Source: Thomasclavelia ramosa DSM 1402 (GTDB lineage Bacteria > Bacillota_I > Bacilli_A > Erysipelotrichales > Coprobacillaceae). Taken from it: a stretch of 64,000 nt of DNA. The stretch lies in the NCBI RefSeq assembly GCF_014131695.1, contig NZ_CP036346.1, forward strand, positions 186,001-250,000, in the 5' to 3' direction. Positions 1-64,000 of the stretch are shown piece after piece; position 1 is the stretch's first letter, and each line of letters starts with the position of its first letter. The notes under the pieces were generated by a model, which worked only from the letters and a program-made list of their open reading frames with translations, did not search any database and had not been told where the DNA came from. Position numbers and translations under genes: made by a program.

Positions 1-747
1 ATGAACCAAATCGTTAGTACAGTGTTCTAAACGTTGTGCAGTTAAGTATTGTTTGACCGTAATATTTAAGTGTTTTTTGAACAATCTTGCTAAATAACCA
101 TAAGAGAAGTTAAATTGGTTCGCGATTGAGGAAACATCTAGTGCTTGAGAATAATGTTCATCTAAATAAAAGAGAATTTTCATAAATTCTTGGAGTTTTT
201 GATCAGATTGAAGAAAGTAACCAACTTTTCTAATCTTTTTTTGATACTTTAATAAAATACTAATAATTAAATATAAATAACCATTAATAGTAAGTAATTT
301 AAATTCAGTAGTTTGTTGATACTCTAAACTCAAATTAGTTAAAAGAACGACCAGTTTTTGTTCAATTTCTGGGACTATATGATTAGAAAAATAGATATTA
401 TCAAATGCAGGATAGCATTTTTTTAGAAAATCATACTTAATTTGAATAACAATACTTTTAAAACAATCCTCTGATTCAATAATTTTAGTCGTATGTATAG
501 CTTGTGAATTAATGATAGCTAAACCATTACGAGCAATTGAATAAGTTTCCCCATTACTCCAAAGTTCAATTGATGCGGTAAGTGGAATAATAAACTCTAA
601 ACTACGATGCCAATGTTTTGGAGGGATTAAATTAGGATCATCTTTAGCTAAAGTTACCTCAATAACTTTTAGCGGAAGTTCATCAGTAGTAATTTTTTCA
701 TAAATTATATGCGTATTATTATCTAATAATTCTTTTCCATTCAACAT
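1..747 (-). CDS. AraC-family transcriptional regulator (3' end cut by window edge)
   Basis: The frame is open from an ATG at 747 to base 1, so the C-terminus lies outside the window; 249 codons are visible. AGGAG lies just upstream of the ATG. The first part contains a cupin-like sensory stretch (PPKHWHRSLEFIIPLTASIE, about residues 37-56). The last 60 residues look like the start of an AraC DNA-binding domain (LDVSSIANQFNFSYGYLARL, then KQYLTAQRLEHC). A TATAAT-like element sits near 765-770 on this strand. It follows the flavodoxin gene on the same strand but appears to have its own promoter. The target genes are unknown. Confidence 0.8.
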   Translation of the reverse strand, partial: MLNGKELLDNNTHIIYEKITTDELPLKVIEVTLAKDDPNLIPPKHWHRSLEFIIPLTASIELWSNGETYSIARNGLAIINSQAIHTTKIIESEDCFKSIVIQIKYDFLKKCYPAFDNIYFSNHIVPEIEQKLVVLLTNLSLEYQQTTEFKLLTINGYLYLIISILLKYQKKIRKVGYFLQSDQKLQEFMKILFYLDEHYSQALDVSSIANQFNFSYGYLARLFKKHLNITVKQYLTAQRLEHCTNDLVH

Positions 748-825
748 CCTACCACTCCTTTTATATTATAATAACATAAAAAAATTAATTTTATTAATCC
801 AATTCATTTATTTTAATATATAAAA

Positions 826-852
826 TAGCTAAGATATTTAAACCTTAGCTAT
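826..852 (-). terminator. Putative intrinsic terminator of the flavodoxin gene
   Basis: A 9-bp inverted repeat, ATAGCTAAG/CTTAGCTAT, overlaps the stop region of the flavodoxin gene. On the minus strand it is followed by a T-rich run (TTTTATAT). The T-run is interrupted, so termination may be weak. Confidence 0.5.
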
Positions 853-1344
853 CATCTCTAATGCATATTTTTTAGCATTTTCTAAATCATTTGTATCTGG
901 ATGTGATAGAGCTGCATCAAAGTTATCAATACTAACTTGAAGCTGTTTATCTTCAGGATGCTCTTGAATCATTTTAACATAGCGATCACGTATTGATAAA
1001 GGCATCTTACCGGGACAGAAAAAGTGTCCTAATATCTTATTATTAGTATTTACAACATTATCAAATCGTTCTGCCAGTTTATCATAGTATTCAGTAGAAC
1101 CACCAAATCCAGCTGTTGCAAAAAAAGCGATTTTTTCATTTGAAAGAGTAGTAAGAAAATTTTGAATCTTTTGACTACAGTTACCCTTATCGGTCCAGCT
1201 TCCAATAAAAATCAGATCTGCGTCACTGAATGTTTGAGGTTCACCGAAGTAAACAACCTCTTCGTTAATACAAGCTTCTTTAATTACATTAGCTACTTTT
1301 TTGGTATTACCTGTATGACTATCAAATACAATTGCAATTTTCAT
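838..1344 (-). CDS. Flavodoxin-family protein
   Basis: About 168 aa. The N-terminus MKIAIVFDSHTGNTKKVANV carries the flavodoxin FMN phosphate-binding loop (SHTGNT). A later stretch, FIGSWTDKGN, fits the second FMN loop. It is likely a small cytoplasmic electron carrier or an FMN-dependent redox protein. The ATG at 1344 is preferred over an upstream GTG because GAGGTG lies immediately before it. It is divergent from the HAD gene at 1451. Flavodoxins often replace ferredoxin under iron limitation, but I see no DtxR-type palindrome upstream of this copy. Confidence 0.8.
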   Translation of the reverse strand: MKIAIVFDSHTGNTKKVANVIKEACINEEVVYFGEPQTFSDADLIFIGSWTDKGNCSQKIQNFLTTLSNEKIAFFATAGFGGSTEYYDKLAERFDNVVNTNNKILGHFFCPGKMPLSIRDRYVKMIQEHPEDKQLQVSIDNFDAALSHPDTNDLENAKKYALEMIAKV

Positions 1345-1450
1345 TTTAATCACCTCGTCATAAGTATAGACTTATATTCATAAATAATAAAGCATAATCT
1401 TTATCACATTTAATTACGTGTGATATACTATGATGTGTAAAGGAGATTTT

Positions 1451-2092
1451 ATGGATACAGCAATAATATTTGATTTAGATGGAACAGTTTTATATACAGA
1501 TGAATTAATTAAAAGAACTTTTATTAAAGTATTTGAAAAGTATCAGCCTGGGTATACTTTGAGTGAAGATGAATTATTATCTTTTTTAGGACCATCTTTA
1601 AAAGAAACGTTTTCGAAGTACTTTCCAGATGAAATGTTTAATGAATTGTTGAATTATTATCATAGTTATAACCATAGTCATCACGAGGATTTTGTCTATG
1701 TTTATCCGACAGTAGTAGAAACATTAGAATATTTAAAAAATAGAGGTTATCCTTTAGGAATCGTTACGACTAAATTAAAAGTTGCTGCTGATGTAGGACT
1801 CAACACTTTTGATTTAAAAAAATATTTTGATGTAGTAATTGGATTAGACGATGTTAAGGTCACTAAGCCGGATCCAGAAGGAATAATCAAGGCAATGGAA
1901 TTATTGGGTGTTAAAAAAGCTGTATATATCGGTGATAATATAACTGATATTCAAGCTGGGAAAAATGCTGGTATTAAAACAATTGGTGTAAAATGGTCAC
2001 CTAAAGGTTATCAACATTTATTAGAATTAGAACCAGATTTAATGATCGACGAGATGAAGGAAATCATTCCATATATAGAAGGAGCGTGTTAA
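1451..2092 (+). CDS. HAD-superfamily phosphatase, PpaX/Gph-like
   Basis: About 213 aa. HAD motif I is AIIFDLDGTVLYTDE near the start, motif II is VTTKLK around residue 108, and the late motifs are VTKPDPEG and YIGDNITDIQAGKNAG. The cap is of the beta-phosphoglucomutase/phosphoglycolate phosphatase type. Length and motifs resemble B. subtilis pyrophosphatase PpaX (about 216 aa), but the substrate cannot be read from sequence. The ATG at 1451 is chosen because AAAGGAG precedes it at normal spacing; an upstream in-frame ATG at 1430 lacks a ribosome site. The stop lies one base before the trxB start, so the two are probably co-transcribed. Confidence 0.75.
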   Translation: MDTAIIFDLDGTVLYTDELIKRTFIKVFEKYQPGYTLSEDELLSFLGPSLKETFSKYFPDEMFNELLNYYHSYNHSHHEDFVYVYPTVVETLEYLKNRGYPLGIVTTKLKVAADVGLNTFDLKKYFDVVIGLDDVKVTKPDPEGIIKAMELLGVKKAVYIGDNITDIQAGKNAGIKTIGVKWSPKGYQHLLELEPDLMIDEMKEIIPYIEGAC

Positions 2093-2093
2093 G

Positions 2094-3002
2094 ATGAAAG
2101 ATTTAATTATTATTGGAGCTGGTCCTGCTGGATTAAGTGCATGTTTATATGCAACTAGGGCAGGGGCAGAGGTGTTGATGCTGGATGCTGGAGCACCTGG
2201 AGGAAAGTTGAATGTCAGTGCTGAAATCGAAAACTGGCCTGGACAAAAAAAGAAGACTGGCCCTGAGTTAGCTTATGAAATGTATGAACATGCATTATCA
2301 TTTGGCGGTGAACAGGCATATGGTGAAGTAACTAAAGTAATTGATTACGGTGATTATAAAGAAGTTATAACAACGGATCAGTCATATGAAGCAAAAAATG
2401 TCTTGATTGCTACTGGAACTAAGGAACGTAAAATGGGAATTCCGATGGAAGAAGAATTAACCGGGCATGGTGTTTCTTATTGTGCTGTTTGTGATGGACC
2501 ATTTTTTAAAGGTGATGAAGTAGCAGTTGTTGGTGGGGGTAATTCGGCATTAGAAGAAGCTATTTATTTAACTAAATTTGCTAAAAAAGTACATTTAATT
2601 GTTCGGCGGGATGTTTTTAGGGCTGATAAAATAATTCAAGATCATGTTCAAGCTAATGATAAAATTGAAATTCATTTTCTAAAAAAACCTCATCATCTTA
2701 TTGCAAAAGATAATAAGGTTGCGGCGATTGCATTAGAAGATAGTAAGACTGGTGAAGTTAGTGAATTAGCAGTTAAGGGTGTCTTTCCATTTGTAGGATT
2801 AGATCCAATTACTGATTTTGTTAAAGACTTAGGAATTACTGATGAGCGTGGCTATATCATTACAAATGAATTGATGGAAACATCTGTCAAAGGTATTTAT
2901 GCTGCTGGTGATGTTCGTCAAAAAGTACTTCGCCAAGTTGTGACAGCTACCAATGATGGTGCAATTGTTGGTCAACAAGTTGGTCAAGGCTTAAATAATT
3001 AA
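2094..3002 (+). CDS. trxB: Thioredoxin reductase
   Basis: 302 aa, close to the usual low-molecular-weight TrxR length. It has an N-terminal FAD-binding GAGPAGLSA, a redox-active CAVC at Cys130/Cys133 followed by DG, a second dinucleotide site VVGGGNSALEEA (about 145-156), and a C-terminal FAD motif GIYAAGDVR. It transfers NADPH electrons to thioredoxin in the cytoplasm. It is translated directly after the HAD gene with one base between. Its stop overlaps the 3' end of the convergent LysR gene by 4 bp. Confidence 0.93.
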   Translation: MKDLIIIGAGPAGLSACLYATRAGAEVLMLDAGAPGGKLNVSAEIENWPGQKKKTGPELAYEMYEHALSFGGEQAYGEVTKVIDYGDYKEVITTDQSYEAKNVLIATGTKERKMGIPMEEELTGHGVSYCAVCDGPFFKGDEVAVVGGGNSALEEAIYLTKFAKKVHLIVRRDVFRADKIIQDHVQANDKIEIHFLKKPHHLIAKDNKVAAIALEDSKTGEVSELAVKGVFPFVGLDPITDFVKDLGITDERGYIITNELMETSVKGIYAAGDVRQKVLRQVVTATNDGAIVGQQVGQGLNN

Positions 3003-3871
3003 TAATTTTTGCAGGTCTTAATAAAGGCTTGCATTTTTTTATTTATACTTTTATTTTTATGATAACAAATTGAAAAATCGCGTTCAATACTGATGTTATT
3101 GACATTAATAACTTGAATACTTTTTTCAATAACTTCATTTTCAATAATTTTCATAGGCATTAAGGCGATACCATGACCATTTAAAACTGCCTGTTTAACA
3201 GATTCCCAACTATGACATTGCCAAGCAGGCTCCAAAAAAATATTATTATTTTTTAAGCATTCATCAAGTTGATTTCTTGTCCCACTACCTTGTTCACGAT
3301 CAATAAAAGGATGTAAACTCAATTCAGTTAGGCTCATTACTTTAACGTTATTTAGAGGGTAATCTTGGGCACAAACAAAAACAACTCGATCTTTGATAAC
3401 GGGTTCGACAATTAAATCTTGATTGATGATCGTACCTTCAACTAAAGCAATATCTAAAGTATTATTTAATAATTTTTCTTCAATAACATTAGTATTATCA
3501 ATATAAACTTGAAAAGTAATATCTTGATATTTATCTTTTAATTTCTTTAAAATAGGTGAAATAAGAGTACTGCCGATTGTCAAAGTTGCACCAATCTTTA
3601 ATGGGAATTGTTTGGTTTTAGTAAAGATATGTTCAATTTCATCATATAGATTCAATATCTGGTTGGCTTTAACTAGTAATGTTTGACCCTCTTCACTGAT
3701 AAATAGTGTCTTTGAATAACGTTCAAATAATTTAACCTGATACTCATCTTCAATTTCTTGGATTTTTTGAGAAATAGTTGGCTGGGAGATGTATAATAAT
3801 TTGGCCGCTTTTGACATTGATTTAGTTTTAGCAACCGTTTTAAAAATGGCTAAATGTTTTCGTGTAATCAT
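2999..3871 (-). CDS. LysR-family regulator, likely controlling asrABC
   Basis: 290 aa. The winged HTH is at the N-terminus (MSKAAKLLYISQPTISQKIQ), followed by the LysR substrate-binding fold (IGATLTIGSTLISPILKKL; DRVVFVCAQDYPLN). The start at 3871 is set by AGGAGG just upstream; a longer reading from 3913 has no ribosome site. It is divergent from asrA with about 118 bp between, the classic LysR arrangement. By analogy with CysL and sulfite reductase it may sense a sulfur metabolite and regulate asrABC; this is inferred from position only. Confidence 0.82.
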   Translation of the reverse strand: MITRKHLAIFKTVAKTKSMSKAAKLLYISQPTISQKIQEIEDEYQVKLFERYSKTLFISEEGQTLLVKANQILNLYDEIEHIFTKTKQFPLKIGATLTIGSTLISPILKKLKDKYQDITFQVYIDNTNVIEEKLLNNTLDIALVEGTIINQDLIVEPVIKDRVVFVCAQDYPLNNVKVMSLTELSLHPFIDREQGSGTRNQLDECLKNNNIFLEPAWQCHSWESVKQAVLNGHGIALMPMKIIENEVIEKSIQVINVNNISIERDFSICYHKNKSINKKMQAFIKTCKNY

Positions 3872-3989
3872 TTTGAGACCTCCTGTGCTATTGGAAAAAC
3901 CAATAGATATCATTAGATATTAATATTATTATAATAACATAGAAAGTGTTATAATCAAAATGTAAGCGTAGGCATTAGGAGGAAAAACG
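3872..3989. promoter_or_regulatory. Divergent LysR/asrA control region
   Basis: This region holds a perfect palindrome ATTGG-AAAAA-CCAAT (3890-3904), a direct repeat TAGATAT (3904-3910 and 3914-3920), a perfect 12-bp palindrome TTATTATAATAA (3926-3937), and a TATAAT -10 element at 3950-3955 for asrA. No good -35 is visible, which fits an activated promoter. AGGAGG precedes the asrA ATG. Confidence 0.5.
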
Positions 3990-5030
3990 ATGGGATATAA
4001 AGTAGGTTTTAAAGATGTAAATGATATTTTGGCGACGCTATCACAAGAATATGATATCTATGGACCAAAACGCTTTGAAAAACAAGGGCGTTATTCAGAT
4101 ACTGATATTATTCGCTATGATAAAATTAGTAAAATTGAAGAAGTAGTGTTTGATCAAAAATCTGATTTTCCAGCTAAAGAAGTAATTACCCCAATTACTC
4201 AATCTTTATTCTATTTTACAGAAGATGAATATCGTGAAAGTAAAGTAACTGATAAAAAGATATTGATTTTTATGAGACCTTGCGATGTTAATGCAATGGA
4301 ACATCAAAATAAAATATATTTAGGAAATGGCGGGTACAGTGATCTTTATTATCAACGACTTCAAGAAAAAGTTAAGATAATTTTAATGGAGTGTACAAGT
4401 GGCTGGGACACTTGTTTTTGTGTTAGTATGCAAGCTAATAAAACGGACAATTATAGTCTGGCAATTCGTCATTTAGATAATGAGGTATTAATAGAAGTTA
4501 AAGAAAGTGAATTTGAAAAATATTTTATGGAAGCCCCTAAAGATGATTTTGAAGTTTCATTTATTGAGGAAAATGAAGTAAAAGTAACAGTTCCTGAAAT
4601 CAAGGACAAGGAAACGTTATTAAAATTAAAACAACATTCAATGTGGCAAACATTTAATTCACGCTGTATTTCATGTGGTGCTTGCACGATAGCATGTGCT
4701 ACTTGTACATGTTTTACGACAACAGACTTAATTTATAATGAAAATGCTAGTATTGGAGAACGCCGAAGAACTGCAGCTTCATGCCAGGTCGATGGTTTTA
4801 GTGATATGGCAGGAGGTCATGCCTTTAGGCCAACGGCTGGGGATCGAATGCGATATAAGATTCTTCATAAATTTCATGATTATAAAGCACGTTTTAATGA
4901 TTATCATATGTGTGTTGGTTGTGGGCGCTGTACATCAAGATGCCCTGAATATATTTCAGTAACGGCAACAGTTGAGAAGATGGCTACGGCAGTGGCGGAA
5001 ATTGAAGTGAAAGGAGATAACCATGAATAA
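3990..5030 (+). CDS. asrA: Anaerobic sulfite reductase subunit A
   Basis: 346 aa. It is an iron-sulfur electron-transfer subunit of the cytoplasmic NADH-dependent dissimilatory-type sulfite reductase that forms sulfide. Two ferredoxin-like cysteine clusters lie near the C-terminus (CISCGACTIACATCTC and CVGCGRCTSRCPEY). The middle also contains MRPCDVNAMEHQ, typical of AsrA-like proteins. AGGAGG precedes the ATG. The 3' end overlaps asrB by 8 bp, so the subunits are translationally coupled. Confidence 0.93.
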   Translation: MGYKVGFKDVNDILATLSQEYDIYGPKRFEKQGRYSDTDIIRYDKISKIEEVVFDQKSDFPAKEVITPITQSLFYFTEDEYRESKVTDKKILIFMRPCDVNAMEHQNKIYLGNGGYSDLYYQRLQEKVKIILMECTSGWDTCFCVSMQANKTDNYSLAIRHLDNEVLIEVKESEFEKYFMEAPKDDFEVSFIEENEVKVTVPEIKDKETLLKLKQHSMWQTFNSRCISCGACTIACATCTCFTTTDLIYNENASIGERRRTAASCQVDGFSDMAGGHAFRPTAGDRMRYKILHKFHDYKARFNDYHMCVGCGRCTSRCPEYISVTATVEKMATAVAEIEVKGDNHE

Positions 5031-5817
5031 TCCAATCAAACCAATTCCAAGTACAATTCTTGAGATAAAACGAGAAAGTAATTTAGAGTATACGTTTAAA
5101 GTTGCTACAAATATTAAACCGGAACATGGACAGTTTCTCCAATTATCAATTCCTAAAATTGGTGAAGCACCAATCTCTGTTTCAGCCCAGGGTGAGGGCT
5201 GGTTAGATTTTACGATTCGTTCGGTTGGAAAAGTAACTGATGAAATTTTTAATAAGAAACCTGGTGATGTTCTCTTTATTAGGGGACCATATGGTAAAGG
5301 CTGGCCTTTAGAAGAAACCTTTAAAGGAAAACATTTAGTTGTAATAACTGGTGGTACAGGATTAGCACCAGTAAGAAGTATGCTAAATGAGTGCTTTGAA
5401 AATGATGGATATGTAAAAAGTTTAACTTTAATTGTTGGGTTTAAAAATGAGGCTGGAATTATTTTTAAAGAGGAACTAAATAAATGGCAAGAAAAATTTA
5501 ATACTTTCTATACTTTAGATAAAGACCAAATTGAAGGATGGAACGTTGGTTTTGTAACCGATTTAGTTGAAAAAATTCCTTTTGATAGTTTTATGGGTAA
5601 TTATGAAGTTATTATTGTCGGGCCACCGATGATGATGAAATTTACCGGAGAAAAGGTTGCTGGTTTAGGGGTACCTGATGAAAAAATTTGGGTATCTTTT
5701 GAAAGAAAAATGTCATGTGCAGTTGGGAAATGTGGACATTGCCGAATTGATGAAACATATGTTTGTTTAGATGGACCAGTATTTAATTATACAAAGGCTA
5801 AATATTTAGTAGATTAG
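5023..5817 (+). CDS. asrB: Anaerobic sulfite reductase subunit B (FAD/NAD-binding)
   Basis: 264 aa, a ferredoxin reductase-like subunit. RGPYGKGWPL and VVITGGTGLAPVRSML are the flavin and pyridine-nucleotide motifs. The C-terminal CAVGKCGHCRI...VCLDGPVF is the usual Fe-S cysteine cluster of this family. It feeds NADH electrons through AsrA to AsrC. It overlaps asrA and precedes asrC by 12 bp. Confidence 0.93.
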   Translation: MNNPIKPIPSTILEIKRESNLEYTFKVATNIKPEHGQFLQLSIPKIGEAPISVSAQGEGWLDFTIRSVGKVTDEIFNKKPGDVLFIRGPYGKGWPLEETFKGKHLVVITGGTGLAPVRSMLNECFENDGYVKSLTLIVGFKNEAGIIFKEELNKWQEKFNTFYTLDKDQIEGWNVGFVTDLVEKIPFDSFMGNYEVIIVGPPMMMKFTGEKVAGLGVPDEKIWVSFERKMSCAVGKCGHCRIDETYVCLDGPVFNYTKAKYLVD

Positions 5818-5829
5818 GAGTAGCTGAAG

Positions 5830-6867
5830 ATGAATCATGATATTGATATAAAAAAATTAAGAATAAATTGTTTTAGACAGTCTAAAGTGGCTGGTGAATT
5901 CATGTTACAGATGCGGGTGCCAGGATCAATGATTGCGGCTAAATATTTGCAAGTAGTTCAAGACATCGCAGAAAACTGGGGAAACGGAACATTTCATATT
6001 GGAATGCGACAAACTTTGAATATTCCCGGAATAAAATATGAATACATTGGTGAAGTAAACAAGTATATTAAAGATTATATTAAAGAAGTAGAAGTCGAAA
6101 TGTGTGATGTTGATATGGATGTTACTGATTATGGCTATCCTACTATTGGAGCTCGTAATGTTATGAGCTGTATTGGTAATACTCATTGTATCAAAGCAAA
6201 TGTGAATACGTATCAGTTAGCAAGAAAAATTGAAAAAATTATTTTTCCTAGTCACTATCATATTAAAGTATCAGTATCGGGATGCCCTAATGATTGTGGA
6301 AAAGGTCATTTTAATGATTTTGGAATCATGGGGATCGCGAAGATGGAGTATCATCCAGAAAGATGTATTGGCTGTGGTGCTTGTGTGCGAGCTTGTCAAC
6401 ATCATGCGACTAGAGTACTTTCACTAAATGCTGATAATAAAGTAGATAAAGATACTTGTTGTTGTGTTGGATGTGGAGAGTGTGTTATTGCTTGTCCAAC
6501 TGGTGCCTGGACACGTAAACCAACTAAATTTTATCGTGTTACTCTAGGTGGACGTAGTGGAAAACAGTATCCAAGAATGGGGAAAATTTTCTTAAATTGG
6601 ATTACCGAAGATGCATTACTACAAGTGTTTAGCAATTGGCAAAAGTTTTCTGCCTGGGTGATGGATAACAAACCTGAATATATTCATGGTGGACACTTAA
6701 TTGATATTGCTGGATATCCTAAGTTTAAAGAATTGATTTTAGATGGCGTTGAATTAAATCCTGAGTGTCTTGTGGCAGAAGAATTGTATTGGACTGAAAG
6801 TGAACAACGTGCCAATATCCATTTAAAACCGCTTGAACAACATAAAAAAGCAGGACCACAAAATTAA
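5830..6867 (+). CDS. asrC: Anaerobic sulfite reductase subunit C (siroheme catalytic subunit)
   Basis: 345 aa. The coupled siroheme/4Fe-4S ligands are visible as CIGNTHC (C-x5-C) and GCPNDCGKG (C-x3-C). A two-cluster ferredoxin insert follows (CIGCGACVRACQ and CVGCGECVIACPTG). It reduces sulfite to sulfide and requires siroheme, which the downstream genes can make. A strong terminator follows within a base of the stop, before hemA. Confidence 0.93.
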   Translation: MNHDIDIKKLRINCFRQSKVAGEFMLQMRVPGSMIAAKYLQVVQDIAENWGNGTFHIGMRQTLNIPGIKYEYIGEVNKYIKDYIKEVEVEMCDVDMDVTDYGYPTIGARNVMSCIGNTHCIKANVNTYQLARKIEKIIFPSHYHIKVSVSGCPNDCGKGHFNDFGIMGIAKMEYHPERCIGCGACVRACQHHATRVLSLNADNKVDKDTCCCVGCGECVIACPTGAWTRKPTKFYRVTLGGRSGKQYPRMGKIFLNWITEDALLQVFSNWQKFSAWVMDNKPEYIHGGHLIDIAGYPKFKELILDGVELNPECLVAEELYWTESEQRANIHLKPLEQHKKAGPQN

Positions 6868-6889
6868 AACCACGATTTCGTGGTTTTTT
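6868..6889 (+). terminator. Terminator between asrC and hemA
   Basis: The perfect stem AACCACGA/TCGTGGTT is followed by a T run. hemA begins only 8 bp later with no obvious promoter between, so partial read-through probably lets the asr promoter also drive the siroheme genes at a lower level. Confidence 0.8.
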
Positions 6890-6897
6890 AAAGGTTT

Positions 6898-8088
6898 ATG
6901 GAGTTCGCAGTAATTGGTGTTAGCCACAAGCAATTAGCATTGGATAAACGTTCCTTATTTAGTTTTACAGATACTCAAAAATTAGAATTTTCAAGTTTAT
7001 TATTAACCTATGGTATTGAACAAGTTCTTATTTTATCAACTTGTAATCGAAGTGAAGTTTATTTGATGTATCAAACAGATATTGATTTCTTACCATCTAT
7101 TTATTTAAATTATTTTAATCAAGCTGAGGCGCCATTATATGTTAAAACTGGTGATGAAGCTTTTAGGCATCTATTAAAAGTAACCTGTGGATTAGAATCG
7201 ATGCTGATCCGTGAAGATCAAATATTAGGACAAGTTAAGCAGGCATATGATTTTACTTGTAGAATGTCTTTAGGGGGAAAAGAGTTATCTTTGATTTTTC
7301 AAGAAACTCTTAATTTTGTCAAAAAGATGAAGCACAAATATCAGCAGCCGTCAATCTCATTGACTCATTTAGCCGTTGAACATTTAAAAAAAGTATCAAA
7401 CTTATATAATCAAAAAATTATGATTTGTGGTGCCGGTGAAATTGCGACATCATTTATCCCATATTTATATGATAATAATGAATTAATTTTTTCTAATCGA
7501 AATAGTGGCAAACTTGTTAAATTAAAACAACAGTATCCTAAAATAAAAATTATTCCCTTTAATCAAAGAAAGATCTTGTTGGATCAAGTTAATATTTTAA
7601 TAAGTGCTACAGCGAGCCCGCATCTAATCTTTAATCGTGATGATTTTATAAGTTCACAATTAATAGCGATTGATTTGACGATTCCTCGTGATATTGATAA
7701 AACTGCTTCTATTCAATGTATTGATTTAGATACATTAAACCATGAGGTTGCAGTCAATAATCAATTACGAAGTAAAGATGTAGAAAAAATAAATTCAGAA
7801 ATTGATATTAAGATCAGGGAAGTAAGAACAAAGCTTGATAGTATCAAATATGATTATGTGATACAATCTTTACAGGCAAAAAGTATGCAGTTAGCTAATC
7901 AAACTTATGAAATTTTGGTTAATAAACTATCTTTAACTGCTCGTGAGCGCCATATATTAGAAAAAACATTAAAAGCATCATTTATGCAAATAATGAAAGA
8001 TCCGATACATTGTGTAAAAACTAATCAAATCAATGATCTTGAAGTAATAAATAAACTATTTAGTCTTAAAGAGGATAATGAAGAATGA
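6898..8088 (+). CDS. hemA: Glutamyl-tRNA reductase
   Basis: 396 aa. The catalytic Cys49 lies in ILSTCNRSEVYL. An NADPH-binding segment IMICGAGEIATSFI and a helical C-terminal dimerisation region follow. It makes glutamate-1-semialdehyde from Glu-tRNA, the first step of C5 tetrapyrrole synthesis. A weak AAAGG precedes the ATG. The stop overlaps the hemC start by 4 bp. Confidence 0.92.
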   Translation: MEFAVIGVSHKQLALDKRSLFSFTDTQKLEFSSLLLTYGIEQVLILSTCNRSEVYLMYQTDIDFLPSIYLNYFNQAEAPLYVKTGDEAFRHLLKVTCGLESMLIREDQILGQVKQAYDFTCRMSLGGKELSLIFQETLNFVKKMKHKYQQPSISLTHLAVEHLKKVSNLYNQKIMICGAGEIATSFIPYLYDNNELIFSNRNSGKLVKLKQQYPKIKIIPFNQRKILLDQVNILISATASPHLIFNRDDFISSQLIAIDLTIPRDIDKTASIQCIDLDTLNHEVAVNNQLRSKDVEKINSEIDIKIREVRTKLDSIKYDYVIQSLQAKSMQLANQTYEILVNKLSLTARERHILEKTLKASFMQIMKDPIHCVKTNQINDLEVINKLFSLKEDNEE

Positions 8089-8978
8089 AAATAATTGTTG
8101 GTAGCAGAGGCTCAAGTCTTGCGTTAAAACAAACTGAATATGTAATTGAAAAACTCCAAAGGGCATATCCAGAAAATGAATACGAAATTAAAGTCATTCA
8201 TACCATTGGTGATAAAATGCAACATATTGCTTTGGACAAAATAAACGATAAAGGTGTTTTTGTTAAAGAAATCGAAAAAGAACTATTAGAGCATACAATT
8301 GATCTTGCTGTCCATAGTTTAAAGGATATGCCAAGTGATAATCCTGCTGGTTTAGTATACGCTAAAACGTTAGCTCCTAGTGATTATCGTGATTGCTTAG
8401 TATTAAAGAATTGTTCTTCATTAGCAAGGCTGCCTCAGCATGCAACGATTGCAACAGGAAGCAAGCGGAGAAAATATCAACTATTAAAACTCCGCCCTGA
8501 TTTAAAAATCGTTGATATTCGTGGAAATGTTAATACTCGTCTGCAAAAGATGGCAAATCAAGAAATCGATGGTCTAGTACTTGCAAGTGCTGGGCTAAAA
8601 CGTTTAGGCTTGGAAGATTTAATTAGTGAGTATTTAGATGAGACAAAAATGATTCCTGCCTGCGGTCAAGGCATATTAGCAATTCAAGTTCGTCAAGATA
8701 GTGAATTATTGACGATGATCAATAATATAAGTGATGAAATTACAACAACACGAATGGAACTGGAACGTTTATTTTTAAAAACAGTAAATGGCAGTTGTCA
8801 TATTCCCGTTGGCGGTTATGCAAAAATTATTGGAGATCAGGTACATTTTTACGGATTGTTAGGGAATGAAGATGGAACGGTTTTAAAAAACATTGATAAG
8901 AAATTTAGTTTAAAAGATGCAAGCGAGGAAGTAACAGCACTTGCTGAAATGTTAATGAGGGAAGTTTATGAACGGTAG
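8085..8978 (+). CDS. hemC: Hydroxymethylbilane synthase (porphobilinogen deaminase)
   Basis: 297 aa. It contains VGSRGSSLALKQ at the start, the active-site stretch AVHSLKDMPS, and GSCHIPV with Cys238 for the dipyrromethane cofactor. It polymerises four porphobilinogens into hydroxymethylbilane. It overlaps hemA by 4 bp and the downstream cobA/hemD fusion by 11 bp. Confidence 0.93.
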   Translation: MKIIVGSRGSSLALKQTEYVIEKLQRAYPENEYEIKVIHTIGDKMQHIALDKINDKGVFVKEIEKELLEHTIDLAVHSLKDMPSDNPAGLVYAKTLAPSDYRDCLVLKNCSSLARLPQHATIATGSKRRKYQLLKLRPDLKIVDIRGNVNTRLQKMANQEIDGLVLASAGLKRLGLEDLISEYLDETKMIPACGQGILAIQVRQDSELLTMINNISDEITTTRMELERLFLKTVNGSCHIPVGGYAKIIGDQVHFYGLLGNEDGTVLKNIDKKFSLKDASEEVTALAEMLMREVYER

Positions 8979-10404
8979 AGTCTATTTAGTCGGTGGTGGT
9001 CCAGGAGCAATCGATTTATATACAGTTAAGGCGCTCGAATGTATAAAAAGTGCTGACTGTATAATTTATGATCGGCTAATTGATCCCGCAATATTAAATT
9101 ATTGTAAGGAAACATGTGAGAAAATCTATGTGGGTAAAGCTTCAAATAACCATACTTTAGCTCAGGATAATATTAATCTTCTGTTAATTGAAAAAGCTCG
9201 ACAATATGCACAAGTCGTTCGATTAAAAGGTGGCGATGTCTATGTTTTTGGTCGTGGTGGCGAAGAGGCCTTGGCTTTATTCAAAGCAGGAATTGACTTT
9301 GAAGTTGTTCCGGGTTTAACTTCAGCTGTTGCTGGTTTATGTTATGCAGGTATTCCAATAACACATCGTGGGGTATCTTCTGGATTTATGGTAGTAACAG
9401 CTCACCATAAAAATAATCAAGCTTATGAATGGGATTATCAACAGTTTCTAGATGATAGCTTAACGTATATATTTATGATGGGACAACAAAAACTAGAACA
9501 AATCGTTACAAATCTTTTGGTGGCAGGAAAAGATAAGACTACTCCAATTGCTTTAATTTCCAACGCAACTCGAACAGAGCAGCGAAGTATTTATGGAACA
9601 CTAGAAAATATTATCGATAAATTTAAAGATAGTTATTTGTGCTCGCCTATGTTGATTGTTGTTGGTGCAGTAGTAGCACTTCATCATGAATTAGATTTTT
9701 TTCAAAGAAAAATACTACTAAACAAAAAGATACTGGTTGCATGTGTTAGTGATCAAGAATTACCAATCAGTAAGTATTTCAAAGAACAGGGGGCGGCAGT
9801 TAAACAGGTTCAGTTAGGGAAGGTCAATTACCTGAATTCTCAGCAAAAATTAGATTTAAATCATAAATTAATTGTTTTTACCAGCCAAAATGGTATTAGA
9901 GGATTTTTTAATTATTTAAAGATGCAAAGGGTTGATCATCGTAGTTTGACAACAGTTCGTTTTGCTTGTATTGGTGAAAAGACAGCCAACTTGTTACAAC
10001 TATATGGATATTATAGTGATTTAATTAGTCCTAAAGCAAATAGTGAAGATTTTAATAATTATTTAAAAAATAAACGGATGGATAGTGAAGAAATGATTAT
10101 TGTTCGTGCTAAGGAACATAGTAAGATAAAAAAACGAGCAGAAGATCATGAATTAATTGTTTATGAAAATAAAGAATTAATAATTGTTGAAGAAGAGTCA
10201 TATCATTTAGCCTGTTTTACTTGTGCTTCATCAGTTGAACGTTTAGCAAAATATCCAAGTACTTTTAAGATTGCTTTGTCAATTGGACCAATGACGACTC
10301 AGGCGCTTAAAAAATATTATCCGCATGTGAAGATTATTGAAGCTAAAGATAATAGTTATGAAGGAATGATTGCGATTATAAAGGAGAATATTAATGTTTT
10401 ATAG
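8968..10404 (+). CDS. cobA/hemD: Fused uroporphyrinogen-III C-methyltransferase / uroporphyrinogen-III synthase
   Basis: 478 aa with two domains. Residues about 1-240 are SUMT (VYLVGGGPGAIDLYTVKALE; VRLKGGDVYVFGRGGEEA; EVVPGLTSAVAG). Residues about 248-478 are a divergent HemD domain (KILVACVSDQELPISKYF; FTSQNGIRGFFNYL; FTCASSVERLAKYP). Together they convert hydroxymethylbilane to uroporphyrinogen III and then precorrin-2. Such fusions are common in Firmicutes and commit the pathway to siroheme or cobalamin. It overlaps both neighbours. Confidence 0.92.
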   Translation: MNGRVYLVGGGPGAIDLYTVKALECIKSADCIIYDRLIDPAILNYCKETCEKIYVGKASNNHTLAQDNINLLLIEKARQYAQVVRLKGGDVYVFGRGGEEALALFKAGIDFEVVPGLTSAVAGLCYAGIPITHRGVSSGFMVVTAHHKNNQAYEWDYQQFLDDSLTYIFMMGQQKLEQIVTNLLVAGKDKTTPIALISNATRTEQRSIYGTLENIIDKFKDSYLCSPMLIVVGAVVALHHELDFFQRKILLNKKILVACVSDQELPISKYFKEQGAAVKQVQLGKVNYLNSQQKLDLNHKLIVFTSQNGIRGFFNYLKMQRVDHRSLTTVRFACIGEKTANLLQLYGYYSDLISPKANSEDFNNYLKNKRMDSEEMIIVRAKEHSKIKKRAEDHELIVYENKELIIVEEESYHLACFTCASSVERLAKYPSTFKIALSIGPMTTQALKKYYPHVKIIEAKDNSYEGMIAIIKENINVL

Positions 10405-11371
10405 AGGAAGAAGATTACGTAATAAAAAGGTACCAAGAAATTTGATCAAAGAAAATCGTTTATCAGTGGAGCAATTAATCAGCCCAATATTTGTGGTTGC
10501 AGGAAATAATATTAAAAAAGAGATATCTTCATTAGAGGGAATATACCATTATTCTATTGACCGTCTTAATGAGATAATTAAAGAATTACAGAGAGCTGGA
10601 ATTAATGCGTGCATTCTTTTTGGAATTCCCGAACATAAAGATGAATTAGGGACTGAAGCATACAATGATGATGGAATCATCCAAAGAGCAATTAGAGAAA
10701 TCAAAAAAATTGCTCCAGAAATGTATGTGATCGGTGATGTTTGTATGTGTGAATATACAGATCATGGACATTGCGGGATTTTGGATCGTGATGGTTGTGT
10801 GATTAATGATGAAACTTTATTATATTTAGGCAAGATTGCAGTAAGCTATGCTAAAAGTGGGGTAGATATGGTAGCTCCAAGTGCAATGATGGATGGTGAA
10901 ATTCTTGCTATAAGAAAAGCACTTGATGAAACGGGATTTAAAGATTTACCAATCATGGGTTACAGTGCTAAATATGCTTCCTCTTATTATGGACCATTCA
11001 GAGCGGCTGCTAATAGTGCTCCTTCATTTGGAAACCGTTCAAGTTACCAAATGGATATAGCTAATGGTAATGAAGCGATGCGAGAAATACAAGCTGATAT
11101 AGATGAAGGTGCTGATATTATTATGGTAAAGCCGGCATTAGCTTTTCTCGATGTAATCAAGGAGGCAAAACTTAGTTTTAATATGCCAATCTGCGCTTAT
11201 AATGTCAGTGGTGAATATGCAATGCTTAAAATGGCAGTTAAGCAGGGAATAATGAAAGAAGCAGTAATAGAGGAATCGTTATTAGCAATAAAACGAGCTG
11301 GTGCTGATATGATTATCACTTACTTTGCACTTGAATTAGCTCAAAAATGGCAAGGTGATCATCATGACTAA
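10394..11371 (+). CDS. hemB: Delta-aminolevulinic acid dehydratase (porphobilinogen synthase)
   Basis: 325 aa. It has the metal-binding cysteine region DVCMCEYTDHGHCGI and the two active-site lysine contexts MGYSAKYASSYYGPFR and IMVKPALAFLDVI. It condenses two ALA to porphobilinogen. It overlaps cobA/hemD by 11 bp and hemL by 8 bp. Confidence 0.94.
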   Translation: MFYRGRRLRNKKVPRNLIKENRLSVEQLISPIFVVAGNNIKKEISSLEGIYHYSIDRLNEIIKELQRAGINACILFGIPEHKDELGTEAYNDDGIIQRAIREIKKIAPEMYVIGDVCMCEYTDHGHCGILDRDGCVINDETLLYLGKIAVSYAKSGVDMVAPSAMMDGEILAIRKALDETGFKDLPIMGYSAKYASSYYGPFRAAANSAPSFGNRSSYQMDIANGNEAMREIQADIDEGADIIMVKPALAFLDVIKEAKLSFNMPICAYNVSGEYAMLKMAVKQGIMKEAVIEESLLAIKRAGADMIITYFALELAQKWQGDHHD

Positions 11372-12659
11372 TCAAGAAATATTTGAAGAAGCTTGTCAAT
11401 ATATTCCAGGTGGTGTAAACTCACCAGTCCGAGCTTTTAAATCAGTTGGTGAGATTCCAGTTTTTGCAAAAAAAGGTGATAAGGCGCATTTGTTTGGTGA
11501 AGATGGAGTTGAATATATTGATTATATTTGTTCTTGGGGACCACTTATTTTAGGGCATAATCATCCAGTCGTTCAAAATGCAATTATTGAAGCGAGTCAG
11601 TTAGGAACAAGCTTTGGACTACCAACTAAGTTAGAAGTAGCAATGGCTAAATTGATTGTTGACAGCTATCAAGGAATTGAAATGGTAAGAATGGTTAATT
11701 CAGGAACAGAAGCTACAATGAGTGCTTTAAGAGTAGCTCGAGGCTTTACTGGTCGGAATAAAATTATTAAATTTGAGGGCAATTATCACGGACATAGTGA
11801 TGGTTTATTAGTTAAGACTGGTTCAGGAGCATTAACTTTTAATCTTCCAACTAGTCCGGGAATTCCCCAGGAAATAATTTCTCAAACAATAATCTGCAAA
11901 TATAATGATTTAAGCTCTGTAATAGCAGCAGTAGAACAAAATAAAAAAGATATTGCCGCAATTATTTTAGAGCCTGTTGCAGCCAATATGGGAATAGTTC
12001 CAGCGACTAAAGAGTTTTTAACCGGATTACGTACATTATGTGATCAAAATGGAATTGTTTTGATCTTTGATGAAGTAATTACAGGGTTCCGTGTCTCTTA
12101 TCATAGCTGTCCAGATTATTTAGGAGTTATTCCCGATATGGTTTGTTTTGGTAAAATTATTGGAGGTGGGCTGCCAGTTGGAGCATACGGCGGAAAAAAA
12201 GAAATTATGAGTTTAGTTTCACCTCAAGGGCCGGTTTATCAAGCAGGAACGCTATCAGGTAATCCATTAGCTATGTCTGTTGGTTTAGCACAATTAAGCT
12301 ATTTAAATAATCATCCTGATGTTTATGAATATATAAACAAAGCAGCAAATTATTTAGAAAATGGAATTAAAACTATTTTATCTACATTATCATTAGATTA
12401 TCAGGTGCATCGTTGTCAAAGTTTATTGACGCTATTTTTTACCAATAAACCAATTACTACTTTTGAAGATGTTCAGACTTGTAATACTGAAATGTATGCT
12501 TTGTTTTTTAGAGAAATGTTAAGACAGGGAATTTTAATTGCTCCTAGTCAATTTGAAGCATGGTTTGTAAGTGCTGCTCATAGCCAAATTGATCTCGACA
12601 ATACTTTAAATGCAATAAAAAAAGCACTGGTGAAATGTCATGATGCCTTGGTTGATTAA
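11364..12659 (+). CDS. hemL: Glutamate-1-semialdehyde 2,1-aminomutase
   Basis: About 431 aa, a PLP class-III aminotransferase. It carries IPGGVNSPVRAFK, FEGNYHGHSDGLLVK, LIFDEVITGFR, and the PLP lysine context VCFGKIIGGGLPVGAYGG. It turns glutamate-1-semialdehyde into ALA. The ATG at 11364 is preferred over a GTG at 11355 because AAGGTG precedes it. It overlaps hemB, and its 3' end overlaps the next gene by 20 bp. Confidence 0.93.
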   Translation: MTNQEIFEEACQYIPGGVNSPVRAFKSVGEIPVFAKKGDKAHLFGEDGVEYIDYICSWGPLILGHNHPVVQNAIIEASQLGTSFGLPTKLEVAMAKLIVDSYQGIEMVRMVNSGTEATMSALRVARGFTGRNKIIKFEGNYHGHSDGLLVKTGSGALTFNLPTSPGIPQEIISQTIICKYNDLSSVIAAVEQNKKDIAAIILEPVAANMGIVPATKEFLTGLRTLCDQNGIVLIFDEVITGFRVSYHSCPDYLGVIPDMVCFGKIIGGGLPVGAYGGKKEIMSLVSPQGPVYQAGTLSGNPLAMSVGLAQLSYLNNHPDVYEYINKAANYLENGIKTILSTLSLDYQVHRCQSLLTLFFTNKPITTFEDVQTCNTEMYALFFREMLRQGILIAPSQFEAWFVSAAHSQIDLDNTLNAIKKALVKCHDALVD

Positions 12660-13764
12660 TTTTAAAGATAAAACAGTTGTTATAGTTGGCGGTGGTGCGG
12701 TTGCTAGTCGTAAAGCATTGCAGTTTCTTAAAGAAGGGGCTAAAGTAAAGATAATTGCTTCTCGCATTGATAGAAAGCTCGAGGCTTTAGAGGTAGAAAA
12801 GTATCTGACAGATTATCAGCCTAAATATCTTCAAAATGCTTTTTTTGTTTATATTGCAACTGATGATCGTGAATTAAATAACCAGATAATTAGAGATGCT
12901 GATGAATTAGGAGTATTGTGTGCTTGTGCTACTTCAAGTATGGCATCTTTAAAGGCCATGAAGGTAGTAGAAACGGAAAATCTGCTTTTAGGTATATCAA
13001 CAAAGGGGCAGTATCCAGCTTTTACTAAAAAATTAGCTTATGAATTAGAACAATATGATGATTATTTATCTGCTTTAAGTAATATTCGTAGGCTGGTTCT
13101 TTTAAATAATTTGGTAAATAAACATGATCGAAAACAGTTTTTTAAGCAGCTGATGTATTTTGAAAAAACAGAATTAGATATGTTACTAATGTTTATTTTA
13201 GAAAAAGAAGGACGTCTATTAATTTTTACAGCACAGTGTATGAATGTGATTGATTACTTTGCTGAACAAGTATCTGCGATGTCTCTATGTTTAAAGGAAA
13301 TAGATTTTCAAGATAAATTAAAAATATTAATGATGTTAAAAATAAAATGGCAGATTCAGCCAATGGTCATTTCATATGGAAAGATCTATGATAAAATATC
13401 TAAAATGTGTTCACCAAAAGAAGTAGCAGCACCACTTTTTAACAGTGAGATTCTTTTAGAACAACTTTATTCTAATAAAGTAAAACGCTTATTTATAATT
13501 CATCCACGGAGTAATAGTAAACTATTTGATATTCTTAGTAGGTATGGTTCAGTATGTGCGTTTAATACTAAAATAATAGGTGAATATGAACAAATCATTC
13601 CTTTTGTATTGTTGCCAGGATATCATTATCAAAATGACATTTTGAAGGCAATAGAAAATGTTAAAGGACAGTTAACCCCAGTATTATTAGAGGATAAACA
13701 AGTTGTAGCACTACTAACAAAAGAAATTTCAAGACGTTTTGGATTAGAAAAGGTTGCTATATAG
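12640..13764 (+). CDS. Precorrin-2 dehydrogenase (SirC/CysG-N-like) with an extended, possibly chelatase-like C-terminus
   Basis: 374 aa. Residues about 1-150 match SirC/Met8p-type precorrin-2 dehydrogenases: TVVIVGGGAVASRKALQFL, FVYIATDDRELN, and GISTKGQYPAF. The remaining 220 residues are unusual. VKRLFIIHPRSNSKLFDIL followed by IIPFVLLPGYHYQNDI resembles one CbiX/CbiK sirohydrochlorin chelatase half-domain, with a His where the family has HGS. If so, this one protein would oxidise precorrin-2 and insert iron to finish siroheme. The chelatase reading is an inference. The ribosome site is weak and the start overlaps hemL by 20 bp. Confidence 0.75.
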   Translation: MMPWLINFKDKTVVIVGGGAVASRKALQFLKEGAKVKIIASRIDRKLEALEVEKYLTDYQPKYLQNAFFVYIATDDRELNNQIIRDADELGVLCACATSSMASLKAMKVVETENLLLGISTKGQYPAFTKKLAYELEQYDDYLSALSNIRRLVLLNNLVNKHDRKQFFKQLMYFEKTELDMLLMFILEKEGRLLIFTAQCMNVIDYFAEQVSAMSLCLKEIDFQDKLKILMMLKIKWQIQPMVISYGKIYDKISKMCSPKEVAAPLFNSEILLEQLYSNKVKRLFIIHPRSNSKLFDILSRYGSVCAFNTKIIGEYEQIIPFVLLPGYHYQNDILKAIENVKGQLTPVLLEDKQVVALLTKEISRRFGLEKVAI

Positions 13765-13823
13765 TTAGTAATCTTTTCTTTTTGGGAATAATTAGGTTAA
13801 AATATATACAAAGGAATGATTAG

Positions 13824-14399
13824 ATGAAAGATTTTGGAGAATTAAAACAAAAAATACAAGAGTGTCGCTATTGTCAAAGACAATTTGGATATGAACCTCA
13901 TCCTGTTGTCTGGGGCAAACCTAATGCTAAGATCATGCAGATTAGTCAAGCCCCTTCATTAAATGTCCACAATACTTTAAAACCATTTAATGATTTAAGT
14001 GGGAAAAAACTTCGTGAGAAGTGGTATGATATAGATGATGAAACATTTTATGATCAAAATAATTTCTATATTGCTTCTTTGGCTCACTGTTATCCTGGTA
14101 AATCTAAAAGCGGTGGGGATCGTTTGCCGCCAAAATGCTGTAGTGAAAAGTGGTTAAGGCAAGAAATTGACATAGTTGATAACCAAATTTATATCATCAT
14201 TGGTAGTTATGCCGCTAAGAAAATATTTCCTAATCAAAACTTTGTTGATTTGATTTTTAATGATCAAGTTTTTAATGGGAAACCTGCATATGTTCTTCCG
14301 CATCCTTCACCATTGAATCGGCGCTGGTTTAAAACATATCCAGAATTCGAAGCTAAACGAGTTAAAGAAATCAGGGCAGTAATAAAGAGTTTAGTTTAG
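13824..14399 (+). CDS. Uracil-DNA glycosylase-superfamily protein
   Basis: 191 aa. It begins with a CRYC pair, then VVWGKPNAKIMQISQAPS, HCYPG...KCC, and ends with the superfamily motif LPHPSPLNRRW. The cysteines suggest a 4Fe-4S cluster as in UDG families 4 and 5. It probably removes uracil or a related lesion from DNA, though the exact activity is uncertain. It has its own short upstream AT-rich promoter region and a terminator after it. Confidence 0.8.
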   Translation: MKDFGELKQKIQECRYCQRQFGYEPHPVVWGKPNAKIMQISQAPSLNVHNTLKPFNDLSGKKLREKWYDIDDETFYDQNNFYIASLAHCYPGKSKSGGDRLPPKCCSEKWLRQEIDIVDNQIYIIIGSYAAKKIFPNQNFVDLIFNDQVFNGKPAYVLPHPSPLNRRWFKTYPEFEAKRVKEIRAVIKSLV

Positions 14400-14404
14400 A
14401 TAGG

Positions 14405-14430
14405 GCTATTTCGATTGAAAATAGCTTTTT
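14405..14430 (+). terminator. Intrinsic terminator after the UDG-like gene
   Basis: The stem GCTATTT/AAATAGC has a 7-nt loop and is followed by TTTTT. Confidence 0.75.
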
Positions 14431-14471
14431 ATTTTAGTAAAATGGTAGCAGTATGAAAAGAGGTAAGAAAA

Positions 14472-15407
14472 ATGAGTCAAGAAGAAATATTAAGTTATAT
14501 TAATGATAGTCTTGTAATTAATGGTTCTTTTTATTCAAATCAGAATCTTCCTAATCAAATTAGTAATGCAATTTATACTTTTGGTGATTATAATGTTTTT
14601 GAAATCCTTGCATTTATTGATGCTACCAAAGAACAAGATGGCAGCCGAGGAATGATCATCACTCCAGCACAAATATATTTTAAGTTTGGTCAGGCTGGGA
14701 TAATTGAATATCAAAAGATTATTTCTTTAGGATTGGAAAAACATCGTAATGATTCAATAATCAAAGCTATTATCAAATTAGAGGAGATAACATATACTTT
14801 TAGTAACCAGATAATCGACCCTGAAGTATTCGTTACAATGTTATCAAAAATTACTGGTATTGAAATAGAGATGATCATGGATACTCATGAAAAAGTAGAG
14901 TATTATACGAGGATTGTATTAAATGATCTTGAAAATGATGAATATGAAGATATTGTATTAACTCCAACTCAAAACAATAGTATCAAAGAGTTTTATAAGG
15001 AATTAGAGATGGTTCAGCAATTAGCTGATGAAGATTATCAATATGAATTAGAAAATATTTGTAATCGAGCACTTGAATTTTTTGATGTATTAGGGTTAGA
15101 TAGTGATGAAATTGATGGTTTATTAGAATGTCAAAATCAATTTAATCAAAAAAATATTGAAGAAGAACAAAAGATAGATAATGCTCAGCAGTTTTATAAT
15201 GATATGATGAATAAGTATCAACAAGGTGATAGTGAGATGTTCAACCGAGTTAAGAGTATAATGTCATCAATGGGAATAGATGAAAATGATTTAGCAGGGA
15301 AAAGTCCAGAAGAAATCGAGGATTTTTTATGTGGTAAATTTGGTATTTCAAAAAGTATGCTTGAAAAACTAGCAGGAAGGTTTAATAAAGGTACAGTGAA
15401 ACACTGA
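14472..15407 (+). CDS. Hypothetical acidic protein
   Basis: 311 aa, not recognised. It has no signal peptide or membrane segment and is rich in Asp, Glu, Asn and Gln, with a mostly helical look and a C-terminal segment KSPEEIEDFLCGKFGISKS. AGAGGTAAG lies just upstream of the ATG. It is monocistronic, bounded by terminators on both sides. Confidence 0.75.
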   Translation: MSQEEILSYINDSLVINGSFYSNQNLPNQISNAIYTFGDYNVFEILAFIDATKEQDGSRGMIITPAQIYFKFGQAGIIEYQKIISLGLEKHRNDSIIKAIIKLEEITYTFSNQIIDPEVFVTMLSKITGIEIEMIMDTHEKVEYYTRIVLNDLENDEYEDIVLTPTQNNSIKEFYKELEMVQQLADEDYQYELENICNRALEFFDVLGLDSDEIDGLLECQNQFNQKNIEEEQKIDNAQQFYNDMMNKYQQGDSEMFNRVKSIMSSMGIDENDLAGKSPEEIEDFLCGKFGISKSMLEKLAGRFNKGTVKH

Positions 15408-15432
15408 TTTAATAGCAGTGTTTCACTGTTTT
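15394..15432 (+). terminator. Terminator of the acidic hypothetical gene
   Basis: A 13-bp inverted repeat CAGTGAAACACTG/CAGTGTTTCACTG overlaps the 3' end of the gene and is followed by TTTTC. Confidence 0.75.
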
Positions 15433-15434
15433 CA

Positions 15435-15474
15435 TAAAAAGACCTCTTTAACAAGCAAATGCTCATTAAAGAGG
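15435..15474 (-). terminator. Terminator of the flotillin operon
   Basis: CCTCTTTAA/TTAAAGAGG forms a 9-bp stem, followed on the minus strand by TCTTTTT. It lies 12 bp past the flotillin stop, back to back with the terminator of the convergent gene. Confidence 0.8.
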
Positions 15475-15485
15475 AATAATTAAGT

Positions 15486-16910
15486 TTATTTAGTTTTAGG
15501 TTTATTATTACTGTTTTTATTAGCGATAGTACGAACAACTTCACCTAAATCGGCACCAGTTAGATCTTTTAAAACTTCAAACCCATTAGCAGCAACATCA
15601 CTAACAATTTTACTAACTTTACTTCCGCCATCACCGCTACCGTTATCAATAACAGTAATCTTGTCGATTTGTTCCATTGGTTTGGCAATTTGTGCCATAA
15701 TTTCTGGGAGACGTTCAACTACCATTGACATCATTGCGGCCTCACCATATTTTTCCATGGCTTCGGCTAAACGGTCTTTGGCCTCGGCTTCGGCAATTCC
15801 CTTAGCTTTTAAAGCTTCGGCTTCAGCTTCCCCTTGTGCTCGAATAGCTTCGGCTTCAGCTTTAGCTTCTAATAATTTGGCGTCAGCGCGTGCCTGAGCT
15901 TCGATTTTTAATGCTTGAGCTCGAGCTTCGGCTTCTTTAATCGATTTTATTTTATTTGCTTCAGCTTGAACCTCAGTTTCATATTTTTTAGCGTCAGCTG
16001 GTTTTTTTACAGATGCCACTAATTGTTCTTCAACTACTTGTGCTTCTTTTTTTGCTAATTCAACATTACGATCAGCAACGATTTTATTATTTTCAATTTC
16101 TTGAAGCTTGTATGAAACATCGGCATTGGCTTTGATTTTATCTTGTTCGGCACGATATTGTTCCATTCGAATTGTTTTATCACGATCACTTTGAGCAATT
16201 TCAGCTTCAGCTTCTAATTTAGCTTTTTGCCCCTCGCGTACTGCAGCAGCAGTTTTAACTTCGGTATCTCTTGCTCTTTCAGCGCTAGCAATATCAGCAT
16301 CTGCTTTTGATTGGGCGATTTGAGGGATTGCCCGGTTTTCTAAATATCCCCCTTGAGTAGCAATTTTTAATACTGTATATGATAACAAACGTAATCCCAT
16401 GTTATCTAATTCTCGTGTAATACTGTCTTCAATTGAGTTTTCGAATGCGACACGATCTTCATTAATTTGTTCTACGGTTAATGTAGAAACAATTCCCCGA
16501 AGTTTACCTTCCAAGATTTGTTCAACTACAGTTTTAATATTTTGAGTAGTACGATCAGCATTACCACTGCAAAATTGCTCGACTGCAATTAATACTTTCT
16601 CTGGATTATTGTCAACTTTAACAACTGCAGTACCAGCAATATCAACAAAAATTCCTTGTTTTGAAGGTGCTTCAGTGATATCAGTGGTCATTGAAACAGC
16701 TTCTAATGAAATGATACAAGATGTTTCAAGAAATGGTACTTGAATACCCCCTTTACCCGTTAGAACACGTTTCTTTAATCCGGTGATAACTAAAGCTTTG
16801 TCAGCAGGAACTCTTTTCCAGCATGTCAATAAAATAATAATAAGTAGTAGAACAATAGCTACAGCAATAACAATAGTCATGTGTTCTGTAAAGAAATTAT
16901 CTGAAATCAT
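15486..16910 (-). CDS. Flotillin-like SPFH-domain membrane protein
   Basis: 474 aa. It has an N-terminal membrane segment (about residues 11-30), then an SPFH/band-7 domain (about 35-210), then a long alanine/glutamate-rich coiled coil (EAEAEAIRAQGEAEAEALKA) and a Gly/Ser-containing C-terminus. It resembles FloT/YqiK-type flotillins that organise membrane microdomains. GGGGAG precedes the ATG. It is the second gene of a two-gene minus-strand operon, 15 bp after its partner. The usual NfeD-type partner is not present. Confidence 0.88.
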   Translation of the reverse strand: MISDNFFTEHMTIVIAVAIVLLLIIILLTCWKRVPADKALVITGLKKRVLTGKGGIQVPFLETSCIISLEAVSMTTDITEAPSKQGIFVDIAGTAVVKVDNNPEKVLIAVEQFCSGNADRTTQNIKTVVEQILEGKLRGIVSTLTVEQINEDRVAFENSIEDSITRELDNMGLRLLSYTVLKIATQGGYLENRAIPQIAQSKADADIASAERARDTEVKTAAAVREGQKAKLEAEAEIAQSDRDKTIRMEQYRAEQDKIKANADVSYKLQEIENNKIVADRNVELAKKEAQVVEEQLVASVKKPADAKKYETEVQAEANKIKSIKEAEARAQALKIEAQARADAKLLEAKAEAEAIRAQGEAEAEALKAKGIAEAEAKDRLAEAMEKYGEAAMMSMVVERLPEIMAQIAKPMEQIDKITVIDNGSGDGGSKVSKIVSDVAANGFEVLKDLTGADLGEVVRTIANKNSNNKPKTK

Positions 16911-16925
16911 TTTTTCTCCCCTTTT

Positions 16926-18044
16926 CTAAAGTGTTATGGTTTTAAGATAATCACTTTGATAATTTTGAATATTTTCAATGGTTACATCGTGAGTATAATT
17001 ATCAGAGTAATATACTTTGATTTGGCGATTTGTATAATCAAGGTAACCATAATATCCCTTATTAGAATCTCTTTCTTTGATGACCATAATGTCATCATAT
17101 GGCAGTTTTAAATAAGCTTGATAATAATAATGTTTAAATAAAATTTCCGCATTTGTTTCTAAAAAATCAATACTATCAACATTCATATAGATATCAATAT
17201 CTGATAAATTAGTGAAGACATCTAATGCCGGATCTTCAAAATTATAAAATGCAATAGTCTCTATAGTTAATTCTTCCTCATCAATAATGGAGCAATAATA
17301 AGTATCATTAGGAACGATTAAAACATTATTTGTATAGCCATTGTCAAGATACTTGATATACAAATAATACTCAGAATCATTCCTGATTTCTAATAAATCA
17401 TCATTACCTCTTGTAACACTAATTAAATCAAGATAATTTAAGCCATCTTCAACATAATTTAAATATGTGATAGCAACATTGTAATTTTCATTATTTTCAA
17501 TATTATCCAGATAGCTCAAATCGTTTGAACTAGGTTCTTGCAAAACGGCATCATTGACTAGATAATTTAAATTATTATATAAATAGGTATTATTAGTAGA
17601 TTCATTATCTTGATTAGAGGCAATAAAATAAATTAACCCAAAGACGACAACTATTATAATTAAAACAATTAGCCTTTTATGATTACTGCTTTTATCATAA
17701 TCACGACTTTGGTGCTGGTATTTTTTTGCGGCTTGTTTAACTTCTGCCGTAGTTTTTTTGGAATGATTACGCAATTTCTCTTTACGCAACTTGTTTTGTT
17801 GTTCTTGGGTCTTTCTTTTTTGACTTTGTAGTTTCGCTTCCTGTTTTTTTTGAAGAACTCGTGCTTCTTCTTTTTCTCTGATTGCTTTTTGCTCATTAGC
17901 GATTTGTTTATCAAATTTAGACTTGTACTGGTTCATTAAGCTGTCAAAATCAGTACTTTGCTGCGGTTCGATTGCTTGGCTGCCATGCTGGTAAAAATTT
18001 AAGTATTGATCAATTAAAGTGTCGATCTTATCCTTTTTATCCAT
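16926..18044 (-). CDS. Single-pass membrane protein of unknown function, flotillin-operon partner
   Basis: 372 aa, not recognised. The N-terminal cytoplasmic part (1-120) is strongly charged and probably coiled-coil, with many Lys, Glu and Gln. One membrane segment lies at about 124-143 (LIVLIIIVVVFGLIYFIA). The roughly 225-residue C-terminal part is rich in Asn, Tyr and Asp and would be extracytoplasmic. GAGGGGTGAGG precedes the ATG. Its position 15 bp before the flotillin gene suggests a joint membrane role. Confidence 0.8.
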   Translation of the reverse strand: MDKKDKIDTLIDQYLNFYQHGSQAIEPQQSTDFDSLMNQYKSKFDKQIANEQKAIREKEEARVLQKKQEAKLQSQKRKTQEQQNKLRKEKLRNHSKKTTAEVKQAAKKYQHQSRDYDKSSNHKRLIVLIIIVVVFGLIYFIASNQDNESTNNTYLYNNLNYLVNDAVLQEPSSNDLSYLDNIENNENYNVAITYLNYVEDGLNYLDLISVTRGNDDLLEIRNDSEYYLYIKYLDNGYTNNVLIVPNDTYYCSIIDEEELTIETIAFYNFEDPALDVFTNLSDIDIYMNVDSIDFLETNAEILFKHYYYQAYLKLPYDDIMVIKERDSNKGYYGYLDYTNRQIKVYYSDNYTHDVTIENIQNYQSDYLKTITL

Positions 18045-18234
18045 AGCCTCACCCCTCTGTATTTAATTAAATTGTATCATATAACTACATCTTTCGACTA
18101 TTAATATTTCTTAAAATTAGTATCAGTTCAAATAATTATATATATGAGTTACAAAGCATAAATATACTTGCAAAAATGTCGATAATTATTGTTAAAACTT
18201 TTTAAATAAAGTACACTTATCAGTGTATTTTTGG

Positions 18235-18240
18235 TAAAAT
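18235..18240 (+). promoter_or_regulatory. -10 element for rapZ
   Basis: TAAAAT overlaps an upstream in-frame ATG at 18239. A start of transcription near 18247 would exclude that ATG and supports the rapZ start at 18266. No convincing -35 was seen. Confidence 0.4.
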
Positions 18241-18265
18241 GTTCATAGAAAGAGAAGTGAAGATT

Positions 18266-19114
18266 ATGGATCAAGTAGAAATAGTAATTGTAACTGGGAT
18301 GTCAGGTGCAGGGAAGACTAGCGCGATGGCCTGTTTTGAAAATCTGGCATACCGTTGTATTGATAATTATCCGGTTGCCTTATTGACTGAATTTGCGGAA
18401 TTAGTGCAGGATAATCCCAAATACCAAAGAGTAGCGATGGCAGTAAGTTTGGATGATGCACTTAAAGCAATTAGATTATTATCAAATTTAGATTGGATTC
18501 ATCTAACTGTCGTATTTTTAGATTGTGATGATGAAGTTCTAGTTAAAAGATATAAAGAAACAAGAAGGTCTCATCCTTTGTTGATTTCAAATAAAGCGTC
18601 TTCTTTAATTGAAGCAATAGAGTTTGAACGACGTTTAGCAGAGCCGATTTCACGATTAGCACATTTAGTAATTGATACAACAAAATTAAAAGGAGCAAGA
18701 TTCCAAAATTTATTAGAAGATTATTTTAGTAAAGGGAAAATTGACCCATTTAGAATAACCTTTGAATCATTTGGATATAAACATGGGGTACCCAAAGATG
18801 CAGATTTATTATTTGATGTCAGATTCTTACCAAACCCTTTTTACATTGAAGAATTACGTCATTTAACAGGAAATGATCAAGCTGTTTATGATTATGTAAT
18901 TGATAAAGAGGAAACAAAAGTCTTTATTGAAAAGATGACTGTTTTATTTGATTATTTATTAAAAGAATATGAAAAAGAAGGTAAGATGCATTTAATTATT
19001 GGAATTGGCTGTACTGGAGGACAACATCGTTCAGTTTCGTTAACTAATTATTTTGCTGATCACTACAGTAAAGTTTATCAAGTTCATCGGTTACACCGTG
19101 ATGCAGATCATTAA
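18266..19114 (+). CDS. rapZ: RapZ/YvcJ-family P-loop nucleotide-binding protein
   Basis: About 282 aa. The Walker A motif is VTGMSGAGKTSA at the N-terminus, and the conserved C-terminal GIGCTGGQHRSV is diagnostic for RapZ. In E. coli the family is an RNase adapter; in Firmicutes YvcJ hydrolyses nucleotides with a less clear role. The ATG at 18266 is preferred because GAGAAGTGA precedes it. It sits 8 bp before whiA; the yvcK gene usually between them is missing. Confidence 0.9.
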   Translation: MDQVEIVIVTGMSGAGKTSAMACFENLAYRCIDNYPVALLTEFAELVQDNPKYQRVAMAVSLDDALKAIRLLSNLDWIHLTVVFLDCDDEVLVKRYKETRRSHPLLISNKASSLIEAIEFERRLAEPISRLAHLVIDTTKLKGARFQNLLEDYFSKGKIDPFRITFESFGYKHGVPKDADLLFDVRFLPNPFYIEELRHLTGNDQAVYDYVIDKEETKVFIEKMTVLFDYLLKEYEKEGKMHLIIGIGCTGGQHRSVSLTNYFADHYSKVYQVHRLHRDADH

Positions 19115-19122
19115 GGATTAAG

Positions 19123-20070
19123 ATGGTATCTTTTTCAAGAGTTGTCAAAGAAGAAGTAGTTTTTAATGATTTTGAATCATGTTGTCAAAGAGCAATGTTA
19201 TGTGCAGTAATTAAGATCAATGGGACATTATCGCTATCAAATCATGGTCTTTCTTTAACGATTAGAACAGAGAATGCTAAGATTGCATCAAAAATACATA
19301 AAATGTTAAAAGAAGAGTATGATCCTCAGATCGAATTTCTTGTTTCAAGAAAAATGAAACTAAAGAAAAATAATGTTTATATTTTAAAGGTTACTAAAGC
19401 AAGGGAAATTTTAGATGATTTATCATTGATGGATGGTTTGGGGTTTAATCAGATTCCTAATCCCAAGATTATTGAAAAGGAATGTTGTACAAGAGCTTAT
19501 TTAGCAGGGGCATTTTTATCATGTGGAAGTGTTAATAATCCTGAAACATCAAATTATCATTTAGAAATGAGTTTTAATGAAGAAGAATTTGCTCAGTTTA
19601 TTGCTGATTTAATTAATCGGTTTGAGTTAAATGCAAAGATTATTAAACGTCGTAATAAGTATGTAGTTTATTTAAAGTCTTCAGAAAAGATTGGTGATTT
19701 TTTACGGGCAATCGGAGCGAGCCAGTCAGTAATGAATTTTGAAAGTACTCGAATTGATCGCAGCATGTCAAATACTGTAAATCGCTGGAATAATTGTGAT
19801 ATTGCTAATGAAATGAAATCAATGGCAACAGCAAATAAACAATTAGAAGATATTGAGACGGTAGATATGTTTCTTGGTTTAGACATGCTTGATGAAAAAA
19901 CACGTGCTGTTGCTTTAATTAGAAAAAAATATCCTGAATTAACATTAAATGAGCTGACTGAAGTTTATTATGAAGAAACTGGACAAACAATAAGTAAGTC
20001 CGGCTTGCATCATCGATTTAAGAAAATAAGTGAAGAGGCTAAACGATTGATCCAAATGGAGAGTGATTAA
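19123..20070 (+). CDS. whiA: DNA-binding protein WhiA
   Basis: 315 aa. It has the LAGLIDADG-like N-terminal domain (RAYLAGAFLSCGSVNNPE) and a C-terminal helix-turn-helix (TISKSGLHHRFKKISEEAK). In Firmicutes it binds the nucleoid and affects division and segregation. AAGGA precedes the ATG. It is co-transcribed with rapZ, and the next regulator starts 1 bp after its stop. Confidence 0.92.
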   Translation: MVSFSRVVKEEVVFNDFESCCQRAMLCAVIKINGTLSLSNHGLSLTIRTENAKIASKIHKMLKEEYDPQIEFLVSRKMKLKKNNVYILKVTKAREILDDLSLMDGLGFNQIPNPKIIEKECCTRAYLAGAFLSCGSVNNPETSNYHLEMSFNEEEFAQFIADLINRFELNAKIIKRRNKYVVYLKSSEKIGDFLRAIGASQSVMNFESTRIDRSMSNTVNRWNNCDIANEMKSMATANKQLEDIETVDMFLGLDMLDEKTRAVALIRKKYPELTLNELTEVYYEETGQTISKSGLHHRFKKISEEAKRLIQMESD

Positions 20071-20071
20071 A

Positions 20072-20284
20072 ATGGATAAAATTGAAGTTAAGTTTGGTCA
20101 TCGTATTAAAGAATTGCGCTTGAAGCAAAATATTTCTCAAGAAGAATTGGCTTTTCGTTGCGGGTTATCAAAGAACTATATATCAGATGTTGAACGTGGA
20201 ACAAGAAATGTTTCATTGAAATCAATTGAAAAAATAGCTAATGGTTTTGCGGTAAACCTAAAAGAATTATTTGATTTTAAATGA
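20072..20284 (+). CDS. Small XRE-family HTH regulator
   Basis: 70 aa, made almost entirely of a Cro/C1-type HTH (IKELRLKQNISQEELAFRCG; YISDVERGTRNVSLKSIEKI). It resembles small controller-type repressors. The ATG at 20072 follows GGAGAGTGA inside the end of whiA. There is no adjacent restriction or phage gene. Confidence 0.82.
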   Translation: MDKIEVKFGHRIKELRLKQNISQEELAFRCGLSKNYISDVERGTRNVSLKSIEKIANGFAVNLKELFDFK

Positions 20285-20323
20285 TAAACGTGTATTATAT
20301 CTATATATAAAGGAGTTGATTTG

Positions 20324-20611
20324 ATGCCACTGTATTATGTGATTTTGATAATTTTAATCATTATTGTTATCTTAAGTTTGATTTTAAATCTACTTACTAA
20401 TCCGATTGTTTGGATAATTATTGCGATATTAGTTGTTTGGTCAGCGATAAAAAGATATCTTTATACTAAACAGTTAGAAGAATATAACAAAGAATTTCAA
20501 AGAAAAACTGAAGAAAAGAAAAAGGCTTATTATAGCCAAGAAGAGTATCGTCGTGGTAGTGATGATATAATTGATGTCGATTATCAAGAATTTGATGAAG
20601 ATGATAAATAA
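20324..20611 (+). CDS. Small membrane protein, hypothetical
   Basis: 95 aa. Two hydrophobic stretches span roughly residues 5-45 (YYVILIILIIIVILSLILNL; PIVWIIIAILVVWSAI), followed by a charged cytoplasmic tail ending in acidic residues. AAAGGAG precedes the ATG, and a TATATA-rich promoter lies upstream. Its function is not recognised. Confidence 0.65.
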   Translation: MPLYYVILIILIIIVILSLILNLLTNPIVWIIIAILVVWSAIKRYLYTKQLEEYNKEFQRKTEEKKKAYYSQEEYRRGSDDIIDVDYQEFDEDDK

Positions 20612-20626
20612 TCATCTTCATTTTTT
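20596..20626 (+). terminator. Terminator after the small membrane protein gene
   Basis: The 10-bp stem TGAAGATGAT/ATCATCTTCA is followed by T6 and overlaps the stop codon. The IS200-type element starts immediately beyond it. Confidence 0.85.
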
Positions 20627-20638
20627 GTCTGCAATAAA

Positions 20639-20659
20639 ACCCCCAGCTAGGCTGGGGGT
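20639..20659. repeat. IS200 left-end hairpin
   Basis: The perfect stem CCCCCAGC/GCTGGGGG has a 3-nt loop. In IS200 this GC-rich hairpin both marks the end and blocks transcription entering from outside. Confidence 0.75.
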
Positions 20660-20759
20660 CTCAAAAAGCTTTAGCGGAGTGATAATGAAAAACCTCACGT
20701 GATATAATATAAATGCGGCTACCAACTGCAAAAATAAGATATCACTGAGGAAATGACAA

Positions 20760-21239
20760 ATGAATAAACAGTATTCAGATGACTTACATAGTTTATCACA
20801 CACAAAATGGAGTTGCAAATATCATATTGTATTTGCACCAAAATATAGAAGAAGAGCATTTTATGAAGCAAGAAGGGTAGAGGTAGGAGCAATACTAAGA
20901 CAATTATGTGAATGGAAAGGCGTAAATATAATAGAAGCGGAAGTATGCATAGATCATGTACATATGTTAGTAGAAATACCGCCCAAATATAGTGTTTCAG
21001 GGTTTATGGGGTTTTTAAAGGGAAAAAGCAGTCAAATGATATATGAAAGATGGGCAAATGCAAGATATAAGTACAGACATGGAGAGTTCTGGTGTCGAGG
21101 ATATTATGTAGATACAGTAGGAAAGAATGCGAAAAGAATAAAAAATTATATAGCGAATCAATTAAAAGAAGATCAGGAAAGAGAACAGCTGACACTGGAT
21201 TTGGAATACCCGTTTAAAAAAGGAAAAGGGAAAAACTAA
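20760..21239 (+). CDS. tnpA: IS200/IS605-family Y1 transposase TnpA
   Basis: 159 aa. The HUH motif is His66-Val-His68 in CIDHVHMLVEIPP. The probable catalytic tyrosine is Tyr130 in RIKNYIANQ. The N-terminus HTKWSCKYHIVFAPKYRR is characteristic. It is a single-strand HUH endonuclease transposase. It appears full length with an intact catalytic set, so the element may be active. Confidence 0.95.
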   Translation: MNKQYSDDLHSLSHTKWSCKYHIVFAPKYRRRAFYEARRVEVGAILRQLCEWKGVNIIEAEVCIDHVHMLVEIPPKYSVSGFMGFLKGKSSQMIYERWANARYKYRHGEFWCRGYYVDTVGKNAKRIKNYIANQLKEDQEREQLTLDLEYPFKKGKGKN

Positions 21240-21329
21240 ATAAATACAGAGTGCACGCGGTAGCCGTAGGCATAAGGAATGTCTTGAGACATGCGCTCTG
21301 AGAGCAGGGCTATGCCCGCAAATGTAAAA

Positions 21330-21348
21330 CCACCGGCTTAGCCGGTGG
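21330..21348. repeat. IS200 right-end hairpin
   Basis: The perfect stem CCACCGGC/GCCGGTGG has a TTA loop. A smaller stem GGGC/GCCC lies just upstream at 21307-21317. Confidence 0.7.
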
Positions 21349-21357
21349 ATATTTATT

Positions 21358-21383
21358 AAAAAGGTGGATCGTTAATCCACCTT
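21358..21383 (-). terminator. Terminator of the MATE gene
   Basis: AAGGTGGAT/ATCCACCTT overlaps the last codons of the MATE gene and is followed by a T run on the minus strand. Confidence 0.75.
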
Positions 21384-22715
21384 AAAGTTATGAAGTTCTT
21401 TTTTTATTAAGATTACTGCAATGACACTGGCAATTCCTTCGGCAATAACAAATGAAAGCCAAATTCCATTAAGCCCTATTACTTTCAATAAAATATAGGC
21501 TAAAGGTAAAGTAATAATAAATTGTCGCAATAGTGAAATCGTCAATGATTGACGTCCCTTACCTAAAGATTCAAAAACTCCGGAGATAACGACTCCCATT
21601 GTAGAAAGAATAAAACATGGTGAAATCACTCGAAGACCAATAATACCAATTTCTAATAATTGTTCAGTTGCATTAAACCATGATAGGACTAATTCTGGCA
21701 ATCCCATAAAAATAATTGTTCCACAACATAAGATCACCGCAGTAGAGATAATTGAAACTTTGATAATCTTTTTAACACGATCAAAATGCCTAGCTCCATA
21801 ATTATAACTAATTAATGGTCGCATTCCCTGAATCAATCCATTAGCTGGCATGTAAATAAATGATTGAAGCTTGAAATATATCCCAAAGAAAGCGATTGCC
21901 GTTTGTGATACTGTCGCTAACAAACTATTAAGTAAAGCAACTAAGATAGATGGTAATGATGTCATCACCCCTGATGGGATTGCAATTGAATAGATATTTT
22001 TAATAATTTGTGCATTTGGTTTAAAATTTTTTAAAGATACTTTGATACGTGAAGTTTTTCTAAATAAGATAATTGCTAGTAAACAGGCAGTCATCTGACC
22101 GATGATTGTCGCAATTGCAGCTCCAGCAACCCCAAACTCTAAGTAACCGTTTATTCCAAAAATTAAAATAGGGTCGAGGATAATATTGACAATTGCTCCA
22201 ATTCCTTGTAAAAACATTGGAATCATCATATTCCCAGTAGCTTGAAACATTTTTTCAATAGTAATATGAATAATAGAACCAAAGGTAAAGGTAATCACGA
22301 TTGACCCGTATGTAATTGCATAATCTAAAACAGTTGGGTTAGTAGTAAACATCAAAAAGAACGGTTTCATTAAAAAGATACCAATAAAAACAAATAATAA
22401 AGAGTGAAGAATAGCTAAAAAAATCCCATGATCACTAATATAATTAGCTTGTTTTTCATCACTGGCACCTAAACTTTTAGCAATCAATGCGTTAATTGCT
22501 ACCCCGAGACCTACTGAAAAAGCTAATGACAGGTTTTGAAGTGGAAATGCTAATGATAAGGCGGTTAATGCTTCCTCTCCCAATTTAGCAACAAAAATAC
22601 TATCAATAATATTGTACATTGATTGAATTAACATTGAAATCATCGGGGGAATTGCCATTTTCATTAATAATGGGAAGATGGGCTTGTGAGCCATCATATC
22701 ATATTCTTGATTCAT
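21372..22715 (-). CDS. MATE-family multidrug efflux protein (MepA-like)
   Basis: 447 aa, twelve predicted membrane segments in two MATE halves. The N-terminus PIFPLLMKMAIPPMISMLIQ and the stretch SIFVAKLGEEALTALSLAFP are typical. Length and pattern resemble MepA/NorM-type Na+ or H+ drug antiporters. GGAAGGAG precedes the ATG. Its leader has a sigma-A-like promoter and an intrinsic terminator before the start codon, so expression is probably controlled by attenuation. Confidence 0.9.
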   Translation of the reverse strand: MNQEYDMMAHKPIFPLLMKMAIPPMISMLIQSMYNIIDSIFVAKLGEEALTALSLAFPLQNLSLAFSVGLGVAINALIAKSLGASDEKQANYISDHGIFLAILHSLLFVFIGIFLMKPFFLMFTTNPTVLDYAITYGSIVITFTFGSIIHITIEKMFQATGNMMIPMFLQGIGAIVNIILDPILIFGINGYLEFGVAGAAIATIIGQMTACLLAIILFRKTSRIKVSLKNFKPNAQIIKNIYSIAIPSGVMTSLPSILVALLNSLLATVSQTAIAFFGIYFKLQSFIYMPANGLIQGMRPLISYNYGARHFDRVKKIIKVSIISTAVILCCGTIIFMGLPELVLSWFNATEQLLEIGIIGLRVISPCFILSTMGVVISGVFESLGKGRQSLTISLLRQFIITLPLAYILLKVIGLNGIWLSFVIAEGIASVIAVILIKKELHNFKVD

Positions 22716-22815
22716 AAGTTCTCCTTCCTTCGCAAAAAAAGCTATAACCTCCCGTTTATAACTCAGAAACGTGGAAAAGCTATAGCTTATTATTTAAGCG
22801 GTTTATTAAGTTTGC
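22716..22815 (-). promoter_or_regulatory. MATE mRNA leader with internal terminator; possible riboswitch
   Basis: On the minus strand TTGACA (22845-22850), a 17-bp spacer and TATGCT (22822-22827) form a good promoter. About 100 nt of leader follow. A terminator (22734-22788) has the outer stem AAGCTATA/TATAGCTT, an inner hairpin CGTTT/AAACG and T7, and sits directly before the ribosome site. The short sequence upstream of it would be the sensor. The class is not identified; guanidine-IV (mepA-type) is one candidate to test. Confidence 0.5.
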
Positions 22816-22860
22816 ACATCAAGCATAACGTAATTTTATCATGATGTCAATTAGATAATT

Positions 22861-23475
22861 TTATCTTTTTAAGACTTGATCAAAGCGTTGATACAATCAA
22901 GATAGAAATGGGTAATCTGAGTCGTTGCTCTGTTCATGGTACTGTAAAACCATTTGACCAATTTCTTTACCAAAAATATCATTGATCATTTTATAGGATT
23001 CTAGAGAGTATTTATGATTTTTTTCAGCAGTTGTTAAAGGACCTGTTTTAAGCAGAATACTTGTAGGAATATTAATTTTTCAATATTGTGAAGTATGGAA
23101 GAAATTATTTAATCTGGTATCAGACATATTTAACTCATGAGCAACTTTCATTGCTAATTTTTGAACTCAAATGCAATGTTCTTTGGTATGTTAACCTTTA
23201 GCTTGAAGTATTGTCATGATTGTATTTAACATAGTGATTAGCTTTTTATGATAATATAACTCATTATTGCTGTACAATTAAAAACAGTAGCTTCAATAAT
23301 TTGAAAAGGATATTGTATTGTGATTGGGGAATTATTAAAATATCACTAGGGATCGATAGTTTGTTTTTTCAACCAGATAATATTACGTAAGTTTCTGTGG
23401 CGTCTCGAGTATCTAAAGCACCAAAGACACTATGCAGGATTCGGTAACGAACTGCCTTAATGCTATTTGCACAAA
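22861..23475 (-). pseudogene. Decayed HD-GYP-domain gene
   Basis: One minus-strand frame from about 23235 to 22861 reads as a degenerate HD-GYP domain (IPTSILLKTGPLTTAEKN; MINDIFGKEIGQMVLQYHEQ), interrupted by four in-frame stops (one TAA, three TGA). The HD dyad region is lost. A second open stretch upstream (AVRYRILHSVFGALDTRD, about 23395-23460) lies in another frame and may be its N-terminal part. HD-GYP proteins degrade cyclic dinucleotides, but this copy cannot be functional. Confidence 0.65.
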
Positions 23476-23674
23476 AAGTAATCTAGAACCATTTTCTTTA
23501 ACTATTAGTTAATCCTTTCATTGAATTGTCCTTTTGATTATTTAATTAATTGTATAAAAAGAATATTATGGTGTTGATTTATATTGGTTAGATAAAATCG
23601 TTATTATGGGTAGCCCCAAGATTATACCTTTTATTTTAAGTGAAATATCGTTATAATTAGAGTTAGGTGAAATT

Positions 23675-24205
23675 ATGAAAAAAATTAAAGAAATAGTCGT
23701 TGTTGAAGGTAAAACAGACACAGCCTTATTAAAAGAATTATTTGAAGTAGATACGATTGAGACACACGGATTAGCATTGGATCAACAAACATTAGAATTA
23801 ATTCAAGAAGCAAGTAAAAGTCGAGGAATTATTGTTTTGACAGACCCTGATTTTCCAGGGAAAAAAATTCGTGATCAAATTCAAGCAGTTGTCCCTAACT
23901 GTCAACATGCTTTTGTTGCTAAAAAGGATGCTAGAGGTAAGAAGAAATTAGGTATTGCTGAAGCTAATAAAGAAGCTGTGATAGAAGCATTAGAAAATGT
24001 AGTTTCTTTTGATGTTAATCGAGAAAGCATTACTTGGAGTGAATTTGTTGCTTTAGATATTATTGGTAATAAGCAAAGAAGATTGATGGTGTATGAGGCA
24101 TTTAATTTGGGTTATGGGAATGTCAAAACACTTTTTAAACGATTAAATATGGTTGGAATCACTAAAGAACAGGTGTTAGGGAGGTTAAATGATGGATCTA
24201 GGTAA
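23675..24205 (+). CDS. rnmV: Ribonuclease M5
   Basis: 176 aa with an N-terminal Toprim domain (EIVVVEGKTDTALLKE; GIIVLTDPDFPGKKIRD). It matures 5S rRNA precursor in low-GC Gram-positives. TATAAT at 23652-23657 and TTAGGTGA before the ATG are visible. It heads a run of overlapping genes; as in Bacillus it is linked to rsmA, here with an acetyltransferase gene between. Confidence 0.92.
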   Translation: MKKIKEIVVVEGKTDTALLKELFEVDTIETHGLALDQQTLELIQEASKSRGIIVLTDPDFPGKKIRDQIQAVVPNCQHAFVAKKDARGKKKLGIAEANKEAVIEALENVVSFDVNRESITWSEFVALDIIGNKQRRLMVYEAFNLGYGNVKTLFKRLNMVGITKEQVLGRLNDGSR

Positions 24206-24731
24206 ACATAATGGTTATACATTTAAAGTAAGTAATGAATTTAAAGGGGAATATCTAGTCCCGATTATTGATAATTTAAAAGTGAAGTATCGTGATTTTT
24301 ATGATGACTATGATGAAGTATATCATTGTAATCAGCTAGTACATATTTTAAAAGATGACCCTAATGTTAATGTTGATTATCATGTTATGTATAAGTATGA
24401 TCAATGTGTTGGTTTAGCGATGGTAACAACGGGGAATATTGATTCTTCAAAATATTTTGATAAACCAGTCTTTGAACAAGGGGCTAATGCAATTGTTCTT
24501 AATTATTTCCATATTTCACCAAAGGCACGAGGAAATGGGAATTATTGGTTAAGAAATGTAATTATTCCTCATTATCAAGATAAAGAAGATTTGTATTTAA
24601 AGTCATCACATTCTAAAGCATTTAGTCTTTATCAACGTTTGGGTGAGGAGATTGGATCGTATCAAACACTAAGTGATAATGGTGAATTTAAAAGAGCAGG
24701 AAAGATTTTTAAAATCAAGGTGAATCAGTAA
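24192..24731 (+). CDS. GNAT-family N-acetyltransferase
   Basis: About 179 aa. A GNAT-like acetyl-CoA region is visible (LNYFHISPKARGNGNYWLRN), followed by LYLKSSHSKAFSLYQRLGEE. The substrate is unknown. AGGGAGG at 24178-24184 suits the ATG at 24192 better than the one at 24189. It overlaps rnmV and shares one base with the rsmA start. Its insertion between rnmV and rsmA is not the usual Bacillus order. Confidence 0.75.
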   Translation: MDLGKHNGYTFKVSNEFKGEYLVPIIDNLKVKYRDFYDDYDEVYHCNQLVHILKDDPNVNVDYHVMYKYDQCVGLAMVTTGNIDSSKYFDKPVFEQGANAIVLNYFHISPKARGNGNYWLRNVIIPHYQDKEDLYLKSSHSKAFSLYQRLGEEIGSYQTLSDNGEFKRAGKIFKIKVNQ

Positions 24732-25537
24732 TGAAGGAAATCGCAACTCCCTCGACAACAAAATATATTTTAGAAAAATATCATTTGAATGCGTTAAAGA
24801 AATATGGTCAAAATTTTTTAATTGATGTAAATATAATAAATAAGATCGTGACTAGTGCAAAGATTGATCAAACAACGGCGGTTATTGAAGTAGGACCGGG
24901 AATTGGCGCATTAACACAAGTATTAGGGCGTTATAGTGGAAAAGTTACTAGTTTTGAAATTGATGAGCGTTTTATGCCTGTGTATCAGGAGTTTTTAAAT
25001 CAAGATAATATTGAAATTATCTTTGGTGATTTTATGGAACAGGATATTAAACCGATTGTTGATCAGTTAAAGCAAAGATATCAAAAAGTATGTTTAGTTG
25101 CTAATCTTCCATATTATATTACAACGGCAATAATTGAAAAAGTTGTGTTAGGAAATTTTGGAATCGATGAAATGATTGTTATGGTTCAAAAAGAAGTAGC
25201 TTTAAAAATGACGGGTATTTATAAAAATCCATTATTATTGATGATTAAAGATATGGGGACAATTGAATACTTATTTACTGTTAATAAAAATGTATTTATG
25301 CCTGCTCCGCATGTTGATTCAGCAATTTTAAAAATTGAGTTAAAAAAAGCACCGGATTTGAAATTATATGAAGTATTAAATATTTGTTTTAAACAGCGAC
25401 GAAAAACGATTTTAAATAATTTAAAGCAAAGTTATGAGGAAGCTGAAGAAATTTTATTGCAGACGGGAATTGAAAATCGAAAAAGAAGTGAAGAATTAGA
25501 ATTAGCGGATTTTAAAAATATCACCAAAATGATTTAA
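24731..25537 (+). CDS. rsmA: 16S rRNA dimethyladenosine transferase (KsgA)
   Basis: 268 aa. SAM-binding motifs are VIEVGPGIGALTQVL and FEIDERFMPVY; the catalytic NLPY appears in CLVANLPYYITTAII. It dimethylates two adjacent adenosines near the 3' end of 16S rRNA. It overlaps the GNAT gene by one base and is followed by yabG as in Bacillus. Confidence 0.94.
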   Translation: MKEIATPSTTKYILEKYHLNALKKYGQNFLIDVNIINKIVTSAKIDQTTAVIEVGPGIGALTQVLGRYSGKVTSFEIDERFMPVYQEFLNQDNIEIIFGDFMEQDIKPIVDQLKQRYQKVCLVANLPYYITTAIIEKVVLGNFGIDEMIVMVQKEVALKMTGIYKNPLLLMIKDMGTIEYLFTVNKNVFMPAPHVDSAILKIELKKAPDLKLYEVLNICFKQRRKTILNNLKQSYEEAEEILLQTGIENRKRSEELELADFKNITKMI

Positions 25538-25563
25538 TTACATATAATATCATGGTGATATAA

Positions 25564-26307
25564 ATGAAAATTGGTGATATTGTCTGTCGAAAAAAATATG
25601 GCAAAGATATCTGTTTTAAAATTACCGATATTCAAGATGATGTTTATTATTTGACTGGAATTGAATATCGGTTAGTAGCTGATAGTGATGAGAGTGATTT
25701 GGAATTAAGTGATTTTAGTAGTGAGAAAAGTGATATAATAGTAGAAAGTCGACCATGTTTAAAAGGTAGTGTGCTGCATATTGATGGAGATAAACATTAT
25801 CTTGACATGTGTTTGAAAAAATATGAAGAATTTAATATCAATGTTCATGGCTATTTTATGAAAGAAAATGAAATTAAAGATCAAATTATTCCTTTATTAG
25901 AAAAACATCGCCCTAATTTATTGGTGATAACCGGTCATGATGCAATGAAGAAAAATGGTAATCGCAAAGATATTAATAGTTATTTGCATACTAAAGATTT
26001 TGTAGAAGCAATTCGTCGAGCACGTTTGTATGAGGATGACAAAGATAGTTTGATTATTTTTGCTGGAGCGTGTCAATCGTACTATGAGCTTTTATTAGCT
26101 AGTGGAGCTAATTTTGCTTCTAGTCCAAGCAGAAAAAATATTCATGCGCTTGATCCGGTTTTTGTAGTAAGTCAGATTGCTAATGCGAGTATCAAAAATT
26201 ATGTTGACTTAGAGAAAATTGTGGCTAAAACTTCAAATAAGCATTTAGGCGTTGGAGGGATCGACACAAGAGGAGTAGCACGAAAAATATATCCGACAAG
26301 TAGGTGA
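25564..26307 (+). CDS. yabG: Sporulation-specific protease YabG
   Basis: 247 aa. The N-terminus MKIGDIVCRKKYGKDICFKI and the C-terminal LGVGGIDTRGVARKIYPTSR match YabG, a protease that trims spore coat proteins. Its presence indicates a spore-forming lineage. Its position after rsmA is conserved in Firmicutes. GGTGAT lies upstream of the ATG, and ispE follows after 4 bp. Confidence 0.9.
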   Translation: MKIGDIVCRKKYGKDICFKITDIQDDVYYLTGIEYRLVADSDESDLELSDFSSEKSDIIVESRPCLKGSVLHIDGDKHYLDMCLKKYEEFNINVHGYFMKENEIKDQIIPLLEKHRPNLLVITGHDAMKKNGNRKDINSYLHTKDFVEAIRRARLYEDDKDSLIIFAGACQSYYELLLASGANFASSPSRKNIHALDPVFVVSQIANASIKNYVDLEKIVAKTSNKHLGVGGIDTRGVARKIYPTSR

Positions 26308-26311
26308 AGTA

Positions 26312-27169
26312 ATGAAAGTAAAAGCATACGCAAAAATAAATTTAGCACTTGATGTAATCGGAAAAAGAGAAGATGGATATCATGAATTAGAAATGATCAT
26401 GGCTCCAATTACTTTACATGATTTAATCTATATTAATACTATTGCTAGCGGAATTGAAATTGATTCAAATAGCAAAATCATGCCCACGGATGAACGAAAT
26501 ATTATGTATAAGGTTGTTGCTTTAATGAAAGAACGTTATAACATCAAAAAAGGGGTTAAGATCTTTGTTTATAAGCATATTCCTACTCAAGCTGGTTTAG
26601 CGGGAGGAAGTGCTGATGGTGCGGCGGTAATTAAAGCAATGAATAAATTATTTTATTTAAATCTGAGCAATGAGGAAATGGCTGCATTAGGAAAAGAAGT
26701 TGGGGCAGATATTCCTTTTTGTATTTATCAAAAAATTGCTTTAGTTAGTGGTGTTGGTGAAAAATTAGAATTTATAAAGAATTCTTTTGAATGTAAAGTA
26801 TTATTAGTTAAACCTAAACGAGGGGTATCAACGAAAAAATCATTCACTAGTTTAGATTTAAGTAAAGCTAGCCATCAAGACTGTCGATTAATGGCGACAG
26901 GAATTGAAGATGGTAATTATCAAATAGTCATCGATAATCTTCAAAATACTTTAGAAGAGCCGTCAATCAAGATGGTACCAGAGATTGCTAAGATTAAAGA
27001 GGAAATGATGAAAATTGGATTTGATGGAGCTTTAATGTCTGGAAGTGGATCGTGTGTTTTTGGCTTGACACGTAATAATATTATTTTAGAAAAGGGAATG
27101 AAGTATTTTAAGGGAAAATATTATTTTGTAAGGAAAACAGAAATATTGAATGATGAGGAAATTGATTAA
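26312..27169 (+). CDS. ispE: 4-diphosphocytidyl-2-C-methyl-D-erythritol kinase
   Basis: 285 aa, GHMP kinase. It has AYAKINLALDVIGKREDGYH, the ATP loop PTQAGLAGGSADGAAVIKA, and the late motif LMSGSGSCVFGL. It acts in the MEP isoprenoid pathway. It starts 4 bp after yabG; a weak terminator overlaps its stop. Confidence 0.94.
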   Translation: MKVKAYAKINLALDVIGKREDGYHELEMIMAPITLHDLIYINTIASGIEIDSNSKIMPTDERNIMYKVVALMKERYNIKKGVKIFVYKHIPTQAGLAGGSADGAAVIKAMNKLFYLNLSNEEMAALGKEVGADIPFCIYQKIALVSGVGEKLEFIKNSFECKVLLVKPKRGVSTKKSFTSLDLSKASHQDCRLMATGIEDGNYQIVIDNLQNTLEEPSIKMVPEIAKIKEEMMKIGFDGALMSGSGSCVFGLTRNNIILEKGMKYFKGKYYFVRKTEILNDEEID

Positions 27170-27182
27170 ATCAATTTCTTTT
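27158..27182 (+). terminator. Weak terminator after ispE
   Basis: A 9-bp AT-rich stem GAAATTGAT/ATCAATTTC with a 3-nt loop is followed by TTTT. Confidence 0.55.
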
Positions 27183-27214
27183 CAATTTTACGACATATTT
27201 TATCTTTTTTTCCT

Positions 27215-27242
27215 TTAACAAATGTAAATTTTTTGTTATTAT
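27215..27242 (+). promoter_or_regulatory. Probable promoter of glmU-prs
   Basis: TTAACA (27215-27220), a 16-bp spacer and TATTAT (27237-27242) precede glmU. Confidence 0.5.
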
Positions 27243-27268
27243 GTTGTTGTTAATGAAGAGGTGTGAAA

Positions 27269-28648
27269 ATGAAAACTTATGCGGTAGTTATGGCGGCTGG
27301 TAAAGGTACCAGAATGAAGTCAGATAAACCAAAGGTTGTCCATGAGGTTTTATACAAGCCGATGATCAATCATATTGTTGATGAATTGAAACAAGTTGGT
27401 GTTGATGAAATCTACGTAATTGTTGGTCACAAAGCAGAAGAAGTTGAAAAACTGTTAGACGGGGTAAATATTATTTATCAGAAAGAACAGTTAGGAACTG
27501 GACATGCATTAATGCAATGTAAAGATGCTTTGGCAGGTAAAGCAGGAACAACTGTGGTGTTAAATGGTGATGCTCCACTAATTACTAGTGAAACATTAAA
27601 AGATTTAATTGCTTATCATAACGATAACCAATTAAAAGGAACGATCATGACATGTGATTGTGATTTAGATAAAAAATTTGGTCGTGTAATTAGAAATAAT
27701 GATCAAGTAACGGGGATTGTCGAATTTAAAGACTGTACTCCAGAGCAAGTTCAAATTAGTGAGATGAACTGCGGAGAATATTGTTTTGATAACATTGCAG
27801 TATTTGAAGCGTTAGAAAAAGTAACTAATGATAATGCTCAAAATGAATATTATATCACTGATGTAATAGAAATCATGAATAATGATAAACTTAAAGTCGG
27901 TGGATATAAAATTGCTGATTTAGCTGAAGTTGGGGGAATCAACGATCGGGTTGAACTTGCGGAAGCAACTAAATCATTACAATTAAAAATAAATAAACAA
28001 CATTTATTAAATGGTGTTAACATTATTGATATTAATAATACTTATATTGGAGTTGATGTAACGATTGGTGCTGATACGACAATCGAACCAGGATGTATTA
28101 TTAAAGGTAAGTCAAGTATTGGCAGCAATTGCCATATTGGGCCTTATTGCGAATTTGATAATGTTGAAATTAAGGATAATGTTGAAATTAAATTCTCAGT
28201 TATCTCTGATTCGATTATCGAAAATGGTGTAGATATTGGACCATTTGCTCGTCTAAGAACTAACTGCCATATTTTAGAAGATGCTCATATGGGTAACTTC
28301 GTTGAAATGAAAAAAGCAGTCTTTGGAAAAGGAAGTAAAGCATCACATTTAACTTATGTTGGTGATGCAACTGTCGGAAGTAATGTAAACATGGGATGTG
28401 GAACAATTACTTCAAATTATGACGGTAAAAATAAATTCCAAACTATTATTGGTGACAATGCCTTCATTGGATGTAATAGTAATTTAGTTGCTCCAGTAAC
28501 GGTCGGTGCTAATGCCTATGTTGCAGCGGGCTCAACTATTACAGATCAAGTTGAAGATTCCGCTTTTGCAATTGCTCGGGCTCGCCAAGTTAATAAAGAT
28601 GGATATGCCAAAGTATTAGAAGAAAAAAGAAATCAAAAAGGAAAATAG
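27269..28648 (+). CDS. glmU: Bifunctional GlmU: glucosamine-1-phosphate acetyltransferase / UDP-GlcNAc pyrophosphorylase
   Basis: About 459 aa. The N-terminal uridyltransferase has VVMAAGKGTRMKSDKPK; the C-terminal left-handed beta-helix has hexapeptide repeats ending in SHLTYVGDATVGSNVNMGCG. It makes UDP-GlcNAc for the cell wall. The ATG at 27269 follows GAAGAGGTG; a GTG two codons upstream is less likely. It is followed by prs as in Bacillus. Confidence 0.95.
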   Translation: MKTYAVVMAAGKGTRMKSDKPKVVHEVLYKPMINHIVDELKQVGVDEIYVIVGHKAEEVEKLLDGVNIIYQKEQLGTGHALMQCKDALAGKAGTTVVLNGDAPLITSETLKDLIAYHNDNQLKGTIMTCDCDLDKKFGRVIRNNDQVTGIVEFKDCTPEQVQISEMNCGEYCFDNIAVFEALEKVTNDNAQNEYYITDVIEIMNNDKLKVGGYKIADLAEVGGINDRVELAEATKSLQLKINKQHLLNGVNIIDINNTYIGVDVTIGADTTIEPGCIIKGKSSIGSNCHIGPYCEFDNVEIKDNVEIKFSVISDSIIENGVDIGPFARLRTNCHILEDAHMGNFVEMKKAVFGKGSKASHLTYVGDATVGSNVNMGCGTITSNYDGKNKFQTIIGDNAFIGCNSNLVAPVTVGANAYVAAGSTITDQVEDSAFAIARARQVNKDGYAKVLEEKRNQKGK

Positions 28649-28657
28649 GAGAAGAAA

Positions 28658-29614
28658 ATGAAAAATAAAATAACTGTCTTTGCATTATCAGCTAGTGGTG
28701 AATTAGCTAACGATATCGCAGAAAAATTAGGAACAAAAGTAGGAAAAAGTAAAGTGCATCATTTTGCTGATGGAGAAATCTTAGTTGAAATTGATGAATC
28801 AGTACGTGGTAAGGATGTCTTTATTGTCCAGTCTACTTCTAATCCGGTCACTGAAAACTTAATGGAAATCTTAGTTTTAGCTGATGCTTTAAAAAGAGCT
28901 TCTGCTAAAGAAATTACAGCAATCATTCCATATTTTGGATATGCTCGTCAAGATCGTAAGGCTAAACCAAGACAACCAATTACGTCTAAATTAGTAGCTG
29001 ACTTATTAACTGTAGCTGGTGTAACTAGAGTTGTAACAGTTGACTTGCATGCAGCTCAAATTCAAGGGTTCTTTGATATTCCAGTTGATGAAATGCAGGC
29101 ATTGCCACTTATCTCAAACTACTTTAAGAAGAAAGATATGGAAGATATTTGCGTGGTTTCTCCTGACCATGGTGGTGCCACTAGAGCTCGTAAATTAGCA
29201 GTAGCTTTAGATGCCCCAGTTGCAATTATTGATAAAAGAAGACCTAAACCAAACGTGGCTGAAATCATGGGTGTTTTAGGGGATGTATCCGGGAAGAACT
29301 GTATTATGGTTGATGACATGATCGATACTGGAGGAACCATTGTTGCTGGTATTGAGATGTTAAAAGAAAAAGGTGCTAAATCAGTTCATGTTGCTTGTAC
29401 GCACCCAGTATTCTCTGGACCTGCAGTTGAAAGATTACAAAATTCATCTGCTGATGAAGTTGTTGTAACAGATACAATCAAATTACCTGAAGATAAAATG
29501 TTCCCTAAATTAAAGACAGTTTCTGTAGCAGGTTTACTTGCTAAAACAATCGAAAACATTGAAAACTGTTTACCAGTTTCTGATGTCTTTGAAATGTTTG
29601 ATTTTGATAAATAA
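28658..29614 (+). CDS. prs: Ribose-phosphate pyrophosphokinase
   Basis: 318 aa. It contains VFALSASGELANDIAEKLG, GYARQDRKAKPRQPITSK and the PRPP-binding loop IMVDDMIDTGGTIVAG. It makes PRPP for nucleotide, His and Trp synthesis. TAGGAG precedes the ATG, 9 bp after glmU. A strong terminator follows. Confidence 0.96.
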   Translation: MKNKITVFALSASGELANDIAEKLGTKVGKSKVHHFADGEILVEIDESVRGKDVFIVQSTSNPVTENLMEILVLADALKRASAKEITAIIPYFGYARQDRKAKPRQPITSKLVADLLTVAGVTRVVTVDLHAAQIQGFFDIPVDEMQALPLISNYFKKKDMEDICVVSPDHGGATRARKLAVALDAPVAIIDKRRPKPNVAEIMGVLGDVSGKNCIMVDDMIDTGGTIVAGIEMLKEKGAKSVHVACTHPVFSGPAVERLQNSSADEVVVTDTIKLPEDKMFPKLKTVSVAGLLAKTIENIENCLPVSDVFEMFDFDK

Positions 29615-29662
29615 TATTTTGTGTTTCTTAATGAAACTAGAGTCGTCTATTTGGATAAATTT

Positions 29663-29700
29663 AAAGGATATAATTTTTAAGATTATATCCTTTTATCTTT
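29663..29700 (+). terminator. Strong terminator after prs
   Basis: The perfect 12-bp stem AAAGGATATAAT/ATTATATCCTTT has a 7-nt loop and is followed by a T-rich tract. It also separates prs from the convergent MFS gene. Confidence 0.88.
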
Positions 29701-29718
29701 TTTTAGTTACAAATTATT

Positions 29719-30867
29719 TTAGAAAAGATGATATTTATGCCCAGAAGGAAGATGATAAAAGTAAGAAATTCCTAGACCAATTACAGCGATTAAAAATAAA
29801 ATTAAGTAAAAATCAGTATAAGAATAAGTATCAAGTATTTTTCCACCAAGACCTTGACCAACAATTGAAGAAAAACTATTGAATGTAGAAACCCATGCAA
29901 GAGCACTCATCTGTAAATCAGAATCAACTATAGAAACAACGATTTTCATATTGAGCATAATAAAGATTACGGTTGATACAGCCTTAGTACCGATAGATAT
30001 AATCACATGTATGATATTATAAGGAATAAAACAATATGTACCAAACTGAATGATTAATAAGATAAAAACAATTATTAACATATGACGATTTGAAATGTTA
30101 TTCATAAAACGATGAGAATAATAAATAATTGGTAATTCTGAAATAGTAATCAATAAAATAATTGTAGAAACCTTATCAACTGAAATCCCTTGATGCTGAA
30201 ACATTGCTGGTAAATAGGTCGTATTTAGGTTAGTTATCGCATAGAATAAGCAAACTATAATCAAATAGACGATAAAGTTTTTATTCCATAAGCCTAGGTG
30301 TTGTGTAGTCGTTTCACCATGAATATCAGAATTTTTATGTTCGTTTCTAGTACCGATAATACCTAGAAGACAAATTCCTAGGCTAATAGAAAAAAAGAAA
30401 TACATACTTTCAGGTGAAATGTATTGATATATAAGACCACCGATTTGTGAACCAATAGCATATCCAATTGTTCCCCAGATTCTAATTTTTCCATATTGAT
30501 ATTTAGATAAGGTGGCCATTCTTTCAATAACTGGCTTAGTGCTGTTAAAGAGCCCTAAAGTAAGACTGTACAATAAAGTAATACTAAAAAGATGTTTTGC
30601 AAAAATTAGAGCTATTCCTAAAATTGCGGCAATAATTAAAACAACACTATTTACCCATTTTAAGTTAAAGTGATCATTTAGATAGCCTACTAGAGGCTGT
30701 AAAATTACTGAAACAATGTATGAAGATGCTACTACCAGACTAACTTGTGAAGCACTATATCCACGATCTAGCAGATAAACAGAAATCAGGCCTGATAATA
30801 ACGCCAGTGATAAAAAATAGAATAAATACATTAATAAATAACTTAAGTAACTATCTCGATACTGCAT
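29719..30867 (-). CDS. MFS permease (nucleoside/sugar symporter-like)
   Basis: 382 aa, about twelve membrane segments. It has the MFS-1-like pattern LQPLVGYLNDHFNLKWV, and the second half begins after a hydrophilic loop near residues 180-195. Substrate unknown; the layout resembles LacY/NupG-like symporters. AAGGGGG precedes the ATG. It is divergent from an RpiR-type regulator, which probably controls it and suggests a sugar or sugar-phosphate-linked substrate. Confidence 0.82.
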   Translation of the reverse strand: MQYRDSYLSYLLMYLFYFLSLALLSGLISVYLLDRGYSASQVSLVVASSYIVSVILQPLVGYLNDHFNLKWVNSVVLIIAAILGIALIFAKHLFSITLLYSLTLGLFNSTKPVIERMATLSKYQYGKIRIWGTIGYAIGSQIGGLIYQYISPESMYFFFSISLGICLLGIIGTRNEHKNSDIHGETTTQHLGLWNKNFIVYLIIVCLFYAITNLNTTYLPAMFQHQGISVDKVSTIILLITISELPIIYYSHRFMNNISNRHMLIIVFILLIIQFGTYCFIPYNIIHVIISIGTKAVSTVIFIMLNMKIVVSIVDSDLQMSALAWVSTFNSFSSIVGQGLGGKILDTYSYTDFYLILFLIAVIGLGISYFYHLPSGHKYHLF

Positions 30868-30981
30868 TTAAATTGCCCCCTTTAATAATATAATCAAAAT
30901 ATCACAGCTATGAACGTGATTAAATATTTAAATATTATTTAGACATAATGTTCACAATTAATAGTCAATATTTATTAAAAT

Positions 30982-31010
30982 TTGTAAATAATATTCTCAT
31001 TCTATATAAT
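30982..31010 (+). promoter_or_regulatory. Promoter of the RpiR-family gene
   Basis: TTGTAA (30982-30987), a 17-bp spacer and TATAAT (31005-31010) lie just upstream of AGGAGG. Confidence 0.6.
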
Positions 31011-31033
31011 GAAGATATTAGGAGGTAATGATG

Positions 31034-31921
31034 ATGTTGTTAAAAGAACAAATGAAAGCCTACCCCTTTTCACATAATGAACGGGTAATTATTGATTATA
31101 TTCTAGATAAACAGATTAATATTAAAGACTATTCTGTTAAAATGATTGCTGATGCAACATTTACATCACCATCAACTTTGATTAGAATTTCGAAGAAGCT
31201 GGGTTTTCAAGGCTGGGTTGAATTTAAAGACGCCTATTTAGAAGAAGCAAATTATTTAAATAGCCATTTTTGTAATATTGATTCTAATTTACCGTTCAGT
31301 AACCAAGATTCTATTATGACAATAGCTAGTAAAATCGTAAATTTACACATTGAAAGTGCTAAAGATACTTTGTCTTTGTTCCAACATGATTCATTACAAA
31401 AAGCAGTACGAATTTTACACCAAAGTAAAGAGATACGGGTATTTGCAATGTCAAATCTAAATTTTGCTGGAGAAGAATTTGTATTTAAATTAAATCGAAT
31501 TCATAAAAAAGCCTATATTCACCCTATACAAGATAATCTATTTCATGATGCTGCAATGTCTTCACCTGATGAATGTGCTATTTGTATCTCTTATTCAGGT
31601 GAGTCTTCTAATATTGTGAAGACCGCTCAGATATTAAAAGAAAATAACTGTCCAATTATAGCTATTACGAGTATTGGGAATAATAGTCTTTCAGATTTAG
31701 CTACGGTTACTTTGCGTGTTACGACAAGGGAAAAATCATTTTCAAAAATTGCTGGATTTTCATCATTAGAATCTATCAGTATAGTTTTAAACACCCTATA
31801 TGCTTGTTTATTTTCATTAAATTACCATGATAATCTGACTTATAAACTTGATATTGCTAAAAAAATAGAAAATGCTCCTATTATTAATAATGAAATTATA
31901 GCTGAGAAAGATGATGAGTAA
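31034..31921 (+). CDS. RpiR/MurR-family regulator with SIS domain
   Basis: About 295 aa. The N-terminal HTH is YSVKMIADATFTSPSTLIRI followed by SKKLGFQGWVEFK. A SIS phosphosugar-binding domain covers about 120-250 (CAICISYSGESSNIVKTAQI). Three ATGs in a row (31028, 31031, 31034) follow AGGAGG at 31020-31025; the last gives the best spacing. It is divergent from the MFS gene it probably regulates. Confidence 0.87.
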   Translation: MLLKEQMKAYPFSHNERVIIDYILDKQINIKDYSVKMIADATFTSPSTLIRISKKLGFQGWVEFKDAYLEEANYLNSHFCNIDSNLPFSNQDSIMTIASKIVNLHIESAKDTLSLFQHDSLQKAVRILHQSKEIRVFAMSNLNFAGEEFVFKLNRIHKKAYIHPIQDNLFHDAAMSSPDECAICISYSGESSNIVKTAQILKENNCPIIAITSIGNNSLSDLATVTLRVTTREKSFSKIAGFSSLESISIVLNTLYACLFSLNYHDNLTYKLDIAKKIENAPIINNEIIAEKDDE

Positions 31922-31952
31922 AGTTAACACGATTAGATATCTAATTCTCTTA

Positions 31953-31980
31953 TTGACATTCTAAGTATATCTGTTATGAT
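31953..31980 (+). promoter_or_regulatory. Promoter of the pseudoknot RNA
   Basis: A canonical TTGACA (31953-31958), a 16-bp spacer and TATGAT (31975-31980) sit directly upstream of a structured, terminator-ended segment with no open frame. Confidence 0.65.
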
Positions 31981-31986
31981 ATCAAA

Positions 31987-32074
31987 GAGCCGACGGATAC
32001 ATATTCCGCTTAAGTAATTAAGTGTCGGGGAATATGTAATGTTGAAAACACATTCTTTTAAGGATGTGTTTTTT
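31987..32074 (+). ncRNA. Candidate pseudoknotted small RNA or mRNA leader
   Basis: After a good promoter the RNA contains CCGAC (31990-31994) pairing with GTCGG (32024-32028), interleaved with TACATATTCC (31998-32007) pairing with GGAATATGTA (32029-32038). A small hairpin CTTAA-GTAA-TTAAG (32009-32022) sits between. The roughly 88-nt unit ends in a terminator (32045-32074). The next gene, an MFS permease, has a second promoter beyond the terminator, so this may be a separate RNA or a conditional leader. Not matched to a known class. Confidence 0.55.
32045..32074 (+). terminator. Terminator of the pseudoknot RNA
   Basis: AAAACACAT/ATGTGTTTT with a short loop, continuing into a T run. Confidence 0.8.
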
Positions 32075-32126
32075 ATTTCAAATAAAACTATACATAAAAC
32101 GAATAGTATAAATAAAATATAAGTAT

Positions 32127-32154
32127 TAGACATAGTAATGCAATTGATTATAAT
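32127..32154 (+). promoter_or_regulatory. Promoter of the downstream MFS gene
   Basis: TAGACA (32127-32132), a 16-bp spacer and TATAAT (32149-32154), then AAAGGAGG before the ATG. Confidence 0.55.
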
Positions 32155-32183
32155 GAAAGTGTAATCAAAGGAGGATAATTATT

Positions 32184-33383
32184 ATGGATAAAAAAATACT
32201 TAGATTTGCCTTATTATCAGCATCATTATTAGTGGGGAGTGCTGCAGCGATTAATGCTAATATTCCGGCCATGGCACAACATTTTGATCAAGTACCATTA
32301 TCAATGGTAGAAATGTTAACGACGGTACCGTCATTATTTTTGATGATTTCCGTTTTAACAAGTTCTTTAATTGCTAAAAGAGTTGGGTATAAGCAAACAA
32401 TTACTATTGGGCTGGGAATTGTTATGATTGCAGGGATAGTACCGTTATTAATTGATAATTTTATGATTATTTTGATTAGTCGTGCAATGTTGGGATTTGG
32501 TGTTGGTCTGTTTAATTCACTATTGGTATCGATGATCAATTATTTTTATGATGCTAAAGAGCGTTCATCAATGTATGGATTACAATCAGCATTTGAAGGG
32601 GCAGGAGGAATTGCGATTACTTTTATCGCTGGTCAGTTATTAAAGATTAATTGGCAGGCTCCGTTTATTGCTTATATGATTGCAATACCTGTTTTCTTTA
32701 TTTATTTTAAGTTCGTCCCTCAGGTAAAAACAGCCGATGTGATTAAGGCTAATGGTGGGGATAAAATAAAAAAAGAAAGCCATAAAAGTGCCGGCTTTTT
32801 GCCAGTGGTTTATTATGTTGGATTAATTTTTATGGCTGCAATGTTATATATGATCATGGGTATTAAGATTGCTTCTTTAATGACTGGTGAGGGATATGGA
32901 ACAGCGAGTGATGCTAGTTTAGTAATTATTTTATTATCATTAGGTGGAATTAGCGCAGGACTATTATTTGGAAAAATCTTAAAGGTTTTTAATCAGCTTA
33001 CTACATCGATTGGATTAATTATTTTAGCATTAGCAATGGTAATTTTAGGATTAAGTCAAAATTTAGTTATAACGTTTGTTGGTGGATATTTAACGGGGTT
33101 TGGTTTTAAAATTTTTATGCCAAGTTTGATTGATAAAATTAATAATTCAAATATTCCAAATACTACGTTAGCTACTTCATTATTATTGGTTGGATTCAAT
33201 TTAGGGGTGTTTATCTCTCCTTATGGCAGTATTGTAATCCAAAGTCTTATGAGAACTGAAGCTTTACCAGCTTTATTTATTGCTAATGCTATAGGATTTA
33301 TCAGTTTAAGTACAATTACATTAATTATTACCCTTATAAAAAATAAAAAAACAGTTAATATCGTTCAAAAAGTTTTAGAATAA
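32184..33383 (+). CDS. MFS permease
   Basis: 399 aa, about twelve membrane segments. MFS signatures include LIAKRVGYKQTITIGLG between the second and third segments and MLGFGVGLFNSLLVSMINYF. Substrate unknown; it resembles drug or small-acid exporters. AAAGGAGG precedes the ATG. A LysR regulator follows 46 bp downstream on the same strand. Confidence 0.83.
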   Translation: MDKKILRFALLSASLLVGSAAAINANIPAMAQHFDQVPLSMVEMLTTVPSLFLMISVLTSSLIAKRVGYKQTITIGLGIVMIAGIVPLLIDNFMIILISRAMLGFGVGLFNSLLVSMINYFYDAKERSSMYGLQSAFEGAGGIAITFIAGQLLKINWQAPFIAYMIAIPVFFIYFKFVPQVKTADVIKANGGDKIKKESHKSAGFLPVVYYVGLIFMAAMLYMIMGIKIASLMTGEGYGTASDASLVIILLSLGGISAGLLFGKILKVFNQLTTSIGLIILALAMVILGLSQNLVITFVGGYLTGFGFKIFMPSLIDKINNSNIPNTTLATSLLLVGFNLGVFISPYGSIVIQSLMRTEALPALFIANAIGFISLSTITLIITLIKNKKTVNIVQKVLE

Positions 33384-33429
33384 TAGTATTATAGATAAAT
33401 AACTCGTATAATAAAAAGTGGTGATAAAG

Positions 33430-34314
33430 ATGGATCTAAGAGTTCTAGAATATTTTTTGGCAGTAGTTGAATCAGGTAATGTTTCTAAAGCAGCCCAAAA
33501 ACTACACTTGACACAACCGACGCTAACAAGACAATTACAGCAGTTAGAAGAAATTTATGGCACACGTTTGTTTATTCGTGGGAGTAGACAAATTACTTTA
33601 ACTAATAGTGGCATAATTTTAAAACGTCGTGCGAAGGAAATGCTAGATTTGCAAGATAAAACAGCAGCAGAAATTAGAAAAAGTGAGTATGATATTTCGG
33701 GAGAAATTACCATAGGATGTGGTGAATCGAGTGGAAATAAGTTTTTACCAGTAGTTTTAAAGGAGTTCTCAAAACGTTATCCCAAAATTAAATATAATAT
33801 TTATACGGCTGGTAGTAATCAAAATAAGGAAAAGATCAACGAGGGTTTAATTGATGTAGCAATTGTTTTAGAACCAATCGATAAAGACTATTACCAATAC
33901 CTGGAGTTGCCTTATTTAGATAAATGGTGCTTGGTAATGAAAAAAGATGATTTATTGAAAGAATATGAAACAATTGAAAATCACGTAGTATCTAATTTAG
34001 TTTTTGGAATTGCAAATCGATTAGAAGTTAAAGAAACTTTCAAAAACTGGTTAGGTAAAGAGATAAATGCACAAACGATTTTAAATTATGATATTAATTC
34101 AAATTTAGCTTTATTAGTAGAAAGTGGTCTTTGCTATGGAATCTCGATTGATGGAGTTTTCAAAAGTAATGCTTATCCAAATTTAACGTACCGACTATTA
34201 GAACCAGAAATTGTTTCACAATCGTGTTTGATTTGGAAAAAAGGGGTAGTGACTAATCAAGCATTAGAGAAATTTATTGTTTGTGCGAAGGAATTGATTT
34301 CATCAAATCAGTAA
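33430..34314 (+). CDS. LysR-family transcriptional regulator
   Basis: About 294 aa. The N-terminal HTH is VSKAAQKLHLTQPTLTRQLQ, followed by the effector domain (ITIGCGESSGNKFLPVVLKE). The ATG at 33430 follows GTGGTGA; upstream GTGs are less likely. TATAAT lies at 33407-33412. It probably controls the preceding MFS gene. Confidence 0.85.
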   Translation: MDLRVLEYFLAVVESGNVSKAAQKLHLTQPTLTRQLQQLEEIYGTRLFIRGSRQITLTNSGIILKRRAKEMLDLQDKTAAEIRKSEYDISGEITIGCGESSGNKFLPVVLKEFSKRYPKIKYNIYTAGSNQNKEKINEGLIDVAIVLEPIDKDYYQYLELPYLDKWCLVMKKDDLLKEYETIENHVVSNLVFGIANRLEVKETFKNWLGKEINAQTILNYDINSNLALLVESGLCYGISIDGVFKSNAYPNLTYRLLEPEIVSQSCLIWKKGVVTNQALEKFIVCAKELISSNQ

Positions 34315-34325
34315 TAATATAAAAG

Positions 34326-34354
34326 ACATATTCTTTAATAGGATATGTTTTTTA
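34326..34354 (+). terminator. Terminator after the LysR gene
   Basis: ACATAT/ATATGT, extended by a T-G and a C-G pair, followed by T6. Confidence 0.65.
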
Positions 34355-34493
34355 TATTTTGTTGCATTATTGAAAAGCGATGATTAGTTAATGAAATCAT
34401 TGTTTTTTGCACTAAAAGTAATAAATGTTGCATTACTGCAACGAAATTTATAATTGTCGAAAATCATTCCATGTGCTAAATTTTTAATATGGG

Positions 34494-34511
34494 TTAGTTA
34501 AGGCTAACTAA
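34494..34511. promoter_or_regulatory. DtxR/IdeR-like operator upstream of the giant surface protein gene
   Basis: TTAGTTAAGGCTAACTAA has perfect 7-bp arms around a 4-bp centre and closely resembles DtxR/IdeR boxes. It lies between a probable -10 region and the ribosome site. The other four copies in this island support a shared iron-responsive repressor. Confidence 0.7.
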
Positions 34512-34527
34512 AAAAGAGAAAGGAAAA

Positions 34528-37500
34528 ATGGACAGTAAAATGGGAAAAAATTTAAATAAAGCACTCATATCGGTGCTTTCATTGGGAATGATTGTTTCAA
34601 TGTGCTCGATAACGGTTAATGCGGTTGAAACGGATAATGTGGCTAATTGGGTTACGATGTATGGAGATAATGGTAATAATAGTATTACTCCAGATACAGT
34701 CAATGATGCTGAAAGACTGATCAATGGTGATATTATTGCAACAGGAACTTTTGATGGCAATAAGGTAACAGGTATTGAACAGGCTAAAGGAAAGAGTGAT
34801 GGTGCTGTTATGCTATATGACAAAAATGGCCAAATAAAGTGGGAAACTTTAATAGGTGGGAGTGCAGCAGATAGTTTTAATGCTGTAACTGAAGCTAATG
34901 ATGGCAGTTATGTTGCAGTAGGGGTAAGCCAGTCTAATGATGGTAATTTAGCCAATCTTAATAAGGGGGGAAAAGATGGAATAATCGCTAAGCTAGATTC
35001 AAATGGAACTTTAATTAAGGTTGTTACTGTTGGGGGTAGTGATGCGGATGAATTGAAGGCTATTCAACCAGCTGGCGATGGTGGATTTATTGTTGCAGGT
35101 TATTCACATTCTACTGATTTAGATATGAACGGTTTGAATAAGATTGAAACTGATCGCGATGCAATTATTGTAAAGATTGACCAAGATTTAAATATTGAAT
35201 GGATTAATCGAGCTGGTGGAACTGGCGGTGATAAAGCAGTCAAGAAAATGGATGAATTTACTTCAGTAGTTGCTAACTATGGCGATGGTAGTTATTTAGC
35301 AGCTGGTTATTCGAGTTCTAGTGATGGAGATCTCGAAGGATTAGCTCATGGTGGTAAAGATGCATTTGTTGTTAAGTTTAATGAAAATGGAACAAAAGAA
35401 TGGGTAAAAGCTTTTGGTGGAACTGGAGATGATGTTTTTAATCATATAATTAGAGCTCATAATAAAAAAGTATCTACTGATAAAACAGAAATATCAAGCA
35501 GTGATATTGATAATGGGTATGTATTAACAGGAACGACTAACTCAAATAGTGGTATTGTTGGAAATGAAGAGGAAAATAATGTTGCATTTACCTTAAAGAT
35601 TGATTCAAATGGACAAGTTGAATGGACTACAAGCCTTGCTAATAATAGTAAGACAACAGGAGATTATCTTTTAGCGATTAGTGATGGTTTTTTAGCGGTT
35701 GGAACCTTTGATACTAATGATCAAGATTTTACAGGGATAAAGACATACGGTAAAGAAGATATTTATATTGCCCACTATTCAAAGGATGGAACTTGTTTAA
35801 ATATTTCAAGCTATGGTGGAGATGGAAAAGATAATCCAGAAGGAATTATTCCTGGAGCAAATGATGACTATATCGTCTATGGTAATACAAATTCTAATAG
35901 TGGCTTGTTTGAAGGAAAATTAAAAGGTAAGTATGATGGCTTTTTAGCTAGTTTAGCGGGAACAACACTAGAGCAATATGCAGAAGAAAAGTATTTAGTG
36001 CCGGTAGAAGCTTGGAAAGCTAATGAAGATAGTCTTTCAATGATGGCACCATTATTATATAAAGATGCATATGTTGAAAAAATTGGCTTTAAGTATGCTG
36101 TAACAATTTATTTTACTAACGCAACAATTATGGGAACTCAAGTTAGCGCTTCAACATTAGGGGAAGTTAGTTATGAAAAAAATGGTGAAATGATAGCGGT
36201 GTTGAAAGATGAGTACGATGAAGTAACACAAGTAAAAACAGTTACGCTTGAAGTTGATGATTTAGATACACCGGTCAAATTACATATCGATAAAGCAATG
36301 GGAGATATACGTTTATCTTTCTCTAGTAAAGATATGGTAGAAACTACCAATCCGCCATATTTTGCTCCAGTTGAAGTAGAACAGCCAGACTTTAAAACTA
36401 GTTGGAAAGTAAATATTGGTGGTAGTGATTATGATTATACTGATGATATGACAGTTTTGAAAAATGGAAATATTGTTGCTGTAGGGCAATCATACTCAAA
36501 TGATGGTGATTTTCAAAATCTGTTAAAAGGTGGTTCAATAGCTTATATTAATCAATATGATCCAAAAGGAGAACTTTTAAAAACTCTTACTTTAGGAGGA
36601 ACAGAGTACGACTCAATTGCATATGCAGCTAAGGTATGTGGCCTAGATGATGGTGGTTTTGTAGTTAGTGGTGGATATCAAGAAGGGGTGTATGTGGCTC
36701 CAACCGGTGATTTTGCACAGTTAGATACTGCTGGTACCGTTCATGGTCAAATGGATACTTTTATTGCTAAATATGACTCTAACAGTAAGCTGATCTGGAT
36801 GAGTAATTTTAGTGGCTCAGCCAACGATCAAGTTAAACAAATTAAAGCTACGGATGATGGCGGTATTGCTGTTTTAATAGAAACAAATTCAAATGATGGC
36901 GATATGGAAAATCAAAATCGAGGATTATATGACTTAGTCATAGTTAAATATGATGCTCATGGTAAAAAAGTCTGGCAACGAGTTTTAGGTGGAAAAAATA
37001 TTGAAACTTCAAGTTCGGGATTAGATATTCTAAGTGATGGCAGTTTTATTGTTGCTGGTAGTCTTTCTTCAAAAAGTGGTGATTTTGCAGATGTTGACTG
37101 GTATGGAGATATATTTGACTGCTTTGCTGCAAAAATTAGTGCTACTGGTGAATTATTGTGGACTAAAGCTTATGGTGGCGATCGCAATGATTATTGTAAT
37201 AGTGTCTTAGCTACTAGTGATGGTGGATTCATTTTAATGGGTAACACTAAATCAACTACTGACACATTTGCTCCAATTGGAACAGGGTATGACAATGCAT
37301 ATGTTTTAAAATGTAATGAAACTGGTGAGACAGAATGGGTCAATGTGATCAAGAGTAGTGAAGCTAGTGAAATGATAAGTGCGATAGAACTTGAAGATCA
37401 ATATGTATTTATTGGTCAATCAAGAGGAACAGACTATGATGTAACAGGTCTTAATAAGGGAAGTATGGATGTTTTTATTGCAAATTATGAAAAGAATGGT

Positions 37501-37875
37501 ACTTTGAAAACAATCGAAAATATTGGTGGTTCAAAAGCTGATTATGCTTCAGAGATTATGGTATTAAATGATTATCAAATTTCATTACTGGTGTATAGTG
37601 AATCAAATGATGGAGATTTCAAGAATCTAAATCGTGGAAAGTTTGATGGAATGTTAATGACATATGATTATCGTCAAAAAGCTGATAATTCAACTACTGA
37701 CAAGCCAAATCAAGATAATGTAAATAATCAAAATAATAGTAATGTGATCGAGACAACTAATTCATCAATAAAAAATAGTATTAATACTGGTGATGATTCA
37801 AAAATCATTGGTTATAGTTTATTGGGTGGGACAATGTTAATAATTTTATTATTAACTAGAAAAAAATATAATTAA
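34528..37875 (+). CDS. Giant surface protein: beta-propeller, NEAT-like domain, beta-propeller, sortase-type anchor
   Basis: 1115 aa. A signal peptide covers about 1-32. Residues about 40-488 hold seven repeats of roughly 60 aa with the pattern GGxxxD...DGGxIVAGYSxSxDGD...KxDSNGxxxW, as in beta-propellers. Residues about 489-605 look like a NEAT domain (SLSMMAP; IDKAMGDIRLSFS). Residues about 626-1055 hold seven more repeats. A Gln/Asn-rich linker, a SINTGD motif, a hydrophobic segment and a RKK tail form a sorting signal. It is probably cell-wall attached and captures heme or hemoproteins. The upstream DtxR-like box supports iron control. Function is inferred. Confidence 0.8.
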   Translation: MDSKMGKNLNKALISVLSLGMIVSMCSITVNAVETDNVANWVTMYGDNGNNSITPDTVNDAERLINGDIIATGTFDGNKVTGIEQAKGKSDGAVMLYDKNGQIKWETLIGGSAADSFNAVTEANDGSYVAVGVSQSNDGNLANLNKGGKDGIIAKLDSNGTLIKVVTVGGSDADELKAIQPAGDGGFIVAGYSHSTDLDMNGLNKIETDRDAIIVKIDQDLNIEWINRAGGTGGDKAVKKMDEFTSVVANYGDGSYLAAGYSSSSDGDLEGLAHGGKDAFVVKFNENGTKEWVKAFGGTGDDVFNHIIRAHNKKVSTDKTEISSSDIDNGYVLTGTTNSNSGIVGNEEENNVAFTLKIDSNGQVEWTTSLANNSKTTGDYLLAISDGFLAVGTFDTNDQDFTGIKTYGKEDIYIAHYSKDGTCLNISSYGGDGKDNPEGIIPGANDDYIVYGNTNSNSGLFEGKLKGKYDGFLASLAGTTLEQYAEEKYLVPVEAWKANEDSLSMMAPLLYKDAYVEKIGFKYAVTIYFTNATIMGTQVSASTLGEVSYEKNGEMIAVLKDEYDEVTQVKTVTLEVDDLDTPVKLHIDKAMGDIRLSFSSKDMVETTNPPYFAPVEVEQPDFKTSWKVNIGGSDYDYTDDMTVLKNGNIVAVGQSYSNDGDFQNLLKGGSIAYINQYDPKGELLKTLTLGGTEYDSIAYAAKVCGLDDGGFVVSGGYQEGVYVAPTGDFAQLDTAGTVHGQMDTFIAKYDSNSKLIWMSNFSGSANDQVKQIKATDDGGIAVLIETNSNDGDMENQNRGLYDLVIVKYDAHGKKVWQRVLGGKNIETSSSGLDILSDGSFIVAGSLSSKSGDFADVDWYGDIFDCFAAKISATGELLWTKAYGGDRNDYCNSVLATSDGGFILMGNTKSTTDTFAPIGTGYDNAYVLKCNETGETEWVNVIKSSEASEMISAIELEDQYVFIGQSRGTDYDVTGLNKGSMDVFIANYEKNGTLKTIENIGGSKADYASEIMVLNDYQISLLVYSESNDGDFKNLNRGKFDGMLMTYDYRQKADNSTTDKPNQDNVNNQNNSNVIETTNSSIKNSINTGDDSKIIGYSLLGGTMLIILLLTRKKYN

Positions 37876-37902
37876 AAAGTACTCTTGTTAGAGTACTTTT
37901 TT
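37874..37902 (+). terminator. Terminator after the giant surface protein gene
   Basis: AAGTACTCT/AGAGTACTT with a 4-nt loop, followed by T6. Confidence 0.85.
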
Positions 37903-37975
37903 ATGGAAAAAGGGTATATAAGATAATATGGGAGGTTGATAATAATTTCTATTTGATTGAGAAAAAACAGCCCCT

Positions 37976-38962
37976 TTAGCGTTGTGTTAATTGGAATTGT
38001 TTAGGTGTTATACCAGTTTTTTTACGGTAAAAATAGATAAAAGAATTAGCATTAGAAAAACCTAAAGTCTTAGCAATTTGAATAATTGTAGATTGTTCAG
38101 ATAACAGCATACTATTAGCCATATTTAAGCGTAAATTACTAATATAGTCATGAATACTACAATGATATAAGTATTTGAAACCAGCTGTAAGTTTTTGCTC
38201 ACTAATATAGTGAATCTTTGCCAGCTCCTTAATTGTTGGGGGATGCTGATAGTTAACAGTTAGATCATTGTGAATCTGCTGGATTATTTCTTGATCATCA
38301 TTATTTAGTAAGATGTTTCGACCGCATTTTAGTTTAATTGTAATAGTTTTAGATTGGGGATATAGAATATTATTTTGAGGTAACAGAAAGTAGACGATCT
38401 TCATTAATTGAGCATCAAGATATAGTTGTGAGATTGCTTTATTTCTTAAAGTGTCAGATATTTCTTGCATTAATTGTAAAAGTTTAGAGGGGAGTGGTCG
38501 AAATATTTTATTTTTTTCAATTTTTTCTAGTGTTGTATAGGAATATCCATATGCCGATAATTTTTTTTCGAAAAAATCTTTTTTTATGATTATATCTGTA
38601 GAATGATAATGTTGATTTTTTTTCCAAACTTGTAATCCACTACGCTTTGAACCATTTAAATAAAAACTAGAAGGCTCTAAATGATTATTATGACTCTCTT
38701 TTAAATCATACTCAATTTCACCAGTTAGAAGCATTCCTAGCTGTAGATATGTTTCACTTATTTCAAATGATATTTCAATATCATAGGGTGCAGTAAAATC
38801 ACCAACAAAAAGTTCATACATATCTGCAATATGCACATGAATAATGAATTCTTCAGGTTGTTGAGGATTTATATATAAGGAAAAGTTATCATACTGATAG
38901 TATTGGAAAGCTAGTTTATTAAAGAAAATATTATAGTACTCTGTCAAATTTCTACATATCAT
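37976..38962 (-). CDS. AraC-family regulator, PchR/siderophore-type
   Basis: About 328 aa. The C-terminal AraC domain has two HTHs (IKELAKIHYISEQKLTAGF; IIQIAKTLGFSNANSFIYFY). The stretch KYLYHCSIHDYISNLRLNMA recalls PchR-like activators of siderophore uptake. The long N-terminal region (1-220) is the likely ligand sensor. The ATG at 38962 is chosen over an upstream GTG because GGTGAT precedes it. It is divergent from the siderophore-type ABC operon, which it probably activates. Confidence 0.8.
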   Translation of the reverse strand: MICRNLTEYYNIFFNKLAFQYYQYDNFSLYINPQQPEEFIIHVHIADMYELFVGDFTAPYDIEISFEISETYLQLGMLLTGEIEYDLKESHNNHLEPSSFYLNGSKRSGLQVWKKNQHYHSTDIIIKKDFFEKKLSAYGYSYTTLEKIEKNKIFRPLPSKLLQLMQEISDTLRNKAISQLYLDAQLMKIVYFLLPQNNILYPQSKTITIKLKCGRNILLNNDDQEIIQQIHNDLTVNYQHPPTIKELAKIHYISEQKLTAGFKYLYHCSIHDYISNLRLNMANSMLLSEQSTIIQIAKTLGFSNANSFIYFYRKKTGITPKQFQLTQR

Positions 38963-39064
38963 AATTATCACCAGTTAAATTATACATAAAATAAATGTAA
39001 AAATACATAATATTAGTGAAAATATTGTAAAAGAAATTAAGCCATGCTAGAATCACAACATAAG

Positions 39065-39082
39065 TTAGCTAAAACTAACTAA
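39065..39082. promoter_or_regulatory. DtxR/IdeR-like operator upstream of the first ABC importer
   Basis: TTAGCTAAAACTAACTAA matches the box at 34494 in 15 of 18 positions and lies just before the ribosome site of the lipoprotein gene. Confidence 0.7.
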
Positions 39083-39096
39083 GAAGGGAGATATAA

Positions 39097-40005
39097 ATGA
39101 AAAAAGTACTATCAACTATATTAGTGTTAAGTTTATTTATTTTAACTGGTTGTTCAGCTGCCACTAAAGATACAATAAGAACAGTTGAAACAGTAAAAGG
39201 AAAAATAGAGATTCCTAATGAGCCTAAACGTGTTGTAATAGATTATTTTGTTGGAGATGCACTTGCACTAGGAGTGGAGCCGGTTGGAACTACATATGTA
39301 TACAAAGATTCTGTATTTGAAGAAGATTTGAAAGATGTACCTTCAATTAATGGTGATGATGCGTATGGGCAGTATAGTATGGAAGCAGTGACAAAATTAA
39401 AACCGGATTTAATTATTACATATTCTGAGGCTGATTATGATAATTTATCTAAGATTGCACCAACGGTACTAGTTGATTATTTAAATATGTCAACTGCCGA
39501 AAGAATCACTTGGATGGCTGATGTTTTAAATAAGAAAGAGGAGGGGAAAAAATTGCTTGCTGATTTCAATCAAGAAGTTGCTGGATATAAGCAGCAGTTA
39601 CAGGATGCTAAAATATCTAACAAGACGATAACTTTGATGGAAACATATAGTAAAGAATTATTTGTATATGGAAATAAACAAGGTCGTGGTGGAGAAGTTT
39701 TATACGATTTATTAGAATTAAAAGCACCCGAAGTTGTTCAAAAAGAAATTATTAATGGTGAACAATATCGTTCTATTTCATTAGAAGCAATCAATGAGTA
39801 TGCCGGTGATATGATAATGATTGGTGGCTGGCAAGAAGATCCTATGGATTTAGTTGGAAATAATAGTGTATGGAACTCAACTCCAGCTGTAAAAAACCAA
39901 AAGGTAATTACATATGATTCAAGTGCATATATCTATCAAGATATTTTATCAACAAAAGAACAGTTAAAAAACATTACTCAAAGTATTTTAGCACTGTATG
40001 AATAA
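39097..40005 (+). CDS. Iron-siderophore/heme-type ABC substrate-binding lipoprotein
   Basis: 302 aa. A lipoprotein signal ends in FILTGC with Cys19 as lipidation site. The fold is FecB/FhuD/FepB type: KIEIPNEPKRVVIDYFVGDA, then AVTKLKPDLIITYSEADYDN. It binds a ferric chelate outside the membrane. AGAAGGGAG precedes the ATG. It is the first gene of a four-gene operon, and its 3' end overlaps the permease gene by 8 bp. Confidence 0.9.
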   Translation: MKKVLSTILVLSLFILTGCSAATKDTIRTVETVKGKIEIPNEPKRVVIDYFVGDALALGVEPVGTTYVYKDSVFEEDLKDVPSINGDDAYGQYSMEAVTKLKPDLIITYSEADYDNLSKIAPTVLVDYLNMSTAERITWMADVLNKKEEGKKLLADFNQEVAGYKQQLQDAKISNKTITLMETYSKELFVYGNKQGRGGEVLYDLLELKAPEVVQKEIINGEQYRSISLEAINEYAGDMIMIGGWQEDPMDLVGNNSVWNSTPAVKNQKVITYDSSAYIYQDILSTKEQLKNITQSILALYE

Positions 40006-40993
40006 CCAACAAGTAAGAAAATGGCTGATAGTAGGACTATGTCTATTACCTATCATCATTTTCTTTTCATTAAAATTTGGTGCGGTGACAATAGGATGGG
40101 AAGATTTTTTTAAAATCATTTTAGGTAAAAAGAGTAATGGAAATGATTATGAAGTTATTATTAATCTTAGATTTCCTCGAATTTTAGCGACTGGAATCGT
40201 CGGTAGTGCATTTGCGATGGCTGGAGCAGCAATGCAAGGACTGACTAAAAATCATTTAGCTGATTCGGGAATTTTAGGAATCAATGCGGGTGCTTCCTTT
40301 ATGTTAGCAATTTGCTTTGCTTTGGTCAGTCGCAGTAATTTTCTTTTAATGATGATGTATTCTTTTGTCGGAGCAGGATTAGGTTTATTTTTAACGATGA
40401 CAATGGGAAAAGGGAAGTATACTAATAATTCTAAACGATTATTATTAGCTGGTGTTGCAGTCTCACTTTTCTTTACTTCGTTAAGCCAGTTTATAGCAAT
40501 TTATTTTGGAATTGGTCAAGAATTAACATATTGGAATGTAGGCGGAACTGCTAATATTGGATATCAAGAACTTATTTTAGCGACATTATTATTTGTTTCT
40601 GGTCTATTTTTGCTTTTGAGGCAAGGGAAAAATATTACGATTATTTCAATGAGTGAAGAAACTGCTGTTGGTTTAGGGGTAAACGTTCCTCGTTGTAAAA
40701 TACTAGTATGTTTAGCGGCACTGCTTTTAGCGGGAATGGCAGTTAGTATTGTTGGGTCAATTGGATTTATTGGTTTGATTGTTCCTTATTTGGTAAGACG
40801 ATTAGTTAAAAAGGAGGATTATCAAATTATTTTGACTATGTCTGCGATATATGGAGCAGTCTTTTTAATTCTTATCGATCTTATTGCTAGAAATCTACAA
40901 CCACCTTATGAAACACCACTAGGAATAATTATGGCACTGATTGGTGTTCCATTTTTCCTTTTTATGGAAAGGAGCATAAATAAAAAATGTTAA
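39998..40993 (+). CDS. FecCD-family iron ABC transporter permease
   Basis: 331 aa, about nine membrane segments. FecCD signatures include LRFPRILATGIVGSAFAMAG, GAAMQGLTKNHLADSGILGI and VGSIGFIGLIVPYLVRRLV. It pairs with the next permease to form a heterodimer. It overlaps both neighbours. Confidence 0.92.
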   Translation: MNNQQVRKWLIVGLCLLPIIIFFSLKFGAVTIGWEDFFKIILGKKSNGNDYEVIINLRFPRILATGIVGSAFAMAGAAMQGLTKNHLADSGILGINAGASFMLAICFALVSRSNFLLMMMYSFVGAGLGLFLTMTMGKGKYTNNSKRLLLAGVAVSLFFTSLSQFIAIYFGIGQELTYWNVGGTANIGYQELILATLLFVSGLFLLLRQGKNITIISMSEETAVGLGVNVPRCKILVCLAALLLAGMAVSIVGSIGFIGLIVPYLVRRLVKKEDYQIILTMSAIYGAVFLILIDLIARNLQPPYETPLGIIMALIGVPFFLFMERSINKKC

Positions 40994-41961
40994 AGAAAAA
41001 AAGAATAATCATTTTTCTGATAATCATTTTATTAGTATCAAGCTTTTTGTCATTCACGATAGGTCAGATGAAAATTGAATTAAGTGAATTATTTGATCCA
41101 TATACACAATTAGTAATCTTTCAATTTCGGTTACCGCGTTTGTTATGTGCCATTTTAGTAGGTGGTGGAATGGCTTTGGCAGGACATATTTTACAAACAG
41201 TATTACAAAATGATTTAGCTGATCCGGGTGTAATTGGAATAAACTCAGGAATTTCATTCTTTGTTTTGTTATATATTTTAGTTAGTGGAACAGATATATT
41301 TTTAGATTATGTTTGGATGCCTTTAGCTGGAATGATTGGTGCTGTAATAACGATTGGTTTACTAATGTTTTTGATTTATGAAAAAGAACGTGGAATAGAT
41401 CCAATTCGGATGACTATATGTGGGGTAGCTCTTAATTTAGGATTCCAAGGGTTAATTCTATTCTTCTCAGCAAAGCTGAATCGTCAAAAGTTTTCGTATG
41501 TGCAATTATGGAATGCTGGTATTCTAACAGGAACAGACTGGCTAAAAATAGCTTTATTAATAACAATATTAGTGATTATTGGAGTAATATTGTGGAAATA
41601 TCAAGATGTTCTAAATATTTTTTCGTTAGGAAAGGAAAGTGTAATAACCTTGGGGGTTGATTTAAAAAAACAAACAATTATTTTAATTAGTTTAGCCGGA
41701 TTTTTAGCAGCTTTTACCATTGCTTTTGGAGGTTCTATTCCTTTTGTAGGTTTAATCGCACCGCATATTGCAAGAAGGTTAGTTGGTAGCAATCATCGTT
41801 ATTCATTATGGGTCAGTATGTTAATGGGAAGCCTTATGGTTATTATCGGTGATAGTTTATCAAGAAGTCTGATGAGTACTGTTGAAATTCCAACAGGGAT
41901 TATTTTATCATTGATTGGAGTGCCGTATTTTATTTATCTATTAAAAAAGGAGAGATCATGA
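40987..41961 (+). CDS. FecCD-family iron ABC transporter permease, second subunit
   Basis: 324 aa, about nine membrane segments. FRLPRLLCAILVGGGMALAG, LQNDLADPGVIGINSG and GGSIPFVGLIAPHIARRLVG are the family motifs. It overlaps the preceding permease by 7 bp and the ATPase gene by a few bases. Confidence 0.92.
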   Translation: MLKKKRIIIFLIIILLVSSFLSFTIGQMKIELSELFDPYTQLVIFQFRLPRLLCAILVGGGMALAGHILQTVLQNDLADPGVIGINSGISFFVLLYILVSGTDIFLDYVWMPLAGMIGAVITIGLLMFLIYEKERGIDPIRMTICGVALNLGFQGLILFFSAKLNRQKFSYVQLWNAGILTGTDWLKIALLITILVIIGVILWKYQDVLNIFSLGKESVITLGVDLKKQTIILISLAGFLAAFTIAFGGSIPFVGLIAPHIARRLVGSNHRYSLWVSMLMGSLMVIIGDSLSRSLMSTVEIPTGIILSLIGVPYFIYLLKKERS

Positions 41962-42737
41962 TGAAGGGAATTATTGAAGCTAGACAGTTAAGTACCGGTT
42001 ATGGTAAAAAGATTGTTTTGAAAGATCAAAATATTGTAATTCCTAAAAATAAAATTACCGTTATTTTAGGACCAAACGGATGTGGGAAATCAACCATGTT
42101 AAAGACAATGGCTCGGGTATTACCATTAAAAGATGGTAAAATAATTCTTGATGGAAAAGATTTGAAAACTATGAAAACAGCTGAAATAGCTCAGAAAATA
42201 GGTTTTCTCTCACAAATTCTAAATACCCCTGAAGGAATAAGTGTTTATGAGTTAGTTAGTTATGGTCGTTATCCATATAAGAGGATATCATCGACTAAAG
42301 AAGATCAAAAGATTATTGAGTGGGCTTTGAAAGAAACCCAAACTTTTGAGATAAAGGATATGTTGGTTCATGATTTATCTGGGGGTCAAAAACAACGAGT
42401 GTGGATTGCGATGGTACTTGCTCAGCAGACAAATACAATTTTACTAGATGAACCAACAACATACTTAGATATTGGTCATCAATTAGAAGTATTAGAATTA
42501 TTGAGTAAATTAAATAAGGAAGAACAACAGACAATTGTCATGGTTTTACATGATATTAATCATGCTTCACGTTATAGTGATTGGATCATTGCTATGAAAG
42601 AAGGCAAAGTTTTTAAAGAAGGAAGCCCAAAAGATATAATAACTTCAGAAGTGATTCAGGAACTTTATGGTGTTAAGACGCAAATTATTTTTGATAAAGA
42701 ACATAATTGCCCAGTGTGTTTTTCATATGATCTTTAA
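41958..42737 (+). CDS. Iron ABC transporter ATP-binding protein (FecE/FhuC-like)
   Basis: 259 aa. Walker A is ILGPNGCGKSTMLK, the signature is LSGGQKQRVWIAM, and Walker B is TILLDEPTTYLD. It drives the upstream permeases. GGAGAG precedes the start; the next ATG at 41961 is also possible. A strong terminator follows. Confidence 0.92.
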   Translation: MMKGIIEARQLSTGYGKKIVLKDQNIVIPKNKITVILGPNGCGKSTMLKTMARVLPLKDGKIILDGKDLKTMKTAEIAQKIGFLSQILNTPEGISVYELVSYGRYPYKRISSTKEDQKIIEWALKETQTFEIKDMLVHDLSGGQKQRVWIAMVLAQQTNTILLDEPTTYLDIGHQLEVLELLSKLNKEEQQTIVMVLHDINHASRYSDWIIAMKEGKVFKEGSPKDIITSEVIQELYGVKTQIIFDKEHNCPVCFSYDL

Positions 42738-42751
42738 GTAATAAGTAGTTA

Positions 42752-42790
42752 AAAATAGCTATGTTCATCATGAATATAGCTATTTTATCT
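42752..42790 (+). terminator. Terminator of the first iron ABC operon
   Basis: AAAATAGCTAT/ATAGCTATTTT with an inner TTCA/TGAA extension, ending in a T-rich tail. Confidence 0.8.
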
Positions 42791-42819
42791 TGTTTTAAAG
42801 GAATAAATACGATAATATG

Positions 42820-42837
42820 TTAGCATAAACTAACTTT
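42820..42837. promoter_or_regulatory. DtxR/IdeR-like operator upstream of the DtxR-like regulator
   Basis: TTAGCATAAACTAACTTT keeps both half-sites of the island consensus and overlaps the ribosome-site region of the gene, which suggests repression or autoregulation. Confidence 0.6.
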
Positions 42838-42847
42838 GGAGGGGATT

Positions 42848-43660
42848 ATGCAGCTAACAAAAGAAAAACTATCATATTTATTATTTTTATATAAACAAAG
42901 AGAAATGGATTACACAGTTACTCGGTTAGCGCAAGAGGTCGGAGTATCAAAATCAACGTTTAGCCGAGTATTGAATACCTTCTATCAGGAGGGGTTAACG
43001 ACTGAAAAAGGGAAGGGAATTTTATCATGCCAGGGATGTAGAATGGCAAGGGAATATTTAAAAGATATTAATAAATTATCTGATTGGTTAAAATATACAG
43101 CTAATTTTGATGATGAAGAAGCGTATCAAGAGGCACTATCATTAGTTTTAACACTATCATCTAAAGCACGTGCTAAACTTGTTAACAACACTAGTAAAGA
43201 AAGATTATTTGAATTGATTGATAATGTAAAAGAAATTAGTGGAGATATGCTTAGTGCTAATCTTGATGATGGTCAATACCTGTTTGCTTTTACTGTTTAT
43301 AAAGCTGATAAGATGGAAATATCAATGGCTAATGATGGTTTCTTTCATCCAGGAATATTGGATATAAAAATGGGACATGGAGGATTAGTTTTAAAGCCAA
43401 AAGAAGTTGAACGAGAATCGATGATGGGGAAAATGGTTCTTAAAGGGAAGCTGAGTTCTTTAAAATACCAAGTAGGAGAAGACTATCTCGAATGTCGTAT
43501 GATCAAGGATGATTATATTATTCCTATTTCAAAATTACGTTTTCATTATTCAAAGGAAGAACGGATATTGCAAACGAGTGTAAAGATAAAGGTTAAACCA
43601 ACGGTTGGTAAAATTCATATGCCCGAGAGTATTGCAATTATGAACGTTATTATAAAATAG
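42848..43660 (+). CDS. DtxR-like winged-helix regulator with a novel C-terminal domain
   Basis: About 270 aa. Residues about 1-110 align by pattern with DtxR/MntR proteins: LAQEVGVSKSTFSRVLNTFY as the recognition helix, then MAREYLKDINKLSDWL and EEAYQEALSLVLTLSSKA in place of the dimerisation/metal region. The usual metal ligands there appear replaced (Asn for His in DINKL, Tyr for His in EEAYQEA). Residues about 120-270 are an unrecognised, probably beta-rich domain. GGAGGGG precedes the ATG. Its own promoter carries a DtxR-type box. It may sense something other than free metal. Confidence 0.7.
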   Translation: MQLTKEKLSYLLFLYKQREMDYTVTRLAQEVGVSKSTFSRVLNTFYQEGLTTEKGKGILSCQGCRMAREYLKDINKLSDWLKYTANFDDEEAYQEALSLVLTLSSKARAKLVNNTSKERLFELIDNVKEISGDMLSANLDDGQYLFAFTVYKADKMEISMANDGFFHPGILDIKMGHGGLVLKPKEVERESMMGKMVLKGKLSSLKYQVGEDYLECRMIKDDYIIPISKLRFHYSKEERILQTSVKIKVKPTVGKIHMPESIAIMNVIIK

Positions 43661-43790
43661 TATTTCATCGATGAAACATCAAAAAATGCTGTATTTATAA
43701 AGAAAAAAGATATTTTTTGAAAAGATTGTTTCAATGGGGGCAACAAAATTAGTAGTTGTTTTAAGATTAGATGTATGTAAAATAATGGAT

Positions 43791-43808
43791 GTAGTTAGTT
43801 TTAGCTAA
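43791..43808. promoter_or_regulatory. DtxR/IdeR-like operator 1 upstream of the NEAT operon
   Basis: On the minus strand this reads TTAGCTAAAACTAACTAC, 17 of 18 identical to the box at 39065. Confidence 0.7.
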
Positions 43809-43850
43809 CATTAGCAGAGAATATATTCTCTATATTTTTTAACTAAATAG

Positions 43851-43868
43851 TTAGTCTTTTCTAACAAA
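43851..43868. promoter_or_regulatory. DtxR/IdeR-like operator 2 upstream of the NEAT operon
   Basis: TTAGTCTTTTCTAACAAA keeps the TTAGT and CTAAC half-sites at the correct spacing, just before the ribosome site, 60 bp from operator 1. Confidence 0.5.
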
Positions 43869-43888
43869 GAAAAAGAGGGAGGAAGAAA

Positions 43889-45412
43889 ATGAAAAAACTT
43901 TTAAAAGTAGTATTAGTTTTAATGCTGGCATTTGGAATTCAGATAGCCACATTAAGTAATGTAGATGCTGCTCAGGTAAGCGATTTACCAGATGGTAAAT
44001 ATACTATTCCAACAAAATTGAAGAATGCAAGTAATATTGCAAATGATTCAATGGCAGCTGGAGCATTAGCAGAAAATGGAGAATTATCAGTAGAGGAAGG
44101 AAAGTGGTATTTAACTGCTGAATTTAAAACATTAAATTTAATGGGCTTAGTTGGTAATGCAGGAAATATCCAATATTATGAAACTGATACAAAATCAGAA
44201 AAACATGCTGCTGAAGTTATTAGTTATCGCGAAGATGATCAAGGAAAGCAACAAGTAGAAAAAGTTAAAATACCTGTAGCGGTAAACAGTGAGGGTGTTT
44301 ATATTGAAATGTTTGTTGACGCGATGGGTACGACAGTTGATGCGTATATTCAATACAGTACAGCGGATATTGTTATTCCTGAAGAACCAGAAGCACCTGA
44401 ATATACATTAGCTGATGGTACTTATACTGTGACTAGCGATGTATTAAAAGCAAATGAAGATGTACAATCAATGGCTGCCCAAGCGGTCAAGAGCGCTACG
44501 GTTACTTCAAAAGATGGAACTTTATTAGTAACATTACAAATGGGTGCAGTTACTGTGTATGGTCAAACTGCATACGTTGATAAAATGGAAGTTGAGCAGG
44601 CTGATGGAACTTCTTATAAAGAAGTTGATATCACAGGACGTGATAGTGATGGAAATGTAAGTGAAATGCAATTTACATTAGCAAAAAATACAAAATTAAC
44701 AAATGTAAAATTCTACTATGGTGGAAGTACTCATGGTTCTGAGGCGAGATTATCTTTAGGATTGGATAATCCAACACTAGTAGTACCAGAAAGTACAAGC
44801 AAATTTGCTAAAGATGGTACATATACAGTAGATGTTGCTTTATGGAATGCGACTCAAGATAAGGCTTCAATGGCAGCGGGTGCAATTGACAGTCAAGCTA
44901 CAGTAGTAGTTAAAAATGGTGTAGCAACAATGTATATCACAACTAAAGAAATGACTATGGGAACAATTAAAGCATGGTTAGAGGAATTATACATTGGTTC
45001 ATCAACTGATGATTATAAATCAAATCCAGCTGTTATTGTAAGTAAAAATGCTGATGGTAAAGCAACTATGTGGTCTTTCGTTTTACCAAATGAGGAAGAA
45101 TTATTTGATGTTGTGGTAAATCCACATGTAGCTATGATGGGGAATAGTGATATTCCAGCAAGAATGAAAGTTGATTATAGCACATTAAAATTTGTATCTG
45201 ATTCAATTGAAGCACCTAAGGTAGATGGTGAATCAAATAATAATACAAACGATACACCAAATACAACAACTCCAACGACTAACCAAACTACAGGAACATC
45301 AAGTAGTTCAGTGAAAACTGGAGATAATGCTAATATGGAATTAATGGGAGGATTATTAGTTTCATCATTAGTGGCTGCGGCATATTTAACAAGAAAAAGA
45401 TTATGCAAATAA
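43889..45412 (+). CDS. Surface protein with three NEAT-like heme-binding domains and a sortase-type anchor
   Basis: 507 aa. A signal peptide covers about 1-28. Three NEAT-like repeats lie at about 34-160, 174-297 and 308-436, each with a DGxYT start and an SMAA motif (Met55, Met195, Met328). A second conserved site reads MG at Met146 and Met417, and HG at His282 in the middle domain. After a Thr/Asn-rich linker the C-terminus has SVKTGD, a hydrophobic stretch and a RKR tail, a sorting signal. It is likely the cell-wall heme receptor of the relay. It heads the operon with Shp-like, lipoprotein, permease and ATPase genes. Confidence 0.85.
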   Translation: MKKLLKVVLVLMLAFGIQIATLSNVDAAQVSDLPDGKYTIPTKLKNASNIANDSMAAGALAENGELSVEEGKWYLTAEFKTLNLMGLVGNAGNIQYYETDTKSEKHAAEVISYREDDQGKQQVEKVKIPVAVNSEGVYIEMFVDAMGTTVDAYIQYSTADIVIPEEPEAPEYTLADGTYTVTSDVLKANEDVQSMAAQAVKSATVTSKDGTLLVTLQMGAVTVYGQTAYVDKMEVEQADGTSYKEVDITGRDSDGNVSEMQFTLAKNTKLTNVKFYYGGSTHGSEARLSLGLDNPTLVVPESTSKFAKDGTYTVDVALWNATQDKASMAAGAIDSQATVVVKNGVATMYITTKEMTMGTIKAWLEELYIGSSTDDYKSNPAVIVSKNADGKATMWSFVLPNEEELFDVVVNPHVAMMGNSDIPARMKVDYSTLKFVSDSIEAPKVDGESNNNTNDTPNTTTPTTNQTTGTSSSSVKTGDNANMELMGGLLVSSLVAAAYLTRKRLCK

Positions 45413-46305
45413 AAAAAGTATTATTAATATTGGTTGCCATCATAACGATGACAATTAATATTAAACCAGCTTTTGCCCTAGACGATGGAGCGTACTTAAT
45501 TGGACGCTCCACGTCTTACGTTAATCCTCTAACTGGTAACACCGAAGATGGTGGTACTAATATTACATTAGGTGATAGCATGGTTTCAAGTATTGTAGAA
45601 GGCAATTTGTTATTAGAGCAAACTGGTGGTAAATATTATATTACTGTTGGTTTGGGATTAGCTTCAAATGTTTCAAATGTAAGATTTAAAATCATGAATA
45701 GTGGTGGTTCTTTTAATAGTGTTAGTGCTACTAAAACAGGAAGTAGTAGTGCTAATGGTGACACGGTAAATCATTATCGAATTCAAATTAATTCATTAAA
45801 TGATTATATTAGTCCTATCATGTATGTCGCTCCAATGGGGCGTGATGTGCAATTTTTTATTAAATTAAATCAAGGATCTATTACTCCGGGAACAGGTGTA
45901 TACACTAGTACCATGGTACCAGCCACTGCCGATAATGGAAATTCGGTAAATAATAATTCAACTACTAATAATAGCACCAGCAATAATACAAGTACGAATT
46001 CTAATCAAACTAGTGATACGACAACAAATGAAGAACAACCAGTGGTAGAAACGCCGGTAACTACAGTGGGGGAAGTGTCACGTGAAAGTTTATTTGATGG
46101 TATTTCTGGCTTATCTAGCCATGTAATTGATACAAATGGCAAAGTTAATGAAAAGAAGAAATTGACAGTTAAAAATTTATTAAAACAAAGTGAGCAAAAA
46201 AAGGATAGTAGTAATAATACGCTGTTGATTATTGGAATTGTAGCGGTTATAGCTGTCGTAGCAGGAGGGGGAGCATATTATTATGTTAAAAAAGTTAAAA
46301 AATAG
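45403..46305 (+). CDS. Shp-like heme-transfer surface protein
   Basis: 300 aa. A signal peptide (about 1-26) is followed by a heme-binding domain (about 28-156) that closely follows streptococcal Shp: YVNPLTGNTEDGGTNI, LGDSMV with Met60, and YVAPMGRDVQFFI with Met145. In Shp two methionines coordinate heme, and these two match their positions. A long Asn/Thr/Ser linker and a C-terminal membrane segment (IIGIVAVIAVVAGGGAYYYV) anchor it. It would pass heme from NEAT proteins to the lipoprotein. It starts inside the 3' end of the previous gene and overlaps the next. Confidence 0.85.
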   Translation: MQIKKVLLILVAIITMTINIKPAFALDDGAYLIGRSTSYVNPLTGNTEDGGTNITLGDSMVSSIVEGNLLLEQTGGKYYITVGLGLASNVSNVRFKIMNSGGSFNSVSATKTGSSSANGDTVNHYRIQINSLNDYISPIMYVAPMGRDVQFFIKLNQGSITPGTGVYTSTMVPATADNGNSVNNNSTTNNSTSNNTSTNSNQTSDTTTNEEQPVVETPVTTVGEVSRESLFDGISGLSSHVIDTNGKVNEKKKLTVKNLLKQSEQKKDSSNNTLLIIGIVAVIAVVAGGGAYYYVKKVKK

Positions 46306-47170
46306 TTTTCTTGTTCTTGTCCTTGCTTTGTCAATGATTGGTTGTGTAGATCAAAGTGGAAAAAGTGATAATAATAATTTGACGATTGCAGCAACTTCGG
46401 TAGCTGTTACGGAAATTTTAGAAGCTTTGGATGTTCCAGCTGATCAGGTAATTGGCATTCCGACGACTGAAAGTTATACAGTACCAAAGAAATATAAAAA
46501 AGCGACAGAACTAGGAACTGCAATGTCGCCAGATATGGAAGTATTGTCAACTTTAAAACCATCGCTAGTATTAAGCCCTAATTCATTGGAGGGTGATTTA
46601 GCTTCTAAATATGAAAAAATTGCTGTAAGTTCTAGTTTCTTAAATCTTAAAAGTGTAGCAGGTATGTTTAAAAGTATTGAGGAGTTAGGAAGCTTATTAG
46701 GTAAAGAGAAAAAAGCGAATAAATTAGTAGATGAATTTGTTAATTATATGGTTGAATTTAGAGCTAAATACCAAAACACAGCAAGTCCACGGGTTTTAAT
46801 TTTGATGGGTTTGCCAGGTGGCAGCTACCTTGTTGCTACAGAATCTAGCTATGTTGGTGATTTAGTAAAATTAGCTGGTGGAACAAATGTTTATGGTAAT
46901 GGTAATGGTCAGGATTTTGTCAATGTCAATGCTGAAGATATGTTACAACAAAATCCTGATATTATCTTGAGAACTAGTCATGCGATGCCAGAGGAAGTAA
47001 TGAAGAATTTTGAAACCGAATTTGCTCAAAATGATATTTGGAGTAAATTCAGTGCAGTTCAAAATGGAAAAGTTTATAATTTAGATAATAATTATTTTGG
47101 GATGAGTGCTAATTTTAATTATCAAAAAGGCTTAGAAAATTTAGAAGGAATTTTATATGGAACTAATTAA
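46283..47170 (+). CDS. Heme ABC transporter substrate-binding lipoprotein (HtsA/SiaA/IsdE-like)
   Basis: 295 aa with a lipobox ending at Cys21. LTIAATSVAVTEILEALDV and ELGTAMSPDMEVLSTLKPS match IsdE/HtsA. The axial heme ligands are probably Met81 and His233 (ILRTSHAMPEE), as the equivalent Met and His are in IsdE. It receives heme from the Shp-like protein. It overlaps both neighbours. Confidence 0.9.
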   Translation: MLKKLKNSFLVLVLALSMIGCVDQSGKSDNNNLTIAATSVAVTEILEALDVPADQVIGIPTTESYTVPKKYKKATELGTAMSPDMEVLSTLKPSLVLSPNSLEGDLASKYEKIAVSSSFLNLKSVAGMFKSIEELGSLLGKEKKANKLVDEFVNYMVEFRAKYQNTASPRVLILMGLPGGSYLVATESSYVGDLVKLAGGTNVYGNGNGQDFVNVNAEDMLQQNPDIILRTSHAMPEEVMKNFETEFAQNDIWSKFSAVQNGKVYNLDNNYFGMSANFNYQKGLENLEGILYGTN

Positions 47171-48140
47171 AAAACATCCGCGAATATTTATAATCTTTTT
47201 AATATTAGTATTATTTATCTGTTTTTTTATCGCAATAAATCTTGGAAGTATTCAAGTTTCAATTGTTCAATTGTTTAAAGGGTTATTTATTGAATACGAT
47301 GTCGATGTAGCAAGTGTATATAGTATTCGCTTTCCAAGAATTATCATCTCCATGTTAGTAGGTGGTGCATTAGCATTATCTGGACTTTTATTTCAAGTTG
47401 TTTTAAAGAATCCGTTAGCTGATCCGGGAATCATTGGAATTGCTAATGGGGCGAGTTTAGTTAGTGTACTAGTTGGTTTATTTTTGCCTCAACTATCTGC
47501 GATTGCTCCTTTACTATCATTCTTTGGAGGTTTAATAACATTTGCAATTATTTATAGTTTATCGTGGAAAGCTGGATTTAAAACAACTCGAATCATTTTG
47601 ATTGGGGTGGCAATCAACTATACGATCAGTGCTCTTGTTACCCTCGCAAATAGTGCAACTGCTTCAATCACAAGTGGTGCTACGGGTACTATTTCCTTGT
47701 ATACTTGGCAAGATGTTACGACCTTATTAATTTATTTGGTTCCTGTAATAATCATTACTTTATTTATGGCGAAGGGATGTAATCTATTAGGGTTAGAAGA
47801 TCGAACCCTTACTTCGCTAGGAGTAAATGTGAATGTATATCGCTTTGGTTTATCATTATTAGCAGTTTTATTATGCAGTATTAGTGTAGCAGTAGTTGGG
47901 GTAATTGGCTTTATTGGTCTGCTAGTACCTCATATTTCAAGATTGTTAGTGGGAACTGAACATAAACATTTGATACCAATTAGTATATTGATAGGAGCGA
48001 TTGTTTTGTTAGTTGCGGATACGGTAGGAAGAATTATTATGGCTCCCTATGAGATCTCGGCAGCCATTATTATGGCTATCATTGGTGGACCTTTATTTAT
48101 TATCTTATTGAAACGGAGTATTGATGTTGATGGAAGTTAA
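47157..48140 (+). CDS. Heme ABC transporter permease (FecCD family, HtsB/IsdF-like)
   Basis: 327 aa, about nine membrane segments. RFPRIISMLVGGALALSG, LKNPLADPGIIGIANG and VGVIGFIGLLVPHISRLLVG are typical. Only one permease gene is present, so it probably acts as a homodimer. It overlaps the lipoprotein gene by 14 bp and the ATPase gene by about 17 bp. Confidence 0.92.
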   Translation: MELIKKHPRIFIIFLILVLFICFFIAINLGSIQVSIVQLFKGLFIEYDVDVASVYSIRFPRIIISMLVGGALALSGLLFQVVLKNPLADPGIIGIANGASLVSVLVGLFLPQLSAIAPLLSFFGGLITFAIIYSLSWKAGFKTTRIILIGVAINYTISALVTLANSATASITSGATGTISLYTWQDVTTLLIYLVPVIIITLFMAKGCNLLGLEDRTLTSLGVNVNVYRFGLSLLAVLLCSISVAVVGVIGFIGLLVPHISRLLVGTEHKHLIPISILIGAIVLLVADTVGRIIMAPYEISAAIIMAIIGGPLFIILLKRSIDVDGS

Positions 48141-48891
48141 AAAAATTAAATTTAGTTATCAAGATAAACCGTTTATTGAAGAACTTTCGGTAAAATTTAA
48201 AAAGAATAAGATTACATCGATCATTGGTCCTAATGGTAGTGGTAAATCGACTTTATTAATGCTTTTAAGTCGTATTTATAAAGCCAAAGATGGAACAATA
48301 ACATTAAATGATAAAAATGTCTGGGACTATAAGATCAAGGAATTTGCTAAAAACGTTGCAGTAGTTCACCAAAAGAATCAGATTTATGGGGATTTAGATG
48401 TTAAGACAATTGTTGGTTATGGACGTTTACCATATTTAAGTTATCATCAAAATCTAAGCGAGGAAGATTATCAAATTATAGATTGGGCCATTGCAACAAC
48501 TAATCTAAAAGAATACGAAAATCGTTTGTTAGCGAATTTGTCTGGTGGTCAGCAGCAGCGTGTTTGGTTGGCAATGGCTTTAGCTCAAAAAACACCTATT
48601 TTATTACTGGATGAGCCAACTACATATTTAGATGTTAAATATCAAATTGAAATACTTAATTTAATAAAAGAAATAAATAAAAAATATCAAATGACGATTA
48701 TTATGGTTCATCATGATATTAATCAAGCAATCAATTATAGTGATGAAATCATTGCAATGAAAGATGGGAAAATCTTATTTCAAGGAGTTCCTGAGGAAGT
48801 AATAACTTCAGCATCATTAAAGTCTTTATATGATTATGATTTATCAGTGATTGATTATAATCATCAAAAAATAGTATTAAATTATCAATAG
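48124..48891 (+). CDS. Heme ABC transporter ATP-binding protein (HtsC-like)
   Basis: About 255 aa. Walker A is IIGPNGSGKSTLLM, the signature is LSGGQQQRVWLAM, and Walker B is ILLLDEPTTYLD. CGGAG precedes the ATG at 48124; ATG 48130 is also possible. It is the last gene of the NEAT-Shp-Hts operon. No clear terminator follows before the small-RNA promoter. Confidence 0.92.
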   Translation: MLMEVKKIKFSYQDKPFIEELSVKFKKNKITSIIGPNGSGKSTLLMLLSRIYKAKDGTITLNDKNVWDYKIKEFAKNVAVVHQKNQIYGDLDVKTIVGYGRLPYLSYHQNLSEEDYQIIDWAIATTNLKEYENRLLANLSGGQQQRVWLAMALAQKTPILLLDEPTTYLDVKYQIEILNLIKEINKKYQMTIIMVHHDINQAINYSDEIIAMKDGKILFQGVPEEVITSASLKSLYDYDLSVIDYNHQKIVLNYQ

Positions 48892-48915
48892 CTAACATAA
48901 TTTACCGTTGTTAGA

Positions 48916-48967
48916 AGTTAATCTTAGATATTTATAATTTAATCTAGCGATATTTAATTACTATACT
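48916..48967 (+). promoter_or_regulatory. Promoter block of small RNA 1, conserved with small RNA 2
   Basis: These 52 bp end in the -10 element TATACT (48962-48967) and match 45 of 52 positions of the block at 53678-53729. They contain two similar half-sites, TTAATCTTAGATATTT and TTAATCTAGCGATATTT, about 21 bp apart, with the second overlapping the -35 position. No good -35 is present, which suggests an activator. Confidence 0.65.
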
Positions 48968-48973
48968 AAGGAA

Positions 48974-49175
48974 TGTAGTCAGGATTGTTTAAATAGTTTT
49001 TCAATCCCTTCTCCAAATGACTACTCTTCATGATATTCTTTCCGGATATCAATAAATTTAGATAGAGTCCCACTATCTGTACTCAAAATGAAAAACAGCC
49101 ATTAAACAATCTTTTATAGAAACTTCCTAAAGTAAATAGAGTTTGCTATATAGAAAAGTTAATTGGCTGTTTTTG
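48974..49175 (+). ncRNA. Candidate small RNA 1
   Basis: It has no open frame of note. Stems: GTAGTC/GACTAC (48975-48980, 49019-49024) with inner GGATTG/CAATCC; GATAT/ATATC (49032-49050) with loop TCTTTCCGG; AGATAG/CTATCT (49060-49078) with loop AGTCCCA. Several unpaired C-rich runs are visible (TCCCTTCTCC). It ends at an inverted repeat ACAGCCA/TGGCTGT followed by a T run. The segment ACTCTTCATGATAT (with stem) is shared with small RNA 2. Confidence 0.6.
49091..49174. terminator. Probable bidirectional terminator of small RNA 1 and the trkA operon
   Basis: The 7-bp core ACAGCCA/TGGCTGT, extended imperfectly, spans about 50 nt. It has A-run and T-run flanks on both sides, so it can act on both strands, ending the plus-strand RNA and the convergent trkA operon. 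Confidence 0.55.
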
Positions 49176-49184
49176 TGTTAATTA

Positions 49185-49850
49185 TTAACTAACAAATATT
49201 TCATTTAATTTTCCAATTGCCTGCTCATCGCCAAAAGCGAGAATATCTTGTCCGGCTTCAATTAGCGTATCTCCGTGAGGAATCATTAATTCATCATCAT
49301 TGTAAATCGCAATTAAGAGAGCATTGTTTGGTAAAGAAATTTCAGAAATTTGTTTGCCGGCATATCGTGATTGATAATCAACTCGAATTCGCACGATTGA
49401 AAAATCACCTTTAGATAATTTCATTAAGGTCATAATTGATTGATAATTCATTTCATCAGCAATCATATGACCAATAATGTCAGCTTGATTGATTTTAGCA
49501 TCAACTCCCATTCCAGAATTAAATAACCAGGCATTTTTAGGGTTATTAACACGAGCAATTATTCGTGGAACGTCATATTCAAATTTAGAAACCATGGCAG
49601 TAGTTAAATTGACTTCATCTAATCCAGTTACACAGACTAAGGCCTGACAAGTTCTAACGCCTGCTTTTTCAAGAACCTCAATATCTGTTCCATCGCCGAT
49701 TACTAAACATTCTTCTGGTAGTCCGGCATTTTTATAGTTTTCAAGTGCTTTAGTTCTATTTTCAATAACACGGACCTCATGGTTATTTTTAAGTAGTAAA
49801 CTTGTGATATAAGAACCAATTTGACCTCCACCTACTATAATTATTTTCAT
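49185..49850 (-). CDS. TrkA/KtrA-like RCK protein 2
   Basis: About 221 aa, the length of KtrA. A Rossmann RCK-N domain (IIIVGGGQIGSYITSLL; ECLVIGDGTDIEVLEKAGV) is followed by RCK-C (about 140-221). Such proteins gate K+ channels or transporters in response to nucleotides. The ATG at 49850 follows GAGGTG; a GTG at 49859 is less likely. It is the third gene of the ATPase operon. No TrkH/KtrB-type membrane partner is in the window. Confidence 0.88.
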   Translation of the reverse strand: MKIIIVGGGQIGSYITSLLLKNNHEVRVIENRTKALENYKNAGLPEECLVIGDGTDIEVLEKAGVRTCQALVCVTGLDEVNLTTAMVSKFEYDVPRIIARVNNPKNAWLFNSGMGVDAKINQADIIGHMIADEMNYQSIMTLMKLSKGDFSIVRIRVDYQSRYAGKQISEISLPNNALLIAIYNDDELMIPHGDTLIEAGQDILAFGDEQAIGKLNEIFVS

Positions 49851-49862
49851 TTTTTTCACCTC

Positions 49863-50510
49863 TTAATACAAAATTTCTTTAAATTTTAATAATGATTCCT
49901 CTAGTACAGAAAAATAAATCGTATCATTATCTTTTATTTTAGTATCTTTTAAAGGCATCATTGTAATATCATGTCGTTCAATTGCGACAACTTCAAACTC
50001 ACCATGAAGAGAAATTTCATCGACTGTTTTTCCTATTAAAGATAAGGATGCTTTAATTTTAATAATTTTTATTTCACTGTCTTCACCAATTTTTTTAACT
50101 ACTTGAAGCCGATTACTGTCAAAATAATCTAAGATCCTTTCAACACCCAAATCAGTAATTGAAATTGTATGAATTCCCATTGAACGAAAAATCCGTGCCT
50201 TTGATTTATCATACATTCTGGCGATTACATTATTAACATGGTAAATATTATGAGCAATATTACTAACAACAGCATTAATAGCATCACTGCTTGAACAACT
50301 GATCAAAGCATCAGCAACTTTGATTCCGGCACTTTCTAGAACATCTTTATCGTACCCCATTCCCAATACTGTCCGTCCGGTAAAATTACCACCAAGATTA
50401 TTAAAAGCCTCTTCACGATTGTCAATTATAGTGACATCATGATTTTGATTATTTAAATAATTTGCTAATCGGGTACCAAATTTTCCACACCCAACGATTA
50501 TAATTTTCAT
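49863..50510 (-). CDS. TrkA/KtrA-like RCK protein 1
   Basis: 215 aa. RCK-N has IIIVGCGKFGTRLANYL and VLGMGYDKDVLESAGI; RCK-C follows from about residue 135. It is similar in build to the next gene, and the two may form a heteromeric ring. AGGAGG lies upstream of the ATG. It starts 14 bp after the ATPase stop. Confidence 0.88.
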   Translation of the reverse strand: MKIIIVGCGKFGTRLANYLNNQNHDVTIIDNREEAFNNLGGNFTGRTVLGMGYDKDVLESAGIKVADALISCSSSDAINAVVSNIAHNIYHVNNVIARMYDKSKARIFRSMGIHTISITDLGVERILDYFDSNRLQVVKKIGEDSEIKIIKIKASLSLIGKTVDEISLHGEFEVVAIERHDITMMPLKDTKIKDNDTIYFSVLEESLLKFKEILY

Positions 50511-50524
50511 AGGTTTCCATCCTC

Positions 50525-53335
50525 CTATTTGTCTTTATTTCTTAATATTTTCTTTCTTAATTCCTCAATTCCAAAAACAATAAAAGGAATTGGCAAAGCA
50601 TATAGCCATTCTATTAACCCAATTGGCGCAGTATTGAAGATACCATTTAAAAAAGGAATATAGACTACGGCTAATAAAATAACAAACTCTACAACTAATC
50701 CTAAATTAATATAATGATTGGAGAAGATTCCGCGTTTAAATACTGATTCTTTTTCAGTTCGGTTGTTCATGACCATTCCCATCTGTGAAAAAACAACCCC
50801 AACTAGCATCATCGTCGTTGCTTCGTTATAGAGCGCAGTTCCTTCTGGAGCCAATGGATTATGAGGCCAACCATTCAAATAGTTTACAAGGAAATATCCT
50901 CCTAAGGCAAATAGCGTTATAATCAAGCCATACCAAATAAAACCTACTAAAATTACTTTTTTATTAAGTAATCTTTCATCGATTCGACGAGGTGGCTGAT
51001 TCATAATATTATCTTCAGGATGTTCTGCCCCTAAACCAAGCGCAGGAATCATATCAGTTCCAATATCAATAGTTAAAATTTGCATGATTGTAAGGGGCAT
51101 TGGGACTAAACCGCCACTAAGCAAATATAGAGCAGGGGCAGCAGCTTCTGGGGTGTTGCTATCAAAAATATAACGTAAGAATTTACGAATATTATTATAA
51201 ACAGCACGACCTTCTTCGATTGCACGAACAATTGAGGCAAAATTATCATCTGTTAAAATCATGTCAGCAGCCTCTTTAGCAACATCGGTACCAGTTATTC
51301 CCATAGCAACACCAATATCCGCTTTTTTTAGAGCCGGAGAGTCATTAACACCATCACCAGTTACAGCTACAATATTTCCCATTTCTTGTAAAGCACAAAC
51401 AATACGATATTTTTGATCTGGTGCCATTCGAGCAAAGACCACTTCGCCTTCTAAAACGTTTTTAAGTTCTTGATCATTCATTTTGCTTAATTCTGTTCCA
51501 GAAACTATTCGAGCGGTATCGCTTTTAATAATCCCAATTTTGCGAGCAATACTTTCTGCTGTTAAACCATAATCTCCGGTAATCATAACGATTTTAATTC
51601 CGGCACTATGGCATAATTCCACAGCTTCTTTGACTTCACTTCGTGGAGGGTCCTGCATTGCAATCAAGCCTAAAAAAGTTAGATCTTGTTCAATTAATTC
51701 AGGTGTATATTCGCGAATTGAACTAGGAAGTTTTTTATCATTATGAGCAATAGTACGATAGGCTACTGCTAAAACTCGCAACCCTTCACGAGCATACATA
51801 TCGTTTGCTTTCATAATATTGATGCGGTCTTCTTCACTGATTGGACAGGCTTTACTGCCTTTAAAACAACGATTACATAATTCCATAACTTCTTTTGGAG
51901 ACCCTTTTACAAATGCAATTCTCTGATTGCCTTCAAAAGAGTCTTTTAATTGATGGATCGTTGTCATTCGCTTCCGTCGAGATTCAAAAGGTAATTCTAA
52001 AATTCGTGGATATTGACTATTCAATTTATCAAGATCAATTTCAGCTTTTTTAGCTACAACTTCTAAACATGCTTCAGTAGGGTCACCTAAAACTGTATAA
52101 CGTGGATTAACACTCTTATTTTGTGGTGGTACTAACTTAGCGTTTGAACAAAGTACCGCACCACTTAATAATAGTCTTAAAACATTACTTTTCTTTGCGG
52201 TAATTTCTTGTTCATCAACATAGATTTTTCCATTTGGAACATATCCTTCGCCGCTGACATCCATTTGACTATCAAGAGTCCAAAGATGATTAACCGTCAT
52301 TTCATTTTGAGTTAAAGTACCAGTTTTATCAGAACAGATAACATTTGTACATCCTAAAGTTTCTACGGCTGATAGTTTCTTTACTAAAGCGTTATCTTTA
52401 GCCATTCGTTGAACAGATAAAGCAAGTGATAACGTAACAGCGGGTAAAAGACCTTCAGGAATAAAAGCAACAATCATTCCTAAAGAAAAAATAAATGACT
52501 CCAATAAGGGATCCTTAATTACAAATACAGCAATCAGCATAAACACGATTCCAACACTTAATGCAATAATTGCAATTTGTTTAGTTAGAACATTAAGTTC
52601 TTTTTGTAATGGAGATAAGCTTTTTTCAGTATTTTGAGTTAAATTAGCAATTTTCCCAAATTCACTATCCATTCCAGTTGCAACAACAACACAGTGGCAA
52701 GTACCAGAAGCAACAGTAGTACCGGTAAAGATCATATTTTCAGCTTCTAAGTATGAAACTTTTTCTTGCAGTGCCTCATAATTCTTTCTAATTGGATTAC
52801 TTTCACCTGTCAAAGTTGATTGATCTACTTGGAAATCACTACAACGTAAGATTCTAGCATCCCCACAAATTCGGTCACCTTCTTCTAAAATCATTATATC
52901 ACCAGGAACAATGTCCTCAGCAAATATTTTTACTTCTTTACCATCACGTACTACTCGGGCATAAGATGGCATCATCTTTTGCAACGCACTAGTTGCTTTT
53001 TCTGCTTTAAATTCTTGGAAGAAAGAAAAGAAGCCATTAATTAGATTGACACAGAAAATCGATATTCCTAATTCGACTGTTCCAGAAAGGATAGCTAGTA
53101 ATCCTCCACCCCATAATAGTAATGCCATTAGACTAGTAAAATTAGAAATTAGTTTTTTAAACATTGAACTTTGTTTCTTTTTGGAAATCTCATTCTTACC
53201 ATACTTTTTGAGACGATGTGATACCTGTTCTTCAGATAAACCGTCCATACTACTTTCCATTAAGGTATAGGCCTCAACCGGGGTCACATACATTATTTGA
53301 TAATTATTCAATTCATTATCTTCATTAATATTCAT
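50525..53335 (-). CDS. P-type cation ATPase with Na,K-ATPase-type (P2C-like) motifs
   Basis: 936 aa. The phosphorylated Asp336 is in CSDKTGTLTQNEMTV, the hinge is TGDGVNDSPA (659-668), and an actuator TGES occurs at about 176-179. M4 has IPEGLL (Glu294), M5 has SNTPE (726-730), and M6 has IDIGTDM (Asp757, Asp761). These match Na,K-ATPase motifs (PEGLL, SNxPE, IDxGTDMxPA) rather than the SERCA forms. It probably moves Na+, K+ or another cation. Two RCK genes follow in the operon. It is preceded by a structured leader with a terminator. Confidence 0.85.
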   Translation of the reverse strand: MNINEDNELNNYQIMYVTPVEAYTLMESSMDGLSEEQVSHRLKKYGKNEISKKKQSSMFKKLISNFTSLMALLLWGGGLLAILSGTVELGISIFCVNLINGFFSFFQEFKAEKATSALQKMMPSYARVVRDGKEVKIFAEDIVPGDIMILEEGDRICGDARILRCSDFQVDQSTLTGESNPIRKNYEALQEKVSYLEAENMIFTGTTVASGTCHCVVVATGMDSEFGKIANLTQNTEKSLSPLQKELNVLTKQIAIIALSVGIVFMLIAVFVIKDPLLESFIFSLGMIVAFIPEGLLPAVTLSLALSVQRMAKDNALVKKLSAVETLGCTNVICSDKTGTLTQNEMTVNHLWTLDSQMDVSGEGYVPNGKIYVDEQEITAKKSNVLRLLLSGAVLCSNAKLVPPQNKSVNPRYTVLGDPTEACLEVVAKKAEIDLDKLNSQYPRILELPFESRRKRMTTIHQLKDSFEGNQRIAFVKGSPKEVMELCNRCFKGSKACPISEEDRINIMKANDMYAREGLRVLAVAYRTIAHNDKKLPSSIREYTPELIEQDLTFLGLIAMQDPPRSEVKEAVELCHSAGIKIVMITGDYGLTAESIARKIGIIKSDTARIVSGTELSKMNDQELKNVLEGEVVFARMAPDQKYRIVCALQEMGNIVAVTGDGVNDSPALKKADIGVAMGITGTDVAKEAADMILTDDNFASIVRAIEEGRAVYNNIRKFLRYIFDSNTPEAAAPALYLLSGGLVPMPLTIMQILTIDIGTDMIPALGLGAEHPEDNIMNQPPRRIDERLLNKKVILVGFIWYGLIITLFALGGYFLVNYLNGWPHNPLAPEGTALYNEATTMMLVGVVFSQMGMVMNNRTEKESVFKRGIFSNHYINLGLVVEFVILLAVVYIPFLNGIFNTAPIGLIEWLYALPIPFIVFGIEELRKKILRNKDK

Positions 53336-53429
53336 ACGACAATTCTCCTAATACTCATTCCCTAAAATTAAAAACCAAAAAATATATTTATAACGATACC
53401 CGTTATCCCTCCTCAAGGCCTGTCAAAAT

Positions 53430-53460
53430 AAAAAAGACAGATTCTTTCTTGAATCTGTCT
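53430..53460 (-). terminator. Terminator inside the ATPase operon leader
   Basis: The perfect 10-bp stem AGACAGATTC/GAATCTGTCT has a 6-nt loop and is followed on the minus strand by a T run. It lies about 95 bp before the ATPase start codon, so it must be regulated or leaky. Confidence 0.85.
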
Positions 53461-53615
53461 AAATCGTAATTTACTTAACTATCAAAATAGTTCTTTTAAT
53501 CGTAAGCTTACATCGAATAAATAAAGCATTTTGCTTTATGACAGACTCCACCACTTATTCGATGCCAAAATAATAGCATAGGCAATAATAGGAGTCAACG
53601 AAACTAATCAAACGT
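53461..53615 (-). promoter_or_regulatory. Structured 5' leader of the ATPase operon, candidate riboswitch
   Basis: Reading the minus strand, GACTCC (53596-53591) can pair with GGAGTC (53549-53544). GCATCGAATAA (53565-53555) can pair with TTATTCGATGT (53520-53510). These helices interleave, giving a pseudoknot. Between them lies a perfect hairpin ATAAAGCA/TGCTTTAT (53539-53521), and downstream AACTAT/ATAGTT (53492-53477), then the terminator. A TATGAT -10 lies near 53620. It does not show the conserved cores of M-box or yybP-ykoY RNAs that I know. Confidence 0.5.
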
Positions 53616-53677
53616 AACCAAATCATAACAATTGTATTTTATACTCTTATCCATTAACATATTTATCCATATTTAAT

Positions 53678-53729
53678 AGTTAATTTTAGGTATTTTTGAT
53701 TAAATCTAACGATATTTACTTACTATACT
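53678..53729 (+). promoter_or_regulatory. Promoter block of small RNA 2
   Basis: It ends in TATACT (53724-53729) and matches the block at 48916-48967 in 45 of 52 positions, including the tandem TTAAT...TATTT half-sites. It is divergent from the ATPase leader promoter. Confidence 0.65.
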
Positions 53730-53734
53730 GTTAA

Positions 53735-53873
53735 TTGTAGTAAAGATAACAATTCTTTCTACAATAAATTACTCTTCATGATATCCTTTCCCTGATATCT
53801 AAATAAAAACAGATAGCTTTCCCTCTATCTGTATTACTTGAAACAAGCAGCTTTCCCTCTGCTTGTTTTTTTG
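53735..53873 (+). ncRNA. Candidate small RNA 2 with three identical C-rich hairpin loops
   Basis: About 139 nt with no open frame of note. Stem 1 is ATTGTAG/CTACAAT (53734-53765). Three hairpins follow, each with the loop CTTTCCCT: GATATC/GATATC (53780-53799), ACAGATAG/CTATCTGT (53809-53832), and AACAAGCAG/CTGCTTGTT (53842-53867). The last is a perfect intrinsic terminator with T7. The same 8-nt loop on unrelated stems points to selection on the loop. C-rich UCCC loops are known to pair with ribosome-binding sites in Gram-positive sRNAs such as RsaE/RoxS. Confidence 0.72.
53842..53873 (+). terminator. Terminator of small RNA 2
   Basis: The 9-bp stem AACAAGCAG/CTGCTTGTT has loop CTTTCCCT and a T7 tail. 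Confidence 0.88.
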
Positions 53874-54095
53874 TGATATTAGTATAAAAATGATTACTTT
53901 GTCAAAAATTAGGTTGTAAAATCAACTTGATTATTTTATTACGTTTCTCTACAAAAACATGGTATTTTTCTTAAAAAATTTATGTTTTATCGAAATTTGT
54001 ATGTTAAAATATGTGGAAAAAGGAATATAGTAATAAAAAAATATCGATTTTATCATAGTTTTTTCTTTGCAGCTAGTGCCTTGGAGTTTAGATAT
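53874..54095. other. AT-rich spacer between small RNA 2 and the tatD promoter
   Basis: No open frame, repeat or convincing structure seen. It has only A/T tracts. Confidence 0.5.
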
Positions 54096-54124
54096 TTGAC
54101 AAATGTAATTGATTTTGTTAATAT
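54096..54124 (+). promoter_or_regulatory. Promoter of tatD-yabE
   Basis: Canonical TTGACA (54096-54101), a 17-bp spacer and TAATAT (54119-54124), then GGAGGTG before the ATG. Confidence 0.75.
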
Positions 54125-54142
54125 ACAGCGGAGGTGAGATTT

Positions 54143-54901
54143 ATGTACTTTGATACTCATTGTCACTTGAATAGTGATGAATTATATGAAGATCACGATG
54201 TGTTTGTTCAAAAAGCCCTAGATAACAATGTTACCAATATGGTTGTCGTAGGCTATGACTTAAAGTCGTCTCAAATTGCAATCGAATTAGCTAAACAATA
54301 TGAGTTCGTATATGCTGCAGTTGGTATCGGACCAAACGATTGCTTAAACACAACAAAAGATCAAATGAACATCATCGACAAGTACTTAGAAGAACCTTGC
54401 GTAGTAGCACTCGGAGAAATTGGTCTCGATTATTATTGGGACAGTGTTCCTAAGGAAAAGCAGATGGAAGTATTTCAATGGCAGATGGACTTAGCTAAGA
54501 AGCACCAAAAGCCAGTTGTAATTCATTGTCGCGACGCCTATGAGGACACTTACGAAGTACTAAAACGGAATGGACATCCTGGAGTGATGCATTGTTATAG
54601 TGGCTCTGTTGAAATGGCAGAAAGATTTGTAAAACTTGGTTATTACATTTCTTTAGCGGGTCCGGTGACATTTAAGAATGCAAGAGTTCCAAAAGATGTG
54701 GCAGCAACTATTAACTTAGAGAATTTATTAATTGAAACTGACTGTCCTTATTTAACACCTCATCCATTTAGGGGAAAGTTAAATGAGCCTGCAAATGTTG
54801 TGTATATTGCCCAGGAAATAGCTAAGCTAAAGAACATGGAGATAGAAAACGTTGCAAGTGCGACAACGTTTAATGCCAAAAAACTTTTTGGTATTAAATA
54901 G
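54143..54901 (+). CDS. tatD: TatD-family metal-dependent DNase
   Basis: About 252 aa. Metal-binding motifs are FDTHCHLN at the start, ALGEIGLDYYW, KPVVIHCRDAYEDT, GVMHCYSGS and LIETDCPYLTP. It is a TIM-barrel nuclease. The ATG at 54143 follows GGAGGTG; a GTG at 54134 is inside the ribosome site. It is followed by a yabE-like gene after 11 bp, the order known from Bacillus. Confidence 0.94.
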   Translation: MYFDTHCHLNSDELYEDHDVFVQKALDNNVTNMVVVGYDLKSSQIAIELAKQYEFVYAAVGIGPNDCLNTTKDQMNIIDKYLEEPCVVALGEIGLDYYWDSVPKEKQMEVFQWQMDLAKKHQKPVVIHCRDAYEDTYEVLKRNGHPGVMHCYSGSVEMAERFVKLGYYISLAGPVTFKNARVPKDVAATINLENLLIETDCPYLTPHPFRGKLNEPANVVYIAQEIAKLKNMEIENVASATTFNAKKLFGIK

Positions 54902-54912
54902 GAGGAAAATTA

Positions 54913-55842
54913 ATGAAAAAAATTAAAGAGGCTATTATTAATGCAGACCCCAGAATGAAAGGGTTACTTGTAGTAATGATTGCCTATATTGGAATTGTAG
55001 CGACAACATTAAATGCTGGAGCAACAAACCAAATTGATAACTACGTGGAAACAATTGATGTAAAAGTTCAAGATGGAAATCAAGACCAAAAGGACTATTT
55101 AATTAGACAAGCGTCAGTATCAAGTGTTCTTGATGATTTAAAAATCAGTGTAAATCCTCAAGATATTTTAAATTTAGATTTAAATTATATTGTAAATAAA
55201 GGTGATTTAATACAAATCACTCGAGTTAATCAAGCGGATATAGACGAGATGATTACAGTAGAATCAAATACGGTAAATACAACTGGATTAGAGTTATTTA
55301 CTACGAAAGTTGCGCAACAAGGGCAAAACGGGCAAGTGAAAAACACTTACCGCGTAACTTATGAAAATGGTAACGAAGTAGGAAGAGAATTAATTGGTAG
55401 TCAGGTGGTATCACAAGCTACTGATACAATAATTGAAACAGGTGCAGTCCAAGAAGGAGCATTCTTTACTGGAAGACTGACTACTTATGGAGGCGACTGT
55501 GCTGGAGGAAATGGAACTTCATCAACCGGCATTAAATTAAGTCCGATTTCTGGAGTACAAGGATCAAACAGTCCTAAATTAACATATAATGGACGTTCAT
55601 ATTATTGCTTAGCTGCAGATCCTTCAATTCCTTTTGGAACAATTATTGAAATTACTAATCATAATTTAAGTATTGAATCAACTGCATATGGGATTGTTGT
55701 AGATCGTGGTGGTGCAATTAAAGGTAACAAGATTGATATCTTTAATGGGACTGAAGCTGGTAAATATTTTACTGGTGGAACATCAAAGAATACCCAATTT
55801 AAAATTATCTCAGTAGGAAGTGGAAAAAACTTCTGGAAATAA
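54913..55842 (+). CDS. YabE-like secreted protein with G5 and 3D domains
   Basis: 309 aa. A membrane or signal segment lies at about 18-36. DUF348-like (about 45-110) and G5 (about 113-180) regions follow, then a C-terminal 3D domain with conserved Asp residues (VVDRGGAIKGNKIDIF). The family is linked to cell-wall hydrolysis and resuscitation-type activity. TAGGAGG precedes the ATG. It is in an operon with tatD, and a strong terminator follows. Confidence 0.88.
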   Translation: MKKIKEAIINADPRMKGLLVVMIAYIGIVATTLNAGATNQIDNYVETIDVKVQDGNQDQKDYLIRQASVSSVLDDLKISVNPQDILNLDLNYIVNKGDLIQITRVNQADIDEMITVESNTVNTTGLELFTTKVAQQGQNGQVKNTYRVTYENGNEVGRELIGSQVVSQATDTIIETGAVQEGAFFTGRLTTYGGDCAGGNGTSSTGIKLSPISGVQGSNSPKLTYNGRSYYCLAADPSIPFGTIIEITNHNLSIESTAYGIVVDRGGAIKGNKIDIFNGTEAGKYFTGGTSKNTQFKIISVGSGKNFWK

Positions 55843-55870
55843 ACTAGTCAAATTAATGACTAGTTTTTTT
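55842..55870 (+). terminator. Terminator after the yabE-like gene
   Basis: AACTAGTCA/TGACTAGTT with a 6-nt loop and T7. Confidence 0.9.
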
Positions 55871-55875
55871 GTTAG

Positions 55876-56097
55876 GTGATACATGAACAAAAAATTATTG
55901 ATATGTGTTTAGAATGATTAGATTTTATTGATTGTGAAGTAAAGCGTATTTTGCTTTTAGTAGATGAGAAAAGTTTAAAAGAGCGATTAACAAATGATAT
56001 TGAAAAAGGGGTTCGCCTTGTTGATGTGGCTGTAAGAAGTATTGTGAGAATCCCTTTGTATCAAGTATTAAATAAATACGACAAATCATTAATTTAA
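55876..56097 (+). pseudogene. Small decayed ORF with one in-frame stop
   Basis: A 74-codon frame starting GTG reads IIDMCLE, then TGA, then LDFIDCEVKRILLLVDEK and later VRLVDVAVRSIVRIPLYQV. Apart from the single TGA (55915-55917) the frame is coding-like and ends in TAA. It could also be a shorter functional ORF after the stop. Not recognised. Confidence 0.4.
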
Positions 56098-56123
56098 TCA
56101 ATACATAAAGAAATACCGGTTTA

Positions 56124-57035
56124 TTAAACCATAAATAAGATTAAAATCGTCATAATAAAAATACTAATAATAATACTTAAAGAGTTGATTGCTGAAGGAA
56201 CTGGGGAACGACTTCCTAAACGATTTGAGAAAACTGGGGCAACAGCTGATATTGGCGAACATAAGCATAAAATAATCATTTTTTTAACAGTTAAATCAAT
56301 TGGTAAAATAAAATATACAAATAAGGATAACCCCAAAGTAACTGCATAGCGGTTTAAAAGTATTTTTTTAATCAGTCTGATTTGTGATAAATCTAATTTT
56401 ATTTCCAATAAAATTCCAATCATTAACATTGCTAAAAAAGCATTAGCATTACCAGCAATACTAGTAACTGTTAAAATTTGTGTAGGAATTGCAATATGAA
56501 ATAAAGATAAGAAAAACAAAATGATGTAAGTGCAAAAAGGAATTGATGAAAATAATTTTTTAGCAACAGTTTTAAAGCTTTGTTTTTCTTCATTAGCTAC
56601 AACTGTACTAGCAGCACTATAAGTACCTCCTAAACACATTAAAGCATTGCCGGTATCAAAAAGACAAACATAACCAATCAAGTTAGATGGAAAGAAACTT
56701 TGAACAAATGGTAAAGTAAAAGTTCCGATATTATAGCCAGATGAGTTGATCATCGATAGAGCTCTGGTCATGGGTGATTCTTTTTTTTGAATCAAGTAAC
56801 CAGAAAGGTTAGTAATAACATTGCCTAAGAAGCCACAAGCAAGGGCTACTAATAGGATGGGGGTAATCTCAAGGTTATTAATTGATGAAAGTAATGAGCA
56901 TGGAAGCGTTATATTCATAATGATTGTTGATAAAAAACTTCCGTGTTCACGGGTACAGACCCCTTTTGTCTTTAGTGCAAATCCTAACATAATAATTAAA
57001 ATAAAGCCACCGGCCTTAATTAAAATATCAATCAT
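56124..57035 (-). CDS. AEC-family (auxin efflux carrier-like) transporter
   Basis: About 303 aa, ten predicted membrane segments. Family-type stretches include MLGFALKTKGVCTREHGSF at the N-terminus and INSSGYNIGTFTLPFVQSFF. It likely transports organic acids such as malate. AAAGGAG precedes the ATG at 57035; a longer reading from 57065 has no ribosome site. It is monocistronic. Confidence 0.85.
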   Translation of the reverse strand: MIDILIKAGGFILIIMLGFALKTKGVCTREHGSFLSTIIMNITLPCSLLSSINNLEITPILLVALACGFLGNVITNLSGYLIQKKESPMTRALSMINSSGYNIGTFTLPFVQSFFPSNLIGYVCLFDTGNALMCLGGTYSAASTVVANEEKQSFKTVAKKLFSSIPFCTYIILFFLSLFHIAIPTQILTVTSIAGNANAFLAMLMIGILLEIKLDLSQIRLIKKILLNRYAVTLGLSLFVYFILPIDLTVKKMIILCLCSPISAVAPVFSNRLGSRSPVPSAINSLSIIISIFIMTILILFMV

Positions 57036-57204
57036 ACAATTCAACTCCTTTATTGGCTTTATCATAGCATTTACGACAAAATAATTTAAAATATTTTCAA
57101 TTAGTGAAATAAGTTTTTAGTGTAACCATACAATTAGGTATTCATCACATATTTATTCGGTATTTTCTCGTTAAAATATCTTAAAAATAGAAAGGGATTT
57201 AAAA

Positions 57205-57534
57205 ATGGAAAAAATTAAGAATTGGTTTTATAAACCAGCGTTTACGCTAATTTGTTATGCAATAGCTTTATTGATAATCTGTTATTTTGGGTATACTGTA
57301 AATATATCTTATCAATCTGTAGTCTCATATGTTGAAGCAGGAAGTATCTCGTGGGGCGCAAACTTTGGTGAGATCGTTGCTTATTTTATGTCAAATACAT
57401 TTAGTTATTTCTTTTACGCAATGACATTTGTTTTCTTTGGTAAGGTAATTAGTATTATTAAACCTAGAGCCCCAAAGCAAGAGATTGTTGAAGAAATAAA
57501 TGATAATGTTGATGATGAATTGATTGAAGCTTAA
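57205..57534 (+). CDS. Small two-segment membrane protein, hypothetical
   Basis: 109 aa. Hydrophobic segments lie at about 13-32 (FTLICYAIALLIICYFGY) and 62-85 (YFMSNTFSYFFYAMTFVFFG), followed by an acidic tail. GAAAGGGA precedes the ATG. Its function is not recognised. A terminator follows at once. Confidence 0.7.
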   Translation: MEKIKNWFYKPAFTLICYAIALLIICYFGYTVNISYQSVVSYVEAGSISWGANFGEIVAYFMSNTFSYFFYAMTFVFFGKVISIIKPRAPKQEIVEEINDNVDDELIEA

Positions 57535-57537
57535 AGA

Positions 57538-57585
57538 AAAAAGCACTTCGGGATTTGAATGACCAAATCTGGGAGTGCTTTATTA
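57538..57585 (+). terminator. Terminator after the small membrane protein gene
   Basis: AAAGCACT/AGTGCTTT encloses GGATTTG/CAAATCT, with a short T-rich tail. Confidence 0.7.
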
Positions 57586-57649
57586 ATTCTTAAATAAGCT
57601 GACTGATTGTTTTAAATATTCTGGTGTAGATGACTAAATTAAAAATAAT

Positions 57650-57898
57650 TTAAGAAACTGATGAAACGAGATAATTATTAAAATAGTGTTTTAAAGTAGG
57701 AATATCCTTATAATCATAATTTAATAGAGAGTTACTTTTATCAAGTGATGTATAACAAGAATCAATTTTAAGCTTTGAGTCAGTGAGTTTTTTTAATAAT
57801 AAAGCATTCAGTTGTTCTTGACGAGTAGATGAATTAAAAATATCGTAGATTTCATCGAGTATAAGACCAAGACGCTTATGAAACTTAATTTGATTCAT
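57650..57898 (-). CDS. Hypothetical short ORF, possibly a pseudogene fragment
   Basis: 82 aa, helical N-terminal half (KRLGLILDEIYDIF), no recognised family. Only a weak AAGAAG lies upstream. It starts 2 bp after the stop of another coding-like remnant on the same strand, so it may be the last piece of one decayed gene. Confidence 0.35.
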   Translation of the reverse strand: MNQIKFHKRLGLILDEIYDIFNSSTRQEQLNALLLKKLTDSKLKIDSCYTSLDKSNSLLNYDYKDIPTLKHYFNNYLVSSVS

Positions 57899-57900
57899 GA

Positions 57901-58487
57901 TTAAAACTTCTTTATCCGTATAGATTCGATTTTACCATTTTTTAAAGCAGGTGATAAAATACCAGTATTATAATATTGCAGTTCTCGGTCATTGTTTTTA
58001 TTGTATAGAACGTTTAGTGATCTCCTAGATTATAAATAATGATTAATAAGAAATGAATCAAAAAGCCTATTGTTGCTAAATGAGTCAAAGATTAATTAGC
58101 CGATATTTTTCTTTACTACAATGTAAAGTGTAAGGTTGACAAGTACCAGTTAAATGCAAATGAAGAGAATCTGTGTGTGAGTTATAATCAAAATTTATTT
58201 GGCTAGCAGCAATGAAATTTTCAATTATTTACTGCTAGCTTTGATAGTTGTTTAATTTATTTTCTAACAGCTATTTTTTTAATACAAAATATCTCTAATA
58301 ATTGTTGGAGAATAGAATAATCAGATTAACGATAAAAACAGGTGTATTTGATTAAATTAACATTATTATCATTAATCACTTTTCTACTATGAATATCATA
58401 GGATATCTTTATCAAACCTTGGTGTCGTAGTAATATATTGCTTTTTGTCGTATGCCAAATCATGCAAACACCATTAAGTTGATACAC
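57901..58487 (-). pseudogene. Decayed gene of unknown family
   Basis: From a GTG at 58487 with AAGGAGG upstream, 53 codons are open (QLNGVCMIWHTTKSNILL; LIKISYDIHSRKVINDN) before a stop at 58326. Further coding-like pieces occur in shifted frames: SQINFDYNSHTDSLHLHLTG, then NVLYNKNNDRELQYYNTGIL ending at 57901. Stops and frameshifts separate them. This stretch holds no other gene; an 8-bp inverted repeat GCTAGCAG/CTGCTAGC lies at 58202-58239. Confidence 0.45.
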
Positions 58488-58507
58488 AGCTTCCTCCTTA
58501 GATGAAA

Positions 58508-59134
58508 TTAGTTAGGATGAGAAGTTTTGTTAAATTTAATATTTTTAGCTAATTTAATAAAAAAATGATTATCATTACGCTGATCGTAATGAGTAAGATA
58601 TAAGCTTAAAATGAAACTACCAATTACAGCTACCAGCATATCGGTAATACTATCGTGAATGCCTGTTGAGTAATGATTAATTGCATCATAGTTAAAAAAG
58701 AACAATAGAGCATATTCATAAAATTCCCAAAATAAGGCAATCATCGCATTAAGGGCATTAATGAAAATAAACATCAAAAATTTTCTTTTTTCATTAGGTA
58801 AAAAGTGTTTATAAAAGATATAAGCTATCTCACAAAAAATAATTCCACTGAAAAAATGGGTGAACTTATCAAAATATGGAAGATGATAACCCCCTAAACA
58901 ACTCCCCCACAAACTTGCAAAATAGACAAAAATGATATTGATAATATAAAATTCTTGAGGAACTTCTATTTTTAACAATTTCATTAATAAAGGCATAATG
59001 AATGGGGTAAGACAAGCAACGATTGTCATACTAAAATATTTTCCTCCCCAGTTAAGATAAAAAGCGTAAACTAGAGAAATAAGATAGATTAAAATACAGC
59101 TTTTATAAATAAAATTAGTTTTTTTATTTTTCAT
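58508..59134 (-). CDS. DUF2238-like integral membrane protein
   Basis: 208 aa, six or so membrane segments. FDKFTHFFSGIIFCEIAY, NAMIALFWEFYEY and GIHDSITDMLVAVIGSFI follow the DUF2238/YjdF-like pattern of conserved His, Glu and Asp in membrane segments. Function unknown. TAAGGAG precedes the ATG. The decayed gene lies directly downstream. Confidence 0.75.
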   Translation of the reverse strand: MKNKKTNFIYKSCILIYLISLVYAFYLNWGGKYFSMTIVACLTPFIMPLLMKLLKIEVPQEFYIINIIFVYFASLWGSCLGGYHLPYFDKFTHFFSGIIFCEIAYIFYKHFLPNEKRKFLMFIFINALNAMIALFWEFYEYALLFFFNYDAINHYSTGIHDSITDMLVAVIGSFILSLYLTHYDQRNDNHFFIKLAKNIKFNKTSHPN

Positions 59135-59235
59135 AATTATTCGACTCCTTATTATAGTATACCATAATTACTAAATTTATTTCCTGATGCCCAGAGCTAA
59201 ATGGTTATTATGCATAAATTAGATGGGGTGAGTTT

Positions 59236-59787
59236 ATGCATATATTTTCAGCAGTTCTCTATGCTGTATCCGCGAATATCGATGCTCTAAGCATCGGAAT
59301 AGCTTATGGGATCAAAAAAACACATATTAATCATCAAAAAAATTTTATGATTGCATTTATTACAATGATCGGTACTTATGGTGCAATGCGCTTTGGACAT
59401 TTTTTAACTAATTATATTTCTTTATCATTGGCAGACTTTTTAGGAAGCAGTCTGTTACTATTAATAGGAATCTATACTGTTGTTAAGTCATTGAAAGAGT
59501 GTGATGAAATCATTGTTACTAATCATTTATCAGCAGTAAAAAATATTTCTTTAAAAGAAACTTTAGTCTTATCATTGGTTTTAACCATTAATAATGTAGC
59601 TTTAGGAATTGGTGCAAGTATTACTGGAATGCCGGAGTTGATTACTTCTTTAACAACCTTTGTTTGTAGTTATGTTTTTATTGGAACTGGTCAAAAATTT
59701 AAGCGATTAAATTTTAAGGGAAAATACGCTGATATAATCTCAGGAATTATTTTAATTATCCTTGGTTTGTATGAATTGACAATCTAA
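59236..59787 (+). CDS. YtaF/MntP-family membrane protein
   Basis: 183 aa, six membrane segments. The repeated motifs AVSANIDALSIGIAYGIKK and LTINNVALGIGASITGMP identify the MntP-like superfamily, with the first motif closer to sporulation protein YtaF. It could export Mn2+ or act in sporulation. GGGGTGAG precedes the ATG. It lies 64 bp before mnmG. Confidence 0.78.
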   Translation: MHIFSAVLYAVSANIDALSIGIAYGIKKTHINHQKNFMIAFITMIGTYGAMRFGHFLTNYISLSLADFLGSSLLLLIGIYTVVKSLKECDEIIVTNHLSAVKNISLKETLVLSLVLTINNVALGIGASITGMPELITSLTTFVCSYVFIGTGQKFKRLNFKGKYADIISGIILIILGLYELTI

Positions 59788-59851
59788 TGATTATTGTTTT
59801 AAAAATAGGAAATTTGTAGTACAATAGATTAGGATTAAGGAGGGAAATATA

Positions 59852-61714
59852 ATGTACGATATTATAGTAGTCGGTGGTGGGCACGCAGGAATTGAGGCAG
59901 CGTTGGCACCAGCGAGAATGAATCAGAAAACAGTTTTAGTTACTTCTAACTTTGATAATGTTGGAAGCCTTCCTTGTAATACATCAATCGGGGGACCAGC
60001 TAAAGGAATTATTGTCCGGGAAATAGATGCATTAGGAGGACAAATGCCTAAAACTGCTGATAAAACCTACTTACAAATGAAAATGTTAAACACCGCTAAA
60101 GGTCCAGGGGTTCAATCTTTACGGGCTCAAGCTGATAAAAAAGTATATCCTCGATATATGCAAGAAGTATTAAAAAAACAGGAGAATCTTGATATCATTG
60201 AGGGAATGGTAGAGGATTTGATTGTTGAAGATAATTGTGTAAAAGGAGTTATTTTGGATAATGGCCAAACTATTGAAGGAAGGATGGTTATCTTAACAAC
60301 TGGTACATATCTAAAAGCAGAGATTTTATGTGGTGATCAAAAGCATGCAAGTGGTCCTGATCAGCAGAAAGAATCAAAATATTTATCAGAAAAATTAGCT
60401 AATTTAGGGATGCGGATTCAACGGCTTAAGACGGGAACACCACCTCGAGTAGAGATTAATAGTGTTGATTACTCAAAGACAAGTTTACAGCCAGGAACTG
60501 ATGCTAATTTGGCATTTAGTTATCAAACTAATGAGTTTATTCCTATTGAAGAACAAACACCATGTTATCTGACTTACACTAATGAAAAAACTCATCAGAT
60601 TATTCGTGATAATCTACATCGTTCAAGTATGTACAGTGGTATTGTGAAAGGAATTGGACCACGCTATTGCCCATCGATTGAAGATAAGATTGTTAAATTT
60701 TCGGATAAACCACAACATCAAATCTTCTTGGAACCTGAATCAGCAGAGATGGATACGATTTATGTGCAAGGTTTTTCAACTTCATTACCACATGATGTTC
60801 AAGAAGAAATGATTCGGACTATCCCAGGATTAGAAAATTGTAAGATTTTAAAGTATGCTTATGCAATTGAGTATGATGCTATAGATCCACTACAATTATG
60901 GCCATCATTGGAAACAAAAATAATTAAAAATCTATTTACTGCTGGTCAAATTAATGGAACAAGTGGATATGAAGAAGCGGCAGGTCAAGGTTTGATTGCA
61001 GGAATTAATGCAACTTTAAAAAATCAAGGAAAAGAGCCATTGATTTTAAAACGCGATGAGGCTTATATTGGGGTAATGATTGATGATTTAGTGACTAAAG
61101 GAACTGATGAGCCATACCGAATGTTGACAAGTAGAGCTGAGTACCGTTTATTGATTCGTCATGATAATGCAGATGAAAGACTAATGAAGTATGGACATGA
61201 TGTGGGATTAGTAAGTGATCAAATATACCAGGCTTATCTTGATAAAATGTCAGAAATTTTTGCAGAAATTGATCGTTTGGATACGATTCGTTTTACTCCT
61301 AAACATGAGATCAATGATGCTTTGGAGCATTTTGGTTCAGCACGTTTAACGGAAGGCATTAGTGCTAAAGAATTAATCAAAAGGCCAGAATTAACATATG
61401 AAAAAATCTTACCATATGTTGAAGCTCCAAAACTAAGTGAAGAACAACGTAAACGGGTGACTATTTTAATTAAATATAAGGGATATATTGATAAGGCTCG
61501 ACGTCAGGCTGACAAGCAAGTCAAAATGGAAGAAAAGAAAATTCCGGCAGATATTGATTATGAAGATATTAGCAATTTAGCATTAGAAGCAAAGCAAAAG
61601 TTATCAAAAATTCGGCCACTAACGATTGGACAGGCATCACGTATTTCCGGAATCAATCCTGCGGATATATCCGTTTTATTAATCTATTTAAAACAGAAAT
61701 ATAATGAGGAATAG
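59852..61714 (+). CDS. mnmG: tRNA uridine-5-carboxymethylaminomethyl modification enzyme MnmG
   Basis: 620 aa. FAD-binding IIVVGGGHAGIEAALAPARM, the GidA signatures GPRYCPSIEDKIVKF and GQINGTSGYEEAAGQGLIAG, and the helical C-terminal domain are all present. With MnmE it modifies U34 of tRNAs. AGGAGGGA precedes the ATG. It is followed by rsmG after 2 bp, the usual near-origin order. Confidence 0.96.
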   Translation: MYDIIVVGGGHAGIEAALAPARMNQKTVLVTSNFDNVGSLPCNTSIGGPAKGIIVREIDALGGQMPKTADKTYLQMKMLNTAKGPGVQSLRAQADKKVYPRYMQEVLKKQENLDIIEGMVEDLIVEDNCVKGVILDNGQTIEGRMVILTTGTYLKAEILCGDQKHASGPDQQKESKYLSEKLANLGMRIQRLKTGTPPRVEINSVDYSKTSLQPGTDANLAFSYQTNEFIPIEEQTPCYLTYTNEKTHQIIRDNLHRSSMYSGIVKGIGPRYCPSIEDKIVKFSDKPQHQIFLEPESAEMDTIYVQGFSTSLPHDVQEEMIRTIPGLENCKILKYAYAIEYDAIDPLQLWPSLETKIIKNLFTAGQINGTSGYEEAAGQGLIAGINATLKNQGKEPLILKRDEAYIGVMIDDLVTKGTDEPYRMLTSRAEYRLLIRHDNADERLMKYGHDVGLVSDQIYQAYLDKMSEIFAEIDRLDTIRFTPKHEINDALEHFGSARLTEGISAKELIKRPELTYEKILPYVEAPKLSEEQRKRVTILIKYKGYIDKARRQADKQVKMEEKKIPADIDYEDISNLALEAKQKLSKIRPLTIGQASRISGINPADISVLLIYLKQKYNEE

Positions 61715-61716
61715 AC

Positions 61717-62418
61717 ATGAATGAATTAGAATTCATTAAACAATTAGAAACTAAAGGAATTACTTTAACCCCCCAACAAGTCAATCAATTTAAACAATAT
61801 TTTAAGATATTGGTTGAATGGAATGAAAAAATGAATTTAACAGCAATTACTGATGAAGAAGGGGTTTATTTAAAACATTTTTATGATTCATTAACGATTG
61901 CTTTTGATTTTGATTTTACTGATCAAAATATTGTTGATGTGGGTGCTGGGGCAGGATTTCCTAGTGTACCATTAAAAATTGTATATCCTGAGTTAAAAAT
62001 TACTATAGTTGATTCACTAACAAAAAGAATCACATTCTTAAATCATTTATTTAAAGAGTTAAATTTAAGTAATTGTCAAGCTATTAGCGCAAGAGCAGAA
62101 GATTATGCTAAAGATCATCGCCAAAAATGTGATATTGTTATGGCGCGCGCAGTAGCCCGTTTAAATATTCTTGATGAGCTGTGCTTACCTTTAGTGAAAG
62201 TAGGAGGATACTTTTTAGCCCTTAAAGGGTTAAAGGCTACGGAAGAATTAGAGGAAGCTGGTAAGGGCATTGTTTTGTTAGGTGGTCAAGTGGAAAAATC
62301 AATTGATTTTACTTTAACAAATGATAATCATCGAAGTAATATCATTATAAAAAAGGTAAGGGATACTCCAGCCAAATATCCACGAATGTTTGGAAAAATA
62401 AAAAAACAACCCCTATAG
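61717..62418 (+). CDS. rsmG: 16S rRNA (guanine-527-N7) methyltransferase
   Basis: 233 aa. SAM-binding VDVGAGAGFPSVPLKI and the family stretch EWNEKMNLTAITDEEGVYLK are present. It modifies G527 of 16S rRNA. It is co-transcribed with mnmG and noc. Confidence 0.95.
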   Translation: MNELEFIKQLETKGITLTPQQVNQFKQYFKILVEWNEKMNLTAITDEEGVYLKHFYDSLTIAFDFDFTDQNIVDVGAGAGFPSVPLKIVYPELKITIVDSLTKRITFLNHLFKELNLSNCQAISARAEDYAKDHRQKCDIVMARAVARLNILDELCLPLVKVGGYFLALKGLKATEELEEAGKGIVLLGGQVEKSIDFTLTNDNHRSNIIIKKVRDTPAKYPRMFGKIKKQPL

Positions 62419-62426
62419 GAGAAGTT

Positions 62427-63194
62427 ATGTTAGAGAAAGTATATAAACAAATTGATATTGAAAAAATTTCAGCGAATGAAAATCAACCAAGAACTGTTTT
62501 TGATGATGAAAAGATTGAGGAATTAGCAGCTTCAATCAAAGAGAATGGTTTGATCCAGCCGATTATTGTACGTAAATATAATCGTGGATATCAAATTGTT
62601 GCAGGAGAACGTCGTTATCGAGCAAGTAAGTTAGCAGGATTAAAAACAGTGCCTTGCGTTATTAAAGATATTGATGATAAACAAGTTGATACATTAGCGA
62701 TCATTGAAAATATTCAGCGTGAAAACTTATCACCGATCGAGGAAGCCAATGCATATAAAACATTGATTGATACATATGATATGAATCAAACCGAATTAGC
62801 TAATAAAGTAGGGAAAAAACAGTCGACGATTGCTAATAAATTACGGTTATTAAAGTTATCAGATGATGTTAAACATGCTTTAAAATCAAAACAGATTACA
62901 GAGCGCCATGCCCGTGCAATGATTGGCTTGGAAGCTGATAAACAGCAAACGGTATTGCAAGAAGTCTTAAAAAAATCATTAAATGTAAAACAAACAGAGT
63001 CTTTGATTAGTAAACCAGTTAAAACAAAACCTAAAAATAAAAAAGGTCCAACTAAAGTATCTCGTAATTTTAAAATCGCAATCAATACAATCAATCAAGC
63101 TACAGAATTGATTCAAAAATCGGGAATTGAAGTTATTAGTGAAACTGAAGAAGCTGACGATGAATATATTATTACATTAAGGGTAAAAAAATAA
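62427..63194 (+). CDS. noc: ParB-family nucleoid protein (Noc-like)
   Basis: 255 aa. ParB/Noc motifs: NENQPRTVFDDEKIEELAAS, AGERRYRASKLAGLKTVPC with the CTPase arginines, ENIQRENLSPIEEANAY, then the HTH NQTELANKVGKKQSTIANKL. Its position directly after rsmG favours Noc over Spo0J. It protects the nucleoid from division or helps segregation. It shares one base with the next start. Confidence 0.88.
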   Translation: MLEKVYKQIDIEKISANENQPRTVFDDEKIEELAASIKENGLIQPIIVRKYNRGYQIVAGERRYRASKLAGLKTVPCVIKDIDDKQVDTLAIIENIQRENLSPIEEANAYKTLIDTYDMNQTELANKVGKKQSTIANKLRLLKLSDDVKHALKSKQITERHARAMIGLEADKQQTVLQEVLKKSLNVKQTESLISKPVKTKPKNKKGPTKVSRNFKIAINTINQATELIQKSGIEVISETEEADDEYIITLRVKK

Positions 63195-63685
63195 TGAAGA
63201 TAAATGATTTAATATTAGCGATGATTGATTTTTATCAAGGGCACCCTAAACAAATTCAGCATTTGATTAAAGTCCACAGCTTTGCTAGAGTAATCGGAAT
63301 TGATGAGGGGTTATCTACACAAGAACAAGAAAGATTGGAAGTTGCCGCAATTGTTCATGATATTGGAATTAAACCTGCTTGGGAAAAATATAATAGTTCT
63401 AATGGTAAGTATCAAGAAGAGTTAGGACCGGCAGAAGCGATTAAGCTGCTAAATCGTTTAAATTATGATGAAGCTTTAATAGAACGAGTTGCTTATCTTG
63501 TTGGTCATCATCATACTTATAGTGAAATAGATGGTTTAGATTATCAAATTTTGGTTGAAGCAGATTTTTTAGTTAATCTTTTTGAAAGCGAAAGTGAAGA
63601 AATGGCGATTAACAGTGCTTATCAAAAAATCTTTAAAACAAATATGGGAAAAAGAATTTGTAGGACAATGTTTATGAAGGGCTAG
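63194..63685 (+). CDS. HD-domain protein
   Basis: 163 aa. The HD dyad is in VAAIVHDIGIKPAWEKY, with an upstream His in QHLIKVHSFARVIG and a later pair VGHHHTYSEI. This is a metal-dependent phosphohydrolase fold; the substrate is unknown. It starts at the last base of noc. Confidence 0.82.
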   Translation: MKINDLILAMIDFYQGHPKQIQHLIKVHSFARVIGIDEGLSTQEQERLEVAAIVHDIGIKPAWEKYNSSNGKYQEELGPAEAIKLLNRLNYDEALIERVAYLVGHHHTYSEIDGLDYQILVEADFLVNLFESESEEMAINSAYQKIFKTNMGKRICRTMFMKG

Positions 63686-63702
63686 TAATAGTCCTTATTT
63701 TA
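63679..63702 (+). terminator. Weak terminator after the HD-domain gene
   Basis: GGGCTA/TAGTCC with a GTAA loop, followed by TTATTTT. Confidence 0.5.
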
Positions 63703-63718
63703 TAGATGGAGGATTATT

Positions 63719-64000
63719 ATGATTCGAGTATATACAGCTCCAGGAAGTCAGTCATGTCGAAAAGTTATTGCCTGGTTAAAAGAGCATAATTTGAGTTTTA
63801 TTGAAAAAAATATTTTTTCGTCTGATTTGCATGCTAATGAATTACGTGAAATTTTAGAGCGCTGTGAAAACGGAACAGATGATATTCTTTCTAAAAATAG
63901 TAAAATAATTAAATCAAATAAAATTGATTTTGATAATATGAAAATGGATGAATTAATCGCCTTCATTAAAGCCAATCCTTCAATTTTAAAAAGACCAATT
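63719..64000 (+). CDS. ArsC/Spx-family protein (3' end cut by window edge)
   Basis: 94 codons visible, open to the window end. It begins MIRVYTAPGSQSCRKVIAWL and reaches a RPI motif, as Spx/MgsR proteins do. The usual CxxC at residues 10-13 is SxxC here (only Cys13), so a disulfide switch of the standard kind is absent. GGAGG precedes the ATG. It may be an RNA-polymerase-binding regulator or an ArsC-like enzyme. Confidence 0.82.
   Translation, partial: MIRVYTAPGSQSCRKVIAWLKEHNLSFIEKNIFSSDLHANELREILERCENGTDDILSKNSKIIKSNKIDFDNMKMDELIAFIKANPSILKRPI

Follow-up and report, generated by a model that had tools for sequence, protein, structure and literature searches.

A multicopy family of predicted small RNAs in Coprobacillaceae that keeps C-rich loops on changing stems

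LhrC1-5, Rli22 and Rli33-1 of Listeria monocytogenes are multicopy RNAs of about 110 nt with redundant UCCC sites, including one in the terminator loop (PMC4132741, PMC5880928). LhrC itself is known in five copies with three redundant UCCC sites (PMC4132741). The UCCC loops pair with the Shine-Dalgarno (SD) regions of their targets, as demonstrated by compensatory mutation, and LhrC requires a regulator element located upstream of -53 (PMC4132741, PMC5880928). In Xanthomonas, sX13 is composed of three stem-loops with apical C-rich loops, and exerts Hfq-independent repression through G-rich motifs near the start (PMC3771888). The UCCC motif is found in 48% of the bona fide sRNAs of Staphylococcus aureus, in up to five copies (PMC5826253). 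The first-pass annotation of the locus analysed here had called a layout of repeated identical loops unfamiliar, but LhrC (PMC4132741) and sX13 (PMC3771888) are precedents for repeated C-rich target-binding loops.

The window, that is, the whole 64-kb stretch of DNA under analysis, encodes four hairpins on the plus strand in the intergenic region between a P-type ATPase gene (upstream) and a TatD-family nuclease gene (downstream), as listed in Table 1. Re-reading of the sequence gave the same position and strand as had been proposed for a three-hairpin RNA, and one identical 8-nt loop was indeed found in the sequence, the fold and the terminator scan on three consecutive hairpins, the last of which is the terminator. 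The stems had been regarded as unrelated; they do differ, but the closing AG/CT pairs are common to H3 and the terminator, so that the loop identity may partly reflect a recent duplication of hairpins. The minimum-energy fold of 53720-53890, in which H2, H3 and the terminator hairpin were all present, reached -44.9 kcal/mol, compared with -17.7 (sd 3.1) for shuffled sequences, none of which (0/200) was equally good. The 8-nt loop occurred exactly three times in the window when both strands were counted, against 1.85 expected window-wide, and all three were inside 73 bases. The RNA probably starts near 53736-53737, judging from the position of the -10 box; a TATAMT-like box immediately 5' of the conserved GTAGT start was present in nearly all relatives.

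Table 1. Features of the predicted sRNA locus and of a second copy in the window
Feature	Coordinates	Strand	Evidence and remarks
Second, degenerate sRNA copy	48973..49088	+	Loops TTTCC and AGTCCCA; covariance-model E 1.8e-5
-10 box TATACT	53724..53729	+	Read in sequence
Predicted sRNA, about 136 nt	53737..53872	+	Fold z -8.75; covariance-model match 53735-53840, E 3.4e-7
Hairpin H1 (5' hairpin), TTGTAG...CTACAA	53735..53764	+	Fold; no C-rich loop in the window copy, present in relatives
Hairpin H2, GATATC-CTTTCCCT-GATATC	53780..53799	+	Loop 53786-53793; fold, motif search
Hairpin H3, ACAGATAG-CTTTCCCT-CTATCTGT	53809..53832	+	Loop 53817-53824; fold, motif search
Intrinsic terminator, GAAACAAGCAG-CTTTCCCT-CTGCTTGTTTT + T-run	53840..53872	+	Hairpin 53840-53869, loop 53851-53858; terminator scan

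The location between these two genes would suit a cis-acting leader or attenuator for the downstream TatD-family gene or the upstream P-type ATPase gene. This explanation is very unlikely, as the terminator is complete 260 nt ahead of the TatD gene, the sRNA has its own -10 box, and the remaining copies adjoin unrelated genes. A separate structure was observed in the leader region (53420-53580) of the P-type ATPase gene itself (start 53335, minus strand), where a strong terminator hairpin at 53460-53435 is formed by AGACAGATTC/GAATCTGTCT followed by TTTTTATTTT, and GAGUCUGUC upstream in the leader could pair with the 5' arm of this terminator. The leader is a possible attenuator or riboswitch; it had a fold z of -3.3 and gave no credible Rfam match.

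A DNA search of 60 genomes detected matches in 15, along with two more copies in the window's own genome, one of which is the degenerate copy of Table 1. The relatives included Longibaculum muris, Massilimicrobiota timonensis and Candidatus Stoquefichus massiliensis, Longibaculum being a member of Coprobacillaceae, Erysipelotrichales. The covariance model, which had been suggested as a check in the first-pass annotation, was built from 14 three-hairpin relatives and matched 29 of the 43 Coprobacillaceae genomes. All nine genomes of the genus had two or more matches each, although a few among the weakest are doubtful, and the window's genome had four copies, the window copy included. Outside the family, roughly 200 genomes of the order gave three weak matches (G140, G214 and G216), which on inspection were lone terminators or coding sequence and were rejected; weak matches within the genus or family (L101, L113 and L117) were likewise rejected. 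By its distribution, the family is largely confined to Coprobacillaceae.

The four copies in the window's genome were flanked by genes for ABC transporter/TrkA-like, P-type ATPase/TatD, transposase/tadA-like and RpiR-like/M19-like dipeptidase proteins, the names being assigned by inspection of the protein sequences rather than by family search. The last of these copies, at 2603710, shares with other genera its position between the RpiR-like regulator and the M19-like dipeptidase; this is therefore probably the ancestral locus, and the window copy a paralogue. The degenerate copy in Table 1 is located 4.8 kb upstream of the first, with TATACT at 48963-48968; it has no adjoining U-run terminator, and a long inverted repeat, GAAAAACAGCC...GGCTGTTTTTG, follows in place of the compact terminator. 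In one relative (L099 388-771, genome G006), two copies stand in tandem about 230 nt apart, which suggests a local duplication. An IS200/IS605-like transposase, identified by reading its protein sequence, adjoins the sRNA copy at 29 kb (L121 8075-8569).

The common form of the family consisted of H1, with the stem GTAGTC...GACTAC and the inner loop UUUUCCCUU, H2, with the stem GATATC and the loop CUUUCCCAAACU, and the terminator with a CUCCCA loop. Several copies in the window's genus have H3, with the loop CUUUCCCU, as an added hairpin that was genus-specific among the members seen, while the rest of the family has the three-hairpin form. The H2 stem was GATATC in most relatives and was replaced in L114 and in L110/L111 (TCATGA); the latter, two genomes of another genus, still had CUUCCC in the loop. 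The exact loop CTTTCCCT was carried by at least four distinct stems. When hairpins of at least 5 pairs were collected from 36 members, CCC was present in the loop of 83 of the 98, compared with 4.8% in composition-matched shuffles. Compensatory changes were abundant in the stems, with 21 of 26 pairs altered on both sides, 95.7% of cells paired (only 34-53% in slid-alignment controls), 0/500 shuffles equally good and covariation at 13/13 pairs of the terminator stem across the family, although such counts are inflated by the fitting of the covariation alignment to the model. No reading frame was common to the sRNA relatives. Taken from these alignments, the predicted RNA is a conserved set of three to four hairpins, the last being the terminator, in which stems change with compensation and loops keep UUUCCC/CUCCC.

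The selection on the loop that had been proposed from the window copy agreed with this pattern. The opposite behavior, freely changing loops on fixed stems, was looked for in the relatives, and the reverse was found, with loops kept and stems drifting. Could the identical loops nevertheless be traces of recent hairpin duplication, with no selection on the loop? The closing pairs common to H3 and the terminator would fit such an origin, as would the restriction of the extra hairpin to one genus among the members seen, but CCC was kept across genera whose stems had changed at nearly every pair, and the other terminators of the genome lacked CCC loops. Among 91 intrinsic terminators sampled in about 404 kb of the window's genome, three had CCC loops, all of them sRNA-family members; as the sRNA loci were among the chosen stretches (about a quarter of the genome), the informative figure is 0/88 for the other terminators. 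Duplication without selection is hence highly improbable, and this reading is already largely refuted. The family-wide conservation is, on the alignments used here, stronger evidence for loop selection than the loop identity within the window copy.

As the copies lie beside unrelated genes, have a promoter-like box and a terminator, and share no open reading frame, the sRNA is predicted to be trans-acting. We consider it probable that this multicopy RNA uses its UUUCCC loops for pairing with GGGA-type SD sites, and it most likely silences other messages via their ribosome-binding sites, as LhrC does in Listeria. Each loop would act as an independent seed for SD sequences of the GGGA(AA) type, pairing would block ribosome entry without Hfq, and the repetition of loops and of gene copies would provide higher dosage or allow one RNA to act on several messages. 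Conserved UCCC in the unpaired loops of a predicted free-standing sRNA with a terminator, as found here, is one feature of SD-acting sRNAs with C-rich loops. AGGGAAAG is the complement of the loop CUUUCCCU on the transcribed strand. This loop complement differs from the SD consensus of the genome, AAGGAGG, and GGGA was found in 51 of 364 upstream regions, so the loops could pick a subset of genes.

Candidate targets were sought among gene starts. The pattern AGGGAAAG-N3-10-ATGA occurred 59 times in the nine genus genomes, compared with 24 for the reversed control; AGGGAAAG at gene starts was not enriched over permuted 8-mers (rank 35/70), and was rejected as a favored SD. GGGA-type SDs were overrepresented among exported-protein genes in a first sample (9/24 vs 44/340, p 0.0035). 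A second, independent sample from this genome did not reproduce the link (p 0.41), nor did another sRNA-bearing genome, G060 (p 1), and the two genomes with no model match gave much the same picture as these; envelope or exported proteins were thus dropped as a target class. Few candidate targets were conserved between species. A candidate lipoprotein gene (L138/L180) kept AGGGAAAGG in two species at 58% protein identity, and NrdD-like and MetQ-like genes each recurred in two species. A polysaccharide deacetylase was discarded as a conserved target, as the site is not kept by its orthologues.

Repeated identical loops on differing stems are also the layout of a protein sponge, and the variation in loop number (three to four) is of a kind that sponges tolerate. 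CsrB, for instance, titrates CsrA through GGA loops. A sponge of this type on the minus strand had been raised as an alternative, but the strong terminator and the upstream -10 box are on the plus strand, the minus strand that a GGA code would need has no comparable promoter-terminator unit, and the transcribed-strand loops are CUUUCCCU, not the GGA of CsrB/RsmZ-type sponges. Furthermore, the CsrA model, which does match E. coli and B. subtilis, found no match in the window's genome or 12 relatives, disfavoring a CsrA sponge, and neither did the Hfq model in the same genomes. An array of CU-rich loops that titrates an RNA-binding protein recognizing UUCCC in the loop is therefore unlikely; to our knowledge, no UUCCC-loop-binding protein has been described. 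C-rich loops are, moreover, common in Bacillota sRNAs (PMC5826253). The more specific proposal, a decoy for an undescribed CU-loop-binding protein in these bacteria with no CsrA or Hfq model match, its capacity tuned by added hairpins and gene copies, is quite unlikely, though it would represent a new kind of RNA sponge if true.

Returning to the preferred trans-acting sRNA, the upstream regions fell into two types. Ancestral-type copies had a conserved element, TTCACATATTTTTTGACAATT, roughly between -62 and -42 relative to the GTAG start, and window-type copies had another conserved stretch, AACGATATTTA, near -27. The conservation in many relatives of an element some 42-62 nt ahead of the start weakly suggests activation by a regulator. 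Direct repeats of 11 bp upstream were also considered; spacing counts did not favor 11 (12 was the commonest), and no regulator class is claimed.

The sRNA gave nothing credible in Rfam at gathering and permissive thresholds, and no relevant study on sRNAs of Coprobacillaceae was found in the literature searched. This family of gut Coprobacillaceae is thus absent from Rfam 15 and from that literature. It offers a clear natural case of loop selection amid stem drift, in which loop-bearing hairpins go from three to four, and makes the question of what the repetition of a seed loop buys testable in bacteria with no Hfq-model match.

When compared with the known systems, the Coprobacillaceae sRNA resembles RsaE/RoxS and other Bacillota UCCC sRNAs, which act by SD pairing, in that UCCC is unpaired, and is set apart from RsaE/RoxS by the RF01820 model, which found no match in the window's genome while the control matched in B. 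subtilis. Like sX13 and the structurally similar alpha-r7 RNAs, it is built of stem-loops with apical C-rich loops; in contrast, sX13 has CCCC/CCCCC loops, resides at the polA locus, and is unrelated in sequence and phylum. With LhrC it shares the multiple copies and the redundancy of UCCC sites, one of them in the loop of the terminator. LhrC, however, has two stem-loops and a single-stranded CU-rich stretch, whereas the Coprobacillaceae sRNA has three to four hairpins, most of them with the motif, and its sites lie in loops. The host of LhrC belongs to a different bacterial class, and LhrC binds Hfq, which the model did not find in the window's genome. LhrC is controlled by LisRK, and many relatives of the present sRNA have a conserved upstream element. 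With the LhrC model RF00616, neither the interval 53600-54000 (E up to 10) nor the genome yielded a match, which is a weak negative as the reference-genome control was also silent. Matching neither the RsaE model nor, with this reservation, the LhrC model, the Coprobacillaceae sRNA represents a new family that most likely works like LhrC and sX13.
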